From Polychytrium aggregatum (lineage: Eukaryota; Chytridiomycota; Chytridiomycetes; Polychytriales), in the NCBI RefSeq assembly GCF_025602895.1, contig NW_026516343.1, positions 38,139 through 102,138 of the forward strand: DNA of 64,000 nt, written 5' to 3'. Shown one piece after another: positions 1-64,000 of this stretch; positions within the stretch are counted from its first letter, which is position 1, and every line of letters starts with the position of its first letter. The position numbers and the translations under genes were made by a program. The notes under the pieces are model-generated. The model searched no databases and was not told the DNA's origin. It saw only the letters and a list, made by a program, of their open reading frames with translations.

Positions 1-87
1 GGCAATGATGTTATCCAACGATCGCAATGCACTCCAATTGCAGTCGACACTGTTTGCAAATGCACACCGTCAGTGTTGTTATCCCTC

Positions 88-151
88 GCAATCTCCTCGG
101 AATGTCTCCGTAATCTCCTCGTAATCTCCTCGTAATCTCCTCGTAATCCCC
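88..151. repeat. 11-bp tandem repeat (CGTAATCTCCT)
   Basis: About five imperfect copies of the unit CGTAATCTCCT run head to tail upstream of the first gene. Bases 1-744 otherwise show only pyrimidine-rich DNA without recognisable coding, probably promoter and 5' leader of the 7TM gene at 745. Confidence 0.75.
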
Positions 152-744
152 TCCGTTGCCGCACGACCCCCCCCGTCTCCCGTCTCATATTCCCCCCCCG
201 CGGCCCCCATCGCCGTCGACTCCCATCCCGTCTCTTCTGCAGCCATCCCACCCTGCTCTTACCATCTTCTTGCCTCCATCTTGCCCTCCTCTTGTCGCCT
301 GGCTCTGTCTTTGCCGTCGTCCTTTGCACTTGCAGCCCTTGCCTTTGCTCTGGCTGTCCTCCGCCTCGGCTCCCACAGTCTCCGCACTCCTCAACTGCTG
401 TCTGACTCTGCGATCGACCGGCTCTTATCCGTTTAGGCTTCTCCCTCTTGTCCGCCCGGTCTCTCATTCCTTGGAGCCGGCCGCCTTCCATCTGTATCCG
501 GAACGCTTGGTCATTTTGCTTTTTGCCTTCCGCACTTTGCCCTGTCCGTTGGTCGGTCCGGACGGCCTCTACTTCTACTTCCGAACCTGCCTCTGTCTCC
601 ATCGGATCTTCATTATCATCCTCTGAACGCCATCGACCTATTTGCCCATCTCTCGTGCCAGGCGCTCGCATTCTCCCTTCCGTCGCTCTCCGCTCTCGTC
701 ATCCGATCATTGTCGACCCTCCTTGCCACTGCCAACCTGAAAGC

Positions 745-2070
745 ATGAGTCCACAGAACATTGCCCTGGCCGTCATCGCCGTGCTCGCCTCCTTTCTCGT
801 CTTTTACATTCACTATCCCAGCCGCAACCTCGCCCTCTTGATGCTGGCTTCAATCACGGGCCTGCTGTCGCTCCTCCTGGTGATCGGGGCCGCGGTCTTT
901 CCTTCCTCCATGACCGTCGCCGCGTCCTTCCCGCCATGGAGCGCATTGCAGATCTTTTGCGAAATCCAGGCCTTCCTCCTCAACGTCCTGGGCATCTCCA
1001 TCTACGGCTCCTGTCTGTGCCTGTCGATCGAGCTGAATCTGCGCACCAGCGCCAAGCGAGTCTTGCGAAGCGACGACTCAGACACCCGCCCCAAGCTGTT
1101 TCTGTATCTGGTTCTGTCTCTGGGTGTTCCCGTCGTCTTTATCGTCGCCGTGCTCTGGCTGCGATCCAAGCCGTAAGCAATCATCCTGATCCATATGGAC
1201 TGCCCTTCTAGCAGAAATCGCTCGATTCCTCCTTTCGATGGCCATTCACATCGCTCAACTGGATGTCCCGCACCTTCGGCCCTCCCAACTATGGCGCTAG
1301 TTAACTTACTCGCTCCTTCACACCCAACCACACAGTGCATACTACATCCCGCAGGCTTTCTGCGACAACCAGGCTGGAAAGTACATCTTTCTGATTGTTT
1401 TCGTCATCTCACTCATCATCTACACCATCATGGGATCTATTTTTACGAGTATGTTCGCCGCAGCCTGCATCGGTCTATTGCTATGTCTGGCTCCTCACGG
1501 CCATCGGTTGGCATCGATTGGCATCGATTGAACTCACCCCTCTGTCGCCTCGTCTCGGCCGCAGTGATTGCCATTCGCAACTATATTCGCAAGCGCTCGG
1601 AGATCCTGCAGTCGCTCAACGACGGCGTCGGCTCTTCCGAAAGCTACGACTTCCAGCGGCAGCAGGCCCAGTCGTCCCGCACAGCGCTTCTCCAGATCCT
1701 GCATCGCATGGTGGTTTGGAGTGCCGGATACCATCTGCTTGCCATCGTCTACGTCATCCAGACCACCTACGCGGCTGTTTCCAACCTCATCACCAACGAC
1801 CCCAACTACGAGCCCATGGACTCGGTCAACAACGAGTCCGCTTTCGACCGTGCCCTCACCGTCATGTATGCCACGAGCGCCCTGTCGATTCTGCTTCTGG
1901 CCTGCTTTGGATCCGGCAAGAGCGCCATCGAGCGCTATCGAACCTTGATTTGTTTCGGCCCGAGAACGGTACGTCGCGCCGTCAAGGCGAGGGGCCATGC
2001 TCTGAGGCATCTCGGCCAGAGCCAGGGCCAAGATGCAGGTCGCTCTGCCGCCCCCTCTGAGTATATCTGA
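745..2070 (+). CDS. Orphan seven-transmembrane (GPCR-like) protein
   Basis: Three exons are clear: 745-1172, 1336-1448 and 1565-1968, joined in phase by GT..AG introns (donors GTAAGC, GTATGT, GTACGT). They give about 315 residues with seven hydrophobic helices. Four lie in exon 1 (around residues 5-25, 28-55, 65-95 and 115-140), one in exon 2, and two in exon 3 before a basic tail (RYRTLICFG). The start is the first Met before helix 1, with no convincing signal peptide. I see no class-defining motif; the topology resembles cAMP-receptor-like or Git3-like receptors, but that is inference. The 3' end is unresolved: reading through the last donor stops at 2070, while splicing to an acceptor at 2090 would add a different tail. 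Function and ligand are unknown. Confidence 0.6.
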
Positions 2071-2974
2071 TGCCCCGCCCCTTCGACCAGCCTCTATCGT
2101 TTCACTCTCGGTGCACTGTTCTATCTTGGGAGACATGTGTCTACTGGCCTTTTGTTTGTTCCTTCCTTGCTCTCTTTCTTCTCGACCGTTTTGCCTTGGT
2201 TTCTTGTGAGTGCAGCCGAGGGTCTGCTCTTATCGTGGCTGCGAGAACTGCTTGTGGCCCGCCTCCAAAAGTACATGTGCCCCCTCCCCGGTTCGTCATA
2301 TCCTGGCTTGCTACTGCGGTCGAATATTGCGGTTCGGTATTGCGGTTCAATATCGTGGCTCAATATCCAAGAGAAAGAAGCTGATATAATATCATAACCA
2401 CTCTTCCTTTGACAACTCCATTCACGGCCCGTGTTCGTTCTCGCTGGCTGCATGCATCGGAACCTGACACACGCTTCATTCTCGCCTCATTCCGCATCGC
2501 CATTCCTATTCGCTTCTATCCCGATGCCATCTAAATCCATTCTGGCGATTTCGACCCTAACGGACACACTGCTGCCTCCGCTGCGCGGCCAATCGACTCT
2601 ACAACCTCACGGATCGACTCCAATGTCATGATCCCCAGTCCTTTCAGAGTGCGAATGGACCTGGCTTGCCAAAGTGATGCTGGACCAAGATCCAACCTTG
2701 GCTCTTGATAGAAGAAGACCTCTAGGGACTGCCGAGCCAAGTCCTCCGTAATCGACGCAACACCAGCAAAACTGGCATCCCACAATGCCAACGCCAGTTT
2801 GGCAGCAATGCAATCGCCTCGTGTCGCTCTTGCAATTCCGCAACCATCAATGATTCAATGATCGCTGTTGCAATTCCAACCTGATACTGCCAACCATTCT
2901 CCAGATTCAAACTCGCCCAGTGGGCCGAACGCCATGCACATACCAAAGGGAGAAGAAGAAAGGGGCCCATGTAT
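2071..2974. other. Intergenic, no gene recognised
   Basis: Pyrimidine-rich start, probably the 3' UTR or an unresolved last exon of the 7TM gene, then about 500 bases with only short overlapping frames on both strands. No domain, RNA gene or repeat was recognised before the transposon end at 2977. Confidence 0.5.
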
Positions 2975-2976
2975 TA

Positions 2977-3541
2977 CCGTCAATCCAATAAAAAAACGGG
3001 CTTTGGTCGTTGAACAAATACGTTGTTGCCTCAAAACATCGCCCGCTGGCCATGACCATTCTGTGATGTGTTTCTGGATCTGAATCAATGCCGCTTTCTC
3101 GCCAGATGGCTCCCCGCAAGCGAAAGGCACCAGCCAGGCGACCAAGTGGATCCAGAGCACCCACAAGATCCTTGGTCTGCAGGAATGGATGAGCATCACA
3201 CCAAGTCCCACACCAAGTCCCACACCAAGTCCCAAGATCCCCGGGATGGCTTCCTTCCTGCAATACATTCGCCATGTGTTCGATGGAGACATGCTGGGCA
3301 AACAGCTGTACTTCAGCCTGACTCGGCGACGGCATTCAAGCGACTCGATCTCCAAGTGTGCTCACATACCGGGAAGCCAAGCGACTCGAGAAGGCCGAGT
3401 ATCTTGATATCGATACACCATGGAACTGTCCAGGTGGTCGAATGGATGCACCACACAGAGAGATTGCCAACCAGGGCGGGAAATAATCGCATGGCTTGCC
3501 CACTGGTGCCTATGACTGTCCCGTTTCTTTTGGATTGACTG
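2977..3541 (+). mobile_element. TA-flanked TIR element with Fanzor fragment (copy 1)
   Basis: The left end starts CCGTCAATCCAATAAA after TA (2975-2976). The right end finishes TCTTTTGGATTGACTG before TA (3542-3543). The two ends are imperfect inverted repeats of about 23 bases. TA on both sides and ends of the CAGTCAATCC type fit the Tc1/mariner superfamily (known for that family; assignment is inference). The inside is closely related to the element at 37976-38603, including the tract TGGCCATGACCATTCTGTGA near the left end and GACTGTCCCGTTTCTTT near the right. It encodes only a degraded C-terminal fragment of a Fanzor-like protein, so it cannot be autonomous. Confidence 0.7.
3189..3414 (+). 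pseudogene. Degraded Fanzor C-terminal fragment (copy 1)
   Basis: The frame from 3189 begins MSITPSPTPSPTPSPK and matches the copy at 38.1 kb nearly residue for residue through IPGMASFLQYIRHVFDG and KQLYFSLTRRR. A frameshift then occurs where the other copy continues into its first zinc knuckle; the homologous DNA continues in another frame to about 3410. The CxxC pairs and DRDxNA motif seen in copy 2 are not readable here. A 12-base unit (CACACCAAGTCC) is triplicated at about 3199-3234 and expands the TPSP stretch. Dead remnant. Confidence 0.65.
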
Positions 3542-3543
3542 TA

Positions 3544-4126
3544 TTCACTTCTGTTGATTCGGAAGGGTGGGGCGTCAAAGGGGTCCCCAATATACAACTG
3601 TCGTTGTGGACATGCAAAATGAGTTCAAAGCTGCCAGATCCGATCGTAAGCCTTCCGGACGCTCGCTGACTGACCCGTCGTTGACCCACCATTAACATGA
3701 GTCACGATACTCCCAAAGGCGTCTCTTGGACAGCTATTCCTTCAGTGCGGCTCATGGCACGATGCGAGCAATAGATCGCGGCGCTGCCCACCGCTAATGC
3801 ATGTGAGTCCTGTGGGTCCTGTGGGTACTCCAGCTGGCATATATTCATATATTCAATACCCATGCAAGAGAAAGCATTGGTTGCTATCGTTGTGTCGCGC
3901 TCTCTTTGAGCAAGCCATGGGGTTGTCTGTTGTTTGGCCGTGGTATAGAGTATGCTGCAATAAGCATGCTTAAAAATATGTCAAAGGAGGCGCCGGTTCT
4001 GTCGAGAATGCATCAAAGTGTAAATACGACAACGAGGGTGGTTCGAAAGCGCTTGTGGCTCCATGCCGGAGATTGTCGGGGTGACGGCCGACAGTGGTCC
4101 CGCCGACAATTCCAGTGACAAAGCGC
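3544..4126. other. Intergenic, no gene recognised
   Basis: Between the transposon copy and the 3' end of the minus-strand gene ending at 4127. Only short random frames; AT-richer stretches near 3830-3870 could be terminal UTR. Nothing else seen. Confidence 0.5.
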
Positions 4127-5605
4127 TCAATTGGACCATAGGAACAAATCAAATTGATCCACTTTGCTGGCGTCGTAATGGAATTTGATCGAGAACACGG
4201 CAAGCAGGAGCACCAGATGGACCGCCGTGAAGAGCGACATCACCACAATCTCGAGCGCCAAGGATCTGTGGCGCCTGCGGGCGATATGTGCGACTGGCTG
4301 CCCGGATTTCTGGCTCGTACGGACTTTGGCGTACTGCTTGAGCTTACGGTAGCACTGGGCGGATTGCTTGGAGCTCTCGGTTCTTGAGCGAGTTTGGGCT
4401 GGGGCCGCGACTGTGGCCAGCAAAGGGGCCGGCGACGGAGCAGGCGAAAGAGCAGGCGAAGGGCGACGTGCCGCTCCCACCGACAGAGAACGGGTGGGAC
4501 GGATAGGCACAAGCATCTTGCTGATCATCCCGAGGAGGCTGTTTTCCTGCATGCGTCGTCTGGCCTCCTGCTGGGTGACTGGGCCCATGGGAAGCAGCAC
4601 TGGATCCGACATGTCTCGCGGCAGGGCAGCTGGGGGCAGCGGCAGCGGGGTCCTTTGGCGCACAAGCAGATGAGACATGCGAGATATCTTGGAGAGTCGG
4701 TCCATCAGCCGGACAACCAGTTGGAAGGCTGGGCGGGGCTTGGGCCGGTTGGTGAGCTGGGTCGAATTGCTGGAAACGTAGATGTTGGTGGCCACGTCGT
4801 TAATGTACTGCTGGAAGGGAGGCTGGTGCTGAGCAAGATGTGCGAGCATACGCTTCAGGGGAGCGATTCGCTTCTGCCAGTAGTATCCTCCGAGCGTATT
4901 CCAGCCAGCCTTTCTCTTGAAATGCCCGACGCCCTTGGCCGTGTGTTTGGATCGACAGAGCCGACGGAGTCGACGGAAACGGAGGATCGAATTGAACTGG
5001 GCTCGCTCTACCGCCCGGTGTCGAGCGGTTGCTGCGGAGCCGGGACGGTTCACTTTGAGCGGGTAGTTGCAGTTGAGGATGCTGAGGGCAACTCGGTCGA
5101 TCCGACGAGCCAAGCCGGACGCCTTACCAGGGTTGCGAGCCAGGAGCACCGCAATCTTGAGAGTTGGTCCATACAGGCGCTGGATGAATCGAGCATGGCG
5201 GACTCGTCTTGCTAGGCGATGACGATTCGTGGTCTGGGGGGTGCTGACAGGAGGCTGCTGGTGGCTGGTATTTTGTCCAAGAGAGATGCCGGCGAGCATT
5301 TTGGAGCCAGCGCGGCTCGGGTCGGGCTGGGTTTGGTGGGGTTTGTCGACAGCCGGATCTTGCTGGACTGATGGTGATCGCTGGTTGCTCTGCGAGCGGG
5401 GACGGGGCGCCTCGATTTTGGCTTCTGGACCGGGCAAGACAAAACCAAAGTACTTGGTCGACTGCGAGTGGCGTTGGGCCGGGCTCATCGCTTTCGGGTT
5501 GGGTCCGGGTGCCAGCTTCGGGCCCAAATACGCAGCCTCGATAGTGCTGGCATGCGGGGCAACTCCCATAGAATGGACTGACGCTGATTTTGCTGGGGTT
5601 CTCAT
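4127..5605 (-). CDS. Basic hypothetical protein with C-terminal TM anchor
   Basis: A single uninterrupted frame of 492 residues. The first 130 residues are Pro/Ser/Gln-rich and probably disordered. The middle (about 130-330) is strongly basic with predicted helices. A second low-complexity Ala/Pro/Ser stretch follows (about 375-410), and near the C terminus is one hydrophobic helix (EIVVMSLFTAVHLVLLLAVF) followed by a short tail ending in SN. The layout would suit a tail-anchored membrane protein. No family was recognised. An overlapping open frame on the opposite strand (4394-5215) is less protein-like. Because GC-rich DNA produces long chance frames, reality of the gene rests on its length and the terminal helix. 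Confidence 0.5.
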   Translation of the reverse strand: MRTPAKSASVHSMGVAPHASTIEAAYLGPKLAPGPNPKAMSPAQRHSQSTKYFGFVLPGPEAKIEAPRPRSQSNQRSPSVQQDPAVDKPHQTQPDPSRAGSKMLAGISLGQNTSHQQPPVSTPQTTNRHRLARRVRHARFIQRLYGPTLKIAVLLARNPGKASGLARRIDRVALSILNCNYPLKVNRPGSAATARHRAVERAQFNSILRFRRLRRLCRSKHTAKGVGHFKRKAGWNTLGGYYWQKRIAPLKRMLAHLAQHQPPFQQYINDVATNIYVSSNSTQLTNRPKPRPAFQLVVRLMDRLSKISRMSHLLVRQRTPLPLPPAALPRDMSDPVLLPMGPVTQQEARRRMQENSLLGMISKMLVPIRPTRSLSVGAARRPSPALSPAPSPAPLLATVAAPAQTRSRTESSKQSAQCYRKLKQYAKVRTSQKSGQPVAHIARRRHRSLALEIVVMSLFTAVHLVLLLAVFSIKFHYDASKVDQFDLFLWSN

Positions 5606-5626
5606 CCGGAGCAGCCAAAGATTCAG

Positions 5627-6176
5627 TTGAATGGGACAACGGAAGCGATAGAGCAGTGTGCTGGTGCCAAGAAGAGCAGATGCGAGGAGTGGGCGGACGA
5701 AAAAAAAAAATGGTCGAGGTGGTCTTTTTTAACGGGGTCGACCGTGGATACCAAACAGATGCTTGTTATGTTTGCGGCTCGTGCTTCTTCTTTGCCGCTA
5801 TCGGAGCTGTGGCGGGGGAACGCGACAACAACCCCTGCTGGGATTGTTTCAGGGGCAGTGCGCACCGTGCGACCTGGGCAGCGACCCATGTTTGTGTCAG
5901 GGGACAGGATGTGCAAGGCCGTCCTGGAGCACGACCCGAGGGAAACCGAGGTCGCTATCGCCTTTGGCAACGCTTCATGGCGGCAAGGCAAGGGCTATGC
6001 ATCCAGCCCCAGTAGGCAGCGGTTTGCTCGGTACTTTGAGCAATTCGAGCACCACCGTTGTCAATGCGACACGCAACATGATCACAGTGTACAAATCGAT
6101 TGTGGAGACCGGGGATGTCCACTCGGAGGTCTCCACTCTCAGATCTTTGCTCGGAGGCGCCGAGGTGATCTGTTAA
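5627..6176 (+). pseudogene. Fanzor-like nuclease relic with internal deletion
   Basis: In one frame (from 5627) the segment EVAIAFGNASWRQGKGY at about 5952-6002, followed by SSPSRQRFARYFEQF, resembles the RuvC-II neighbourhood of TnpB/Fanzor proteins (GNxxF...P...L). From about 6035 the homology resumes in another frame as VVNATRNMITVYKSIVETGD and runs to a stop at 6176. This matches the post-RuvC-III stretch of copy 2 (INALRNMISVCQSIIATGD). The intervening zinc-finger part and the DRD residues are missing, so the gene has lost roughly 80-100 codons and is frameshifted. The 3' flank (about 6150-6215) resembles the right part of the short elements at 27.1 and 58.0 kb. Family assignment is by motif pattern only. 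Confidence 0.6.
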
Positions 6177-6391
6177 GGTGCATATTGTTGGACGCACGCC
6201 ATCTCGTGCATGTTCATTTCGAATGCAAGAGCGTCTCGTTTGCTCATGTGTCAAGTGTCAAGTGTACATTAGCTATATTTCAGTCAGTTGGCGGGATATT
6301 TGACGAGGCTCGGCTGGAGCACGCACAGCTCTAGCAAGCACGCCGACTCTAATACGCTCTGTCTCAGCCACATATGCTCGAGCATCGACAT

Positions 6392-9300
6392 TTATCGGTT
6401 CCCACGCAGGGTCGGCTGTTTCCGTGAAGACTTGGCTGAGTCGACAGATGCCCCATCCGACGGCTTGGGGAGTGGAGGTGGTGTTGGGCACCCACTCTTA
6501 TCGCCCACCTGCTCCAGTCGCGAGATTCGCTCACGTACGCTGGGCGATCGAGACATGCCGCTCATGCGCTTGAGCCGGCGCTTGTTCTGCTCCTCGTCAA
6601 TTGGCGTGCCCTCGGCACTGGAGCCGCTGTCTGGGATCCCAGTTTCTGCCTCGTCCTTGCTCATCAAACACTCAAGGGACTTTGTCGTGGCAGGGCTCGA
6701 GACCGAGGGGTTCCTCAGCCAAGTAAAGTCTCCAGAAACAGTTTCGCCAACGCCGTATCCTCCCGAGGTGCGTCGTTTCGATCGCGGTCCATACGTGCCC
6801 TTGGGATTGGGGGTGCCTGAAGTATCCGCTGCGGGCGACGGCGGAGCGTCGTTGGATCGTGCAAGTGGCTCGGGAGCCCGCCCTCCGTCCCGCCGGTGAA
6901 CGGTAGCACCTCCAATAACTGGCGATCCACATAGCTGGGTCTCTGTACTGCTTGGTGGTTGGCTGGTGGTCGAGATCTGCAGATTCTCTTTCGAGCCACT
7001 TTTGTCGCGGCTCAAAAACGGCTTGACGCTGGAAGCAATGGAGCCAAATCCCTTGGCAAGCGATTTCAAGACCGGTTTACCTGGTCGCGAGGTATTGGGC
7101 GACGGCGCCTCCCCTGAGCCTCGGATCTTGGACTCGACATGAGCAATTTTGTCTCGGATGCCAGAGTTGTCGGAGGGGCTCGAGGCAGCAGAGTCGGTCG
7201 GGCTCTCGGAACCAATGGCTGCGAGCTGTGGGTTGGGCTCAAAGGTTCGCGAAAGCGGTCGCTGTCTCACGGCCTTGCGCACGGATGCCCGGGGAGAATG
7301 GGGAGCCTGTCCTGAGTCGTTGAGGGTGGGCTGCGAGCCCATGCTAGACACAGTTGTGTCGATCGATTGCGGTGCGACCATTTTTGCCGGCCCGTCCTGA
7401 CCGTGGCTGGGCTCTGTGCTGGCTGGGCTCCATGTGCTGGAGGTGGTCGGCTCGCCTCGGAGGGACATGCTGCCCTGAGAAGAGAAGCGCTTTGTGTTTG
7501 GTTGCGGGTTGCGAGCTGCCTGTGCTGGAGATACGGGCTTGGCTTGTCGTTCCTTTGAGTCGATTTGTTCGGACACAACCGCAAGCGCACCTACGACCAA
7601 CGCCGCCTCTGTCGCTTGGGCAATGCTTGGATGCACTGGTTCTTGGACTTGAGCTGAACCCGAGGCTGGATGCTCCTGTCTTGGAAACGAAAGGATGCTG
7701 GATTCGGGAGGATGTGCAATTTGTTTCGCAGCCGCCGTGGAATTGACGGCAGATGAAACGGGTTCCAATTTTGGTGATTGATCGAGCCGAGGCTTGCTCA
7801 ATGAGCTTGGTCCAACGCTTGACTCTTTGATACTAGAGGCCCCAAAGATCTCCTCGACCTTGTTTGGATACGCTCGGTGTTCGACTGAGACCGGGTCCTG
7901 GCTTGATCCGGAGCATTCCACAGGATTTGGGCCGTATGACCTCTCTCGGAGCGCTTCGCTGGAAGACAGCGTCGCCGGGAGTACGCTTTGATATAAGACC
8001 TGGCCATCCGTTGGGAGTCCAATCCTGCGAGTGTTCTTTGAATCAATTGGCGGGTTTGACGTGTTGGGCAGCTGCCCTACAGACTCCGGGTGCATTTGCT
8101 GCAGGGGCTGAGATGCAGCTGATTCGCTCGCGCTGGTTGTCGGCTCTGCCTTTATCTGGGGCTTTGCTTCAGCGATCGGCGATGTTGGTCGAGTAGGGTC
8201 GCGCGCGACGGGAAGCACAGAGGCCGCATTGGGTGAAGACGACTTGATAGTAGCGGAGGTTGTAGGGACAGTGTGCTTGGTTGTGTCCGGATATTTGGCA
8301 CTTGCATCAGAGGAAAGACCGGGCGCTGATGCCGCGGCGGCCGTCAAAGTTGCAATTATTGGCATCTTTGAGGCGGCATTGGTCGCTGAGGTTGAGTTGA
8401 TCGCTGAGGTAGCATTGAGTGCGATATTTGCAGCAGGAGCCGGTATTTCAGAGGGCGCTGACTTGGCGGATGGTTTGCGCGGAGACTCATTATTCGCTCG
8501 GCTTACGGAAGGCAAAGACTTGGGCTCTGACTCTGGCTCTAGTCGGTATTTGTTGTGGTCTGCGCTCCACTCTTCAGACCTCGCAAGGCTATCCCGCGAT
8601 CCCTTCATCGCCGAGCGGACCGGCTGTGTATCAGGCTTTGGGAGCGATCGCAGGGTAATGTTGACGTAGTAGTCACTGATGCTCCAGGTATCGTCGTCGT
8701 CGTCTCCATCGGGCACCAGCTGATCGTCGCCGAGTTGATCCGGAGGATCCTTGAGACTCATAGCTGCGTGTCTCTCCTTGATATCTGTGGAACACTGTTC
8801 GGATTAGCGCTTGTCGATGCCATTGCTGTGGCAGGAAGGTCGCCTTTCAAGCCCGAGCCCATTGGATACTGGCTGTGTTGGTGTACATACGAGGTGTCGA
8901 CAACATCAAGGTATCGCACCCAAAGCTGCACAAGGAAGCACCCACAGCACCATCGAGATCATCTAGTTTGGGTCGTGCAAGAGTGGCCATAGACACTCTA
9001 TCGGCACCTACCCTTCAGGACATCCAGGACTTCCTTCCTCCTGGTTACGTCCTCAATGTCTCGTGCCAAGCCTTCGGGCGTGTCGCCGTCGTCATTCACA
9101 GCCTCGAGATCGATCGGACCGTCCGGGCAGCAGTAGATTGCGCCAAAGGCATCCGTGCCAGATGCACTCAGTGCCAGTCCAATGGAATGCGGGCCTCGAC
9201 ACTGGCCCAGAATGCGGACGACTTCAACGTGCCCCTCAGCACAGGCACAATGGAGGGGAGTCCAGCCCTCCTTGTCTCGAGCATTGACGAGTGCCTTTGA

Positions 9301-11111
9301 TTGCAGGAGCTGCTTGACGACGCTGCTGTGCCCGTGGCTACAAGCTTGGTGCAGCGGTGACAGCCACTGATACGGCGTGAATATGGTGTTGATGATGGGC
9401 TGCTGCGACTGCTGCGACTGCTCGACGGTATCATCGGAAGGGCTGCTCTCGCTCGAAGCCCGATCGGTGGTTTCGAGTTGGTGGAGGATCTCGGCCAGGG
9501 ACGGGATGTCCGGATCGATGCTTTTGTCGCTCTCGCCGTTCTGGCAGATCTGAAAGAGAAACGTTTTGGGATTGAAGTGAACCTTTTTTGAGGCCTTATG
9601 CTCCTGCTGCTGGTGCTGTGGTTTTGAGTCGGCAGAGTCCGTGAGCTTGGTGTGAGATCTGGACTTGCGAATTGTGCCCACGGAACGACGAATGGCTCCA
9701 ACAGTTCCCGATGCGGTCGATGCTATTGGGGTGGCCGTGGTGTCGTTGAGGCCGCGGGAGTTGGCGGAGCCGCTGCGGCACAGATTGGTCAGAGACGGTG
9801 ACTTTTCATCCGGGTAGTCCTCTGACGATGCGCATAGCTTTTCCGAAGACGACCGTTTGAGATTCTGGAGCGGACGAGATATAGAAATCACACCCTGCTG
9901 GAGACTACGATTTGGAGCAGCAAGCAGCTCGTCGACGGACTGAACAGACGACGCCCGGGGCCGAAAGTCTTCGTGGTTGGATGAGCCAGCGGGCGGACGG
10001 GGTGCTAATATCGGATAAGCACACCGTGAGCGCGGGTGCAGCCACGAGCAACGGGCAGAGAATCGCACATTGATGATTCAGTGGTTGGCGAGTTGATAGA
10101 TTGAAGGTTAACAGGTCGATTGCCAAAAGAGATAAGCATCCGGAATCACAAGCGAGCCCCATCAGACATTGGCGCCCGTGCCGAGCCCTGCACCGGCAAG
10201 TTCACCCAATAGTCCTCAAGCCTGTGGAGAAGCAGCAGCAAGCCAGACCGGCAATGCTCACCCTCGGTCACGTTGTTGAAGGCCAGGAGTGTCTCGTTGT
10301 CGTTTGTGCAGTCGACCGGCTTGTATTGGCGCTCGTTCTTCTTGTTTGGGTTTGCACCAAGTTCCAAGAGCCGAGCAACGAGCTCACACATGCCCAGGAA
10401 CGAGGCCAGATGCAGGACGGTGTTGCCGTTGCCCCAGACGCGGCCCATGAACTCATAGAGAACCTTTCGAGCCTCGATCTCCTCGGTGATCCGGACGACA
10501 AACTCGAGGATATCGGAGGCGATTTCTTCATCGCCAAGGATGCATGCGATTTGAATGGCGTTGAGATTCTCGACACTGCGCCAGAGGACAAAGCAGAGGA
10601 AGAATAAATGTACTGAATGTACGAATGGAAAGCGCAGAGAGAGGGGCCCAACCATGAAATCCGGCTGCTCCCGCGACCAAATGGGCTCAATAGGCTCAGC
10701 GGGCCGCGAAGCAACGCAAGGACATTCATCGGATGTGACCTGAGAGAGGAAAACGCGACGGAATCTGGTCTCCTTCCAGGAAGCAGGGCGACCCAGGACG
10801 AGGACAGACGATGGCTTCTGGGCCTCTGATGCGGCAAGCTACCTCTGTCCCAACAGCTCGTCGGCATCTTGCTGGACCTCGGGGTCGTGCTTGTAGAAAT
10901 GGTCCGCGTTCGGATAGCTGGTTGTGAGCATTAGTTGCAGAATCGCGGTCGAGGAGGAGGGGTTCTCGAGGATCTCGATCAGGCCGTCTCGATCGCCATC
11001 GTTGATGGCCGAAAAGATGAGTCGCTCCAGCTCGGCCGGGTCGTCCGTTGCATTGGATGACGCCGAGTTGATGGAAGCGTCGGACGACGAGTGATCCATT
11101 TGGGACGCCAT
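6392..11111 (-). CDS. Ankyrin-repeat protein phosphatase 1 regulatory subunit (MYPT-like)
   Basis: Four exons close in phase: 11111-10843, 10575-10262, 10004-9012 and 8763-6392, giving 1315 residues. Exons 1-2 (residues 1-194) form a first ankyrin block, including NAIQIACILGDEEIA and GNTVLHLASFLGMCELVARLL. Exon 3 has a Ser-rich linker, then KKVHFNPKTFLFQICQNGE. KVHF (about residues 335-338) fits the RVxF docking motif for the PP1 catalytic subunit. Two canonical ankyrin repeats follow (SPLHQACSHGHSSVVKQLL and GWTPLHCACAEGHVEVVRIL). Exon 4 encodes a long Ser/Thr/Pro-rich, probably disordered and phosphorylated tail. RVxF directly before ankyrin repeats is the arrangement of MYPT/PPP1R12 and PPP1R27 (known). 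Targeting PP1 to a substrate such as myosin is inference; the extra N-terminal ankyrin block is not in animal MYPT1. Confidence 0.75.
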
Positions 11112-11990
11112 CGCGACGAGTCTGCAGAGCTGTGGGACTGAGAGGATCAAGGCGCTGACTGGAGGTAAATGAGACCGCTGTGGATGCGGCAAGTAGCAGA
11201 GACGGCTATCGAAACGACAGCAGAGCGATGGGCAAAAGGCAGTGCCGATTCAAAGCTGATGAAATGAAGCCCGAGTGGTTGATGTCGAGTCGAGCACACA
11301 ATGGCGGCAGGGCGACTGCACGGCCGATGCAGCGATTGCGGCGATGGCGGTGGAATCGAGCTCCTGCGCGGGCTCGGGTTCGATTCGCTGGACTCGGGTT
11401 GCTCGACTCGGGTAACTCGCGGGGCAAGTCGAATATATACAGAGCGGATGTCCAACGGGGGTTATCGCGGCAGCAGCGGATGCAAAATAGAGTGATGATC
11501 TTGATGAAGATTCGATATTGAGCAATCGGCTTGCTGCACCCTCAAAGCCGCCCGCAGCAGTATGGAGTCGAGGCGAGGCAATGGCAAGAACTCTTGGCGG
11601 GGTGATGAGGGACGGTTTGATTGCCGCTGAAAGGCAGCGGATTGTTGGTGCAAGAGCGTCTGGAACTTGGATCACGGCGATCCGAAGGGCCACAGATCGT
11701 CAGCGGCAGCGACGGTGCACATTCCAGGGACAGAGGACAAGCTACTCGATCCGATATCTCGGATGTTGTCCGCTGACGGTAGTGAGAAGCCGATGCGACG
11801 CAGGAATGACTGGATGTCGACAGCGCAATCCACCACCACCTTCATCACCACACTCCACACAACACACACCACACACATCTCCATGTTGGATCAATCGTGT
11901 TCAGTGTCTGGCAGTCCAACAAGACTCGGCCGCAGGACGGAAGGGCAACGAGACGACACTGATCGATCGGTCAGCCCAGCCAGCACAACA
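11112..11990. other. Intergenic upstream of ankyrin gene
   Basis: Holds the presumed promoter and 5' leader of the ankyrin/PP1 gene (starting at 11111) and the 3' region of the reductase gene (stop at 11991). Several overlapping frames exist on both strands but none shows a domain or splice-consistent model. Confidence 0.5.
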
Positions 11991-14900
11991 TCAATGGCGG
12001 CCGGTGCGGGTGAAGATGCGAACATCGGGATACTCCTCGTCCTTGAGCTCGGTCTCCGCCGCCGTGGGCTGGTCGAGATAGGATACCCGATCCAAGTGGA
12101 AGAGACTCTTCCTGACGACCAGCTCGGGCGAGGGACACGGCGTCGGGTAGATCGAGCGAGTGTTGGTGTTGTCGACCCTGAAGGACAGGTCCATCAGCAT
12201 CCGCATGAACGCAAGCAGAGCGTGGTTATCGGGCGATGGGTTGCGCCAGATGACCGTCCTGAACTTTTCACGGGTATCCAACATGATGATCCAGCCAACG
12301 GAATTGGCGATCTCGAAGACACGCTTCTCGGTGATGACACTGTGAGTGAGTGAGTGAGTGAGTGAGTGAGTGAGTGAGTGAGTGAGTGAGTGAGTGAGTG
12401 AGTGAGTGAGTGAGTGAGTGAGTGAGGGGTGATTGCGATGGCCCACGATGTCCGCCATCAAACATGTCAATATGCAACCCACTCAATGCCAAGCACAACA
12501 TCGACTGGCACCCACACTCACACTCCACTCCACTCCACACACTCCTCACCTGTGCTCCGAGTCGCTGATGTGGAACACAAACTTGGACAGCGCCTCCTCC
12601 GAGCTGACAATCTCGGCAATCACCTTGGCAACATGGTCGACGGGATCCATGGTCCAAGTGACGGGACTGGCGTTTGCCGGGCAAATGCCGAGCTTGATGC
12701 ATCCCTCGATGTATCGCCAGATATAGTCGTCTGTGTTGCACACTGGAGGATGGAGTGAACAGGGTGAGAAACAGTGTCGGTCGATGGATGGGTGCCACTC
12801 GACAAACAAGATCATCAACCCATGGCCAAGTCGAGGGAACGAAGGAGAGAATCTCCACCACACCACCGCACCACCACACCACCACATCACACATCACCAT
12901 ACCACCGCGGCTCACCTCCGTATCCGCTGTCGCCAGCAATCATCGCTGGCCGAATGATGGTTGCAGGCACGCCCCTCGATCGTGCCTTGTTGATCAGCTG
13001 CTCAGAGACCCACTTGGTCTGCGAGTAGCCGCCCGACAGGTTCCAGTTGGAGTACATTTTCTCCTCGAGCGGCTTGTCGGAGCCCTTGGCCATGGCAATC
13101 GTCCCGATGGTCGAGATGTAGTGCACCACCTTGAGATGGTGCGTCGTGGCCAGCTGCAGCACCGTCACCGTGCTGAGGACGTTTGTTGCCTTGAGCTCGT
13201 TGTAGTTGTAGAGCCAGTGCACCTCGGCGGCGTTGTGCACAATCATGTCGGTCTCTTCGCAAATCTCCTTCCATCGCTCGTCCGAGAGTGCCCATCGCTC
13301 CTTGGAAACGTCGCCGCGCAGACCAACCCACCGGTCTCGCACGTCATACCACGGATCGTTCTTGTTCCGCGATGCAATCACCAGCCTCGAGGCGTTGGAG
13401 TAGGTGCGGAGGAAGGCCAGTTTCTCGGTCTCGGTTCGTGCCAGGCAGTAGATCTTGGCTCGAGGGAACTTGTGTGCCAGCTCAAAGATCAGGAATGCTC
13501 CGAGGAAGCTGGTTGCACCCGTCAGGACGATGCCTCGGACTTCCTTGGGATAGACAAACGGAGGGAACCCCTCAGCCGTCACACTCGCATCGTCGAGTTT
13601 GGCAGCCTCGGCAGCCAGATCGATTGTCGGCGGAATCACCAGCTTGTCGTCGAGAATGTCGACGACCAGCTGGGCGACATCCTTGGGACTCATGCTGTTC
13701 GACAGCAGGATCATTGGCGAGATCTCGACACCGTACTCCTCCCTGATGGCGAGGGCCAGGCGACTGATGCTCAGCGAGTCAAAGCCGACACCGCCAATGT
13801 AAAAGTTGCGACCGTACAGACCAGGACTGTCCAGGATCTGGCTGCTGAACTCGGAGATCTTGAAGGCAATCTTGGTCAAGAACGTTCTGGTGACCATGAG
13901 GGGTGGGTAATCGACTGCCTGGCCGTACTGCTCGATTGTCTCGGCAATACGCTTGAGCTTCTTGAGATCGACCTTGCCTGAGTCGTTGAAGGGGAGCTCG
14001 TGGAGCCTGAGGCAGTTGTGGATGGGGACCTTGGAGACGTTCAGCAGCAACAACATGTCCTCGACGACTCGGATGATATCGGCCGAGATCAAGTCGGGAT
14101 TGGATCCTTTCTGAAGGACGTAGAGCAAGATGATCTTTCTCTCGGAGGTGTGGATGAAGTAGCAGTCAGCGATGACCTGGGACAGGTGCTTGTGGACAAG
14201 TTCCTTGAGGTAGTTCAGGTCGACATAGACACCGTTGACTTTGATCTTCTGGTCGAATCTGGAGTGTGAGGTGTGAGGTGTGAGGTGTGAGGTGTGAGGT
14301 GTGAGGTGTGAGGTGTGAGGTGTGAGGTGTGAGAATGAAAGTGATCAGTATCCAGCGAGCAAATGGATCGGTGTCCCAGAGTGTGGATGGCAGTTCTCAT
14401 GGATCAAGCACACAATAGTCGCCATACTCACCTTCCAACAACACTGAACTCGTTCTCACCAACCATCTCGACCCAGTCCATGGTGCAGACTCGGGGCGAG
14501 CCATCCACGAGGAAACCAAAAGTCGACAGCTTGTCGTTGGGATCGGCGTTGACAAAGCTCGGATGGTCCTTGGCAGGATGGTCGAGATCGACGGCAAAGA
14601 CCAGGATTCCGCTCTTGGAGACATTTTGATCAACGATATTGCCCTCCTCGTCAAACAAGAGGCAGCGCACGCCAGGTTTGGCTTGCTTGTAGACCAGCTT
14701 CTCTGGGATTTCGCTTTCTGGAGGAATATGCATATATGATAGTGCTCCAATTACTCCTGTCTGGTAATGTGAAAATGGTCAGTAATCCCAGCATAGTGGC
14801 GAATCACATCGATGTTATGAACCATACCTCACTCGATCCGTAGCCCGACTGAATTTCGGCACTTGGGAATCTCTCCCTCGTCATGTGGACGACACTCATG

Positions 14901-16508
14901 GGGATGTGCTCTGAGCCCAATAGGACTTTCTTTGTTTTAGTCCATTTAACTCCTGAGTTCAATGAAGTAGCGGTGTTGATAACGAGTTTCATGAACGAAG
15001 GGGTCTGTGAGAAATGGTTTTCTTTAATAGGTGGATAGCACGGGGTCAGAGAAGACTTTGAGCCTGGTACTTACCAGGTAGACATAGTTCACGCCGTCAT
15101 CCATTATTTGAGCGACATTCTTTGCTTTCTCAACTGCGTGGAATGTTGGCTTTGGAATCAACACTGATCCTCCAAGATTCAAGGCGCTCAGGAGAAACCC
15201 CGAAGTTGCCACAAATGATGGAAGCTACGAGTCGCTGAGTGTCAGCACGTCGTGGGGGATTATATCATACAAACGCAGAAACATTTGTCGTGAGCCCTAC
15301 TTGGAATAGACCAATGCTGCACTTTGCAATTCCGATTGCAGCTCGAGCTGCGATCGCTCCAGTGTGTGCAAACTGGAACCTGCAACAACCAACATCAAAC
15401 ACAGAAGGATTCAGTCAGCGAGTGGTGATGTGATCACTTTGGGAATGTGAGAAAGCATCAGGTGCGACACAGGATCAGAATCCACAGGATCAGAAGCCAC
15501 AGGAGAACTCACGACTTGGGGATGCCTGTGGGAGCGACGAGGAGCCAGGATGCAGGACGAAGGAGTCGGGTTGTGGGTTGGATATGCATCGTCAGCGTAT
15601 CACTTTCCCCATCCACCACACTCACCATCTTACTCTACTCACCATTGCACAATCTGCTTTGCTGCTGGACCATCACGCTCGACCATTCCACATACCCGTT
15701 GTTCCAGAGGTGCACTGGATGGTGACATAATCATCAAGGGGTTCACAGACTTCGAGAGACGGGGGTGGGATGCTGTCCAGCACAGGGAACGTGGTGGCAT
15801 CGACTAGTGTCACTCCAATGGTGCGGCCAGGCTTGGTGTGGTGGTAGAGGATGTACTTGATGGAGTATCTGTTTCGATTGGAGTCAAGGCCGAGTCAGGT
15901 TGAGCACAGAGGTCTCTGGGATGTCAATCTCCTGAGACACATGCGAGACAAGCACAAGTACAAACCTCTCGCACAGAGTCTTGCGAACAGCGGCAGGGAA
16001 ATTGAGAGCGAGGTTGAGTGTTTTCCTGGATGGCAACAAGGGACAGATGAGACTCGATCCTGGTCATGGCAGGGACAAAGACCGATTATGTCATGCACAG
16101 GCAGACTGACCAGACCAGACCAGACCAGACCAGAGATACTCACTTGCCCAGCATCCACACAGCAAACGAGTAGATCACCCAGCTGGCTTCGGCCTCGCAG
16201 AAGGTGCCGATGACCTCGTGGCCGTCGTCGTTCCAGCCAGGGAGAGCCTTGAGAGCCTGGGCGACCGAATACGCCTGCTTCCACACACGGAGATAGCTGA
16301 GTCGCTCCGAGATGCCGCTCTCATATGTGTTGATCAGGAGGGCATCGGGCTCGTCGCGGGCAATGTTGACGAGGCACTCGACGGGATGGAGCCAGGGGCC
16401 AAAGGGATCGGGCGGAGAAGGGAATGTTGGTTGTTGGGAGACAGGGGTTTGGGCTTGTTGGGGAACAAGAGGCTCGATATCCTCAGAGACATCTTGGTCG
16501 TTTGCCAT
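11991..16508 (-). CDS. Adenylation-thiolation-reductase (NRPS-like carboxylic acid reductase)
   Basis: Eleven exons join in phase to 1076 residues: 16508-16144, 16025-15966, 15868-15696, 15525-15513 (13 nt), 15379-15301, 15224-15075, 15004-14828, 14760-14432, 14258-12916, 12742-12550 and 12339-11991. The N-terminal adenylation domain has core motif A3 (TSGTTGIPKS, about residue 194), A5 (GYGSSETG, about 334), A8 (GRFDQKIKVNG) and A10 (GKVDLKKL). A carrier domain follows with the phosphopantetheine Ser in GGVGFDSLSI (about 610). The C-terminal thioester-reductase domain has the NADPH-binding GATSFLG (about 690) and the SDR-type YSQTK (about 857). Such enzymes activate a carboxylic acid as AMP ester, load it on the carrier arm and release it as an aldehyde (family knowledge). 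The substrate cannot be told from the sequence. No tailoring genes flank it, so a lone adenylate-forming reductase is more likely than a cluster; I see no support for calling it Lys2. Confidence 0.85.
12342..12426. repeat. (GTGA)n microsatellite at a splice acceptor
   Basis: About 21 uninterrupted copies of a 4-base unit inside the last intron of the reductase gene. On the coding (minus) strand it reads (CACT)n directly in front of the acceptor AG, so it supplies the pyrimidine tract of that intron. Confidence 0.9.
14264..14333. repeat. (GTGTGAG)n 7-bp tandem repeat at a splice acceptor
   Basis: About ten copies of a 7-base unit in the intron before exon 9 of the reductase gene. On the coding strand it reads (CTCACAC)n and ends a few bases before the acceptor CAG. 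Confidence 0.9.
16108..16134. repeat. (CCAGA)n 5-bp repeat near a donor site
   Basis: Five copies of a 5-base unit just inside intron 1 of the reductase gene, a few bases downstream of its GTGAGT donor on the coding strand. Confidence 0.85.
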
Positions 16509-17555
16509 GACGGTGTGGTATCTGGTTCCGCTGACGGGGCTGGATTTTTCGCCTGTGTCCTGACAACACCAAGACGGCGATATCGACGGATGGAGCGAGG
16601 GGAGGCGGCATCGGCGAGGGGAAGGACGAGGGGAGCGCCTTTTGTCGGTCTGGGCAGCCAGGAGATGGCGACTTGGTCTGGCTGCTTGCCAGATTGCATT
16701 GAGCGAATGCTCTTGCTTCCTCTCAGGGTGCTGAGTCTGCCAGCGTGACCGGCTCTGTGCTTGGGCGGTGGGTCTGGCTGTTGCCCCTCGATGCTGTGCT
16801 GTTGCCTCGCCCAGCAAGCTGCTTGCAAATCCACTGTTCAGCCAGCGAACAGTTCACTCGGTGGGAACACATGGGCAAGCTTGACACTCGTATGTCTTTG
16901 TTTGTGTCTGGCTGGGGGATATTCATTGTGGCCACCAACAGCACAAATCACACCACGGCACACAACGCACCACAGCACAAATCGCCCCCTCACCCAGACG
17001 AAGAATAATCCGTCCGCAGACCAGGGACAGGCTCGATTTGGTCTCTTGGACAGAGGTTGATGATGATCCTGGTATGAGGACACCAACTCTGACCAGGATG
17101 GTCGGGCCGGGCGATTTGCTCGTCTGGTTCTGGGCTTCTGTGTGCTCAATCCCCCTCCCTCGCGTCCACTGGACATTCCCAAATACAACCCAATGGCTGT
17201 CTCTTTGGACACTGCTTGTACGGCGGATGGCCGCGGAATCGACATCAGTGCGGCCCTTGCCAACATCCCTGCTGGATGTCGGCGTTCTGCAAACTCGCTC
17301 CTGCCTCGTTCCCAGGCCACATCCACGTGATATCAATCACGTGTCAATAATCACGTGTCGTCGCCTCGCTCAACAGAAAAATTTTCGCGGTCTGATCGCA
17401 TCCGCAATGACTATGAGCCCGATCGACTCTGCCAAAGTCAGGCTCTGCATCAACCGCTCGCGGCAGGCCCGATCGTCCCTCGAGAAGCTCAGTCAATCGA
17501 CAGTCTCTCCAGCCGCATTACCGCGCGATATTACGGCATCTCTGCAACTATCGCC
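16509..17555. promoter_or_regulatory. Divergent intergenic region, reductase / mL38
   Basis: The two genes start on either side and point away from each other, so both promoters must lie here. No TATA box or defined operator was recognised. A CACGTG-type stretch occurs near 17324-17358 (repeated ATCACGTGT/TCACGTG), a possible bHLH binding site by consensus only. Confidence 0.4.
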
Positions 17556-20368
17556 ATGTCTCTGCTGAGATTGAAGCCTCACGCCGCTCTCAAGGTACGA
17601 CTGCGAGTCCAAGCTCAGTGCCGATATGCAGCAGGTGGCCGGCCTCGAGGAACGGGAGGGTCTTCAAAGGGGATTTCCCAGTGAACCAGGCCACTCAAGC
17701 TACGGCGATAGATTATTTGGTATCGCCGCTCAGCTCAGCGCTTGTTTGCCCACCCACCAAGTCGATCGGATCTAGACTCAGCATCGGCTTCGACTTTGGA
17801 TCGCGGTGGCATTGGCGATTGGGAAAATGAGCCATATACCTCGGTTTGACGCCGGTCCACTGATCTTTTGCTGCATCCGACATCTGTATTTCATTCGCTC
17901 CCTTGTGCAGCGATCGGTGGCCACCATTGCGTCGCGCCAGCCCACCAAGATTGCCGCATCAGCGGCCGAGCAGTTCCAAACACCACCTGTTGGCGTGAAT
18001 GCCGCCTATGACCAGGCCGTCAAGGTTTTGGAGAAGCACAGAGAGGTGCTCAAAGCACAGATCGAGGATCTCAAGGTGAAGCAGGGATCTAGCGATGCCA
18101 AAGCCACGGCCCACCTCGACAAGCTCATTGTGTCCAAGGAGACCGAGCTCGAGTACACTTTTCCCGAGAACCACTGGCAGTTCTACAACAACCGCTGTAA
18201 GCACGCATGCCACATCCCCATACTCGTTTCGAATATGGCTGGTGCATAGGCTATAAGCCGGAAGTCAGCTGTCGCACCGCCATTCCGTTCGTGCTGGTCA
18301 CGCATGCGGCCGTTGTCTTGGCCTTGGAGGGCGATGTGCCAAGCACCCTGCGTATTTCGCCATATATGGGCCGTTTCACGGATCCATGCCAGCACACTCA
18401 CATATCGACCAACAACTGTGAACACCGACGCAGACGACATCAACAAGGACATCTTCCGATCGCTCCATGCCAAGCGGTACAAGTCCTATGTTATCCCGCG
18501 GCTGCTCCGACAGTCCGAAGCCCTCGGCATCGTCGGTGACGCCCTGGTGGCCCCGCTCAGCCCCCCGATCTATCTGGAGGTCAACTTTCCCAGCACCAAG
18601 TGGTTCGGCGCCTACGGACACCCGATTCCTCCCAACTGGGCCTTGTACTCGCCCGAGGTCACAATCACCGTGCCCGACGACTCCGAGGGCTTCTACACTC
18701 TTATGATGGTGGATCTGGGTAGGCTTCGTGTAGATACGCATATAGATCCCCGCATCATGAATCTGCAAAGTGGCGGTTCGGTCGACAGTGTGGCTGGACG
18801 TCCTGCCTCGTGTTCTGATAGCGTGTACTGATCGTCTCCATTTCTGCGGCTGTGTGATCTCCTCAGATCGAGTCAACGTTGAGTCAGGAACGTTTGAAGA
18901 GTGGTGCCACTGGCTCGTGTGAGTACCGCCATAGCGATCTGTCGTGAAATGTCTCGGTGTGGGACTCAGCGTGGAGTGGTGCGCATCCTTGCTCCCGCTT
19001 CATGCGCTTGATCGACTTGCGTCTGCACGCGAGCACAGCTGAACGGCAGATCGTGCTCTAATCAAATTTATCCATTCCCGCATCGATGGCCCTCCCGATG
19101 ACAGCACCGACATTCCTGTCAAGTCTCGGCTGGTGATTCCTGGTGGATCATCGCCTTTCCTTGGCCCTCCCACCGACGATACTCGTGTTGCTATTGAATC
19201 GGCAAAGAACAACATGGCCACTCATCCCACTGCGCCCGAGACTCCCGTCACGATTCCCGGAAATGTCATCTTTGACTACGTGCCCCTGCACCCCCCTCAC
19301 CAGAACCCCGCACGCCACAGCCGGTACTTCATCGGTGCCTACCGACAGCCGCAAGGCCAGGGCCAGATCGACGTTGCAGCCCTCAAAAAGTCAATCCAGG
19401 AGAAGATTGCATCCGCGGATGCGACCGAGACTCGGGGCACTTTTGAGCAAATGTACATTGGCGAAGCAGAGAAAAAGATCCAAACCCAGGAGCGGTAAGA
19501 CTGGTTCATAGTGGCGGCGGAGTGATATGCATCCACGACCGCGACAGCGTATTTGCAAACTTGCTGACCGCTCGCGTTTCCTCCACTACGACAGTGCCGC
19601 CGTTACTCCGTCGTGGGGCTTTGCCAAGACCCATGGCCTGGAGCTCCAGGGCTACGGATTCTTCACCTCCATGTGGAACCTGTACACACCTGACATTTTC
19701 ACCCGACTTGGTATGTCGTACTGTTCTGCTTGGCGCGCGGCTCCGTTGCTCCGGATGCCCATCCCTTTGGACGTTGTGACTTTGAATGTTGTAGAGATAG
19801 ATGCCTCAGAAACCCCAAGCCCCTGCGACTCTATAGAATCAGTTGCGCTCATCGGGCTGGATATTCATGTCTCTGACGCCTGCTCGGCTGCTTCACCGCA
19901 TTCCCAACAGGCATCCACGAGCCTGTCTACGGCGAGCTGCCCAAGAACCCGAAGCAGTTCATCAAGCAGGTCCAGACGGCCTCCGAGATGTTTGCCAAGC
20001 TGCCCGGTCCGTTGACTACTCTGGAGGTCTCTGAGCTCCAGCACATCAACAAGGGCACCAAGGCCACGCCGCACAAGCCTCGCGTGACTATGAAGACCCT
20101 CGAGGTCGAGAAGCTGAAGCAGGACGATCAGGCACAGCTCCGCGCCAGGGCGCAAAAGATTGCTGAGAAGGAGAAGAGCTCGGTTGACGACGTCCTCAAG
20201 ACTATTGCTGCCAAGGAGGCCGAGTGGCAGCAATCTGCGAAGCTGCCAAGACTGACAACCATTGGTGCCGTCTCTGTTGTGAAAAACAAAGTTAACGATG
20301 TCGCCACTGCCGATGGCGAAAAGACGGCCCAGGCCAAGACCCGTCGCTACAAGTATTTGAACGTCTAA
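17556..20368 (+). CDS. Mitochondrial large-subunit ribosomal protein mL38 (PEBP domain)
   Basis: Seven exons close in phase to 541 residues: 17556-17594, 17911-18196, 18434-18718, 18867-18918, 19105-19494, 19595-19710 and 19911-20368. The short basic first exon and Arg/Ser-rich start suit a mitochondrial presequence. The centre is a PEBP-fold domain (ALYSPEVTI, FYTLMMVDLD, EEWCHWLVTDIPV, VFDYVPLHPPHQNPARHSRY), as in yeast MRPL35/human MRPL38. The C-terminal part has WGFAKTHGLELQGYGFF and a Lys-rich helical tail. In the intron before exon 5 a CTCTAAT branch-like site precedes the acceptor, which restores the expected WLVTDIP. It is a structural component of the mitoribosome central protuberance (family knowledge). 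Confidence 0.88.
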
Positions 20369-21067
20369 GGACAATTCCCCTCCCATCGCAATACACGCTG
20401 CACTTGACATCTATATCCGTGACTGCCTTCGTTGCCAGTCACCGTCGCCGGCTGCCGCACTCGTGGTTTGTCCCTCAGCGTCGTGGCTCGAGGTGCTGGT
20501 CAGAGACGATACACCGTGGGGCGACGACTGGGCCTGTGTTGGGCGTCCAAGATTACGTTGATGTTGCACTGTTGTGCTGTCGGAGACATGCGGGGCATTG
20601 ATAGCAGATGGTACGACAGCGGCGATGACGGATCAATAGCACACCATTCGCCCGTGTCATTTGATAGCCACAGATGTCTTTGATCTTGAGCTTCGGTTGT
20701 GTCTTGGACTGATCGTCATGTGTAACACGACCCAATCGGCGGGAGCGGGGTGGCAAACAATGTCAAGCGTCCTTCCGTTGCCTGTCTGCAGAATGAGACG
20801 ACATATCGCTCGGATGCTTCTGGGAATCGGAGGGAGCTCCTCCTTGCCGAATGCCCCTCGGCTTGATCACCGCCTACGCCTCTCAGATGTCGTGGAGCTA
20901 GTTGGGATACGATACCTATCTGTCTTTGCCTCCAACGACACTCCGGAAGCGGTGAATATCGAATCTCTGGCGCCTCGGTGCTTATTGCCAACAGCCCCCT
21001 TCCACGCATCTGGCCAGCCTACCGACACGCTTCATCGTCGGAGGTCAAGCAGCCCGACGCCAACCGG
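20369..21067. other. Intergenic, no gene recognised
   Basis: Downstream of mL38 and upstream of the next plus-strand 7TM gene; probable 3' UTR then promoter. Only short frames without domain character. Confidence 0.5.
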
Positions 21068-22543
21068 ATGGCGATGCCATCAAGTCCCAGCGGAGATATC
21101 GATGAGCAAATGTCGATCATCCTGCAATTTTGTGTGTTGACCCTGTCGGGCTTTATCCAGCTTGGGGTCGTCGTCATGGCCGTGCACAAGCTCTACAACC
21201 ACTACTCAAGCACATGCATATACTCCCTGTGCGTGGCTCTTGTAAGTGCGCCTCTCAAGCGACGACGTTGCCTGGAAGTCGACGCTGTCGGCACTTTGGG
21301 GGGGGGTCGATCCCGTACTATGGCTATGCTGGTGCGAGCTCACCAGCGGAGCTCTGTAACTTGCCTTTGGGATGACTGACTCCGCGACCCTGTCCGGATA
21401 GCTCTTCCTGGTGTTCATCATCTCCCAATATTTTACCGTCGTTCCCGAAGCGCGACAAGCCAACAATGAGTCGGTGACGGCATCGATGGTGAGGTGCTCT
21501 GCGGAACAGGTGCATCTTCGGGGGCCGCGTTCACTCGGAACCCACGATGCTCTCATGCTGACTCTGTTCTTTGGGGCTTTCATCCTTTCCCCACCAGATT
21601 GCTATTGATTTTTGGGCCAACCAGGTTGGAATTGTGACGGTGCCCTTTGCGGGCGGGCTCCAGCTCATCTTGATTTACCGCAAGTTTTCCGAATTCCAGC
21701 CGATCTTTGGGCATAGCACCGTTTGGGTAATCACATCCTTGAGTCGTTGGGATGACGCCGTGCTTGGCCAGGGAACGACTGCCGGATCAAAGCATTCCCC
21801 GGCGACGAGATGACCTCGAACTCTGAGGGCTCATCTACATCGCCGTTCGCATCCATGCTCACACCCACGTGTCTTTCTTTCATTCTTGGTATCGTCCGCA
21901 AACAGCAAGACAGGTTGTTTTGGACGACCCTCCTACTTGTCGTCATCGCCAACATTGTCCTGGCCGAGATTCCGTCGATTATCGCGCTAGGCATTGCCAA
22001 TATCGGGCTGTTCTTCTATCTTACAATCTGCACGTTGGTGATGTGCATCGTATTCCTTCGCAACATCGAAAGAGTGTCTCGTCTCGACGATAGCACCGCG
22101 TCTCGGAAAAAGTCACGGCACTCCTCGCGAGCGTACCTGGAGCCATGGGTCAAGAACCTGCTCTGGTTTAACTTTGGAAACTGGTTTGTAAAGCTGAGAG
22201 GCAGCGAAGCAGAAATGGCTGTGGTTGTGGCCGGTGATGCACATGCTCCCCCCCCCCATGTATCTTTGACGGACGGTGGTTGTTGGCCTGCGATCCTCGA
22301 CACTCACGCAGTACTTCCCCCCGTTTATACAGCCTTGTGACCACAGCGGTGTTCATCGCCGGATCCTTGCTATACCAATCCTATCCAAACCTCAGCAACG
22401 TCTTTATTGACGCACTCATTCTGGGAGCAATCTCATACCAGATCTCCTGCCTGGTATTCATCTACAATGTGCTGCCGTCCAAGCTGGTGTCGACCGCCAA
22501 TAAGCTCTCTCAGCCAAACTTGAAGGAGATGGGAATATCTTAG
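21068..22543 (+). CDS. Orphan seven-transmembrane protein
   Basis: Five exons close in phase to 299 residues: 21068-21241, 21402-21488, 21598-21726, 21906-22183 and 22312-22543. Seven hydrophobic segments are visible: FCVLTLSGFIQLGVVVMAV, YSLCVALLFLVFIISQYF, VGIVTVPFAGGLQLILIY, FWTTLLLVVIANIVLAEI, GLFFYLTICTLVMCIVFL, SLVTTAVFIAGSLLY and DALILGAISYQISCLVFIY. The fifth intron end uses a less common GTTTGT donor, which also appears in the reductase gene. There is no long extracellular domain or large C-tail. No receptor family was recognised. It may be a chytrid-specific receptor or transporter-like protein; the topology is the only evidence. Confidence 0.65.
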
Positions 22544-22833
22544 TGTGTCCTGGTTGGCCCAATATACCAAGGCACACGCCATCTGTTCGTCGTCGTTGAT
22601 TCTGCATTGCATTTCCTCAGCGCGGCATGCAGAGATCGAGTCAGTTGCCGCTCTTGCCCCTCTTGCCCTTCGTGCCGCTCGCCGTTGCATTTCGTGTGGG
22701 AGGTTCGAACAATGACAACTCGGGGCTGCTCCTTGGTTCATCATCATAGCTGCTACGCATATTTTATACAGTACCTAGCGCCCTTTGCCACAATCAAACT
22801 GCCCCGTGCATATCTCCGAGCTGAGTCAGCGGT
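22544..22833. other. Convergent 3' region
   Basis: The 7TM gene and the minus-strand IQ gene end here tail to tail. No gene seen; probably two short 3' UTRs. Confidence 0.5.
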
Positions 22834-24975
22834 CTATGAGTGCGATCCGTCTATCAGCCCTCTGAGCAGTCGCCTCAGAATGATCCGATCCGCTTCCTGT
22901 GAGCAGAGTGTCTGCGTCTCAACGATCTCACTATGTGACGATGACTGCCCTTGCACAAGGCGAGCAAGCGCATAGCGGAGCGACATCTGCCCGAGAAGAA
23001 AGCCCATGGCTGTGTTGACCTGGAGAGACTTTGGCCTGTGCGGCCGTCGGATGTAAAACTTGACGGGCAGCTGGAGAGACGGCAGACGCTGGGAGTGAGC
23101 TCAGCCTCCGCACATCTCCCTCACAATCCTTGTGTATTCGCAACGACAGAGCAGGCGACACTCACCTCGTTCTGCAGATCCAGGGCAATGCGTCGAGTCG
23201 AGCGTTGGATCTCCTCGTCAACCATCTCAAAGAATATCGAGATGGAGATCTCTTCCGAGAGGACAGATTGCGCCTGTATTTTTTCGTCGCGGATACATGT
23301 TCAGTCGTGTGCTATGGACATGGACAGACGGACGGAGGCTGTCCTCTCCTTCCTTCTGCAAACAAGCACGGGTCGAGTGTGCCTCGGCTGTCTCTCGAGC
23401 TCCTCGACAAGGCGAAATACCGAGACCACGTACAATTTCCATGTCATTGTAGACTTCGTTCAGGACATGGCTGAAAATGCGTTCAGAAGCCTCCTGCAGG
23501 ATGTGCTCGTTGACGATGGTCTTGACGAGCTCCCGGACGACTTCACAGCACTCTTCTCGGACAACCGGGTCAACGATGCTCTCGAGGATTGCTAGTGGTA
23601 GAGGTGGCTCAGGAACGTATCTGCGCTGGATGGCAGTAAAATGGTGTCAGCCATAGCCGGTGACATTCGTAACTGGTTCCGCTTGGACCAGATGCCGAGG
23701 CCGAGACACACCAGCTGTACGACTGCCGGCTGTTGGGTGGCTCATGAATGGCTCCAACGGCACGAACATACTCGGCTGCGAGCTCCTCGATAGCCTCGGA
23801 CACAATGAGGGGGATCTCATCACACAGGGCCTCTTCGATGATGTGATATTTGATGTAGAGGCAGCGAAAGGCTTTGGTCCGGAACACCTGGGCGATGTAT
23901 GGATACTGGATCATGAGAACGGAGGAACCGGACTGCCATCGGCTTTCTTTGCCACACTCGTTGACGCTATCCGGCAGGATGTTGAAGCAGGGTGTGCATG
24001 TGCATGCGTGGATGAATGCATGAGTGTACTTACTGGGGCATAAGACTCTTCAGAAACTTCGACGAGAATGTCCGGAATGACTTCCTGTTCAGCCAGACAC
24101 GACGTTTGCAAGTTGGGTAAGGACGAGCAGTCTCGTCAAAACGACTCGGCTTCAGCCATGGGTGACCACCGACCTCGTGCAGAGCACAAGAGCAAAGGAT
24201 ACAGAGCCGGGAGCTTTGGGACACTTACGCTCTTGAGCACTTGGTCTATCAGTCTCTCCACGAAATACTGAAGCGGGTTGCGCTCGCGTGCGATCGGATT
24301 GAGCTTGGTATCGATGAAGTCGCGCTTCACAAGCCATCGCCGGATGTACTTTTGTAGCACAATAGCAGCCTGTATCGCGACGGCCAGCAGAATAGGTGAT
24401 AGACGCAAATTGGATATTATTTTAATAAATATCAATATTCACCTTGGCTGCTCGAGATATACTGGCGTGCATCCTTGCTCACGCAGACGACGGCGACGAG
24501 TAGCGCTATCGATCAGCCATGGGCAGCAGAGCCGTTTGCATATGCGCATACTTACGCTGTGGCGTCTCAGTCTCCATTGCCTCTCTTTTTCTTCGCGCCG
24601 ATGAGATTCATCCTGGCCCCGTCCGTGGATGAGCGATGTCGATGATAGCGTCTGGGACAGTTCGGGTTGCAGTGACGGGGCACATATCGGCAGCATCGGG
24701 AAGAAGGTGGGAGCAAAGGCCAGCGACGGAACGGGGTAGTACGGCAGCACCGGCAAAGCGTTCGGGTTTGGGACATTCGAGAGGTTTCCGAGCGGGAAGA
24801 ATGACATCCCCATGGACGGTGCTGCGGCTGGCTCGGCTGCAGGAGAGGCCTGGGTCTCTGCGTTGACGAGGTCTGGTTTGGTGGGCTCAGGAAGATGGAC
24901 TCGCGGCAGGGGCTCGAGCACCACGCGCTTGCCAGGGGGATTCCTGGGAAAGCATTGTGACGATGGCCGGTTCAT
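22834..24975 (-). CDS. IQ-motif (calmodulin-binding) protein, unknown role
   Basis: A model of eight exons closes in phase to 432 residues: 24975-24552, 24477-24443, 24369-24229, 24084-24034, 23887-23772, 23620-23434, 23273-23166 and 23070-22834. The exon 1/2 junction (donor GTATGC, acceptor GAG) is the weakest. The first 130 residues are Pro-rich and low complexity. Across exons 2-3 lies an IQ motif, SRAAKAAIVLQKYIRRW, expected to bind calmodulin or a calmodulin-like light chain. The remainder is acidic and helical with repeated Glu/Val-rich segments (IVSEAIEELAAEYV, VREECCEVVRELVKTIV, RIFSHVLNEVYNDMEI) and ends in a basic tail. I do not recognise the family; a flagellar or cytoskeletal role would suit a zoosporic fungus but is a guess. 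It shares a short divergent promoter with the hydrolase gene. Confidence 0.65.
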
Positions 24976-25265
24976 GATGAGATGCCGCGACGGACAGAGT
25001 GCAGCAGTCGAAGCAACCGTCTCGACGGTCGTTGGTGTGGGCGGATCGTCGGGCCGTGGGAAGCGCCGTCATCCAGCAAAACCAGGAGCGGGGTGGCAGT
25101 GCACTCGGGTGGTACACGCCAAATGTCGCTTGATTGGTCGGTTTGGCTGTTTCGTTGTTTGGCTGTTTCGTTGTTTCGTTGTTTCGTTGTTTGTCAGCCG
25201 CGCCGTGCCTGCGACATCTGCCAGCTCGATCGTCTGGGCCGATCCAGATCCGACATCGACCCAAT
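24976..25265. promoter_or_regulatory. Short bidirectional promoter with 8-bp tandem repeat
   Basis: Only 290 bases separate the start codons of the IQ gene (-) and the ABHD11-like gene (+). Inside, at about 25139-25202, an 8-base unit (GTTTSGYT, mainly GTTTCGTT) is repeated seven to eight times. No other element was recognised. Confidence 0.6.
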
Positions 25266-26735
25266 ATGATGATGATGCAGTCGCTGCTGCGATGGCGAAC
25301 GGGCCCAAGGCCGCCCAAGGCCGTTACTGTTGTACGCCAGCCACTACAATTCGCTGCCCGCCGATACCACAGAGCGGCACCGGCAGCCGACCATGCTGGC
25401 AGCGTCCTCGATTTGGCCTTTGAGCGACACACTCCGGACTCATTCCTGGGCGATGCGGCCGAGCCGCTTCCGCTGGTGGTTGTGCATGGTCTGTTTGGCA
25501 GTGCCCAGAACTGGCGGCGAGTTGCCAGGAATCTTGCCAACAGCCTTGGCACAACAGTCTTCGCGCTGGTGAGTTCTGGCCGAGACCCGATGCTGCAATC
25601 GGGCCTCACATCTCTGTCGCCGCAATGGTCGGAGATGACGAGGACGACTTGTCGATAGGTTCCGTGCACGATGGACGACTCGCTTCCAGTGCAGTGGAAG
25701 CCTTCACTCCGGGCTCGCCCTGGCCTGTCCATGCACCGATATCGTCGTTCCGGCCTGCCTAACTCGAATCTGGCTGTCACAGGACCATCGCAACCATGGC
25801 TCGTCGCCGTTCTCCCACGGGCACCAGCACACCTTCCATCACATGTCCAAGGACGTATCCCGATTCCTCGACACCCAGGGTATCAAGAAATGCACGCTTG
25901 TCGGCCACAGCATGGGCGGCAAAGTCGCCATGACGACGGCGCTGCTGGATAGCCGGGTCGCTCGCCTAGTGGTTGTGGACTCGTCCCCGGTCAAGGTGCA
26001 AGAGTTCCGGGATGTGCGTGCCCAACTCGAGGGCATGATGCACGTAAACCGGTCCAAGCCTGCGTCGCTGCAGGAAGCCGATGCGATCCTGAGGCAGTAC
26101 GTGGAGGTATGCGGGACATGTGCTGGCATTCATCGATGCGAGACGACTACGACTTGTCACTGGCTTCCGGCAGCATGAAAGCGCACTGATCCCGGCAGCG
26201 TGAAAGCGCACTGATTCCGGTGGAACGGTCGCTGTTGGGATGAATGCTGCTTCCTGCTCACATTCTCTACTCAACGATCCCACAGGAAAAGATCGTTCGC
26301 CAGTTCCTGTTCACCAACTTTAAGCCCCAGTCCGAGACCGGGCTGTACGAGTGCCGACTGAACCTCGAGGAACTCCATCCGTACATCATCCGCGAAGTGA
26401 ATCAGTTCCCGATTCCGATCGACGGCCAGGCTCAGTTTGAGGGCCCCACCCTGGCAGTGCTGGGGTCTCGATCTCACTACGTGCCCGAGAGTGTCCGGCC
26501 GAGCCTGCGGATGCTGTTTCCGAATATCGAGTACGTCGAACTTGATGCCGGCCATTGGGGTAGGTGCACGGCTGGTGCTGTTGCTCTGCACTGGCAAGAT
26601 CGCGACCCGGAGCTTGCACATGGCGATGGGCGACGCTGAGCTGATGGATTCTATACTGCTGCAGTGCAAGCCGAGCGACCGACTGAGTTTGTCGACACGG
26701 TCTGCCGATTCGTGCGCCAGCACCCGAATGTTTGA
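25266..26735 (+). CDS. Mitochondrial alpha/beta hydrolase, ABHD11-like
   Basis: Four exons close in phase to 323 residues: 25266-25568, 25783-26106, 26286-26559 and 26665-26735. The start has four consecutive Met codons; a following Arg-rich, acid-free stretch suits a mitochondrial presequence. Alpha/beta-hydrolase landmarks are in order: oxyanion-hole segment VVVHGLFGSAQNW, DHRNHGSS, nucleophile elbow GHSMGG (Ser about residue 144), VVDSSPVK, and the catalytic His region ELDAGHWG near the end. DHRNHG plus this spacing is typical of the ABHD11/YbfF group. In animals ABHD11 is a mitochondrial lipase/esterase that helps maintain the 2-oxoglutarate dehydrogenase complex (family knowledge); the substrate here is not deducible. 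Confidence 0.85.
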
Positions 26736-26950
26736 GGAAGCAAGTGACTCCAGACTCATGGCCCATGACCCTGTTTGTGGAGCTCTGCCTTGGCCATGCC
26801 CAGGGCCAACACTGGAGGCGGCGGGCTCAGCGGGGTACCCTCGTCTTCGATAGAAGCGATATCGACAGAAACCTGTGGCCATCTGTCTCTCGAGAGAGGG
26901 CAATTGCGCGATTTCGGACCAGGTATATTGTCGAGGATGGTGTGCTTGAT
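26736..26950. other. 3' region of hydrolase gene
   Basis: Follows the hydrolase stop codon. No gene, RNA or repeat recognised before the short TIR element. Confidence 0.5.
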
Positions 26951-27213
26951 GCTTCCAGCGTTTCCAAAATGAAATGGGACACCTCGTTGAGCCATGACAG
27001 GGGTTTTTTCTAGAACCTGAATACACCCACCCTCTCATTGCATTCATGGCCAAGCACAGCACCCTCGATTTCCGCATCGCTGCACTGCGACCGGTGGTCT
27101 TCACTCGGAGGCTGCCAAAGTGATCTGTTATATTTCCTATGGCTTTGCTTGACGCATGCCATCGCATACTACGCTGACAAATGGGTTGTGGGCAGGTGTC
27201 CCATTTCCCCCTG
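26951..27213. mobile_element. Short TIR element (MITE-like), copy 1
   Basis: Begins with CAGCGTTTCCAAAATG then GAAATGGGACACC (26971-26983), and ends with the inverted match GGTGTCCCATTTCCCCC (27195-27211). It is homologous in inverted orientation to 57920-58180; the first 160 bases are nearly identical and the rest is patchy. It contains a conserved mini-frame starting MAKHSTLDFRIAALRPVVF (from 27046). Its right half shares short blocks (CTCGGAGG, GTGATCTG, TTGACGCA) with the DNA following the Fanzor relic at 6.1-6.2 kb. I infer an internally deleted, non-autonomous derivative of the local Fanzor-bearing transposon family. No clean target duplication was found. Confidence 0.6.
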
Positions 27214-27458
27214 AATGCAGTGTAATACAGAAACGAGCATCACACACAGGCTCGACAGTTGCATGCGGATGGGGCGAGCGGCTGGGGGGGGGCTTGTAGC
27301 CACTCGCAGTATGTCGGATGGGTTCAAGTGGAGGATGTCAATGGATAGGCCCAGAGTGCAGCTGGGAGGGAAACGGGTGAACATGTGTACAAAAGGAACC
27401 GGGCACGGTTAGTTGGTCTTCAACGGACGTTCAAAAAATCGGTCGACCATCGCAGGGA
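27214..27458. other. 3' region of SNARE gene
   Basis: Lies between the short element and the SNARE stop codon; probable 3' UTR. Nothing else recognised. Confidence 0.4.
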
Positions 27459-28069
27459 CTAGGGGCTGGAGGGCGAGGCCGAGGCGATTGCCGGAGCGGG
27501 AGCGGGAGCAGGCGAGTTGGCTGCGGTGGTGATGATGTGCAGGATGCCGGTCTGGTTGAGAATGATCAGGATAACGATGATGAGGATGACGGTGATCAAA
27601 GCGATCATGGCGATCCGCCACTTGAGGGCCTTCCACCAGGTCTTTGACTGGATCTTGGTGGCGGTATTGTCAAAGGACCTGGCGCCACGCTCCAAGTCAT
27701 CGGTCTTGTCCTCCAGGCTATCGAGCCTGTACTTTCGCTGCTCGGCCAGCTCGATGTTTTCACGCATCTGGTCGACGGTTTGATCGATCTGGTTCCGGAT
27801 CTGGGTAGGGCAAATGGACGGTTGGGTCGCCAAGAGTGAGTGTGGTTGGGCACGTTGGCGCAGGCGGCGGTGGCCTTGGGCTTGGCCGGCTGCCAGAATG
27901 CAGAAGCGGCAACGATGCAGGACATGTGTCGGATGGAGAGGGATGGAGAGGGATGGAGAGGCGAGGACCAGAGAGGATGCAGCTGGAACCAGTGGCGAGG
28001 ACATACCCCCTGGATCCTGTTCACTTGATGATACTCGGGGTTAACCGAGGGAGTGGAAGTGTTTTGCAT
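27459..28069 (-). CDS. Synaptobrevin/VAMP-type R-SNARE
   Basis: Two exons, 28069-28007 and 27800-27459, give 134 residues. After a short N-terminal leader (about 21 residues, no longin domain) comes one SNARE motif, from RNQIDQTVDQMRENIELAEQ through SLEDKTDDLERGARSFDNTA. The zero-layer Arg is present (AEQRKYRLDSL), making it an R-SNARE. The conserved TKIQSKTWWKALKW juxtamembrane stretch leads into a single C-terminal membrane anchor (IALITVILIIVILIIL) and an unusual Ala/Pro-rich lumenal tail of about 25 residues. R-SNAREs of this group act on secretory or endosomal vesicles and pair with Q-SNAREs at the target membrane (family knowledge). The membrane served cannot be told. Confidence 0.9.
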
Positions 28070-28615
28070 GGCGGGGCCGTTGTGCAGTTGTGCAGTTGTG
28101 CAGTTGTGCGGTTGGTTGGTGAGTCGGGGAAGGCAGCGGATATGAAGTGGCCGGTATCAAGCAGACGATACGAAGCGGCTGGTCGGAGAGACTGGCGGCA
28201 AGCAGCAGCAGCAAGCAGCGCCAGAAAGAGGGAGCCCGGTGGTGCCAAGAAGGACAGATGCAGACAGAGGATGGAGGGAAGGAGGATGGACAGATGGACG
28301 GAGGATGTATGGAGGACGGGGGCGGTGGGTGGCGGTGCAGTCACGTGTGTCTCTGTGTGTGTGTGTCTGTGTGTGTCCTTCTCGATCCCGGTCTCTCTCG
28401 CTGGCTCTCGGCGTCTCTCTGTCCCGCTCTGTCTCTCTCCGCCAGCCACACACACACGGCGCACATGATACACAGGACCACACACACACACACGTGACGC
28501 GGTGCATGCCGCTGGTTCGATCCGCGGCGCCCACCGCGTCGGCCCTTTGGGCTCCTTCGCAAACAATCCATCTCTGGCGCCGTCAAGCGACCAGGTCCTG
28601 CGACCCATCCTGTCT

Positions 28616-28650
<35 letters not shown>

Positions 28651-28895
28651 ACTGCTGCTACCGCCTTCGCCGCTTGGCTCTCGCCTGGCTCGCCAACCAT
28701 TCTGCCGCCTTCCTCCCGTACTCGTCGCCATCCGCTGTCCCGCTCGCCTCCCCTGCCGCTTATCCGAGGCTGCCTCCGTCTTCATCCTGCAGCTTGCCCT
28801 CTGTGGCCCGGCCCGCTCCCATCCCCCCGGGCTGGTCTTCTTGAGCTGACTCATCCTCACCGCATCGCCTCGGCCACCCTTCCAAGCTGCCCGTC
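28070..28895. promoter_or_regulatory. Divergent intergenic region rich in microsatellites
   Basis: The SNARE gene (-) and multi-TM gene (+) start on either side. It holds several simple repeats: TGTGCAGT units (28080-28115), TG-rich (28345-28380), CA-rich (28447-28495) and a (GCT)n run (28618-28659). No gene supported. Confidence 0.55.
28618..28659. repeat. (GCT)n trinucleotide repeat
   Basis: About eleven perfect GCT units followed by an interrupted stretch, in the leader region upstream of the multi-TM gene at 28896. Confidence 0.9.
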
Positions 28896-31800
28896 ATGTC
28901 TTCGGGCCAAATCCCTACGAGCTCGCCCAAGCGTGCCTCTTCCGCCTCGCTCCGGACCATCGGCACTGCAAGCTCCTTCACCAGCCGCTTCCAGAGCGAT
29001 ATTTTCCTCGTCCAGTCTCCCACGCCCTCCCAGGGCTCGCTCGAGTCGGACGAGCTCGGTTCGTCTACCTCGCCTCGTGCAGGCGCCTTCTGGAGACGCA
29101 GCATCGCCTCCACCATCATCCCGGAATTGTACATGTACGAAGAAGGCGGTGAGGTCGACATTGACGAGCCCATCATCGAGGTCGACGAGCCCGAGTCGCC
29201 CTATGTCTCCGAGTCCACCGACCCACCCTCGGCCCTGAGCCCGGCCTCTGTCACCCACCCGCAGCCTCCGGCCCCCGCCAGTCGTCTCGATCCAGGCCAC
29301 CCGCATCCAGCCCACCGCATCATCGCCGACTTCCAGTCCATGCGCTCCTCGCCACCAGTCTCGCCCTCGGTCGAGCAAGCCCCGGTGCGGCTTGGCCATC
29401 CGGTGCGGGACGTTGGTCCGTCGGGCTTGCATACTCTCACCGTCCCATCCGGCCCGGAGCTCGAGGACGAGTTCTCGGTCATGGAGGCTTACGGCTACGT
29501 CTCAAGCCCTCTGCCACCATCGACACTCTCGCCCAACAGTCCTCTTGGCTCTGCCCACGATCTTCAGCCACCAGCGACTGCTGCCCCGCCCACCAAGACG
29601 CTCAAGTCCCATTCGGCCCCGCCTCCCTCCCAGACGAGCTCTGTCGTGCCCTCACATCCTCCCGTTCCGCACTCAGCTTCCGCCGACATTCCTGCAGCAC
29701 CTCATAGTTCTCCAAGCATCAAGCCCTTTGTCGTCTCCTCGTCTCCCTCGCGCCATTCCTTCACGTACATGGCCGCCACCTCGTCTGGTCCCATGTACGG
29801 CTCGGTGGACGACTCCCGCAGTTCCAGCGCTCCAAGCAGCCGTGTGACGACCCTGCGGATTGCACCCCATTCGACCTTTGCTCCCTCAAAGTCGTCCATT
29901 CTCTCCAAGCTTGGCGATCAGGACGACGAGGCAGCCCGCTCAGCCGCGCGGGATCCTCATGGCATGGGCTCGCTCAAATCTCCAAAGGACCCAAGCCGCT
30001 CGCCATTTGCGCGTCCTCTGGCCTATGGTACCGGTGCGCCCGCTGGCTCCACCGGCCCGGCCAGCAGCGGCCATCGCCGGGACGATTCCTTTGGCCACCC
30101 TGTTCTGACCGAACCCACCATCAACTCCATCATTGACTCGACCCGCAATTCCTCGCCCGCTCCCAGTGAGGCGACCATGATTTCGTTCAGCAAGCACCGC
30201 GGACCCCCATTTCACGCTGGCGAGATCAACTACTCGCTCGTCAATGACAACGATCCCTACGGCGAAAACGACGACGACGACGATATGGACCGTGAGGACG
30301 AGGATGACGACGAGGACGGACCTGCCAGCGGCCGAAGCACCCAGGGCCCCAATTCGCGACTCACCGGCGGCCCCGTGTCCGAGTATGTCTTCTCCTGGAA
30401 TGAGTCGACGGTCAAGCGCAATGTCCTCTACAGCCTGTCGTGTCCCTTGGTGGTGCTGTCATGGGTTGTCATCCCCGTGCCCCAAGCCCTTGTCTTTGAC
30501 TCGACGCTCAAATCTCCAGGTACATTCGATCAACTCGAGCGACAGCTGCTGAGGGTGCTGATCCATGACAGTGTGCATGCCTTGCTGCTACCGTGGTTTC
30601 TGCGTGACTCGACAGCGGCGTTGCCGTAGATGCGGCATGTATCTTACCGCTGACTCGATTCTGTTTTTGCACCAGCCTTTCTGTTCTTCTACATCTTTGG
30701 CGCCTTCAACTTCGTCCTCCTCACCTATCTGCAGTCCGTCTATCAAATCTACCAGCTGGATTGGCGGCGAAAGTACTTGTATCTACCCAGGCTCGGCCAG
30801 AGCGGCATCGTGTGGTTCCTGCCCCTGCTAGGCGTTTATATCCTTCATCTTACCACGCATCTGGATGATGGAGTCTGCGGGGCCATGGCGGTCTTTGGCA
30901 CAGTGATGGGTCCGTGTCTCGGTGGATGGCTCAAGACTCGATATAGGAAGGCGCCCCAGAGCAGCGGACTGCTCTCGCACCAGAACAGCGTCCAATCCAG
31001 CACAAGCGATCTGGCTGGCTCACACAGCTCGGAGTTCCATGTCAATCGCTTCCACTCGCCTACCCCTGGATATGACAACCGAAAGCTGATCCTGGCTCGC
31101 CGATACCAATGGTTCCTGGCTTTGATTCGTAAGTGCTGTCGACTGAGACAACGGCAATAGTTGCTGACTGCGATGGCCACGACAGCGGCTCGAGGACGTT
31201 GCCAGGAGAGATCCGGGTCTGACTCCGAACAGCTTGGCCATCCGGCTGTCGCTGGGATCTGATATGCTTGCCGCCAGCACCTGCGCTATGAGAGCACAAA
31301 TTAATCCATCGCTCGTGCTCTCCGTGCCTTGCCTTGAAACACACTGGTCATGTTCAGTTCTGTCGGTGATTGGATCAATTGTGACCAAGCTCACTATCGA
31401 CCAGTTTATCCACGGAGCAGATGGCAAAGAGCACGGCATCGTCATCGTATCGGTGTATACCACCGGCATGCTGATTTTCGTGTCACTACTGGACTATCTT
31501 GTGAGCATCGCGACTAGCCAAGCCTCCCTGGGATATGTTCATTGCATGAGCCGAGAGCGTTGCCTCGATGTCTTTGCGGAGAGTCTGTACCCCTCTGATT
31601 GCGCATCCAACGGCATCTAGTCGACTGCTCACCGAACCTCGCCGGTCCATCCACAGGCAACCTGGATATCCGACGATCAGATCAAATGCTGGCCCCTGAA
31701 TTTCGTGTCGCGCATGTTCTTTTACATGCTCTATTTTGTATTCTGTAAGCGCTCCTCGACGACTGGCATCGCAGCACTTTGTCGCAGCGCGTGCTCGTCC

Positions 31801-32711
31801 CCTACGTCCTCCGGATCTCAACCCACTAACAAGGCTGTGGGCCGCATGCGGCACCATGAGTCTTGCGTTGCTGACCCTGTCTTCGTCGCCGCTGGCATTT
31901 GCTATTGCGCCATCTTTTCATCTATCCGATCATAGATCGGACAATCTTGCTCTTCTTGACCATAGAAGAGATTGCCGTTGTCCAGCTCACGTCCGTCGTC
32001 TGGATCGTATTTGTTTATCCGGTAGGTTTGGTTCCGGCAGAATTGCCATCGTGGTGCGCTCTGAAGTGCATGTCCGCTGACTCGCCTCTGTTGCGGATGC
32101 CTTTCCACTCACCCATGCATTGTGCCCTGCTTGTGTGCGTCCTAGATACTGATGACCTCCCAAGCACACGCTTTTCTGATCGAATATGTCGGACTGAATC
32201 GGTCCTATCATGTAAGCCGCTTGATGCTTCTGACAGAGACGCGCACCGCAAGCACCGACACGCTGGTCAAGGAGGGAGACTCACGAATGCCTCTGGTCTC
32301 CATGCACAGGATCATATCCGCCACGTCACGCGGTCATTCTTCCTGCGAACGATCGCCGAGTCGACCACGGTCATCTTTTCCCTTCTCTTCAGCTTGACCC
32401 TGTACATCTTTCCCAGCAAGGTGTATCCCATCTACAACTTTGGTCCGGACGACCACGGCAGACAGACACAGCAGCATCCGTACAGCTTCCCAGTGACCTT
32501 TGCCATCATCTTTGCCGTCAACCTGATCGAGCTCCTGGTGGCCAATACGGCTCGCCAGACTTTCCAGAAGAGCTTCCGACTGCTGGTTGCGCGCGAAACT
32601 GTCAGCGAATTTGCAAAGTATCCGGGCCTGTTCACGATCTGCTGGATCACGGTGGTCGTGGGCCTGATGGGCATGGTCATCTGCGCCCTGGACTACCAGA
32701 GTTTTGCTTAG
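28896..32711 (+). CDS. Large multi-pass membrane protein with disordered N terminus
   Basis: Seven exons close in phase to 953 residues: 28896-30519, 30676-31128, 31358-31500, 31657-31744, 31936-32021, 32146-32211 and 32310-32711. Residues 1-500 are Ser/Pro-rich and low complexity, with an Asp/Glu run (DDDDDMDREDEDDDED) just before the membrane part. About 11 hydrophobic helices follow, from LVVLSWVVIPVPQALVF and FLFFYIFGAFNFVLLTY to FTICWITVVVGLMGMVICAL near the C terminus. A soluble loop of about 60 residues sits between helices 4 and 5. I recognise no transporter, channel or receptor family. Clean exon phases through the hydrophobic region argue it is a real gene. A transporter or scaffold role is possible but unsupported. 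Confidence 0.65.
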
Positions 32712-33490
32712 AATTATCTGTACATTGCATTTGGTTCCCTATCCCCTTCCGGTCCTTGATCCTTTCTTGGTATTGTGTCGTTTCCATCTTCATCGGGACT
32801 CAACTCCCCTCTTCCCCCCCCACTTCGACATATGCTTGCCCTTGGACGTCGCTGCTACTGGCCCTATCAGTACATATCTCATGGGCACGGCCGCCTCGGG
32901 ATCTGCTCGTGCATGTGCACGACCGTCTCTCGTCTGTTTGCTTGCTTTGCTCTGCCTTTCCATGATTTGCTCTGCCTTGCCTTGCTTTGCTCTGCCTTTC
33001 CATGATTTGCTTTGCTTGTTTCGTCTCCCTCGCCAGCCACTCTGGCATATGGCCTGTGCCCTTCTGGCATCGTGTCGTCAGCATCACGTCATTTTCCACG
33101 CCAATGATACTTTTGGTCCCAATCCTCTGAACTCATCCTCTTGCTGCAGAAAGACTCTGCTCGAGATGCTCTCTCGACTTTTTTGTTCTGGCCAGACGAG
33201 ATTGAATCTAAACCAGTTTTGGATGCTGCGTACACATCCCTGTATTGCCCACAGCAGTAGTGTACTGGCCGGCGGTGCTGCCCCCATCCCAGTTGTTTTC
33301 TTGCGCCTGTCGGATTGCCAGCCGTCACGTGGCAAGTCCGTCCCTCCCGGATATCCCGCGCACACAAACCCACCGCCGCCGTTCCATCCAGCCCGCTCGA
33401 TCCTGTCCCTCTGTCATCCTCCAAGCCCAAGGAGAGCCCCACCGAGAATCCCGGCACAAGCACCGGCAGCGGAAGTGGCACTGATCATAG
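32712..33490. other. Intergenic, no confident gene
   Basis: 3' UTR of the multi-TM gene and possibly an unplaced upstream exon of the next gene. Contains two copies of a CTTTGCTCTGCCTTTCCATGA-like tract near 32945-33010. Long open frames here lack protein character. Confidence 0.45.
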
Positions 33491-34499
33491 CAACAAGCAC
33501 AACATCTCCAAGACGAAATCCCATCCGACGACGATCACTCACGCACGGATATCCATCCGCCCAATCCACTCAATCCGCCGACAGAACCGCCCACAGCCAC
33601 CGCCGAATCCATGCTCTCATCGCCAAGAGGCTTCATCAGCGTGCCCAAGTTCACCCTGATCCCGAGCACGCCCGTGCCAGATGCCGAAGATGCTTCGGTG
33701 AGAATGACGAAGCACCACAGAGTGCAGCAGCATGTATGATGAGTGGGCGCTCTGTTGTCTCTGCCTTGGGCTTGCTTTGCTGCGGATGCCATGGCGCAAC
33801 TGTCCGTCGCTCGATCGGCTGTGCCAGCCGCCGGCAAGCTTCGCTGTCATCTTAGATTCGGTGTCGATCTGCCCAGCCTCCATCTGGTTACATCTCTCTA
33901 ACGAACCACTCGCCGCCCTCGATTTTTTTGTTTGATTTTCTGTTTTTGGCGCCATGATACCAACCCGCTTCCCCGCCTCTCTTTCCTCTCGCTCTGGCTC
34001 GCTCGACCAACTCTTGCGGATCGAACGACCGGACGCCATGGTACGAACGGGTGCACGATCGGCAACACCATCCCTGCTGGACCTTGTTGGGCATTGCCGA
34101 ATATCGCTGCCGTTCGGGCTGCAGCGCACCATCCGGGGGAAGAGAACGTTCTCGCAATGGCTCTTGAACATGGACGACGACGAAGAATGGACCCATGTCC
34201 AATACGGCAGTCGTGCGGGCTCGTGCGCCAGCTTCATCGTTCGCCGCATCAACTTTTGTGTACTTGCCAAGGTAGGGCGTGTATGTCCAAGAGCATGTCC
34301 AAGAGCAGGTCGTGGATGTGGTGTGGCTGCGGTGCCAAACAACGACTGGCCAAAGTGCACCGGTACTGACCGTTTCTTGCGACGGGTGGATGTCTTTCAG
34401 ACAATCATCTTCATCGTCATCGCATCATGGATGGTCCTGCTGATATGGCAGCTCTCGTACCTGCACGCCGGTGCATACCCTGACTCGGATTCGTCGTGA
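33491..34499 (+). CDS. Small protein with single C-terminal TM segment, 5' end uncertain
   Basis: Three exons connect in phase: 33491(or later)-33733, 34125-34271 and 34401-34499. The only Met in the first exon is at 33611, giving at least 122 residues; an acceptor at 33490 would extend the frame through a Pro/Asp-rich segment to an unidentified upstream exon. Visible pieces are RGFISVPKFTLIPSTPVPD, GKRTFSQWLLNMDDDEEWT, VRRINFCVLAKTIIF and a hydrophobic helix IIFIVIASWMVLLIWQLSYL, followed by a short tail ending in SDSS. One pass near the C terminus suggests a membrane anchor. No family recognised; could be an accessory subunit. Confidence 0.5.
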
Positions 34500-35548
34500 G
34501 CAGCGACCGCATCCCAAGTAACCCTGTCGAGACCAACGGACGGATCCGATATCCACCCCCACGCTCTTGCCCACACCTTGGTCCTGTCCGCCGACTTGGT
34601 GCCGCTCCCACCGCATTCCCGCCCGCCCGCACCGGCCAAGACCCAGACCCAGACACAGCGGTTCACTTTGCATTCATACCTAGGCTGGCCCAACGTGCAT
34701 CTTTACAATCCCCCTCCCTCTGTATCATACTCTCCATAGTTCAAAATAAGCTCATCCGCGGTGCGGGTCTCTCCCTGTTGTACTGGTGTTGCTACGGAAT
34801 GGCTCGGCTCGGCTCGGCTCGGCTGCCCATTCAAGACGGTCGATTTGCGCGATCCACACTGCCCCGTCTTCCGCCTGGGCATCTCGGCCCTCCCTTGAGT
34901 ACCCCTATATCGAAACAGCGGCAGTTGGTCTCGGCCCGCCTGTGGTGGCTCTACCCCCATATCTAGAAAGGCAGCATCGTGCTGCCGATTCATTGGAGCG
35001 CAACTGCATCAGTCTCCGGCGATTCATGGAGACTGTCCCTGGTGCCGTGCTGCATCGTGCTCCGAGCGGCATGCCCAAACTCGCCTGTCGATCTTGGTCC
35101 CTGTGCTTCGTCTTCCTCCGTCCCCGCATCTCCCAGCAGCCGATCGGCGTCCTCGGGCGCTCGCTCATGCCCATCGCACGTGGCCCATGTCTTGTCGCTT
35201 GCCCGCGCTCAAATGCGCTCTCGCCCGTTCGCTCCGTTCCGTCGCTGGTTTTGTCCCATCTTCCCATCAACGCAAAAGATCCTCATACCGTCGTGCTTCG
35301 CGGCCCGTGCCCTCTTTCCCTGCCTCTCATTGAAGCCCGTCCCGCTCTTTCCAGATCCTAGAGTTCCCTCTCGTTCGTTCTCCGATCCTGCCCCCGTTTT
35401 TCTTTCAAGAGCCCGTGGTCCTTCTCCCAAACAGTCTTCCAGATCGCCCGCCCCTCCGCTTCAGACCCGGCAACATCCTCGATCAGGCTCGTTTACTTCC
35501 CCCCTCCTTTGTTCGTTCAGTCGTCAAACTCGATCGCACCAACCGTAA
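34500..35548. other. Intergenic, pyrimidine-rich
   Basis: Between two plus-strand genes. Contains a (GGCTC)n run at 34801-34824 and a long CT-rich stretch (35180-35540) that is probably the promoter/5' leader of the gene at 35549. No gene recognised. Confidence 0.5.
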
Positions 35549-37741
35549 ATGGCAGACATCCTTCCCCACCAAGTCCTTCCTGTTTTCGAAAGTGCTCACA
35601 CCGAGCCCAGAGCGGACCCTGCCCAGTTCGTTTCGATTGCAACGCCCCCTGTTGTTGACCTCGAGCTCGCGGACGTGGTCTTGGATCCTTTAATCGAGAC
35701 CTCGCATCCTCTCCAGCTGGATTTGTTGGAGAAGGAAGAGCAGCCGCTCGTCCTGCAAGAGTTGTCGGCCCTTGACGCTGATGGCGAGATCCAACACGAG
35801 CTCCAAGATCACTCGCCTGAAGACCCTCCGCAGCCCGTTGACGAGACTCCGTTCGAGTCCGGAATCGCGACCCAGTCGCAGACAGCTCTTGAGATCCGCG
35901 CCGACATCTCTGCTCTCTCCGAGGCGCCTGTCGAAGCTCACGAGCCAGCGGTGCTGCCCGAGCATCACGTCCCTGCTGCTGCCGAAGAGTCTACGTCTGC
36001 CCCGCTGTCGGACCCAGAGCCAAAGCCAACGTCGGTGGAGTCTCTGGCCAGCAGCACCGCCGAGACGGCGAAGCCGGCCAAGCGTCCCTCGGTTGTCGTG
36101 CCGCTGCATGCGGCCGACGAGCCCGCCCGTAATGGTGTCAAGACACCCACCCACATGATGCCGACTCTGAAGAGCCCCAAGAAGGCCCTGACCAGCAAGT
36201 CTTCGCCCAGCAAGTCTTCGCCCGGCAAGTCTTCGCCCGGCAAGTCTTCGCCCGGCAAGTCTTCGAATGCCGCAAAACTCACCAATGGCGACAAGGCCGT
36301 TCCCCAGGCTGCCAAGCCCAGGTCTCACGACTTGGTCGTTGCCCGGCTCTCGGTCGCCCGAAAGTCTGTGGCTGCTGGCGAGACCCCAAAGCCAAAGGAG
36401 GAAGCCAGACCCAAGACGCTCAAAGCTGCGACTCCAAAGCCAGTGTCGAGTCCGGCCAAGCCGACGTCGTCGTCTTCGTTAGGCAGTCCGGCTGCAGCCA
36501 AGCCCCGGAGCCCTGCCTCCCGAGTCAAGGCGACTCCCGAGAGCAAGCCCAAGGCGACTCCCGAAACCAAGCCCAAGGCGACTCCCGAAACCAAGCCCAA
36601 GTCGACTCTGGAAACCAAGCCCAAGTCGACTCTGGAGAGCAAGCCCAAAACGAGAAGCCCAGCCTCTTCGAGCCCTGCCACCCCCAAGAAGACCATCGCT
36701 TCGTCGGTCTCAGCCCCGGCCAAGAAGCCCACCGTCTCGACTCCTCCCTCTGCTCCCAAGACTCTTGCCAAACCCACCCGACCGCCGGTCTCGAGCCCCG
36801 CCCGAGGCTCCACCTTCGGAGGGTCTAAAAAACCCGTCAAGTCCAGCGCCCCTCCCGCCCCGGTTGTTGACCATGAGCGTGAGAACTCTCTGCTCAAAAT
36901 TCAAATCGAAAAGCTCAAGCTGGAGGTGGGTATCGACGGAGCTGTGCTGATGGCGCAAAAGAGTCTGTGCGCTGGGTGCAGACCCATCACATGTATCGGA
37001 CAGGCGGGATGGTGAAGCTCAGCGCACGGTTGTTGTTCCCGGACGGTGCTTTTGGGGTTTGAAACGCAATGCGAGGGGAGGCTGTTATCAGAGTGAGCAG
37101 TGAATGCAGGTGTCTGTTGATGCATACTGATGCGGATTGCCGCGCATTTGTTTCATCAGAATGCCGCGCTGTTGAAGAAAATCGAGGTCAGTGCGTGGTG
37201 GTGGAGAGGGATCGCGCGCCTCCACGGCTTGCTGCACGGAGCAACAGCGAGTCGATGGGTGCGCCGAACAAAGCGGTGCCAATACGAGGCTGTTGTCGGA
37301 AATAAGGGTGGTTTGGCGTCTGGGATGATAGTGATGCTGCTGAGGGCCCCATTTTGCAGCTGGGAGCGATTGCGACAGTGACAACAGCGATGATGACCGG
37401 GCGAGCGCGGCTGTGTGCATGGGGGGGGGGAGTTCACACGGCCCGGATCGCTTTGATGGATGCCAGATGGGTCCCAGCGCCGATATCTTCGTCGCCAACT
37501 AACCAACTCCCCGTTGCGGACAAACCCTCTTGACCAAACACGACGATACATGGCATGGACGCAGGCTCTGACACTCGCACAGACAAGCAGCAAGGACGCC
37601 GCGCCGGAAGAAACTCCTGACCAAGTGCACGAAGGTGCGGCTGTGGCCGCCGAGTCTCAGGAACCAACCCCAGCCGACGACAACGCCAGCATTTCCTCGG
37701 TCGTCGCTGTCGAGTCTGTGGTCGCGGCCGCCAGCTCTTGA
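35549..37741 (+). CDS. Disordered, repeat-rich basic protein with C-terminal coiled coil
   Basis: Three exons give 526 residues: 35549-36925, 37160-37186 (27 nt) and 37565-37741 (an alternative acceptor lies 18 bases further on). The first 200 residues are acidic and Pro-rich. Residues about 215-245 are KSSPGK-type repeats from a 15-base tandem unit (36187-36267). Residues about 325-370 are repeats of the type ATPETKPK from 24-base units (36529-36655). The rest up to residue 430 is Lys/Ser/Pro-rich. A short coiled coil, ERENSLLKIQIEKLKLE continuing into NAALLKKIE, spans the exon 1/2 junction; the last exon is acidic. Composition resembles microtubule- or nucleic-acid-binding tails, but no family was recognised. 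Confidence 0.65.
36187..36267 (+). repeat. 15-bp coding tandem repeat (KSSPG units)
   Basis: Five head-to-tail copies of a unit resembling AGCAAGTCTTCGCCC within the disordered protein gene; in frame, so copy number changes alter only repeat length. Confidence 0.85.
36529..36655 (+). repeat. 24-bp coding tandem repeat (TPETKPKA units)
   Basis: About five in-frame copies of a unit resembling ACTCCCGAAACCAAGCCC plus six bases, diverging toward STLESKPK at the 3' end. Confidence 0.85.
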
Positions 37742-37973
37742 TCAGCCTGGCCTCTTGTGCCACCGCCTTCTTCAATCCCTGTCTTGGGGTCCAGCATTCA
37801 TTGAATGCCTCTCTGTCGGTTTCCTACAACAATCATCTGCCTCAAACAACGACGGAGAGATCCCAAGCACTGTGGCGAGCTCACCCTTATATTTCATCCA
37901 GAGAAAGCGGGTGCGGGTGCGGGTGCGGGTGCGGGAGCGGGGGGGTGGCGGAAGAGCAACGGCCGTGCCCGCT
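37742..37973. other. Intergenic with (GGGTGC)n repeat
   Basis: Downstream of the coiled-coil gene; contains a hexamer repeat (GGGTGC, about five copies, 37907-37940) about 35 bases before the transposon end. Confidence 0.6.
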
Positions 37974-37975
37974 TA

Positions 37976-38603
37976 CAGTCAATCCAATAAAAATGGGACA
38001 CCCGTGATTTTGACGATTGATCAACTATTTTGCTACCCAATACAATCGCGCGCTGGCCATGACCATTCTGTGATTTGAATCAAGGACGCCATTGTGGGAA
38101 TCGCTTCCAGCTCAAGACGCGCTGGATGAGCACCACACCAAGTCCCAAGATCCCTGGGTTGGCTTCATTCCTGCAATACATTCGCCATGTGTTCGATGGA
38201 GACATGTTGGAGAAACAGCTGTACTTCAGCCTGACCCAGCGACGGCGGTTCAAGCGACTCGATCTCCAGGTGTGCTCACATTGTCGGGAAGCCAAGCGAC
38301 TCGAGAAGGTCGAGCATCTTGATATCGAGAAACCACACTTTGTCCGGAGCTGTGCAAGCTGCCATACGCTGTGGGATCGAGACATCAATGCCTTACGGAA
38401 CATGATCTCGGTATGCCAGTCGATCATCGCCACAGGAGATCGGCCATGTGTATTCAAGACTGTGCTTCCCGAACCAACCAAAACCACTCGATTGCCAACG
38501 AAGACAGGAGTGCAATGCCATGGCCTACCCGCTGGGCCTACAAGTCAGTCAGCGGGCTTCAGAAGCCAGAAAGTGACTGTCCCGTTTCTTTCTGGACCGA
38601 CCG
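37976..38603 (+). mobile_element. TA-flanked TIR element with Fanzor 3' fragment (copy 2)
   Basis: The left end is CAGTCAATCCAATAAAAATG preceded by TA (37974-37975). The right end is the imperfect inverse, CATTT-like inner part then CTGGACCGACCG, followed by TA (38604-38605). Length is 628 bases. TA at both borders and CAGT ends fit Tc1/mariner-type transposition. The inner left end continues GGGACACC, also the core of the terminal repeats of the short elements at 27.0 and 57.9 kb, tying the two groups together. It encodes the readable C terminus of a Fanzor-like protein. Confidence 0.72.
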
Positions 38604-38614
38604 TATGTTTCTGA
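38129..38614 (+). pseudogene. Fanzor (eukaryotic TnpB-like nuclease) C-terminal fragment
   Basis: An open frame (upstream Met at 38075) carries IPGLASFLQYIRHVFDG, then a zinc-finger core CSHC and CASC separated by 22 residues, immediately followed by WDRDINALRNMISV. Two CxxC pairs followed by DRDxNAxxN is the hallmark of the C-terminal zinc finger plus RuvC-III motif of TnpB and Fanzor nucleases (family knowledge). The acidic RuvC-III residue is present. RuvC-I, RuvC-II and the wedge/REC parts are absent; only about 180 residues remain, so the protein cannot be an active RNA-guided nuclease. Reading frame past the RuvC-III motif is open into the right end of the element. Confidence 0.72.
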
Positions 38615-39245
38615 TAACAAACGGGTGTCCCCTCTCCTTTCCCTGACAACAAAAAATGCAACACCAATAAAAAAAAAAAGAGAGTGTGCGAGGGGACCAC
38701 AAAAAGAAAGTGAATTGTACCGGAGCAAGAATAAAAGAAAAGGACACGTCCGAATGCACACGATAGATTCCTTCCCGATCCGTTGGCGATGGTTCTCTCA
38801 CCAAGATCCCTCCAATGTTGGACGACTCCCCTGAGGCCCTCAACGCTCGAGGGACTCGCGGTGTCTGCTGATGGGGATTATGTTTTGTTGAGGCTGGCAT
38901 GCCACAAACTTCATCGTGTACATATAGACAGAAAAAAAGGAGGAAGGGAACGAACAGCACAGCAGCGGCGGAGAGGCGAGGGAGGGCAAGTGCCGGGGCC
39001 ATGTACATTCGGTAGTTGGCCATAGTGGCGGTGGTGGTGGTGGTGGTTGGGGTGGAGACGATGCCTGGGCCAGCCTCAGCATCCACAACCATAAAGACGA
39101 CTCTGACGAGTCGTTCGAGAGAAGCAGGAGGAGAATCCAAGGAGTCTGCATACACGACAGGACAGACACTCATCGCAACTTTATGATATATGCATTTTGA
39201 GGGGAGAGGAGAGAAACGAAAGGACGGAAATGCAAACGGACGAAC

Positions 39246-39277
<32 letters not shown>

Positions 39278-39398
39278 AGAGAAAGAGAGCGCAAAGAAAG
39301 CGAGCGGAGGGAGGGCGAGGGAAAGAATGATGGAGGCTGCTGTAACTGCGAGGGTCACGGCCAGAGTCCTCTGTTGCTGATCGAGTCCGCGGCTCGAA
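38606..39398. other. Intergenic with GA-rich and GGT repeats
   Basis: Holds a GTGGCG/GGT run (39024-39053) and a long purine tract of GA/GAAA repeats (39247-39325) in front of the phosphatase stop codon. Poly-A-like runs near 38660-38750. No gene supported. Confidence 0.55.
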
Positions 39399-42300
39399 TT
39401 AGTTGGTGACTATTGACGCGTGGTTGGCATTCTCGCCAAGGCTGCCTGGTGCTGGGGCCGGGCTCGGCACGGGGCTCTCGGTCCTTCTCCTTCGCACCAG
39501 GACTGGGTCAGGCAGTCTGCAGGCAATCACCGATCTGGTGCAAATGGCGTGGGAGGGAATCAGTCGATGCAATCGCAACCGTACATGGGACACATCGATA
39601 TCGTCGCTCGCTCGCATCGGCCGGAGGGAGAGGATCGATGTGCAGTCGAGCAGCCACATGGCACAGCGAGACATGACACAGCGAGACATGGCACAGCGAG
39701 ACATGGCAGAACAAGAATGGCTGCACAACATGCCCAGGGCCTTACCGATCATCGCGCAGCCACTTCATGTATTCCTTCAGTTCATCGACGACCTTGGCGG
39801 CGCTCTCCTGGTTGCGGATGATGATCGACTGGAAGTCATCCTTGCACTTGGAGTAGTAGCGGATGACGCCATCGGAGGCCAGGACCACCATCTTGAGATG
39901 GGCCGTGGGAATGCGGGTCGTTTCCGGGGTCCGCAGGAGACCGGCAACGCCGTTCATCTTGTTGCTGGCTCCCAGGCTGCGGATGGATGCCAGCAGAATC
40001 TGAGACACCGATTCCTTCTGCAAGGTTCGGGATGACGCAGGGTAGCAAGTCGTTAGATGATCTGTGGTAACGAGACTCGCACGGCCATGCCGGATGAGGG
40101 GTATCGGCTGGGCATGTGATGCGTCACAGCCATACAAGCACCGGTGCAAGCACTTACGCTCTGGAGAAGGGACACGTGCTTGCACAGGAACTTCCAGTTC
40201 GGTCGGCCGCGGATAAATCCCCTCAACTCATCATAGGTAAAGTCCTCGACGTTGACGTGGTGCAGCTCCTCGAGGTTCTCGATGCTCTCGAACCAGTACT
40301 TGGCCTCCTCCTTGTTGCCGTTCGACACGCAGCTGCTGTTGCTGTAGCTGAAGTTGCTCGCGTTGGGGTCCATTGCAACGGCATCTGAGGATTCCTGCGT
40401 GGGGCTGCCCTGTGACTTGAGCGAATAGCCCGACTGGCGGCGGATGCGATCAATGGTGGGTTGGGCAGCGTTTTCAGAGCTGTTGCGGCGGAACGTGATG
40501 TCGCGGTCGTCCTCGGTGTTGAACGAAGGGTTCTGGCTTTCAGAGATCCTGCGCTGTTTGCTGCGGCGCAACTCTCTCTCCTGGAGATAGGCCATTCTCA
40601 AGAGGTAGCGGCGGTTGAGTTCCTCCCGGAAGGCAATCAGCTCGTCAATGAAGGCGTTGTAGACCTGAAGAGAAGGGATGGAAGAAGCATGTTTAGCGAG
40701 CAGACCGAACACGGCAGCAAACCTCGAACCGGCAGCAGGAGTCGCCGAGCCAATGGACAGCAACTCAAGCGGGCAGCCAAAGCAAGGAGCCGGGCAACGG
40801 ATGATGGGGATACAGCAGATCAATGTGGCGGCGACAGAGACACTGACCTCTGCGTCATACATGGAGTCACCCAGCGTTCCGAACACATTCAATGCAGACA
40901 TGCCCAGACGAATGTCGTCAAATTCTAATGGCGGGTCCACACGCTGGTTCTGTGGCTGAGGCTCGTCTTCCATCAAAAGCTCACTCTTGGACTCGTCCGA
41001 CTCGACGACTTCACCATTGGCATCGGGCGAAAACGACGCCGACAGAGGCGAGGGCTTTGTTGTGGCCGAGGTCGATGGAGCCGGGACAGGGTGAGGAACG
41101 GGGGCGTGAGTCTGCACCGACGAAGAAGCCGGGGCCTGAGCGGGTGCGGTAGCATCGGCAGGGATTGGGAGCGAAGCCGGAGCTGGAGCTGGAGCCGGGG
41201 CTGGAGCTGAAGCCGGAGCTTGGGGAGGCACCTCCTGTTCGAGAATAGTCGGAAGCGACTGAGGCGATGATGACAGCGGCGTCTCGTTGGAAGACGACGC
41301 ATCCGGGACGGAAACGGCGGCTTGGGGAGCCGACAGACTGAGGCGGCGACTCTCGACCTCAGACTCGAGCTCGATGGTTCCGCTAGTTTCATGGTGTGTC
41401 GAGTGGGTATTTGCGTCTTCGCTCTGCTCAGGGATGGGTTGGTTGGCTGTGGGATGGACATATACAATGTTGCTGTCGTTGGCCCGCTGGGCAACGGTTC
41501 GGAGACACTGCTCCTTGATCTCGGGCCGGGTGACCAAGTAGTAAATGTTGGCTTCTGGGTTGTCCTTCACCAAGACAAAGAAGATGTTGCTCCGAATCAG
41601 ATAGTCGTGGATCTGAGGGTTCTCGGCATCGTGCTCCTTGAAGAGAATGTCCGGACGATCCTCATGGCGCTTCCAGGTCAGGATGGGCGAGTCGCCAAGC
41701 ATGGCAAAATAGGTGTAGGTCGGGGTGAACAGAACGACCGAGGCGGTTGCGCCCGAAGCAAAGTCGTTCTGCGGACGGCATGGAATCAGAAAGATAGCTC
41801 GGTCAGCAAGCATAGTTAGATGGGCACAGCGATAGGACAAAGTCAGGGGCGATCTAGACTTGGGGTTTTAGAGCAGCCTTGCAGCTGGACAAGAATGTGT
41901 GGGTGGGGGCGCCATACCGATGGGGGCTCGGGCTCGTATTTATCACAGAGCAGCAGCTCACGATGGACGCTGTGGTAGGTCTCGATCAAAGCTCGCTGAT
42001 AATCGCCCTTCTTGAAGCTCTCGTTGCCACAGAGCTCAAAGGGGAATCGGTACTGCAGGAAGGAGGACGCCGTTTTACCACAGTGGCCGTCGAACACTGG
42101 ATGAAAATCAGACCAAACAAAGCACGGTGATAAGCAAACGGCAGAGCGACGAGACTCGGGGTGGATGGCTAATGCTGCAGCAGACACAGCAACCGAGCGG
42201 TGGAGAGCCGAATGAAACAGGGCGCAGCACAGCAAAGCGAATGTGGTGCTGGGAGTCGATCGACAGCTCCATAACATCCCCGAGCAATGTGGGAGGGGCC

Positions 42301-43188
42301 GCTCCACAGGAGAATCGTCCACACACAGGCCCGAGAGCCACTCCCAACAGCAGCGATCGCGAGTGAGCAGCAACATGCCCGCAAAGCGAGAGGCGAGCAG
42401 TTGCACCACATGTAACCATCACACCCATACATCCCACGCACACATTCACACGTGTATCAAACGGAAATGGCACATCCGCGGGCACTCGGGGACAGGGGAC
42501 AGGGGACAGCAGACAGGAGACAGGGGATTTGGCTCCAGGCCCTGAACATACCACAGTAGAGTTTGAACTTGTCCAGCTCCGGCGGTTGGAAGTAGGTTGA
42601 ATCCGATGGGGAATGGGAGAGGTCGAGATCGCCCATGGTGCGGATGGACGAGGCGCTGGACTTGTTGCGAGTCATGAAGATCGAGTGCTTGGAGCCGGCG
42701 CCCCGCAGGAAGCTGAATCGCGAGCTGACCGACGCCGCGGTCGACGGAGGGCGGATGGACTCGGCGTCGGCCAAGGTGCTGGCGGCCGACTGCTGTGCGT
42801 TGGCCCTCTGGGAGAAAGTGGGGTCGAAGGCAATGTGGGTGTTGAAGGGCTTGAGGTCCAGCTCGTCCTCCTTGGCCAGCGGCGGGATGATGAAGGGATG
42901 GTCCGAAGGAGGACTGGGTTTGGAGCGGTCGCCGAACTGGGTGAGGTCGTACTCGTCGTAGTGCTCTCGGACAAAGGTCTCCAGGTCCTCGATGTTGACA
43001 ATGCGGTCCTCCTTGGAGGGCGACATGAAGGCCCCCGAGCCCTGACAAAAGACATGCGACTGGAAGTTGGCCAGCTTGGACTTGAGGTTGATGGACGAGC
43101 GCCGGCCCTGCAGCTTCTCCCACAGGGTTTTGGCGTTGTCGCTCACGTTCCGGGAGGCTTCCGAGAGCGACCGGGTGATTCTCTTCAT
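39399..43188 (-). CDS. PP2C-family (PPM) protein phosphatase, divergent
   Basis: Six exons close in phase to 877 residues: 43188-42552, 42096-41918, 41768-40848, 40664-40158, 40017-39746 and 39516-39399. PPM motifs appear in order: VFDGHCG (about 213-219) with its metal-binding Asp, SGATASVVLF, AMLGDSPILTW, SALNVFGTLGD, VVLASDGVIRYY (Asp present) and a terminal ASIVTN. The usual last motif DN(x)T/S is instead ENANHAS, so one metal ligand looks replaced, and GHGG is GHCG. A long Ala/Pro/Ser insertion (about 370-560) splits the catalytic domain, with a second polar insertion around 600-700. It may be a low-activity or specialised phosphatase. Mg/Mn-dependent Ser/Thr phosphatase activity is family knowledge; partners are unknown. 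Confidence 0.8.
39659..39708. repeat. 15-bp tandem repeat in phosphatase intron
   Basis: Three to four copies of GGCACAGCGAGACAT-like units within the last intron of the phosphatase gene. Confidence 0.8.
42487..42530. repeat. (GGGGACA)n repeat next to a donor site
   Basis: Five to six imperfect 7-base units inside intron 1 of the phosphatase gene, starting about 20 bases past its GTATGT donor. Confidence 0.8.
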
Positions 43189-43975
43189 GTTGGAGGACAG
43201 GGCGGCGGATGGAACGGGGGCCCACGGATGGGCGAGATAAGCGGGAGGCGGGTTTGGGTCAGAGAGACCAGGGCGCTGCTGGCGAGCAAGCGAGCGGTCG
43301 ATATCCGGATGACGGAGGAGGGGGATGGAAGGCAAACGAGGCGAGATTGGGAGAGCGTTTTCTTTTCGGCGACGAGGCGGCCCAGAGAAGCGGGAGCGTG
43401 TGTGTGTGCGCTGTGTGTGTGTGGCTGTGGCCGGCTGCTGGAGACGGTGGGGACAGTGGCGACTGTGGCGGCGAACGGGGGGCGGCGGCCATGGGGCGGC
43501 GGTGGAGCGACTGTGAAGCGACTGTTGGGGCTGTGTGGGGACTGTGGCGGGCGGACAGAGCAAAAAAGGCAAGATGAAGGCGCCGCGAACAACGGCGCAA
43601 GTAGCCCCGACAGGAGACGCGCGTCGCTGCACGACTTGTGCCACTCTTCCATGTCGCACCAACGCGCACGCACTCTGTGGCAACAACGGCGCTGTTCCTG
43701 GCAGGGGCTATTATTGGCTGCTTGCTGGCCACTTGCTGGCTGCTTGCTGCGCGAACACTGCAGCGCGCCGCGCCGCCCACGTCGCACACGGTCGCACGCC
43801 ATGATGCGCGGTCTCCTGCTGGCAGCCGTCCTTTGTGGCGCCTATATGTGCTGCGCATAGCACCGCCACGGCACCGCCACCACCACGGATACATGCCGAT
43901 GTGCTTTCGCGTTATTGATCAATTGCAACCACCTCCACATTCACGTCCACCTCCACACCCACCCCCACCCCACAT
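43189..43975. other. Intergenic upstream of phosphatase gene
   Basis: Promoter/leader of the phosphatase gene and 3' region of the receptor gene. GT-rich simple sequence at 43395-43440 and a TGCTTGCTGGCCACTTGCTG-type repeat at about 43715-43750. No gene supported. Confidence 0.5.
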
Positions 43976-46900
43976 TCACATTCTCAGCACGGACTTGAGG
44001 GTATCGGCTGCGTGCTCGCGCATTTCGAGCAGGTACTTTTCGTGGCCGTTTGAGAGAGACCAGAGCGTGTGTCCGTCCGCTGCCCTGTACTTGACGCCTG
44101 TCGACTGCACAGAGCTCATATGCACGTCGGGCACGATCATGCTGGATGCCACATCGATGGCCAAGTCGAAGCTGTCGACAATCCCCCGGGTGCTTGTCTG
44201 TCGAAGGAGACGGCCGCATGAGTACCAGGGATAGATAACAGCAGGACTCCCCCGCATATCGACGCACTCTCAAGTTGCTTACGTTCGTAAACACCAAATG
44301 CTCGCCCTCGACAACGTAGAGATCGCAGCGCTTGGCGGAACCGTGCTGCTTATACCGGGTCGCCTCGTAAACCGTCACCGAGAAGAAGGCCAGGGAATGC
44401 ACCGTCGAATCCTCGCCCTTTGTGGCCGCCTGCAGCGCTGCCTTGCGGAACACTGGCGCCGACTGGGCAAACTTCTTCTTGATATCGACATCTTCGCTTT
44501 CATTCTTCTTTCTCCCCAGTATGGCCACCAGCACAAACGGGCCGACGAGTGGAGTTCCAGCGAGAGCCATCATCAAGTTGAAGATCACATACACCGTCAC
44601 GTACGGCAGCATCCCCATGAAGATGCTAAACACCAGATACACCAGTAGCAGGTTGCTGATCCCATGAGCGTATTGCGTCGCGCGTCGAAGCATGGGAAGT
44701 GGATTGATAATCAGTGCCAGTTGGAAGTTTCCGGCGTGCCAGTGACTCACCGATGAGCGTCCGATCCGATGAAACGCACTGGCCATAGCCAACGGCAAAG
44801 ATACTGTGGCTGTCACTCACATCGCAGCGAAGAACACAAACTTTCCCTCGTTGCTGAAAACGTGTCACAAAGACCTGGTCAGCGCAGCTGTCAAACTGCC
44901 AAAGCCCGTTTCCGTGGCATCAATCGCCATACATCCGGGTGATGGATCCCCTCGCATCACAAACGTGCGCGCGCACATCCATAGCACCATACCAGTACGA
45001 TCGACTGTTGCGATATTTGAATGCATAGTACGTCTCGATCGCCAGAGCCAAGACATTCGCGACCATCAACACCGTCGTAATGGCCATTTGAACCGGCCTG
45101 TGGGAACCACAGACGATCAGGACGTCAAACTCGGTGGCATAGATGTGGTACAGCGCCGGCATCATCGGCTCCACAAACTCCTGGCTGATTGATATGATCT
45201 AGATCAAGAGGTTGAGAAAAAAAACCCCCCGGGCAAGAAGTAAAGCGCCAAGTCAGTGCTCAAGCGGACGCTTGGTCATCCAGCGCCAGCCAAAGCGCAT
45301 CGATGAGAAATGGGCCCTGGCTTACAAAGTTGGCGATGAATGCAATGGCGAATATCGCTACAGGAAGGCCGGAAACAATCCTTGTCTCGCTCATCCGTTT
45401 GCTTTTCTTTGTCTGATGGCAACCTGAGACGATCGGTGAGCATCAACACGTTAGCGATCGCAGTAACCATCAACGATTCCGTCAGCGGCGATCAATGACG
45501 GCGGACTGCCACATCTACAGCCGATTCTCGGTCCCCATGGCGGTTGGTTTGCGCACATTTATCCAGCACTCTTTACTTACGCCAGACCCACGAAAGTACA
45601 GAACTGCACAAGCGAAAGCGAGATCCAAGGTCACTGTTAGTGGCGCTGCCGGTGACAAATGCTCCGTGGTGATCATCACAGAGTATCAAAGGCAGACGGT
45701 ATACCTGTGCATGAACGCAAGCTGGACATTGTTCAGTATATACGTGTAGAAGATGCATTGAGGCCGATCGGGAATCAGCAGCTCGCACAACGAGCCTATC
45801 CCGCAAGTGATCAGGAACCCACTCACTGATGTCGGAGGAAAGAGGAAAGAGGAAGGAGAAAACGATATTCAGTTCGACACACGATGTTGTTGCACACGAA
45901 TGAGTTGGGTGGTTGAGTATGGACCGATGCATAGCCGATCGATGGTCACCGATCACGGTGGAGTCAATCGTCCCTGGTTGTGTCTGTTCACATGCCATCC
46001 TCCGTATCCATCCTGCGTGCTTACCGCTGGTCAAGTGCATCAGATTGAAGTGCCCGAGATTTGGGCTCTGGATAATCGACAGGTATATGGCATATGCCAA
46101 TACCCCCACGCCAACGAACAGAGCAATGAACGAGAAAAATGCCACCCAGCCGGCGAGCTGAGTGCCCCAGACAACATTCAGGATGTTCAAAGGTGGATAG
46201 TCCGTTGGCATGACCAGGAGCGGGCTGCTTTTGTTGTTCACCGAGGCGCCAAACGTTGTCGTGTTGTAAAAGTTGACATAGGTGCGAGAAGGGTCGGTTT
46301 TGTGCACCTTGACCAAAGCTTCAAGACTCAAGCTATTGTTGGACTGGTCGCATCGATTGAATGTTAGCGGGCCATATGTCCTGCCTTCTCCAATCTCCTT
46401 TCGTCGTGCGCGGGTGCTTACCTTGCTGTAAACGTTGTACAGACTTCACGACGAGATGATTGTGGAGTGAGACATTGGTCCGATGGGAAGAGGTATATCA
46501 TTGAATTGAATCGTTTTGGCTCAAGGCTTACCCGGACGTGCGGCTTCCATCAGCTTTGGTTCATATGATGTTCGAGATGCAGCGCCGGGGTGGTGAGCCA
46601 AATGGATGCTCGTATCGCGTCGTCAAAACAGCAGTACCGCTTCTGCACACGCCAGCCGCTTCTGGAACAGCAACACATTTTCCACCACCTACCGTCAAAG
46701 GTGATTGTGCCTGTCGCGCCAGGCACGGTAAAGTTCAAAAAGTACCCAGGAGCCAGTACATTGGTGCTGATGCGATTGGCCAAGATATCATCCAGGCTGT
46801 ATCCGATGCTAAGCAACTTCAGCCACACGCAAACGAATACGGGTGAGCAGACACACAAAGCTGCGATCGACGGCACCGATTGACCAAGCATCTCAAGCGG

Positions 46901-49490
46901 ACACGATACGTTACTCTGTCCAACGCAAGCGCGATCGAAAGGACGCAGTCGAATGTTCGTCTGCATGCGATGGTTGTGGATGGCCAGATGAGATTCGATA
47001 GTCGCCAGGAGAAAGTGGCTCCGCTTCTTCAATGACTGCAGGGGCGACGACTCGCTTACATGGCCACAGGAAGCAGGTTGGGCTCGGGGTATCCAAACTT
47101 GGCAATTGTGTTGTTGTATGTCTGATACAGGGGCGACGTTTGATCGACGGTCTCCGCGCTAATGCCAAGGCATATTTGTGTCAATCAACGATGGGATTGG
47201 CAGGGACTTGATTCTCACAAGCCAACCTACAAGAAAAAGTTCCTGGAAGAGACGGAGAAACGGCCAGAGTGTATGTGAGCGACCAGGACTCGCAGAACTC
47301 CATGCCAATGCGAATCGCGATATCTGTACTCACAGGCCGATTCCGCTGTGAACAAGTGTGGATGAGTTGCAGTGTCAGCCAAGATGAAAACGTCCACAAC
47401 ACAGCAGGCATGTCGGCGTCACTCGACACAGCGCTGGCACTTACAAGTCTCGAGTATACTCTCCGTTGACCTCGCCGCCGACCATAGGATCGAGTGTGTA
47501 GTCAAAGTTGTTGTACAGCATGTACTTGTTGATGAGCTGCGGGACCTCGGCGCCCATGATACCCTCATAGGTAATCCAGGTATACTCTGGGCCTGTCAAG
47601 CCCAGCCTGCAATAGAGTGTTAGTGCTGACCCATGATGTGATATTGTGGTGTGTTATGGGACAAAACGGTTGCTTACTTCTTGCCCTGCAACAGTCAGGC
47701 ACCAACACAGTGTTAGCTATGCAGGTAAGCAATAAGGAATTCGAGAACCGTATCCCGCCCTCATTGGATTTGGCTTCGCTGCTGACACTACTCACATAGA
47801 GGTATGCGAGCGTGGCAATGTACGTTGTGCAGGCACAAACGATAACCCGAGAGTTCGACGCACGGATGTATCGCAACTGCGTCGTATAGTCAAAGTTTTC
47901 GATACTTCCGCTGGCGACCATCAACTGCGGATACACAAACATGTCCAGCGATGCAGCTTCGCTCAGCAGCCCGGGCATAACCGAGGACCCAACGCTGTCT
48001 ATGGTAGGATCCTGGTTGCGCATTTGCAGAGTATCGGATCAAACAATGTGAGTCATCATGAATGCGCTTTTGCACCATTGGAGTGCGATTTGTCGAGCGG
48101 GATTGCGACTGGATCGGACTGGACGTGCAACTCAACTGAGACCATAACAGCCATCCTGTGGAGACCCATCTTGTAGATCCACAGGGCCATCGCTGAGGAA
48201 ACGGCCATACACATGAGAGTCCTCGAGATCAGCAAGCCCGTCCAACATATTCTGGCGCAAACGTGGCTTTCCCCACGGCTCTGACCGTTCCCATACTCAC
48301 CTCGGCCTTTGAGCTCGGCCGGAGGTACGGTTCGAAACAAGGTGGTATAGAGTCCCCTGTTGATAAACTGGAATAGGGCAGGCGCCATTAGCACAAGTAA
48401 TGCTTCGATGAGCCTCATCTACCATGAGATATCCATAGCCCGGGCTCCCTTTGATCCGACTTTTGGTTCATACACTGTTGTCGCTGATGGTGGGCGAGCA
48501 TATCTGCAATCCAAGGGTCGAAATAATTAAATTACGGCTGCTTCGTCGACCTGGGGGAGATCGCCGTGCTAAAGAGAGACGGTGGGATGTCTTGCTGGCT
48601 CTGTGAAGTGGGTGCATGCTCTCCATCGATTCTGAGCCGGATGCATCGCTCGCTCTGTTATGTTTCTTCATCTCTACTCACACTGGTGTTCTCGCGGGCG
48701 GCCCACATCGACTCCAGACGCAGCGATCCTGCAGCGGTGATGGAGTCACCGACAAAGGCGTTGGCTTTCATATTCGTGAGCGCCATCGCGGCCAAAAGCT
48801 GTGAGAATGGTTGTTGCGTCAGCTACCAAGGCAGGAATCGTTCATGTGCCGGATCATTTCCGCGAAGAACATGGCAGTAGACACAAAGCATGCTATAGAG
48901 CCGTAAAATGTGGTACATACCCCCTGTCCGGCGCTCCCAAATGAATCAACCGCCGTGGAAACAATGTACTTTTCCACATCTCGAGTGTCAGTGATACATC
49001 CTCTTGCTTTAGAGAGTGAGGACCCCGTGCGTCGAAGCCATCGCGGAACCGCACTTGGCCCGGAGCATCAACTTACTGCTCCAGAGAGTATATCGGTTCT
49101 AGTGTGTCCGTTGGTTGTTGGGGTCAGTACGAAGCGTTCGACCGTTCGGCGGTGGCAGCAGATGGTGGTGTTCAACGTACCTGGAGTTGACATAGTTGAC
49201 CGCGGCGGCCATCCCTGCCTCCCTGTGACAGTTCGTCAGTTGATAATCCGACCGTTAGAGGAGCATCAAAGCTGGATCTGCCGTTCGACAACCAATCGGT
49301 GCTCCACCTACATCAGAGCCACTTCCAACCCCACATAGCCCACGTAATAGGCGGTGAGCGAGGTTGCATTTATGGTGTTGATCGCAAGTGGAGCCAACAG
49401 CCCAAATCGCAGGAGCGGAAGCGACTGGTTTGTTTGTGCGAATGCTGCAGCCACCAGAGCATGCAGCCAGAATAGAGCCCGACAGTGCAT
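43976..49490 (-). CDS. Class C (GABA-B-like) G-protein-coupled receptor
   Basis: A model of 24 exons closes in phase to 868 residues. An N-terminal signal peptide (MHCRALFWLHALVAAAFA) is followed by a Venus-flytrap/ANF-receptor domain: EAGMAAAVNYVNSRTDILSG, FVGDSITAAGSL, SPTISDNS, LYTTLFRTVPPAELKG, NSRVIVCACTTYIATLAY, KKLGLTGPEYTWIT, PGATGTITFDADGSRTSG. It has no cysteine-rich domain. Seven TM segments follow: GWVAFFSFIALFVGVGVLAY, GFLITCGIGSLCELL, IFYTYILNNVQLAF, IVSGLPVAIFAIAFIANF, AITTVLMVANVLALAIETYY, VFFAAINLLLVYLVFSIFMG and PYVTVYVIFNLMMALAGTP. A tail of about 125 residues ends in RM. NEGKFVFFAAI before TM6 is class C-like. Domain order matches GABA-B receptors; ligand unknown. Main exons: 49490-49312, 48798-48682, 48011-47796, 47606-47445, 46343-46025, 45198-44993, 44655-44283, 44197-43976. 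Exon 4 (48968-48921) has the least certain acceptor. Confidence 0.82.
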
Positions 49491-50236
49491 TCCTGGAGGA
49501 CCCTCGACAGACGGAGCGGCTTGATGTTGGTGGGTCGGTGTCGAGGGAGCGTTTGCCGAACGAGGGTGGACGCTTCTCCGATGCAGCTCGTTGCGCCAGC
49601 GATGCATATATGCTATGTGGATGTGCATTGCTGACGTATGTCGGATTTGATCCTCTGGTGATTGGGTGTGCGCCATCCATCTTCCGAGCACTCTGTTTGA
49701 GCACATATGGTTCTCGACGGACCAGAGCTGCTCGTGCCCACAAGACAAAGACCCCGTTGGCGATTCTGGCCGGCCTGGTGCGTTTGGTGATGGGCCCATC
49801 GGACCGCCAGCAGCGCTCATCTCGGACAGCATGGCCTTGGATGCATGTCCCCTGATGCATGTCCCCTGATGCATGTCCCCCCTCCCGGATTCATCATGAG
49901 CAGTGGCCAGCCGGCTCCTGCGACCATGAAACCCGCTGCCCCCCCAGCAACAAGGCGCTCGGTTCGTTCGGTTCGTTTGTGGGGGAGCGCAGAGCACTTT
50001 GCGGCACCACCATTTTTCTTTCCTTCTGCTGCCACCGCCGTGCCCCCCTCGTCCTCTGTCCCGAGTTTGCCGCTGATCGCTGCCGACCGCCGTCGTGGAC
50101 GCAGCTACCAACTGAGCGTTTCCCTGCAGCCTGATTCTGCCTTCTTTCCTGCCGCTGTCTGATCCCGACCTGCAGCGTCTGCCTTTTGACTCGAGTCTCC
50201 ATTCCTTGTTGGCTATCTGCAACGCCCCCGACCCAA
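49491..50236. promoter_or_regulatory. Divergent intergenic region, receptor / MBOAT gene
   Basis: Both genes start here and point outward. At 49842-49882 a 14-base unit (GATGCATGTCCCCT) is repeated three times; each copy contains the palindrome ATGCAT. No other motif recognised. Confidence 0.5.
49842..49882. repeat. 14-bp tandem repeat with ATGCAT core
   Basis: Three near-perfect copies of GATGCATGTCCCCT between the divergent receptor and acyltransferase genes. Confidence 0.85.
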
Positions 50237-52505
50237 ATGATCTCGCACTTTATCGCCCTCAAGAGCGCCGTCGACGAGCAGGTCGCTGGGCTGGCTGCTC
50301 TCACGGGTCTCTCGGATGAGAACCTGCGTCCCGGCCTCGTCCTATTCGGCGTCATTCCTCTGTCGCTGGTCTTCCTCTGCATCCCTCGGTCCCTCACCAC
50401 CGCTCGCCATCTCTTTTCGTTTGTGCTGTCGACTCTGGTTTTTTCGCTCCTGTTTTCCTTCGAAGGCTTCCTGCATCTCTTCACCAGCGCCCTCTTGACC
50501 TATGTCATTGTCGCCCTCGGCAAATCGCACAAGTACACCCCCGTGGCCGTTATTCTCCTCACCATGGGCCATCTCTCGTTCTGGTATGTCCTTGCTGCTA
50601 CTGCTGTTGCTGTGGTTCCTGGCGAGGGCGGTGCGGTGCGGACATGGCCATGCACCGGTGCTCATGTCTGCCTCTCTGCCCAGCTTCCTCAAGGCCCAGA
50701 TCTTTGACAAGTCCAGCGCCCGCTTCGATCACACCGCCCCCATGATGGTTCTGGTCCAGAAGCTGTCGTCCTTTGCCTGGGCAGCATACGACGGCACCTT
50801 GCCTGTCGAGGTACCGTATCGTCGGTCGTTGATCCGAGATGATTTTGTCCTGCCTCTGTCGTGCCTTGCTCTGCTCTGTCACGGTCCTGCTGTGCCCGTG
50901 CGGCTTGCTGATGCCGTCCGGGCGCTGTATCAGAGACCCCCGCCGGCGAGTCTTCTGTAGAGCATTCCCGAGCCCTGACTTTGGCCTTCTCCCGTCGCCC
51001 GCCCCTTCATCCTACATCCTGCTCGTGGCTGGTACTGTCTAGAAACTCACCAACGACCAAAAAGTTCGAGCCATCCACAAGTTTCCCGGGCTGGTCGGCT
51101 TCTTCGGATACACGTTCTTCTATGGAAGCTTCCTGGTCGGACCGGCATTCGAGTTCAGAGATTACCAACGATTCATTGACAACGAGGTGAGGCGAAAGTG
51201 ACACTCGGAAGCGTAAACGCCGTGTTGAAGCACAAGACTGGTGTGGCAGTATGCGACTCTCGTTGCTGGAACGGCATTGACCTTGGCTATGCGGTGCACT
51301 GCAAGCTGAGTATCTAACGCCGATCGGCTTCGATGGTCTCAGACGAGCTATCCCAGCCTACCCAGTCGGTCCTGGGCCTCCGTCAAGCGCATCGGCATTG
51401 CTGTGATCTTCCTGGTTGGACAGACACTCTATGGTGAATATTTCACCTTCAACCTTTGTTTGACGGACGAGTACTTGCTCTGGCCCGCATATAAGAGGTA
51501 GGCTGGCTTTGCACAACAGATACCCAGAGTGAGCAACCGGCGTTTGCAGGCTCTGTCCAGGATACGTCTATTCTGCTGGCTTTACTCGGAATATGGAGGA
51601 TATACATGGCATTCCTCTCGAATCGACAACAAACGGCACCGGACCATCATCTATCATGCTGCATTGATGTTGTCGTAAATCGCTCGCGGACGCCCAGTCC
51701 ACACTGTCGCAGCCATTGATCGCTCCTTTGCTCCTCCTCGCCCTCGTCGCCATCCTCTTGTCTGCATCTCAGAATCGGATATGTTTTCGTGGCTGGATTT
51801 GTCGCTCGCTTCAAGTTCTACACAGCCTGGAAGCTCGCAGAGGCCACATGCATCTTGATCGGCCTCGGATACTCGAATGGCGGCTGGAGAGCTGTCGAGA
51901 ACGTCAACTTCTTTGGCCTCGAGTTTGCCCAGTCTCCAAAGGTCTTTGTCGACAACTGGAACCAACAGACGACGCTGTGGCTGCGCAACTCGGTGTACAC
52001 CCGCATCGCTCCTCCTGGCTCCAAGTCGACTGGCCTGGCCACCTTCTTCACCTACCTCACAAGTGCCTTCTGGCACGGCTTCCATCCGGGCTACTATGTC
52101 ACCTTTGTCTTTGGCGGCATCGTCACCATGATGGGCCGCTCGCTTCGCAGAACCGTGCGCCCGCTCTTTGCTGACCCGAACTCAAAGCTGGCCAGGTGGA
52201 AGTTTGTCTATGATGTGCTGGGATGCATCGGAACCCAGTTCATCTTCAACAGCGTCGTGTCCTCCTTCCAACTGCTCCGACTCGACTGGACCGTGCAGTT
52301 CTACCGCAACAACTACTATCTCGTCCCGGCCATGATCCTGGGCTGGTTTGTGCTCTTTGACGTTCTCAAGTTCACCCGGCTGATCAAGCGCTTCGGACGC
52401 TGGCTCGGCGTCCGATACGAGAACGAAGTCGTCGTGCAGCGGGAGCGCAAGTCCGCCACGGCGGCTGCGAAGAAGGCTTCGGGCGAAACTCGCAAGACCC
52501 AGTGA
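50237..52505 (+). CDS. MBOAT lysophospholipid acyltransferase (Ale1/LPCAT3-like)
   Basis: Five exons close in phase to 501 residues: 50237-50583, 50684-50810, 51043-51186, 51343-51497 and 51773-52505. It is a multi-pass membrane protein, with MBOAT hallmarks in order: ARFDHTAPMMVLVQKLSSFA then YDGTLP, GYTFFYGSFLVGPAFEFRDY, FVARFKFYTAWKLAEA, and the active-site pair VDNWNQQTTLWLR (Asn about 321) and SAFWHGFHPGYY (His about 359). The C terminus is Lys/Arg-rich (KKASGETRKTQ). This combination is typical of yeast Ale1 and animal LPCAT3/MBOAT1/2, which re-acylate lysophospholipids with acyl-CoA at the ER in the Lands cycle (family knowledge). Lysolipid preference is not predictable. Confidence 0.9.
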
Positions 52506-53079
52506 AGATCGCCGCCGCAAAGCGCTGTGAATGCGGCACAGTCGTGATGCAGATGCCGGTGCTGGTGCTGGTGCCAATTAGCCTTGCATGTGATATGAGT
52601 ATGGCGACGAATACGATGTGGGCTCGATATCAGGCCAGAACGGACGGCTTCTGGGTGGAGAGGGTATATGGCGCGTGGGTGTGGTTTGGATCAAGTGCGG
52701 ACCCAGCTATGGATCCCTTGACGCTGTGGCAAGGTCGAACACAAACCCCCACAGCAGCAACGGCATGATGCCCACACTCTTCATGCGCCCCAAGCTGGTT
52801 GCCTGTCCATGTTCTATCCACATCTTGACCTGAGTCGCGCCCCGTCCCTTCCTTTGGTCTTTCGAAGGGTCGCCGTCCTTTGGTGCTCTCGTCCCTTGCT
52901 ATGTCAATTTGATGTAGTGGCAGCTGTCTTGAGCTGTTGCTGTTTGAGCGAGCCAATAAACGCTATGGCACACACCCCTCCCTCGGCACAGCCGCCATCC
53001 ACCGCTCGGTATGAGAGATCAGGTTGATGTAATGCCCCTCCCTTCTTCTCTTTCTGTCTCTTGATTGCACTTTATTCCG
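52506..53079. other. Convergent 3' region, MBOAT / uS5m
   Basis: The two genes end tail to tail. Probable 3' UTRs; no gene, RNA or notable repeat seen. Confidence 0.5.
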
Positions 53080-53900
53080 TTAACGACGGGCTGACGGCGA
53101 GCTGGTGTTGGTCAGGCCATAGTAGGTCATCGTGACGTCCGCCACACGCTTGCCCCGGGCCAAGGCAATGTCGTCGGGTGTTCTTTGCGCGGCCAGAGCC
53201 TCGAAGGCACCCTTGACGATATTCATTTGGTTGGTAGAGCCTTGGATCTTGGAAGCAACATCGTGAATTCCAAAGCATCGGAAGACCTCGTGGAGGGTGT
53301 CATGGGCCACGATGCCGTAGCCTGTGCCACAGACAGCGATCGGACAAAAGCTCGATGAGGACGGCGAGAACAGTGATCGCAGCCATCCAGAAATCCCATT
53401 GGCTGGGGGCCGTTGGCGATTGTCGCTCAAGGCAGGCGCTTACCTGGCGCGGCAGTGTACATGTTGAGATTGACCCGCTTGAACTTGTAGTTGATATCCT
53501 GGAAGAGCGTGCGGTTGTGGAAGCGCTCGATGCGGATCATGTTCTTCTCCGCCAGCAGGGTGGCTTTGCGGACAGCAGACGAGATATCCTGGGCTCGGCC
53601 CTCGCCATAGCCCGCGCTGCCGTTCTGGTCGCCGACAACGACCATGGCATAGCTCTGACGAACCTTGCCGTTGCGAGTTGTGCGCGAGACCTGGCGAACG
53701 CACAACACCCTCTTGAGCAGAGGGGCGCGGGGCCGGATCGCGGGCTTGGAGAAACTGTCGGCCGAGCCAGAATCGGGCAGGTCTGTCGGCTGCGGTGCGG
53801 CAGTTGTGGTGCGGGCCGTTTGCTGAGCAGTGTTATGGGCGGCGGCTGTGATCGAGTAGCTTCGTAGAGGCATGGGCGTGACGGTGGGGATCCGTGTCAC
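53080..53900 (-). CDS. Mitochondrial small-subunit ribosomal protein uS5m
   Basis: Two exons, 53900-53444 and 53321-53080, give 232 residues (223 if translation starts at the second Met, 53873). The N terminus is Ser/Thr/Ala-rich with Arg, fitting a mitochondrial presequence. The S5 double-stranded RNA-binding fold is seen as KRVLCVRQVSRTTRNGKV and YAMVVVGDQNGSAGYGEGRA. The C-terminal S5 domain is seen as GTGYGIVAHDTLHEVFRCFG then IHDVASKIQGSTNQMNIVKG. The exon junction falls inside the conserved GTG loop and is restored in frame. It is part of the mitoribosome decoding-site region (family knowledge); a second mitoribosomal protein in the window is mL38. Confidence 0.9.
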
Positions 53901-55253
53901 AGATCCGAACAGTTGCTTGGCTAGTTTGGAGTAAAGTGTTTGTTGGGAGGAGAGATGGGCAAAGCAACATGAGATTTTCAGCCAGTTTCACGGGGTGCAA
54001 GCAGAATCTATGGGATGCGAGCAGAATGCGTGGGCAAACTGCCATCGTCCAGTTGAAGCCGAGCCAAATTCCGCGTGGTTGCCCAGGAAACTCCATCCGC
54101 GTCGCTGCCGGTCGTATTCTGGCCAATCGATTCGTATCGTGGTTGGAGGATGCACTCGCTCGGCGGTGCGTGGTGGGATGAGCAAGCCCAGATCGGCGAT
54201 CATCCAAGCCCACGACATCGTCGGTGCTGGCAAGGGCATCCCGATCCGTCTGCCATGAGTTGATCCTGGGAGCACATGCATGGCGCCATCCTCAGCAGCC
54301 ATATGAGATGCATTCGGTCCGAGGTCATCCAGATTGCGTTCTCATCGGGTCTTCTTTGTCTGGCGCGATATCATGATCGTGCTGCAATCGAAGGGCGGGA
54401 TGCGATCCGATCTGTCCAGAACGATGTGCTGTTTCCTTCCCCCCCTTCCTTGACTTGATCGTGAATCCGAACAATAAGCTAGACACACACTCCTTCGCTG
54501 CCTCCGTTTTCCTGGAACGCTATTAACACTGGTCTCGTGAAGGAAATCGCCTCGGGCCTCGGCTCACTGGATCTTACCAGGAGAAACAGCCACGGACTGA
54601 AGTCGGAGTAGCCCCGACTGGAACATCTTTCCTCGAAACGCCATCGGAAGGTGAGGGTTGAAAAAAAAAGTCGATTTGCGCGATCGCCGTCTCCGATATT
54701 GAGATGCGGTGTGGTGTGGTCAACAAGCAGGACGGGAGCTTTCGTGCGTCCGTCAGCCAGCCAGATGCAGAGCAGCGTGTGGTGCGATGTGGTGTATCGG
54801 ACTCTGGCCTCTTGGGCCAATGTCGCCTTTTTTTTGCACCTTTTTTTCAGGCCGCGCTCTGTGGCGCCAGCACAGACAGGAGGGGAGGGGCCCGAAGACA
54901 TGCTGCGCCACAGACGTCCCCTAGGGCAACGCCCCGCCGCGTTCACACACAATACGACGGCACACTCGACGGCGGATAGATCGGCAGCGGATGGGTGCTG
55001 TCGAGGGAAAAGAGTGCGATGGAGCTGTTGCACGTTGCTGCGTGGGAGAGCAGGTCGTACCAGGCAACCCCTGTGTGTTGATGACGGCGCGGGAGGTGAA
55101 AGGTGGAAGGTGAAGGACAGTCAGGACACACGCATGACACAGCCGGTTCTCACGACGATCTTGCGATAGCTGACCTCCGGCCGACGACCCGTCCGTCACT
55201 TGGATGGCTGCACAGTTCGATGTCTGATAGCGCCGCAAGAACATCCGAATGTG
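53901..55253. other. Intergenic, no gene recognised
   Basis: 1.35 kb between uS5m and the next minus-strand gene. Contains poly-A and poly-T runs (54660, 54830) and short frames on both strands without domain, TM or splice support. It includes the uS5m promoter. Confidence 0.5.
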
Positions 55254-57732
55254 TTAATAGATATACGAAGCACGAACGCCGTCGGGCTGTCAACAGAAAT
55301 GCGCCAGAGCAAACGTGTGCCGCCCATCGTCCGGAACCCTCACCACTTGGATGACCTGGCCGTTCCAAATCAGGGTCCCATCCGACTCTGTGTACTTGAA
55401 CGCATCGTTTCTGATGGGGCCGCAAGGATGAGGCCGATAGCCGTCAGTTTGAGCCCTTCAAGCCAGGTCTCGATGATGTCGATGAGCCCTCGTCTCTGTC
55501 GTGCTGTCGCATGCTCCCATGATCCGGTACGCCCTCTCGTCCATCCGCTGGCGTCCAAGAGTGCTTAGGATGCCGGCCCTGCTCTCGGACCCAGTCACTT
55601 GCAGCTAAACAGTTGCGTGTCCTTACACTCGTATTGCTGAGCAGAAATCGGTTGCCTGAGCCATAGCCAAGACACCCACTGAAATCGTTGTCAGTCAGCA
55701 TAAGGGCGTGAGAATCGCGCAGCGCATGATCATGGATTGTAATCCTATCCCCCCAGCCGCGTCGAGTTTGCTCCGCCGAACACGCAGCCGCTGGTGGGCT
55801 CATGAAGCGCACCGAACGAGTACATACGATGCAGGAGGAGAGCAACGGTGCCGAGGGTCCGGGCAATCATCGCGAGAATCAAAACTGTATTGCTGAGAGC
55901 GCGGGTGCGGGGAGCAGTTGTGGATGGCAAGATGTGTTTTGCCGTTTGCGAGGGGAAGATGGAGAGCTGCTCGTTACCGACACGTCCGTTTGCCGACCGG
56001 TGGTTTTCGAGCCCGAAATCAATCAGGTGGACAGGGATTTCCAAGCACCCTGGCTCCGCAAGTATCCCCCGCCAAAAAAAAAGCGCCTGCCGTCCGTGGC
56101 CCATCCAGGCATAACTCGAGATGGCTGTGGTTTCAACGAAGCTGCACGCCTCATGCACACACGATCGGGCTGGCAAGCCGAGTGGACCGTGAGCAGGCAT
56201 CGGATGATCGAGATTGACGAGCGGTGTAGGCTAGGATATCACTCTTGGGTGAGGATCTCCGTGATGTCCGGCAGCACAACGAACTCGTCAATGATTTTCT
56301 GGCAGCGACAAATCATAGGCGCAACATAACCAGAGGGTTAGCCGTCGACCGCCACCGTGCTGTGTTCAACATGCTCATTGGTGGTGCCCGTGGTGCTCGC
56401 AGTGACAATCGAGCGCTCCGCATCAAAAGTGGCCTCCAGTTGGACTTACACTTTGCTCCTCAACTGCGGCCTGTTTCGCCGACCGCGACTCTACCAGCAC
56501 CTGCAGTGCCTTTGACTCAGCGACAATCTCTTCGTGAATCTGATGTTGCGAATGAATGGACGCAGAGGCGAGCAGGAGAAGCAAGCAGAAAAGATGAGCA
56601 ATTTGCTCGGTTGTCGGGATGTTCGTGGTCGCGCTCTTCGTCGCCGCGACAGATTCGAAGCCAATGTATCGAAAGGTAACGAAGGGAAACGCTCAGAACT
56701 CACACGCTCGTTTTCCAACTGGAGCTTCTCGAAATACCTCCTCTTGGCGCGCATCGAAACAGCCGCGATTCTTTGATGGGATGTCAGGCTAAGACGATAC
56801 ATAGGCGGCGAGGGATAGCGGCGTTGTCAGCGTATGCGCTCGGGGGACGAGCCGACCAATGTTGCATCATCATCATCTTTTGGCGACCTGGAGCGCAACC
56901 CCCGCGGGAATTCGAATGCCATAGCCGGTCACCAAACAGACAAGGGAGCATACCCGGACGGATGTGTGATAGTCTGGCCCTTCTGAACCGCCGCATATGT
57001 GGCCTCGACAAGCTTCTCCCAGTCCAGAGTGGTCCGTGGGATGTCATAGGCAATTAGGATGGCCTCAAAACGGTCCTGTATGCAGGGGAGCCCATATGTC
57101 AGCCATTGAACCTGCGTCCATGTCAGTCATTGAATCTGCGTCCATGCGCTGCGCTGGGTTGCTTGTGCCTATGACTCCGCAGAGTCGACCGCTTCGGCAT
57201 CCAACGGTCTGGGTGGGTAAAAGGCCTGCGCACTTGGGCTACTGCAACGGCGATGCGCTCGGAGGACAAGCGAACCTTCAGATCTGCCTCGAGCTTCAGC
57301 GAAAGCTGCTCGCGATAGTGCTCCATGATTTCCGGATAGGAGTAATAGAGCGAGGGCCAGACGTTTGTCGAAAGGTCCTCTGAGCTAATGGCAAATGGAT
57401 GGGGGACAGGACGGACAGTCCAGAAGCGTGAGCGAAGGGGCACCCGAATCTGTGGAGACGGCGCATCCTTCTCGATTCTAAACGGTGCATCCAAAGCGGT
57501 GATGCTAAACGGCGAGCCAGCGTTCCAAAATCCAAGCATGGCGTCTCAGCAATGTCGCTGTCTGTTTGGCCGTCGTGGTCGGCTGCTCCGGGACGTGAGC
57601 GGCGAGGAACGGGGAGATCGAGCGCTACCTCAGTTTGGATCGCAGGGTCTCGATGATGAACTGGAAGGATGCCCGGATCTGCTCGAGGGCGACCGGCTCG
57701 GCGGTGGTGGGAAGCGGGCTGGGCTGGGTCAT
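55254..57732 (-). CDS. Hypothetical protein, 305 residues, ten exons
   Basis: Ten exons close in phase: 57732-57629, 57504-57243, 57075-56954, 56770-56704, 56539-56450, 56298-56243, 55892-55828, 55678-55627, 55410-55344 and 55286-55254. Visible features are an N-terminal amphipathic segment ALEQIRASFQFIIETLRSKL; SRFWTVRPVPHPF; a charged helix from EHYREQLSLKLEADLKVRL; DRFEAILIAYDIPRTTLDWE; a coiled-coil region MRAKRRYFEKLQLENER plus ESRSAKQAAVEEQS; a hydrophobic stretch VLILAMIARTLGTVALLLHL; and a C-terminal SDGTLIWNGQVIQV. I recognise no family. The model is supported by exon phase alone; a shorter start at 57539 (MLGFWN) is possible. A membrane association or a helical scaffold role are both conceivable. 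Confidence 0.55.
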
Positions 57733-57919
57733 GGCTTCAGGAAGCTGGCACTGCTGATGCAGAGGGACGGGGGTTGGATGATGGCAAACAGCGATGCGGT
57801 GAGGTCGTTTGCAGGAATCGATCGCCCAAAACCGGGGCACGCGGTGAGTCCAATATGACCTGATTTGGCAACCGCGACTTGGTATCTCAGGCCGGCACCG
57901 AAGAATCCACAAAATGTAG

Positions 57920-58180
57920 TCAGGGGGGAAATGGGACACCACAGCCGCTTCCGTGAACATAAAGTCTGTGATGAGCTTGCGTCCAACTGAGCCACATGCA
58001 ATTCAGCAGATCACCTCCGAGCGAAGACCACCGGCCGCAGTGCAGCGATGCGGAAATCGAGGGTGCTGTGTTTGGCCATGATTGCAATGAGTGGGTGGGT
58101 GTATTCAGGTTCCAGAAAAACCCACTGTCATGGCTCAAAATGGGGGTGTCCCATTTCACTTTGGAAACGCTGGAAGCATC
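57920..58180. mobile_element. Short TIR element (MITE-like), copy 2
   Basis: The left end is CAGGGGGGAAATGGGACACC (57923-57942) and the right end is the inverse, GGTGTCCCATTTCACTTTGG then AAACGCTG (from about 58146). It is homologous, in inverted orientation, to 26951-27213. On the minus strand it carries the same mini-frame MAKHSTLDFRIAALRPVVF, which stops after ARR. Its left half matches the 3' flank and last codons of the Fanzor relic at 6.1 kb (SSLGGDLLNC versus RSLLGGAEVIC). Interpreted as an internally deleted transposon derivative; no coding capacity for a nuclease or transposase. Confidence 0.6.
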
Positions 58181-58434
58181 TCCGCCAGCACCGACATGAA
58201 TGGCCCGGCATGTGCTTCAGCAAGAGGACTCGGCATCACACCGGGAGCCCTTTGGGCTTGAGATGCTTACGAACAAATTATGTGTGTGTATTGAGCAGCA
58301 GCCCGAGGGCTTCAAAGTACAGAAAGCCGGTCGCCGCGGTGCTCATTGGTTTCACTTGTATGTACAAACATGATTTAGAAGCGAATGGAAATTGCCCTCC
58401 GTTCGCCCGCATGAGGAGGGACGATATCGCTCGC

Positions 58435-60484
58435 TCAGCGCAAGGCACACCAGACCTCGAGGCGGTCGCTGCCCTGGCCATCCGGATAGACGCCCGAGAC
58501 CTCCATGGCAGTATCCAGGTCGTCTTGGTCGGTCATGAGCACAAACTCGCCGTCGTTATCACGGTACTTGAGCTTGATGGCTCCAGTAATTTCGTGCTTT
58601 GCCTTGATCTTGCCGACCATTTCCTCGTATGTGGCATCAAAGGCTATCTGGATGATCTTGATTCCTTCATTGAAATGGCACTTGACCTTGAGCTGCGAAG
58701 CGGTATGAAACCACGTGGTAGCCAGTGTTAGTTGCGGCTCAGTGTGATGCGTGGAAATCAGGCGAGCGAGGACGGGGGGGCAGATGGATGGTGGCAAGCG
58801 AGTCTTTCCAAGCCCATACGAGCGAGTGGCATGCCAGGATAGACGCACCATTCCTGTCTTTGGAGCGTCTGAGAAGCTTGTGCTGGTTTGGGTTCTGAAG
58901 ATGCCCCCGTTTTGTGCGGAAGACTCAGCGAGCGGATGGGTGGTCATTTGGCGCGTTGGCCGAGGCATGGATATGGCTCCTGAGGGCGGTACCGAGTCCG
59001 AGCGCATGGTGGCGCCGCGGGCAAGCGATGCCTGGCGAGGGAGAGTGACGGTCCTTGACGGAGGTACATTCTCGGTCACAGTTCGTGCGATTGGCCTTGC
59101 GGTGGGTGTTCGGCCCAGAGTTGCAGCCTGTCAGCACCGGATCAGCAACGGTGCAAGAACGAATGGTTAAAGCGTATTCGGAGGTGCATCAGGGCCATGG
59201 TGCGTGATTGCCGGCGCCGAGAGTGCCAACGTTCCTCCGGCTCTGACTCGGCCCGAGGCTCAAGATATACCTGCTGGCGGCCACTGAATCCCACAAAACC
59301 GTCGCTGTTCTCAGAGGCAGCGACCACTTTGGAGGAGCCGAGGTAGTCGACCTTGTCAGAGTTCTTGACTTTGTTTTCGTCCGGCCGGTAGATGGCATTC
59401 GCAGGAACGTAGAACGGCGAGAGCACTCTGTGGGCATCGGCGCCAAGACTCACCGCCTCGTCCAGGATGTCAAAGTCTGATGAGTGAGCGGGGTCGATTG
59501 GCGTCAGCGAGTTGCGCCAATTCAAGACAGGTTGCTGACTACGGGTCATTGTGCTCCTCTTCGCAACGCCCAGACCGAGTGCTCCACCCTTCGCTGGAAC
59601 AAACCCACAGAGACATGCCCCCCCTCCTCCTCGCGTAGCGCACTGGCAGAGTTATCCCCAGACGCAATGGATGTGGTCAGTACCTCGGTCTGCCGATCGA
59701 TTTCGCAGCGCCTCGTTAAAATCTGCGATGCCCTTGTCGGTCTGCTGGAGGCCAACATAGGCCAGTCCTCGGTTGAAGAGAATGTGGGCCGCGTAGAGCT
59801 TGAAGCCGAGGCCAAGCTGGGTATAATCAATGTCCTGATTGCCTCGCATGTTCTGTGGACGGAGGGAGATGGGGTATTAGTTCGTGAGTTCACGGCCATG
59901 CGGCTGGCGCTTGCGGATCCCGGTGACATTGTGTGATTGTAGCCAAGGCCGCCTACCGAGTAGGCCGCAGTGAAATCCTGGACGGCATCCCGGAAGAGGC
60001 CCTGGTTGTAGAAGCAAGTTCCCCGCTGAAAGAGCGAGACGGCGAGATACGGGTCGCATGCAACGGAGCGGGTGAGGGCATCGATCTGTGCGAAGGCAGC
60101 GAGAGTTTTGCAGCCGGAAGGTGAGCACAGATGGCCAGAGTGCAGCAGCGGCCGGAATGGCGGCGACTGGAAGATTGCATGCTGGTGTTGCTGTGAGGAC
60201 CACCAGCCGGTGGCTACGCACCGCCATGTCGACCTTCTTGGCAATCAAATAGAGGGTGGCGATGTTGAAGTGGATCTTGGATGTATCCGCGATGGACTCG
60301 TACTTTTTCAGGGCGGTGAGATAGTCGCCCTTGTCGAAAGCCTTGGTGGCAGCATCCCAGGCGATCAGTTGATCCTGCAGCGACGGGTGGGGTTGCAGAT
60401 TGGTCAGTCTTCCAGGAAGCGATGGCCGGGCAGCTACGTCAAGAAGCGCAGCTGTGAGAGGAGGGGACCCACCTTGAACGACAT
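58435..60484 (-). CDS. noxR: NADPH-oxidase regulator NoxR (p67phox-like)
   Basis: Seven exons close in phase to 401 residues: 60484-60473 (12 coding nt, MSFK), 60374-60222, 60085-59957, 59852-59684, 59476-59271, 59127-58849 and 58692-58435. The N-terminal TPR domain (about 5-155) shows ALKKYESIADTSKIHFN, PYLAVSLFQRGTCFYNQGLF and HILFNRGLAYVGLQQTDKG. It is followed by the NoxR signature DILDEAVSLG, YRPDENKVKNSDKVDYLGSS and DGFVGFSG. A Ser/Thr/Pro-rich linker (224-316) precedes a C-terminal PB1 domain (317-401) with the acidic YRDNDGEFVLMTDQDDLDTAM-type loop. In fungi NoxR binds GTP-Rac through the TPRs, activates Nox enzymes for superoxide production and uses PB1 for Cdc24/Bem1-type partners (family knowledge). 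No oxidase gene lies in this window. Confidence 0.88.
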
Positions 60485-61813
60485 GGTGGAATCAGCCAAA
60501 TGAGCGGATCGACGACAACGAGAGAGGGACACACGGGGCTTGCGAGGGAGGGGTATGAGGCAGAGGCGGCTGAGGATGTTATGGCCAGGGAGGACGACGA
60601 TGGTTTGCCGCCGGGTCTGCCAAAGCACAGCTGGCAGATGGTCGATTGATGCAGCACGGGGACGGCGCGCAAGTCGGCTGCTGCAGACGGCCGCCAGGCA
60701 GTGGATGCAGGTGGCGATTGCAGGTGGCGATTGCAGGCGAGATGGAACCTTGGGATGGTCAAAGTCGGGCTGCGAGCCCTGGAAATATATCGGGGACCGA
60801 GCGTCGGGGACCAATCGCAGCGGCCGAGTGCGCCGCGAGCCCAAAAATAGCGCGCAGCCGACAGGGACAAGGGCGTGGTTGGCGTGGGAGACAGCGGCGC
60901 GCCGGATTGGTCGTGGCGAACACATGGCACTTGCTGGCGTTGTTGGTGTTGGTGTTGGTGTTGGTGCTGGTGGTGTTGGTGTGGAATGGCAAGCACCGAC
61001 AGAGTCGACTGTGGCGGTTGATATGCCAGCAGTGTTAGCCGGCCGCCCAGGGCCCGGCAGGCCCATCCAAGCCTCGGCCGAGGGCTTGTTGTGCATGTCC
61101 GGATCTGCTCGCCCACGCGGCGCCAACGAGCGCCGAGAGGGTCCATGGCGGAGCGACGCGCGCAGACTGAGTCATCGCGCGTCGGCCGTGCGTGTTTGTG
61201 TGCGGCTGTGGCTGTGCAGCTGTCCACGTGCAATGTGTGTGTGTGACCATGGCTGCAACCAGACAACACCGGATCCAGCCATCGCCACACACACACAGCC
61301 ACGCATTCCAGCCATGCATTCCAGCCACGCACTCCAGCCATCCTGCAGCGCCACTCGCTTTTTTTCTCGCCCTTTGCGTCGGTGCGCGCACACACGCACG
61401 CCTGGCCTATCGCGCCGCTGCCTACCCAGCCGATCGGCCGTTGTCTGGGCGCTTCTGGCTTTCTCTTCTCTCTCACTCTCTCTCTCTCGCTCTTCTTCCG
61501 AACCGACGCTCAGCCATCGTTTCGAGAGCCCACCTCGGACCCACCACCTTTCACATCGCTCCCTCGGACGGACTCCAGCACACCTTCGGCTATCCCGCAA
61601 AACGTTACAGAGCGAATCACCCTCTACTCTCGCCCAACTCCCCGTCAGCACAGGTTCGTCGTCCAGCCCGCTCGCCATCGGACTCGGCCTCTGATCGTGT
61701 CGTCCACCCAGCACCATCAAGGTCTCGGGTGTTGCGGACTGCATCGGCGCTGATCAGGGCAGCTTTTTCGCACGGCGTACTTATCCAGCGCTGCCCGATC
61801 TCTTCCCAGTTTA
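60485..61813. promoter_or_regulatory. Divergent intergenic region, NoxR / eIF5-mimic gene
   Basis: Both flanking genes start here. It contains a (GGTGTT)n run (60941-60984), CA-rich and CCAGCCATGCATT-type repeats near 61275-61345, and a CT run (61466-61494) likely in the plus-strand leader. Long overlapping frames on both strands lack protein character. Confidence 0.5.
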
Positions 61814-63946
61814 ATGAGTTCCTCGACCAAGAACCCTCCGCCACCACAGTTCAAGCTAAAGCAACGAAAGGTGACGGATCGTGCAGACACTGGGGCCTGC
61901 TCCGCATCTGCGGTCATGGCAACTTGCACGGCACTCGGCATCGATGCGGGTCGCTTTACCCACCTCCTGTCCGTAGCTGGATTCCCCAATTCAGAACTGA
62001 CGTGTGTCCGAACCGTCTTGGACCCTTGCTCCCCACAACAGAGAGAAGCCAACGCTAAGTATGAACCTGAAGTCTTCCGTGACTCACTACTGGCGCTGAT
62101 CCCCGAAGACCTGAACGATATCTCCCAATTCGCCGTCATTTTGGAAAACAATGCCGAGAAGCTGGACTACAAGCGCTACGGCGAGCCGTTCTTTGAAATC
62201 GTCATCTGCGGCGGTCTCATCGGTAAGGCGCCGCATCCCGTCCCCATCCATACCATGGACTCTCGCGTCGATGATGCTGGCTTCGTCAGCGCCGCGAGGA
62301 GAGGAGGGGGGTCATTGCCCCGGGGTGCAAAGCCCGCATGTCTGTGTCGGTAGCGCCGATGCCGTGTCATGCACGCTCATTGCACATGGACTCATTCTGG
62401 CGATCGTCTCGTCCTCCCTCAGCTCCCGGAGGCATCATCGAAAGAAGATGGCGCCCGACTCAATCCCTTCAGTATCTTTGCTGCCGAGGACTCTAGAGAG
62501 AGCATCTTTGCTGTGGTAGATGTGATCAAGTGGAGTCTCGGCCCGGCGGTTGTGTGTTTGCGACTTTGCAGCAGCAGCAGCAGCAGTAGCAGTAGCAGCG
62601 GCAGCCTGTGCAGTCCGGTCCCACTGTTTGTCTGTCGCGCTTCAATCGGCATTGATCCTGACCACGTCTGTCGCCGTCGACCCAGCAAACTCGTCCGCCG
62701 CTTGAAGTACCTGCAGCGCAAGTTGGGAAGATACCCTCTCCACATCTCCTTCAGTATATCAACAAGTTTGGCGAGGCCGGTCCCAAGCTCAGCCGCGCCG
62801 TGGGCATGATGGCTGCCCATCAGCTCATCTCGCTTGCCGTCCTCTCAACACCACCAAGGAACATCTCGTCAAAGAAGGCAAGTCTAGCTCGTCCATCGTC
62901 ATCCGCTGCGTGTACCAGCTGTAGCCTTGCTGTGTCAGCTCCGTGGATCCTCATCCATCGGCTACGTTGTATGCTGATACCCAGCGTTCCAACACAACAG
63001 GTAGTTGCCCTCGAGTTTGTCACCGGTGTCTTTAAGGCTTACTTGGAGGAGCAGTCGATGGAGAACCTGAGCAAAACATGAAGAAGATTGGCCTGGATGA
63101 CAAACTCATGGAGTTCTTCCCGCTCAACAGCGCGGTGGAGAGTACCTGGCCCGCCACTTGAGGCCGAGGGTCTGAGGCTCTCGTCGAGTACGACAAGAAG
63201 CGACAGCAGCAGGCCCTCAAGGAGGAGCTTGGCCAGAAGCTGACTCTGATGTTCCAAGAGAACAAGACCCAGGTCGAAGTATGTGCGCCGGCCACTCTGA
63301 GCAACCCGGATAGAGCAACTGATCTGCAGTAGGAACCGTCTGTACTCACCACTAACTCTCTCGCATTGCTGCCAGATCGCCACGTTCCTGAAGCAGCAGG
63401 GTCGCCGCCCACTCCTGGACCGAGGGCCGATGTCACCCCACTTCTTTGGCAGTCCCTGATTGCTGCCATCGACTGGAGCGGCCGTGCCGAGCAGATGGAG
63501 CCCCAGCTTGTCAAGGTCCTTGGCGTAAGTACAGGCCCCAATGACTCTGTGCACACATGTTTTGTGCATTGCCCACCGTATTGGTGTCGAGTGGCCCGCG
63601 ATAGCCCTTGTCCGATGCATATTTCTGATTCTTTCCTCCCCCTCAACCACTTCTCGTTTTGCAGACCTGGCCCAAGGTCTTTGCCATGTACTGCCAGTCT
63701 GCCAAGACTGAGCTCTTGCTGCTGACGACCGTCCAAAAGGTCTGCTACGAGGATGCGCGATTCCTCAAGCACTTCAAGGCCATTGTTGCGAATCTCTACG
63801 AGCACGACGTTGTCTCGGAGGGTGCCATCCTCTACTGGTTCGAGAGAGGCGCCACCTCACATGGCAAGACCGTCTTCCTCAAGCAGCTCGAGCCTTTTGT
63901 CCAGTGGCTCAAGGAGCAGGAAGACGACGATAGAAGAGGACGATGA
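61814..63946 (+). CDS. eIF5-mimic protein (BZW1/BZW2, 5MP), apparently frameshifted
   Basis: Exon 1 (61814-61870, ending KLKQRK) and exon 2 (62042-62222: KYEPEVFRDSLLALIPED, LDYKRYGEPFFEIVICGG) are clean and match the N terminus of BZW/5MP proteins. From 62435 on, homology continues but changes frame repeatedly. Pieces seen include DGARLNPFSIFAAED, KLVRRLKYLQRKL, LLQYINKFGEAGPKLSRAVG, FVTGVFKAYLEEQSMENLS, MKKIGLDDKLMEFFPLN, LVEYDKKRQQQALKEELGQK and PLLWQSLIAAIDWSGRAEQM. The last exon (63665-63946) is a readable W2 domain, including TELLLLTTVQKVCYEDARF and KTVFLKQLEPFVQWL. 5MP proteins imitate eIF5 by binding eIF2 and eIF3 through the W2 domain and tune start-codon choice (family knowledge). 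The gene is either a recent pseudogene or intact with sequence errors. Confidence 0.7.
62570..62603. repeat. (GCA)n repeat in eIF5-mimic gene
   Basis: About eleven GCA/GTA units in a probable intron of the eIF5-mimic gene. Confidence 0.8.
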
Positions 63947-64000
63947 GGTAAAGCGAGGTCAGCACGGTTGTCCAAAACAGGAACCACCCTGGCTCGAACA

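Follow-up and report, generated by a model that had tools for sequence, protein, structure and literature searches.

Two short elements lie on the same strand, about 35 kb apart, in the 64,000-nucleotide stretch of DNA analyzed here (the window). Copy A (37976..38603, forward strand, 628 bp, with ends common to both copies) is a non-autonomous, TA-flanked element with terminal inverted repeats (TIRs) that carries a C-terminal fragment of TnpB/Fanzor type, and copy B (2977..3541, forward strand, 565 bp), detected by comparing the window with itself, is a second TA-flanked element that is frameshifted and has different internal gaps. The target-site copies of TA around A occupy 37974..37975 on the left and 38604..38605 on the right. 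Its left TIR (CAGTCAATCCAATAAAAATGGGACA, 37976..38000, forward strand) matches the reversed right end of B at 22 of 25 bases, and its right TIR (38574..38603, reverse strand) was placed by alignment with the right end of B. Within A, an open frame of 183 codons (38063..38611, forward strand), best seen as a pseudogene fragment, extends 8 bp beyond the right end and encodes a C4 zinc finger, CSHC-x22-CASC (38273..38362, forward strand; PF07282), and a RuvC-III motif, WDRDINALRNM (38372..38404, forward strand), recognized by alignment with the RuvC-III of LaTranC and Cas12m. A preliminary description of this locus had the finger followed directly by WDRDINALRNM; both motifs are present in that order, but three residues (HTL) separate them. 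The right-end block of A (38490..38603, forward strand), a candidate reRNA/omega RNA region, is collinear with that of B (3462..3541, forward strand) and is 33 bp longer (38541-38573). Copy B also contains a stretch (3220..3420, forward strand) that is 91% identical to the 203 bp of A at 38133-38335, as well as an open frame of 83 codons (3084..3332, forward strand) that consists partly of sequence absent from A.

The length of the 183-codon frame has little meaning, as open reading frames (ORFs) of at least 183 codons number 142 in ten Markov-1 random windows versus 92 in this window, and it is the profile match that counts as evidence. The frame matches PF07282 (Pfam) with an E-value of 2.7e-4 and 21.5 bits, under the gathering score of 26.3, and this E-value multiplied by the 261 ORFs of at least 110 aa comes to ~0.07. 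NCBIfam returned IS200_TnpB (0.0049) and IS607_TnpB (0.11) plus one chance family, and PHROG returned two transposase families (0.0038 and 0.014) and one unknown family (0.0049). Among nine listed PDB matches, those to Cas12m (0.086) and LaTranC (0.38 and 0.63) are weak and the rest are unrelated; both LaTranC and Cas12m align with A across the finger and RuvC-III, with 0/2000 shuffles as good in each case. Local profiles were then built from the zinc-finger stretches of solved chains and run against the 1,309 six-frame ORFs of the window, with ten Markov-1 random windows (15,339 ORFs) as the control. With five chains (LaTranC, L79, Cas12m, PpFz1, and SpuFz1), the A frame ranked first of 1,309 with 30.8 bits and an E-value of 1.5e-8, a result mildly biased in favor of A by the inclusion of two chains that are its own best PDB matches, while the second window ORF and the best random ORF each reached 10.2 bits. 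A also came first when PpFz1 was left out, scoring 33.0 bits with the four remaining chains against 10.2 for the best random ORF, and when the profile was built from three chains, LaTranC, L79, and Cas12m, scoring 22.7 bits (E 5.7e-6) against 12.4. From sequence comparison, we regard the identity of the frame as a zinc finger and RuvC-III of the TnpB/Fanzor superfamily as established. A single-sequence AlphaFold model of 38129-38500 had a mean pLDDT of 41 and was set aside.

The inverted ends of A are imperfect. The terminal 10-mers, CAGTCAATCC on the left and CGGTCGGTCC on the right (reverse complement), match at 7 of 10 positions, and a better match between left and right sits further inward (TCCA-ATAAAAATGGGACA and TCCAGAAAGAAACGGGACA). 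By themselves these ends are unconvincing and within chance, because 171 of the 15,060 TA-bounded pairs lying 400-900 bp apart within the window, A included, score at least as high; the left and right ends of B make a better pair, with a score reached by 2 of the 15,060, B included. That the ends are true shared TIRs is instead clear from the repetition of both in copy B and from a TIR scan of every TA site on both strands of the window, in which the left end of A and the right end of B served as queries. The self-matches scored 50 and 58, each query retrieved the other (35), and the right end of A and the left end of B were found at 39 and 32, respectively, whereas the next-best site, setting aside register-shifted matches to those ends, scored 20. 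The shared TIR consensus, judged by eye, is approximately CAGTCAATCCAAWARAAACGGGACA, and TA lies outside all four ends of the two copies. The boundaries and TA-flanked inverted ends that the preliminary description gave for 37976-38603 are thus confirmed via copy B, and that description had beforehand made its claim depend on the ends recurring in other copies; one further copy, B, has them. Its label of Tc1/mariner-like rests on the duplicated TA together with ends of CAG type, since no transposase gene was seen in six-frame translations of A and B. A perfect inner repeat, GGGACACCCGT/ACGGGTGTCCC (37995-38005 and 38621-38631), was rejected as the true TIR because its right arm falls outside the TA and the repeat is absent from copy B. 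In both copies, TTA stands immediately before the left end (37973-37975 and 2974-2976), one base beyond the TA duplication. This is the position that a Fanzor target motif (TAM) would occupy, although the agreement of two copies may be fortuitous.

Several other features of the window were recorded. A second MITE-like pair, whose members are inverted to each other (26948-27211, forward strand, and 57924-58180, reverse strand) and share 80.8% identity over 271 columns, carries AAATGGGACACC close to one end and GGTGTCCCATTT close to the opposite one, and this 12-mer also occurs at 37991-38002, within the left TIR region of copy A. NCBIfam gave no match in the two ORFs overlapping this pair. The sequences CAGTCAAT at 17490 and GGACACCC at 18616, considered as a further element, were read by eye and no element was found. 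An ORF at 12890-14344 (reverse strand) encodes phosphopantetheine-binding and thioester-reductase domains and partially matches the aminoadipate-semialdehyde dehydrogenase model TIGR03443, below the cut-off; it could belong to the lysine pathway of a fungus or be NRPS-like, and together with the general character of the window it would fit, without proving, a eukaryotic and probably fungal host. Another ORF at 9001-10077 (reverse strand) encodes ankyrin repeats (Pfam PF00023, E 6.6e-16). A tRNA scan of the window with bacterial-code settings found none.

Copies A and B share both ends and differ between them. Their left ends are identical at 76 of 101 columns and their right ends at 22 of 23, and the inner right block is collinear between A 38490-38540 and B 3462-3512 (38/52 columns). 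As controls, 0/2000 random 100-mers matched the left block of B as well as A does, and 0/5000 random 51-mers matched its inner right block as well, the numbers scored being slightly lower than 2000 and 5000 as draws overlapping the elements were skipped without replacement. The MAFFT alignment of the two copies misplaces the right end. Opposite the 154 bp of A at 38336-38489 there are only 41 bp of B, and opposite the 33 bp at 38541-38573 there is nothing, while the 115 bp of B at 3071-3185 stand opposite 45 bp of A, and at 3198-3233 B has three tandem ACACCAAGTCCC units (two extra 12-bp units, reading as TPSP repeats in one frame) where A has one. Since either copy thus contains segments that the other lacks, their common ancestor was probably longer than both; the simplest reading of the differences would be that the two copies shed different portions of a longer parent, with the gaps representing deletions rather than insertions. 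In the stretch at 3220-3420 of B, two 1-bp gaps shift the coding frame and disrupt the first CxxC, and B has no match to the RuvC-III part. By alignment, what B retains is no more than a frameshifted remnant of the finger's first half together with a right end that is shorter, and A still has the zinc finger, RuvC-III, and the right end in full. Substitutions between the copies fall in codon phases 0, 1, and 2 at 3, 5, and 8 of 67 sites each, a slight third-position excess on numbers too few to count as conservation of the coding frame. The B frame also matched PkwA with an E-value of 1.3e-5, but this value is a sum over seven short repeats of which none passes by itself, and the match was dismissed as a short AFSPDG motif.

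Beyond the finger and RuvC-III, the parts expected of a nuclease are missing from A. The motif of Bao and Jurka, given in PMC3627910 as D-X(125,275)-[TS][TS]XX-C4-X(5,50)-RD, is found in A from the finger onward only: [TS][TS]xx is absent directly before the finger, where DLQV precedes CSHC, as a deletion would leave, and for this reason A is claimed as a remnant and not as a working member. RuvC-I is absent from the A frame, in which only 70 codons lie between the upstream stop and the finger, and the RuvC-II glutamate is absent from it as well. According to PMC10711439, Fanzors have DPG in RuvC-I and, six residues ahead of the finger, a glutamate; there is no DPG in the A frame and no glutamate in the eight residues preceding its finger (FKRLDLQV). 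This fingerprint region looks to have been deleted from A, and, to judge from their reading frames, neither A nor B can encode a working nuclease.

The preliminary description had called the fragment a Fanzor C terminus. Membership in the TnpB/Fanzor superfamily stands, on the five-chain profile, but assignment to Fanzor1 in particular does not follow from the two-chain profile: with the Fanzor1-only profile (PpFz1 and SpuFz1), in which the PpFz1 chain has no RuvC-III and both chains have a longer finger loop, the A frame was not among the best four ORFs listed. The 22 residues between the cysteine pairs of A are also outside the range of 12-18 in the NAR 2023 pattern. The finger of A compares with that of SpuFz1 at 1/2000 shuffles as good, and the stretch before it (TPSPKIPGLASFLQYIRHVF) resembles the SpuFz1 sequence PSHKTMNLMDFTRYLL, which lies between RuvC-I and RuvC-II. 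For this pre-finger stretch, the shuffles as good numbered 160/5000 for A and 516/5000 for B against SpuFz1, and 2124/5000 and 678/5000 against PpFz1; comparisons with shorter Fanzor1 pieces failed or were marginal (1686, 138, and 1996 of 2000 shuffles for A; 1244, 43, and 444 for B), and a two-chain Fanzor1 profile of the region retrieved neither copy at E-values up to 10. The likeness to SpuFz1 before the finger is only a hint, and it is the TA-TIR context that suggests a Fanzor1 identity for the parent of A.

An alternative origin is that the element picked up its finger and RuvC-III from a prokaryotic TnpB or an IS607-type Fanzor2 and not from Fanzor1. The TnpB-type solved chains that match best by sequence are Cas12m (E 0.086) and LaTranC (0.38), and the LaTranC/L79/Cas12m profile finds A (22.7 bits, E 5.7e-6) where the Fanzor1 pair does not place it among its best four, but the Fanzor1 comparison is based on two divergent chains only. 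A resembles the TnpB of IS200/IS605 and IS607 in having the zinc finger and the RuvC-III motif, yet the element that hosts it is TA-flanked and TIR-bounded. Those insertion sequences are prokaryotic and use HUH or serine transposases, without TA-flanked TIRs. Fanzor2 genes inside cut-and-paste transposons have already been described; on the other side, no relative was confirmed in genome_contigs (47 pattern matches with A, 0 confirmed), and the matches from phages and plasmids are weak, comprising 4 phage records at E-values of 5 to 10, of which two carry a transposase annotation, and 41 plasmid records at E-values up to 10, of which the 15 listed all have an E-value of 2 and are annotated as ATPase, integrase, or hypothetical protein. 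In viral_contigs, A alone gave 6 pattern matches and the SpuFz1/PpFz1 alignment gave 600, with 0 confirmed in either case. None of these collections is known to hold more than a few eukaryotic nuclear sequences. Taken together, we consider a TnpB or Fanzor2 origin unlikely.

Fanzor1 guide RNA comes from the right end of the element (PMC10432273), and it can include the TIR and the target-site duplication (TSD) and extend ~15 nt into the flank (PMC10711439). A candidate guide RNA at the right end of A is possible, with folding lending it no clear support. A and perhaps B may have been retained in the way proposed for the ghost loci of Spizellomyces, because the right end still gives rise to an RNA able to guide a Fanzor produced elsewhere. 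Both copies do preserve the right-end block, but transposition alone already requires retained ends. Their sizes of 628 and 565 bp resemble the ~550-nt ghosts with 30-nt inverted repeats (PMC10432273), and it also speaks for this reading that known Fanzor1 RNAs take in the TIR, the TSD, and the ~15 nt beyond (PMC10711439). The stretch at 38406-38603 folds with a z of -2.66 (2/200 shuffles as good), but ten other folded stretches gave z values between -1.21 and +0.48 (-1.21, -0.78, -0.17, -0.64, -0.07, +0.48, -0.17, -0.13, -0.45, and +0.14), the strongest right-end hairpin of A (CCAGAAAG/CUUUCUGG) uses a segment absent from B, and Rfam gave no match at gathering score within the window. Such retention is, in our analysis, decidedly unlikely. 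The corresponding prediction, in which the two copies act as donors of guide RNA, having spread through this genome as short TIR elements while supplying right-end RNAs to a Fanzor made elsewhere, we would call improbable. Were it true, the right-end RNA of each copy would be differently guided, as the guide is the flank, and the host would be one other than Spizellomyces, in which ghost loci have been described.

It is highly improbable that A is simply a MITE whose interior happens to read as a C4 finger followed by DRDINA, as, even with long open frames common in the window and the PF07282 match under its gathering score, the finger and RuvC-III stand in the correct order, the five-chain and three-chain profiles give 30.8 and 22.7 bits against at most 10.2 and 12.4 in 15,339 random ORFs, and elements of the same kind are known to carry a TnpB/Fanzor gene (PMC3627910).

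We therefore favor, with a probability of roughly 0.8, the reading that A and B arose by internal deletion from a longer TA-inserting TIR transposon that carried a TnpB/Fanzor-type gene, and that they survive as its non-autonomous remnants in a eukaryotic, probably fungal, genome. The parent would have had TIRs of ~25-30 bp with the TnpB/Fanzor-type gene between them and would have inserted at TA, as Tc1/mariner elements do. The short copies would have been mobilized in trans, a transposase made elsewhere in the genome excising them by their TIRs and joining them at TA. This model of transposition draws on the biology of non-autonomous Tc1/mariner elements. After mobilization, both copies would have decayed, with the nuclease remnant a passenger without further function.

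Among known systems, A and B come closest to the Fanzor1 elements SPu-1 of Spizellomyces, including partial and ghost copies of these. PMC3627910 describes SPu-1 of Spizellomyces punctatus as a Fanzor1 element that spans ~2.1 kb, encodes a protein of 633 aa, and is bounded by TIRs of 33 bp; A and B likewise are TIR-bounded DNA elements with putative TA target-site duplications, and the single ORF of SPu-1 is a TnpB-like gene. Like SPu-1, they have no transposase between the inverted repeats (for SPu-1, PMC10432273). Unlike SPu-1 with its ~2.1 kb and full protein, A and B span 565-628 bp and carry a fragment. In one Spizellomyces genome, 134 ghost Spu-1 loci and, among 42 Fz loci, partial Fz genes are recorded in PMC10432273, and A and B resemble these partial and ghost loci as short derivatives within inverted repeats that keep the right end. 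The ghost loci contain no Fz ORF, and the RNA scaffolds from them were functional with SpuFz1 (PMC10432273), whereas in A part of the ORF remains and the RNA is only a candidate. There is a further likeness to PUl-4, PGv-1, and other mariner elements, in which a Fanzor1 gene lies between mariner-type TIRs with TA duplications, but these carry the Fanzor1 gene and some also a transposase, while A and B carry fragments; the figure legend on these elements also marks degenerated coding sequences (all PMC3627910).

No published description of the A/B element was noticed among the papers listed in literature searches, a result of little weight. Scientifically, A and B are ordinary, since TA-flanked TIR elements with Fanzor genes were published in 2013 and short derivatives of such elements in 2023. 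With them there is probably one more eukaryotic genome where TA-inserting TIR transposons have carried TnpB/Fanzor genes, and they provide a decayed example of the published pattern, in which short derivatives of such transposons remain. Should the host have full-length copies, as the preliminary description predicts, A and B would help to define the ends of the family and to test if the right-end RNA is retained in deletion derivatives.
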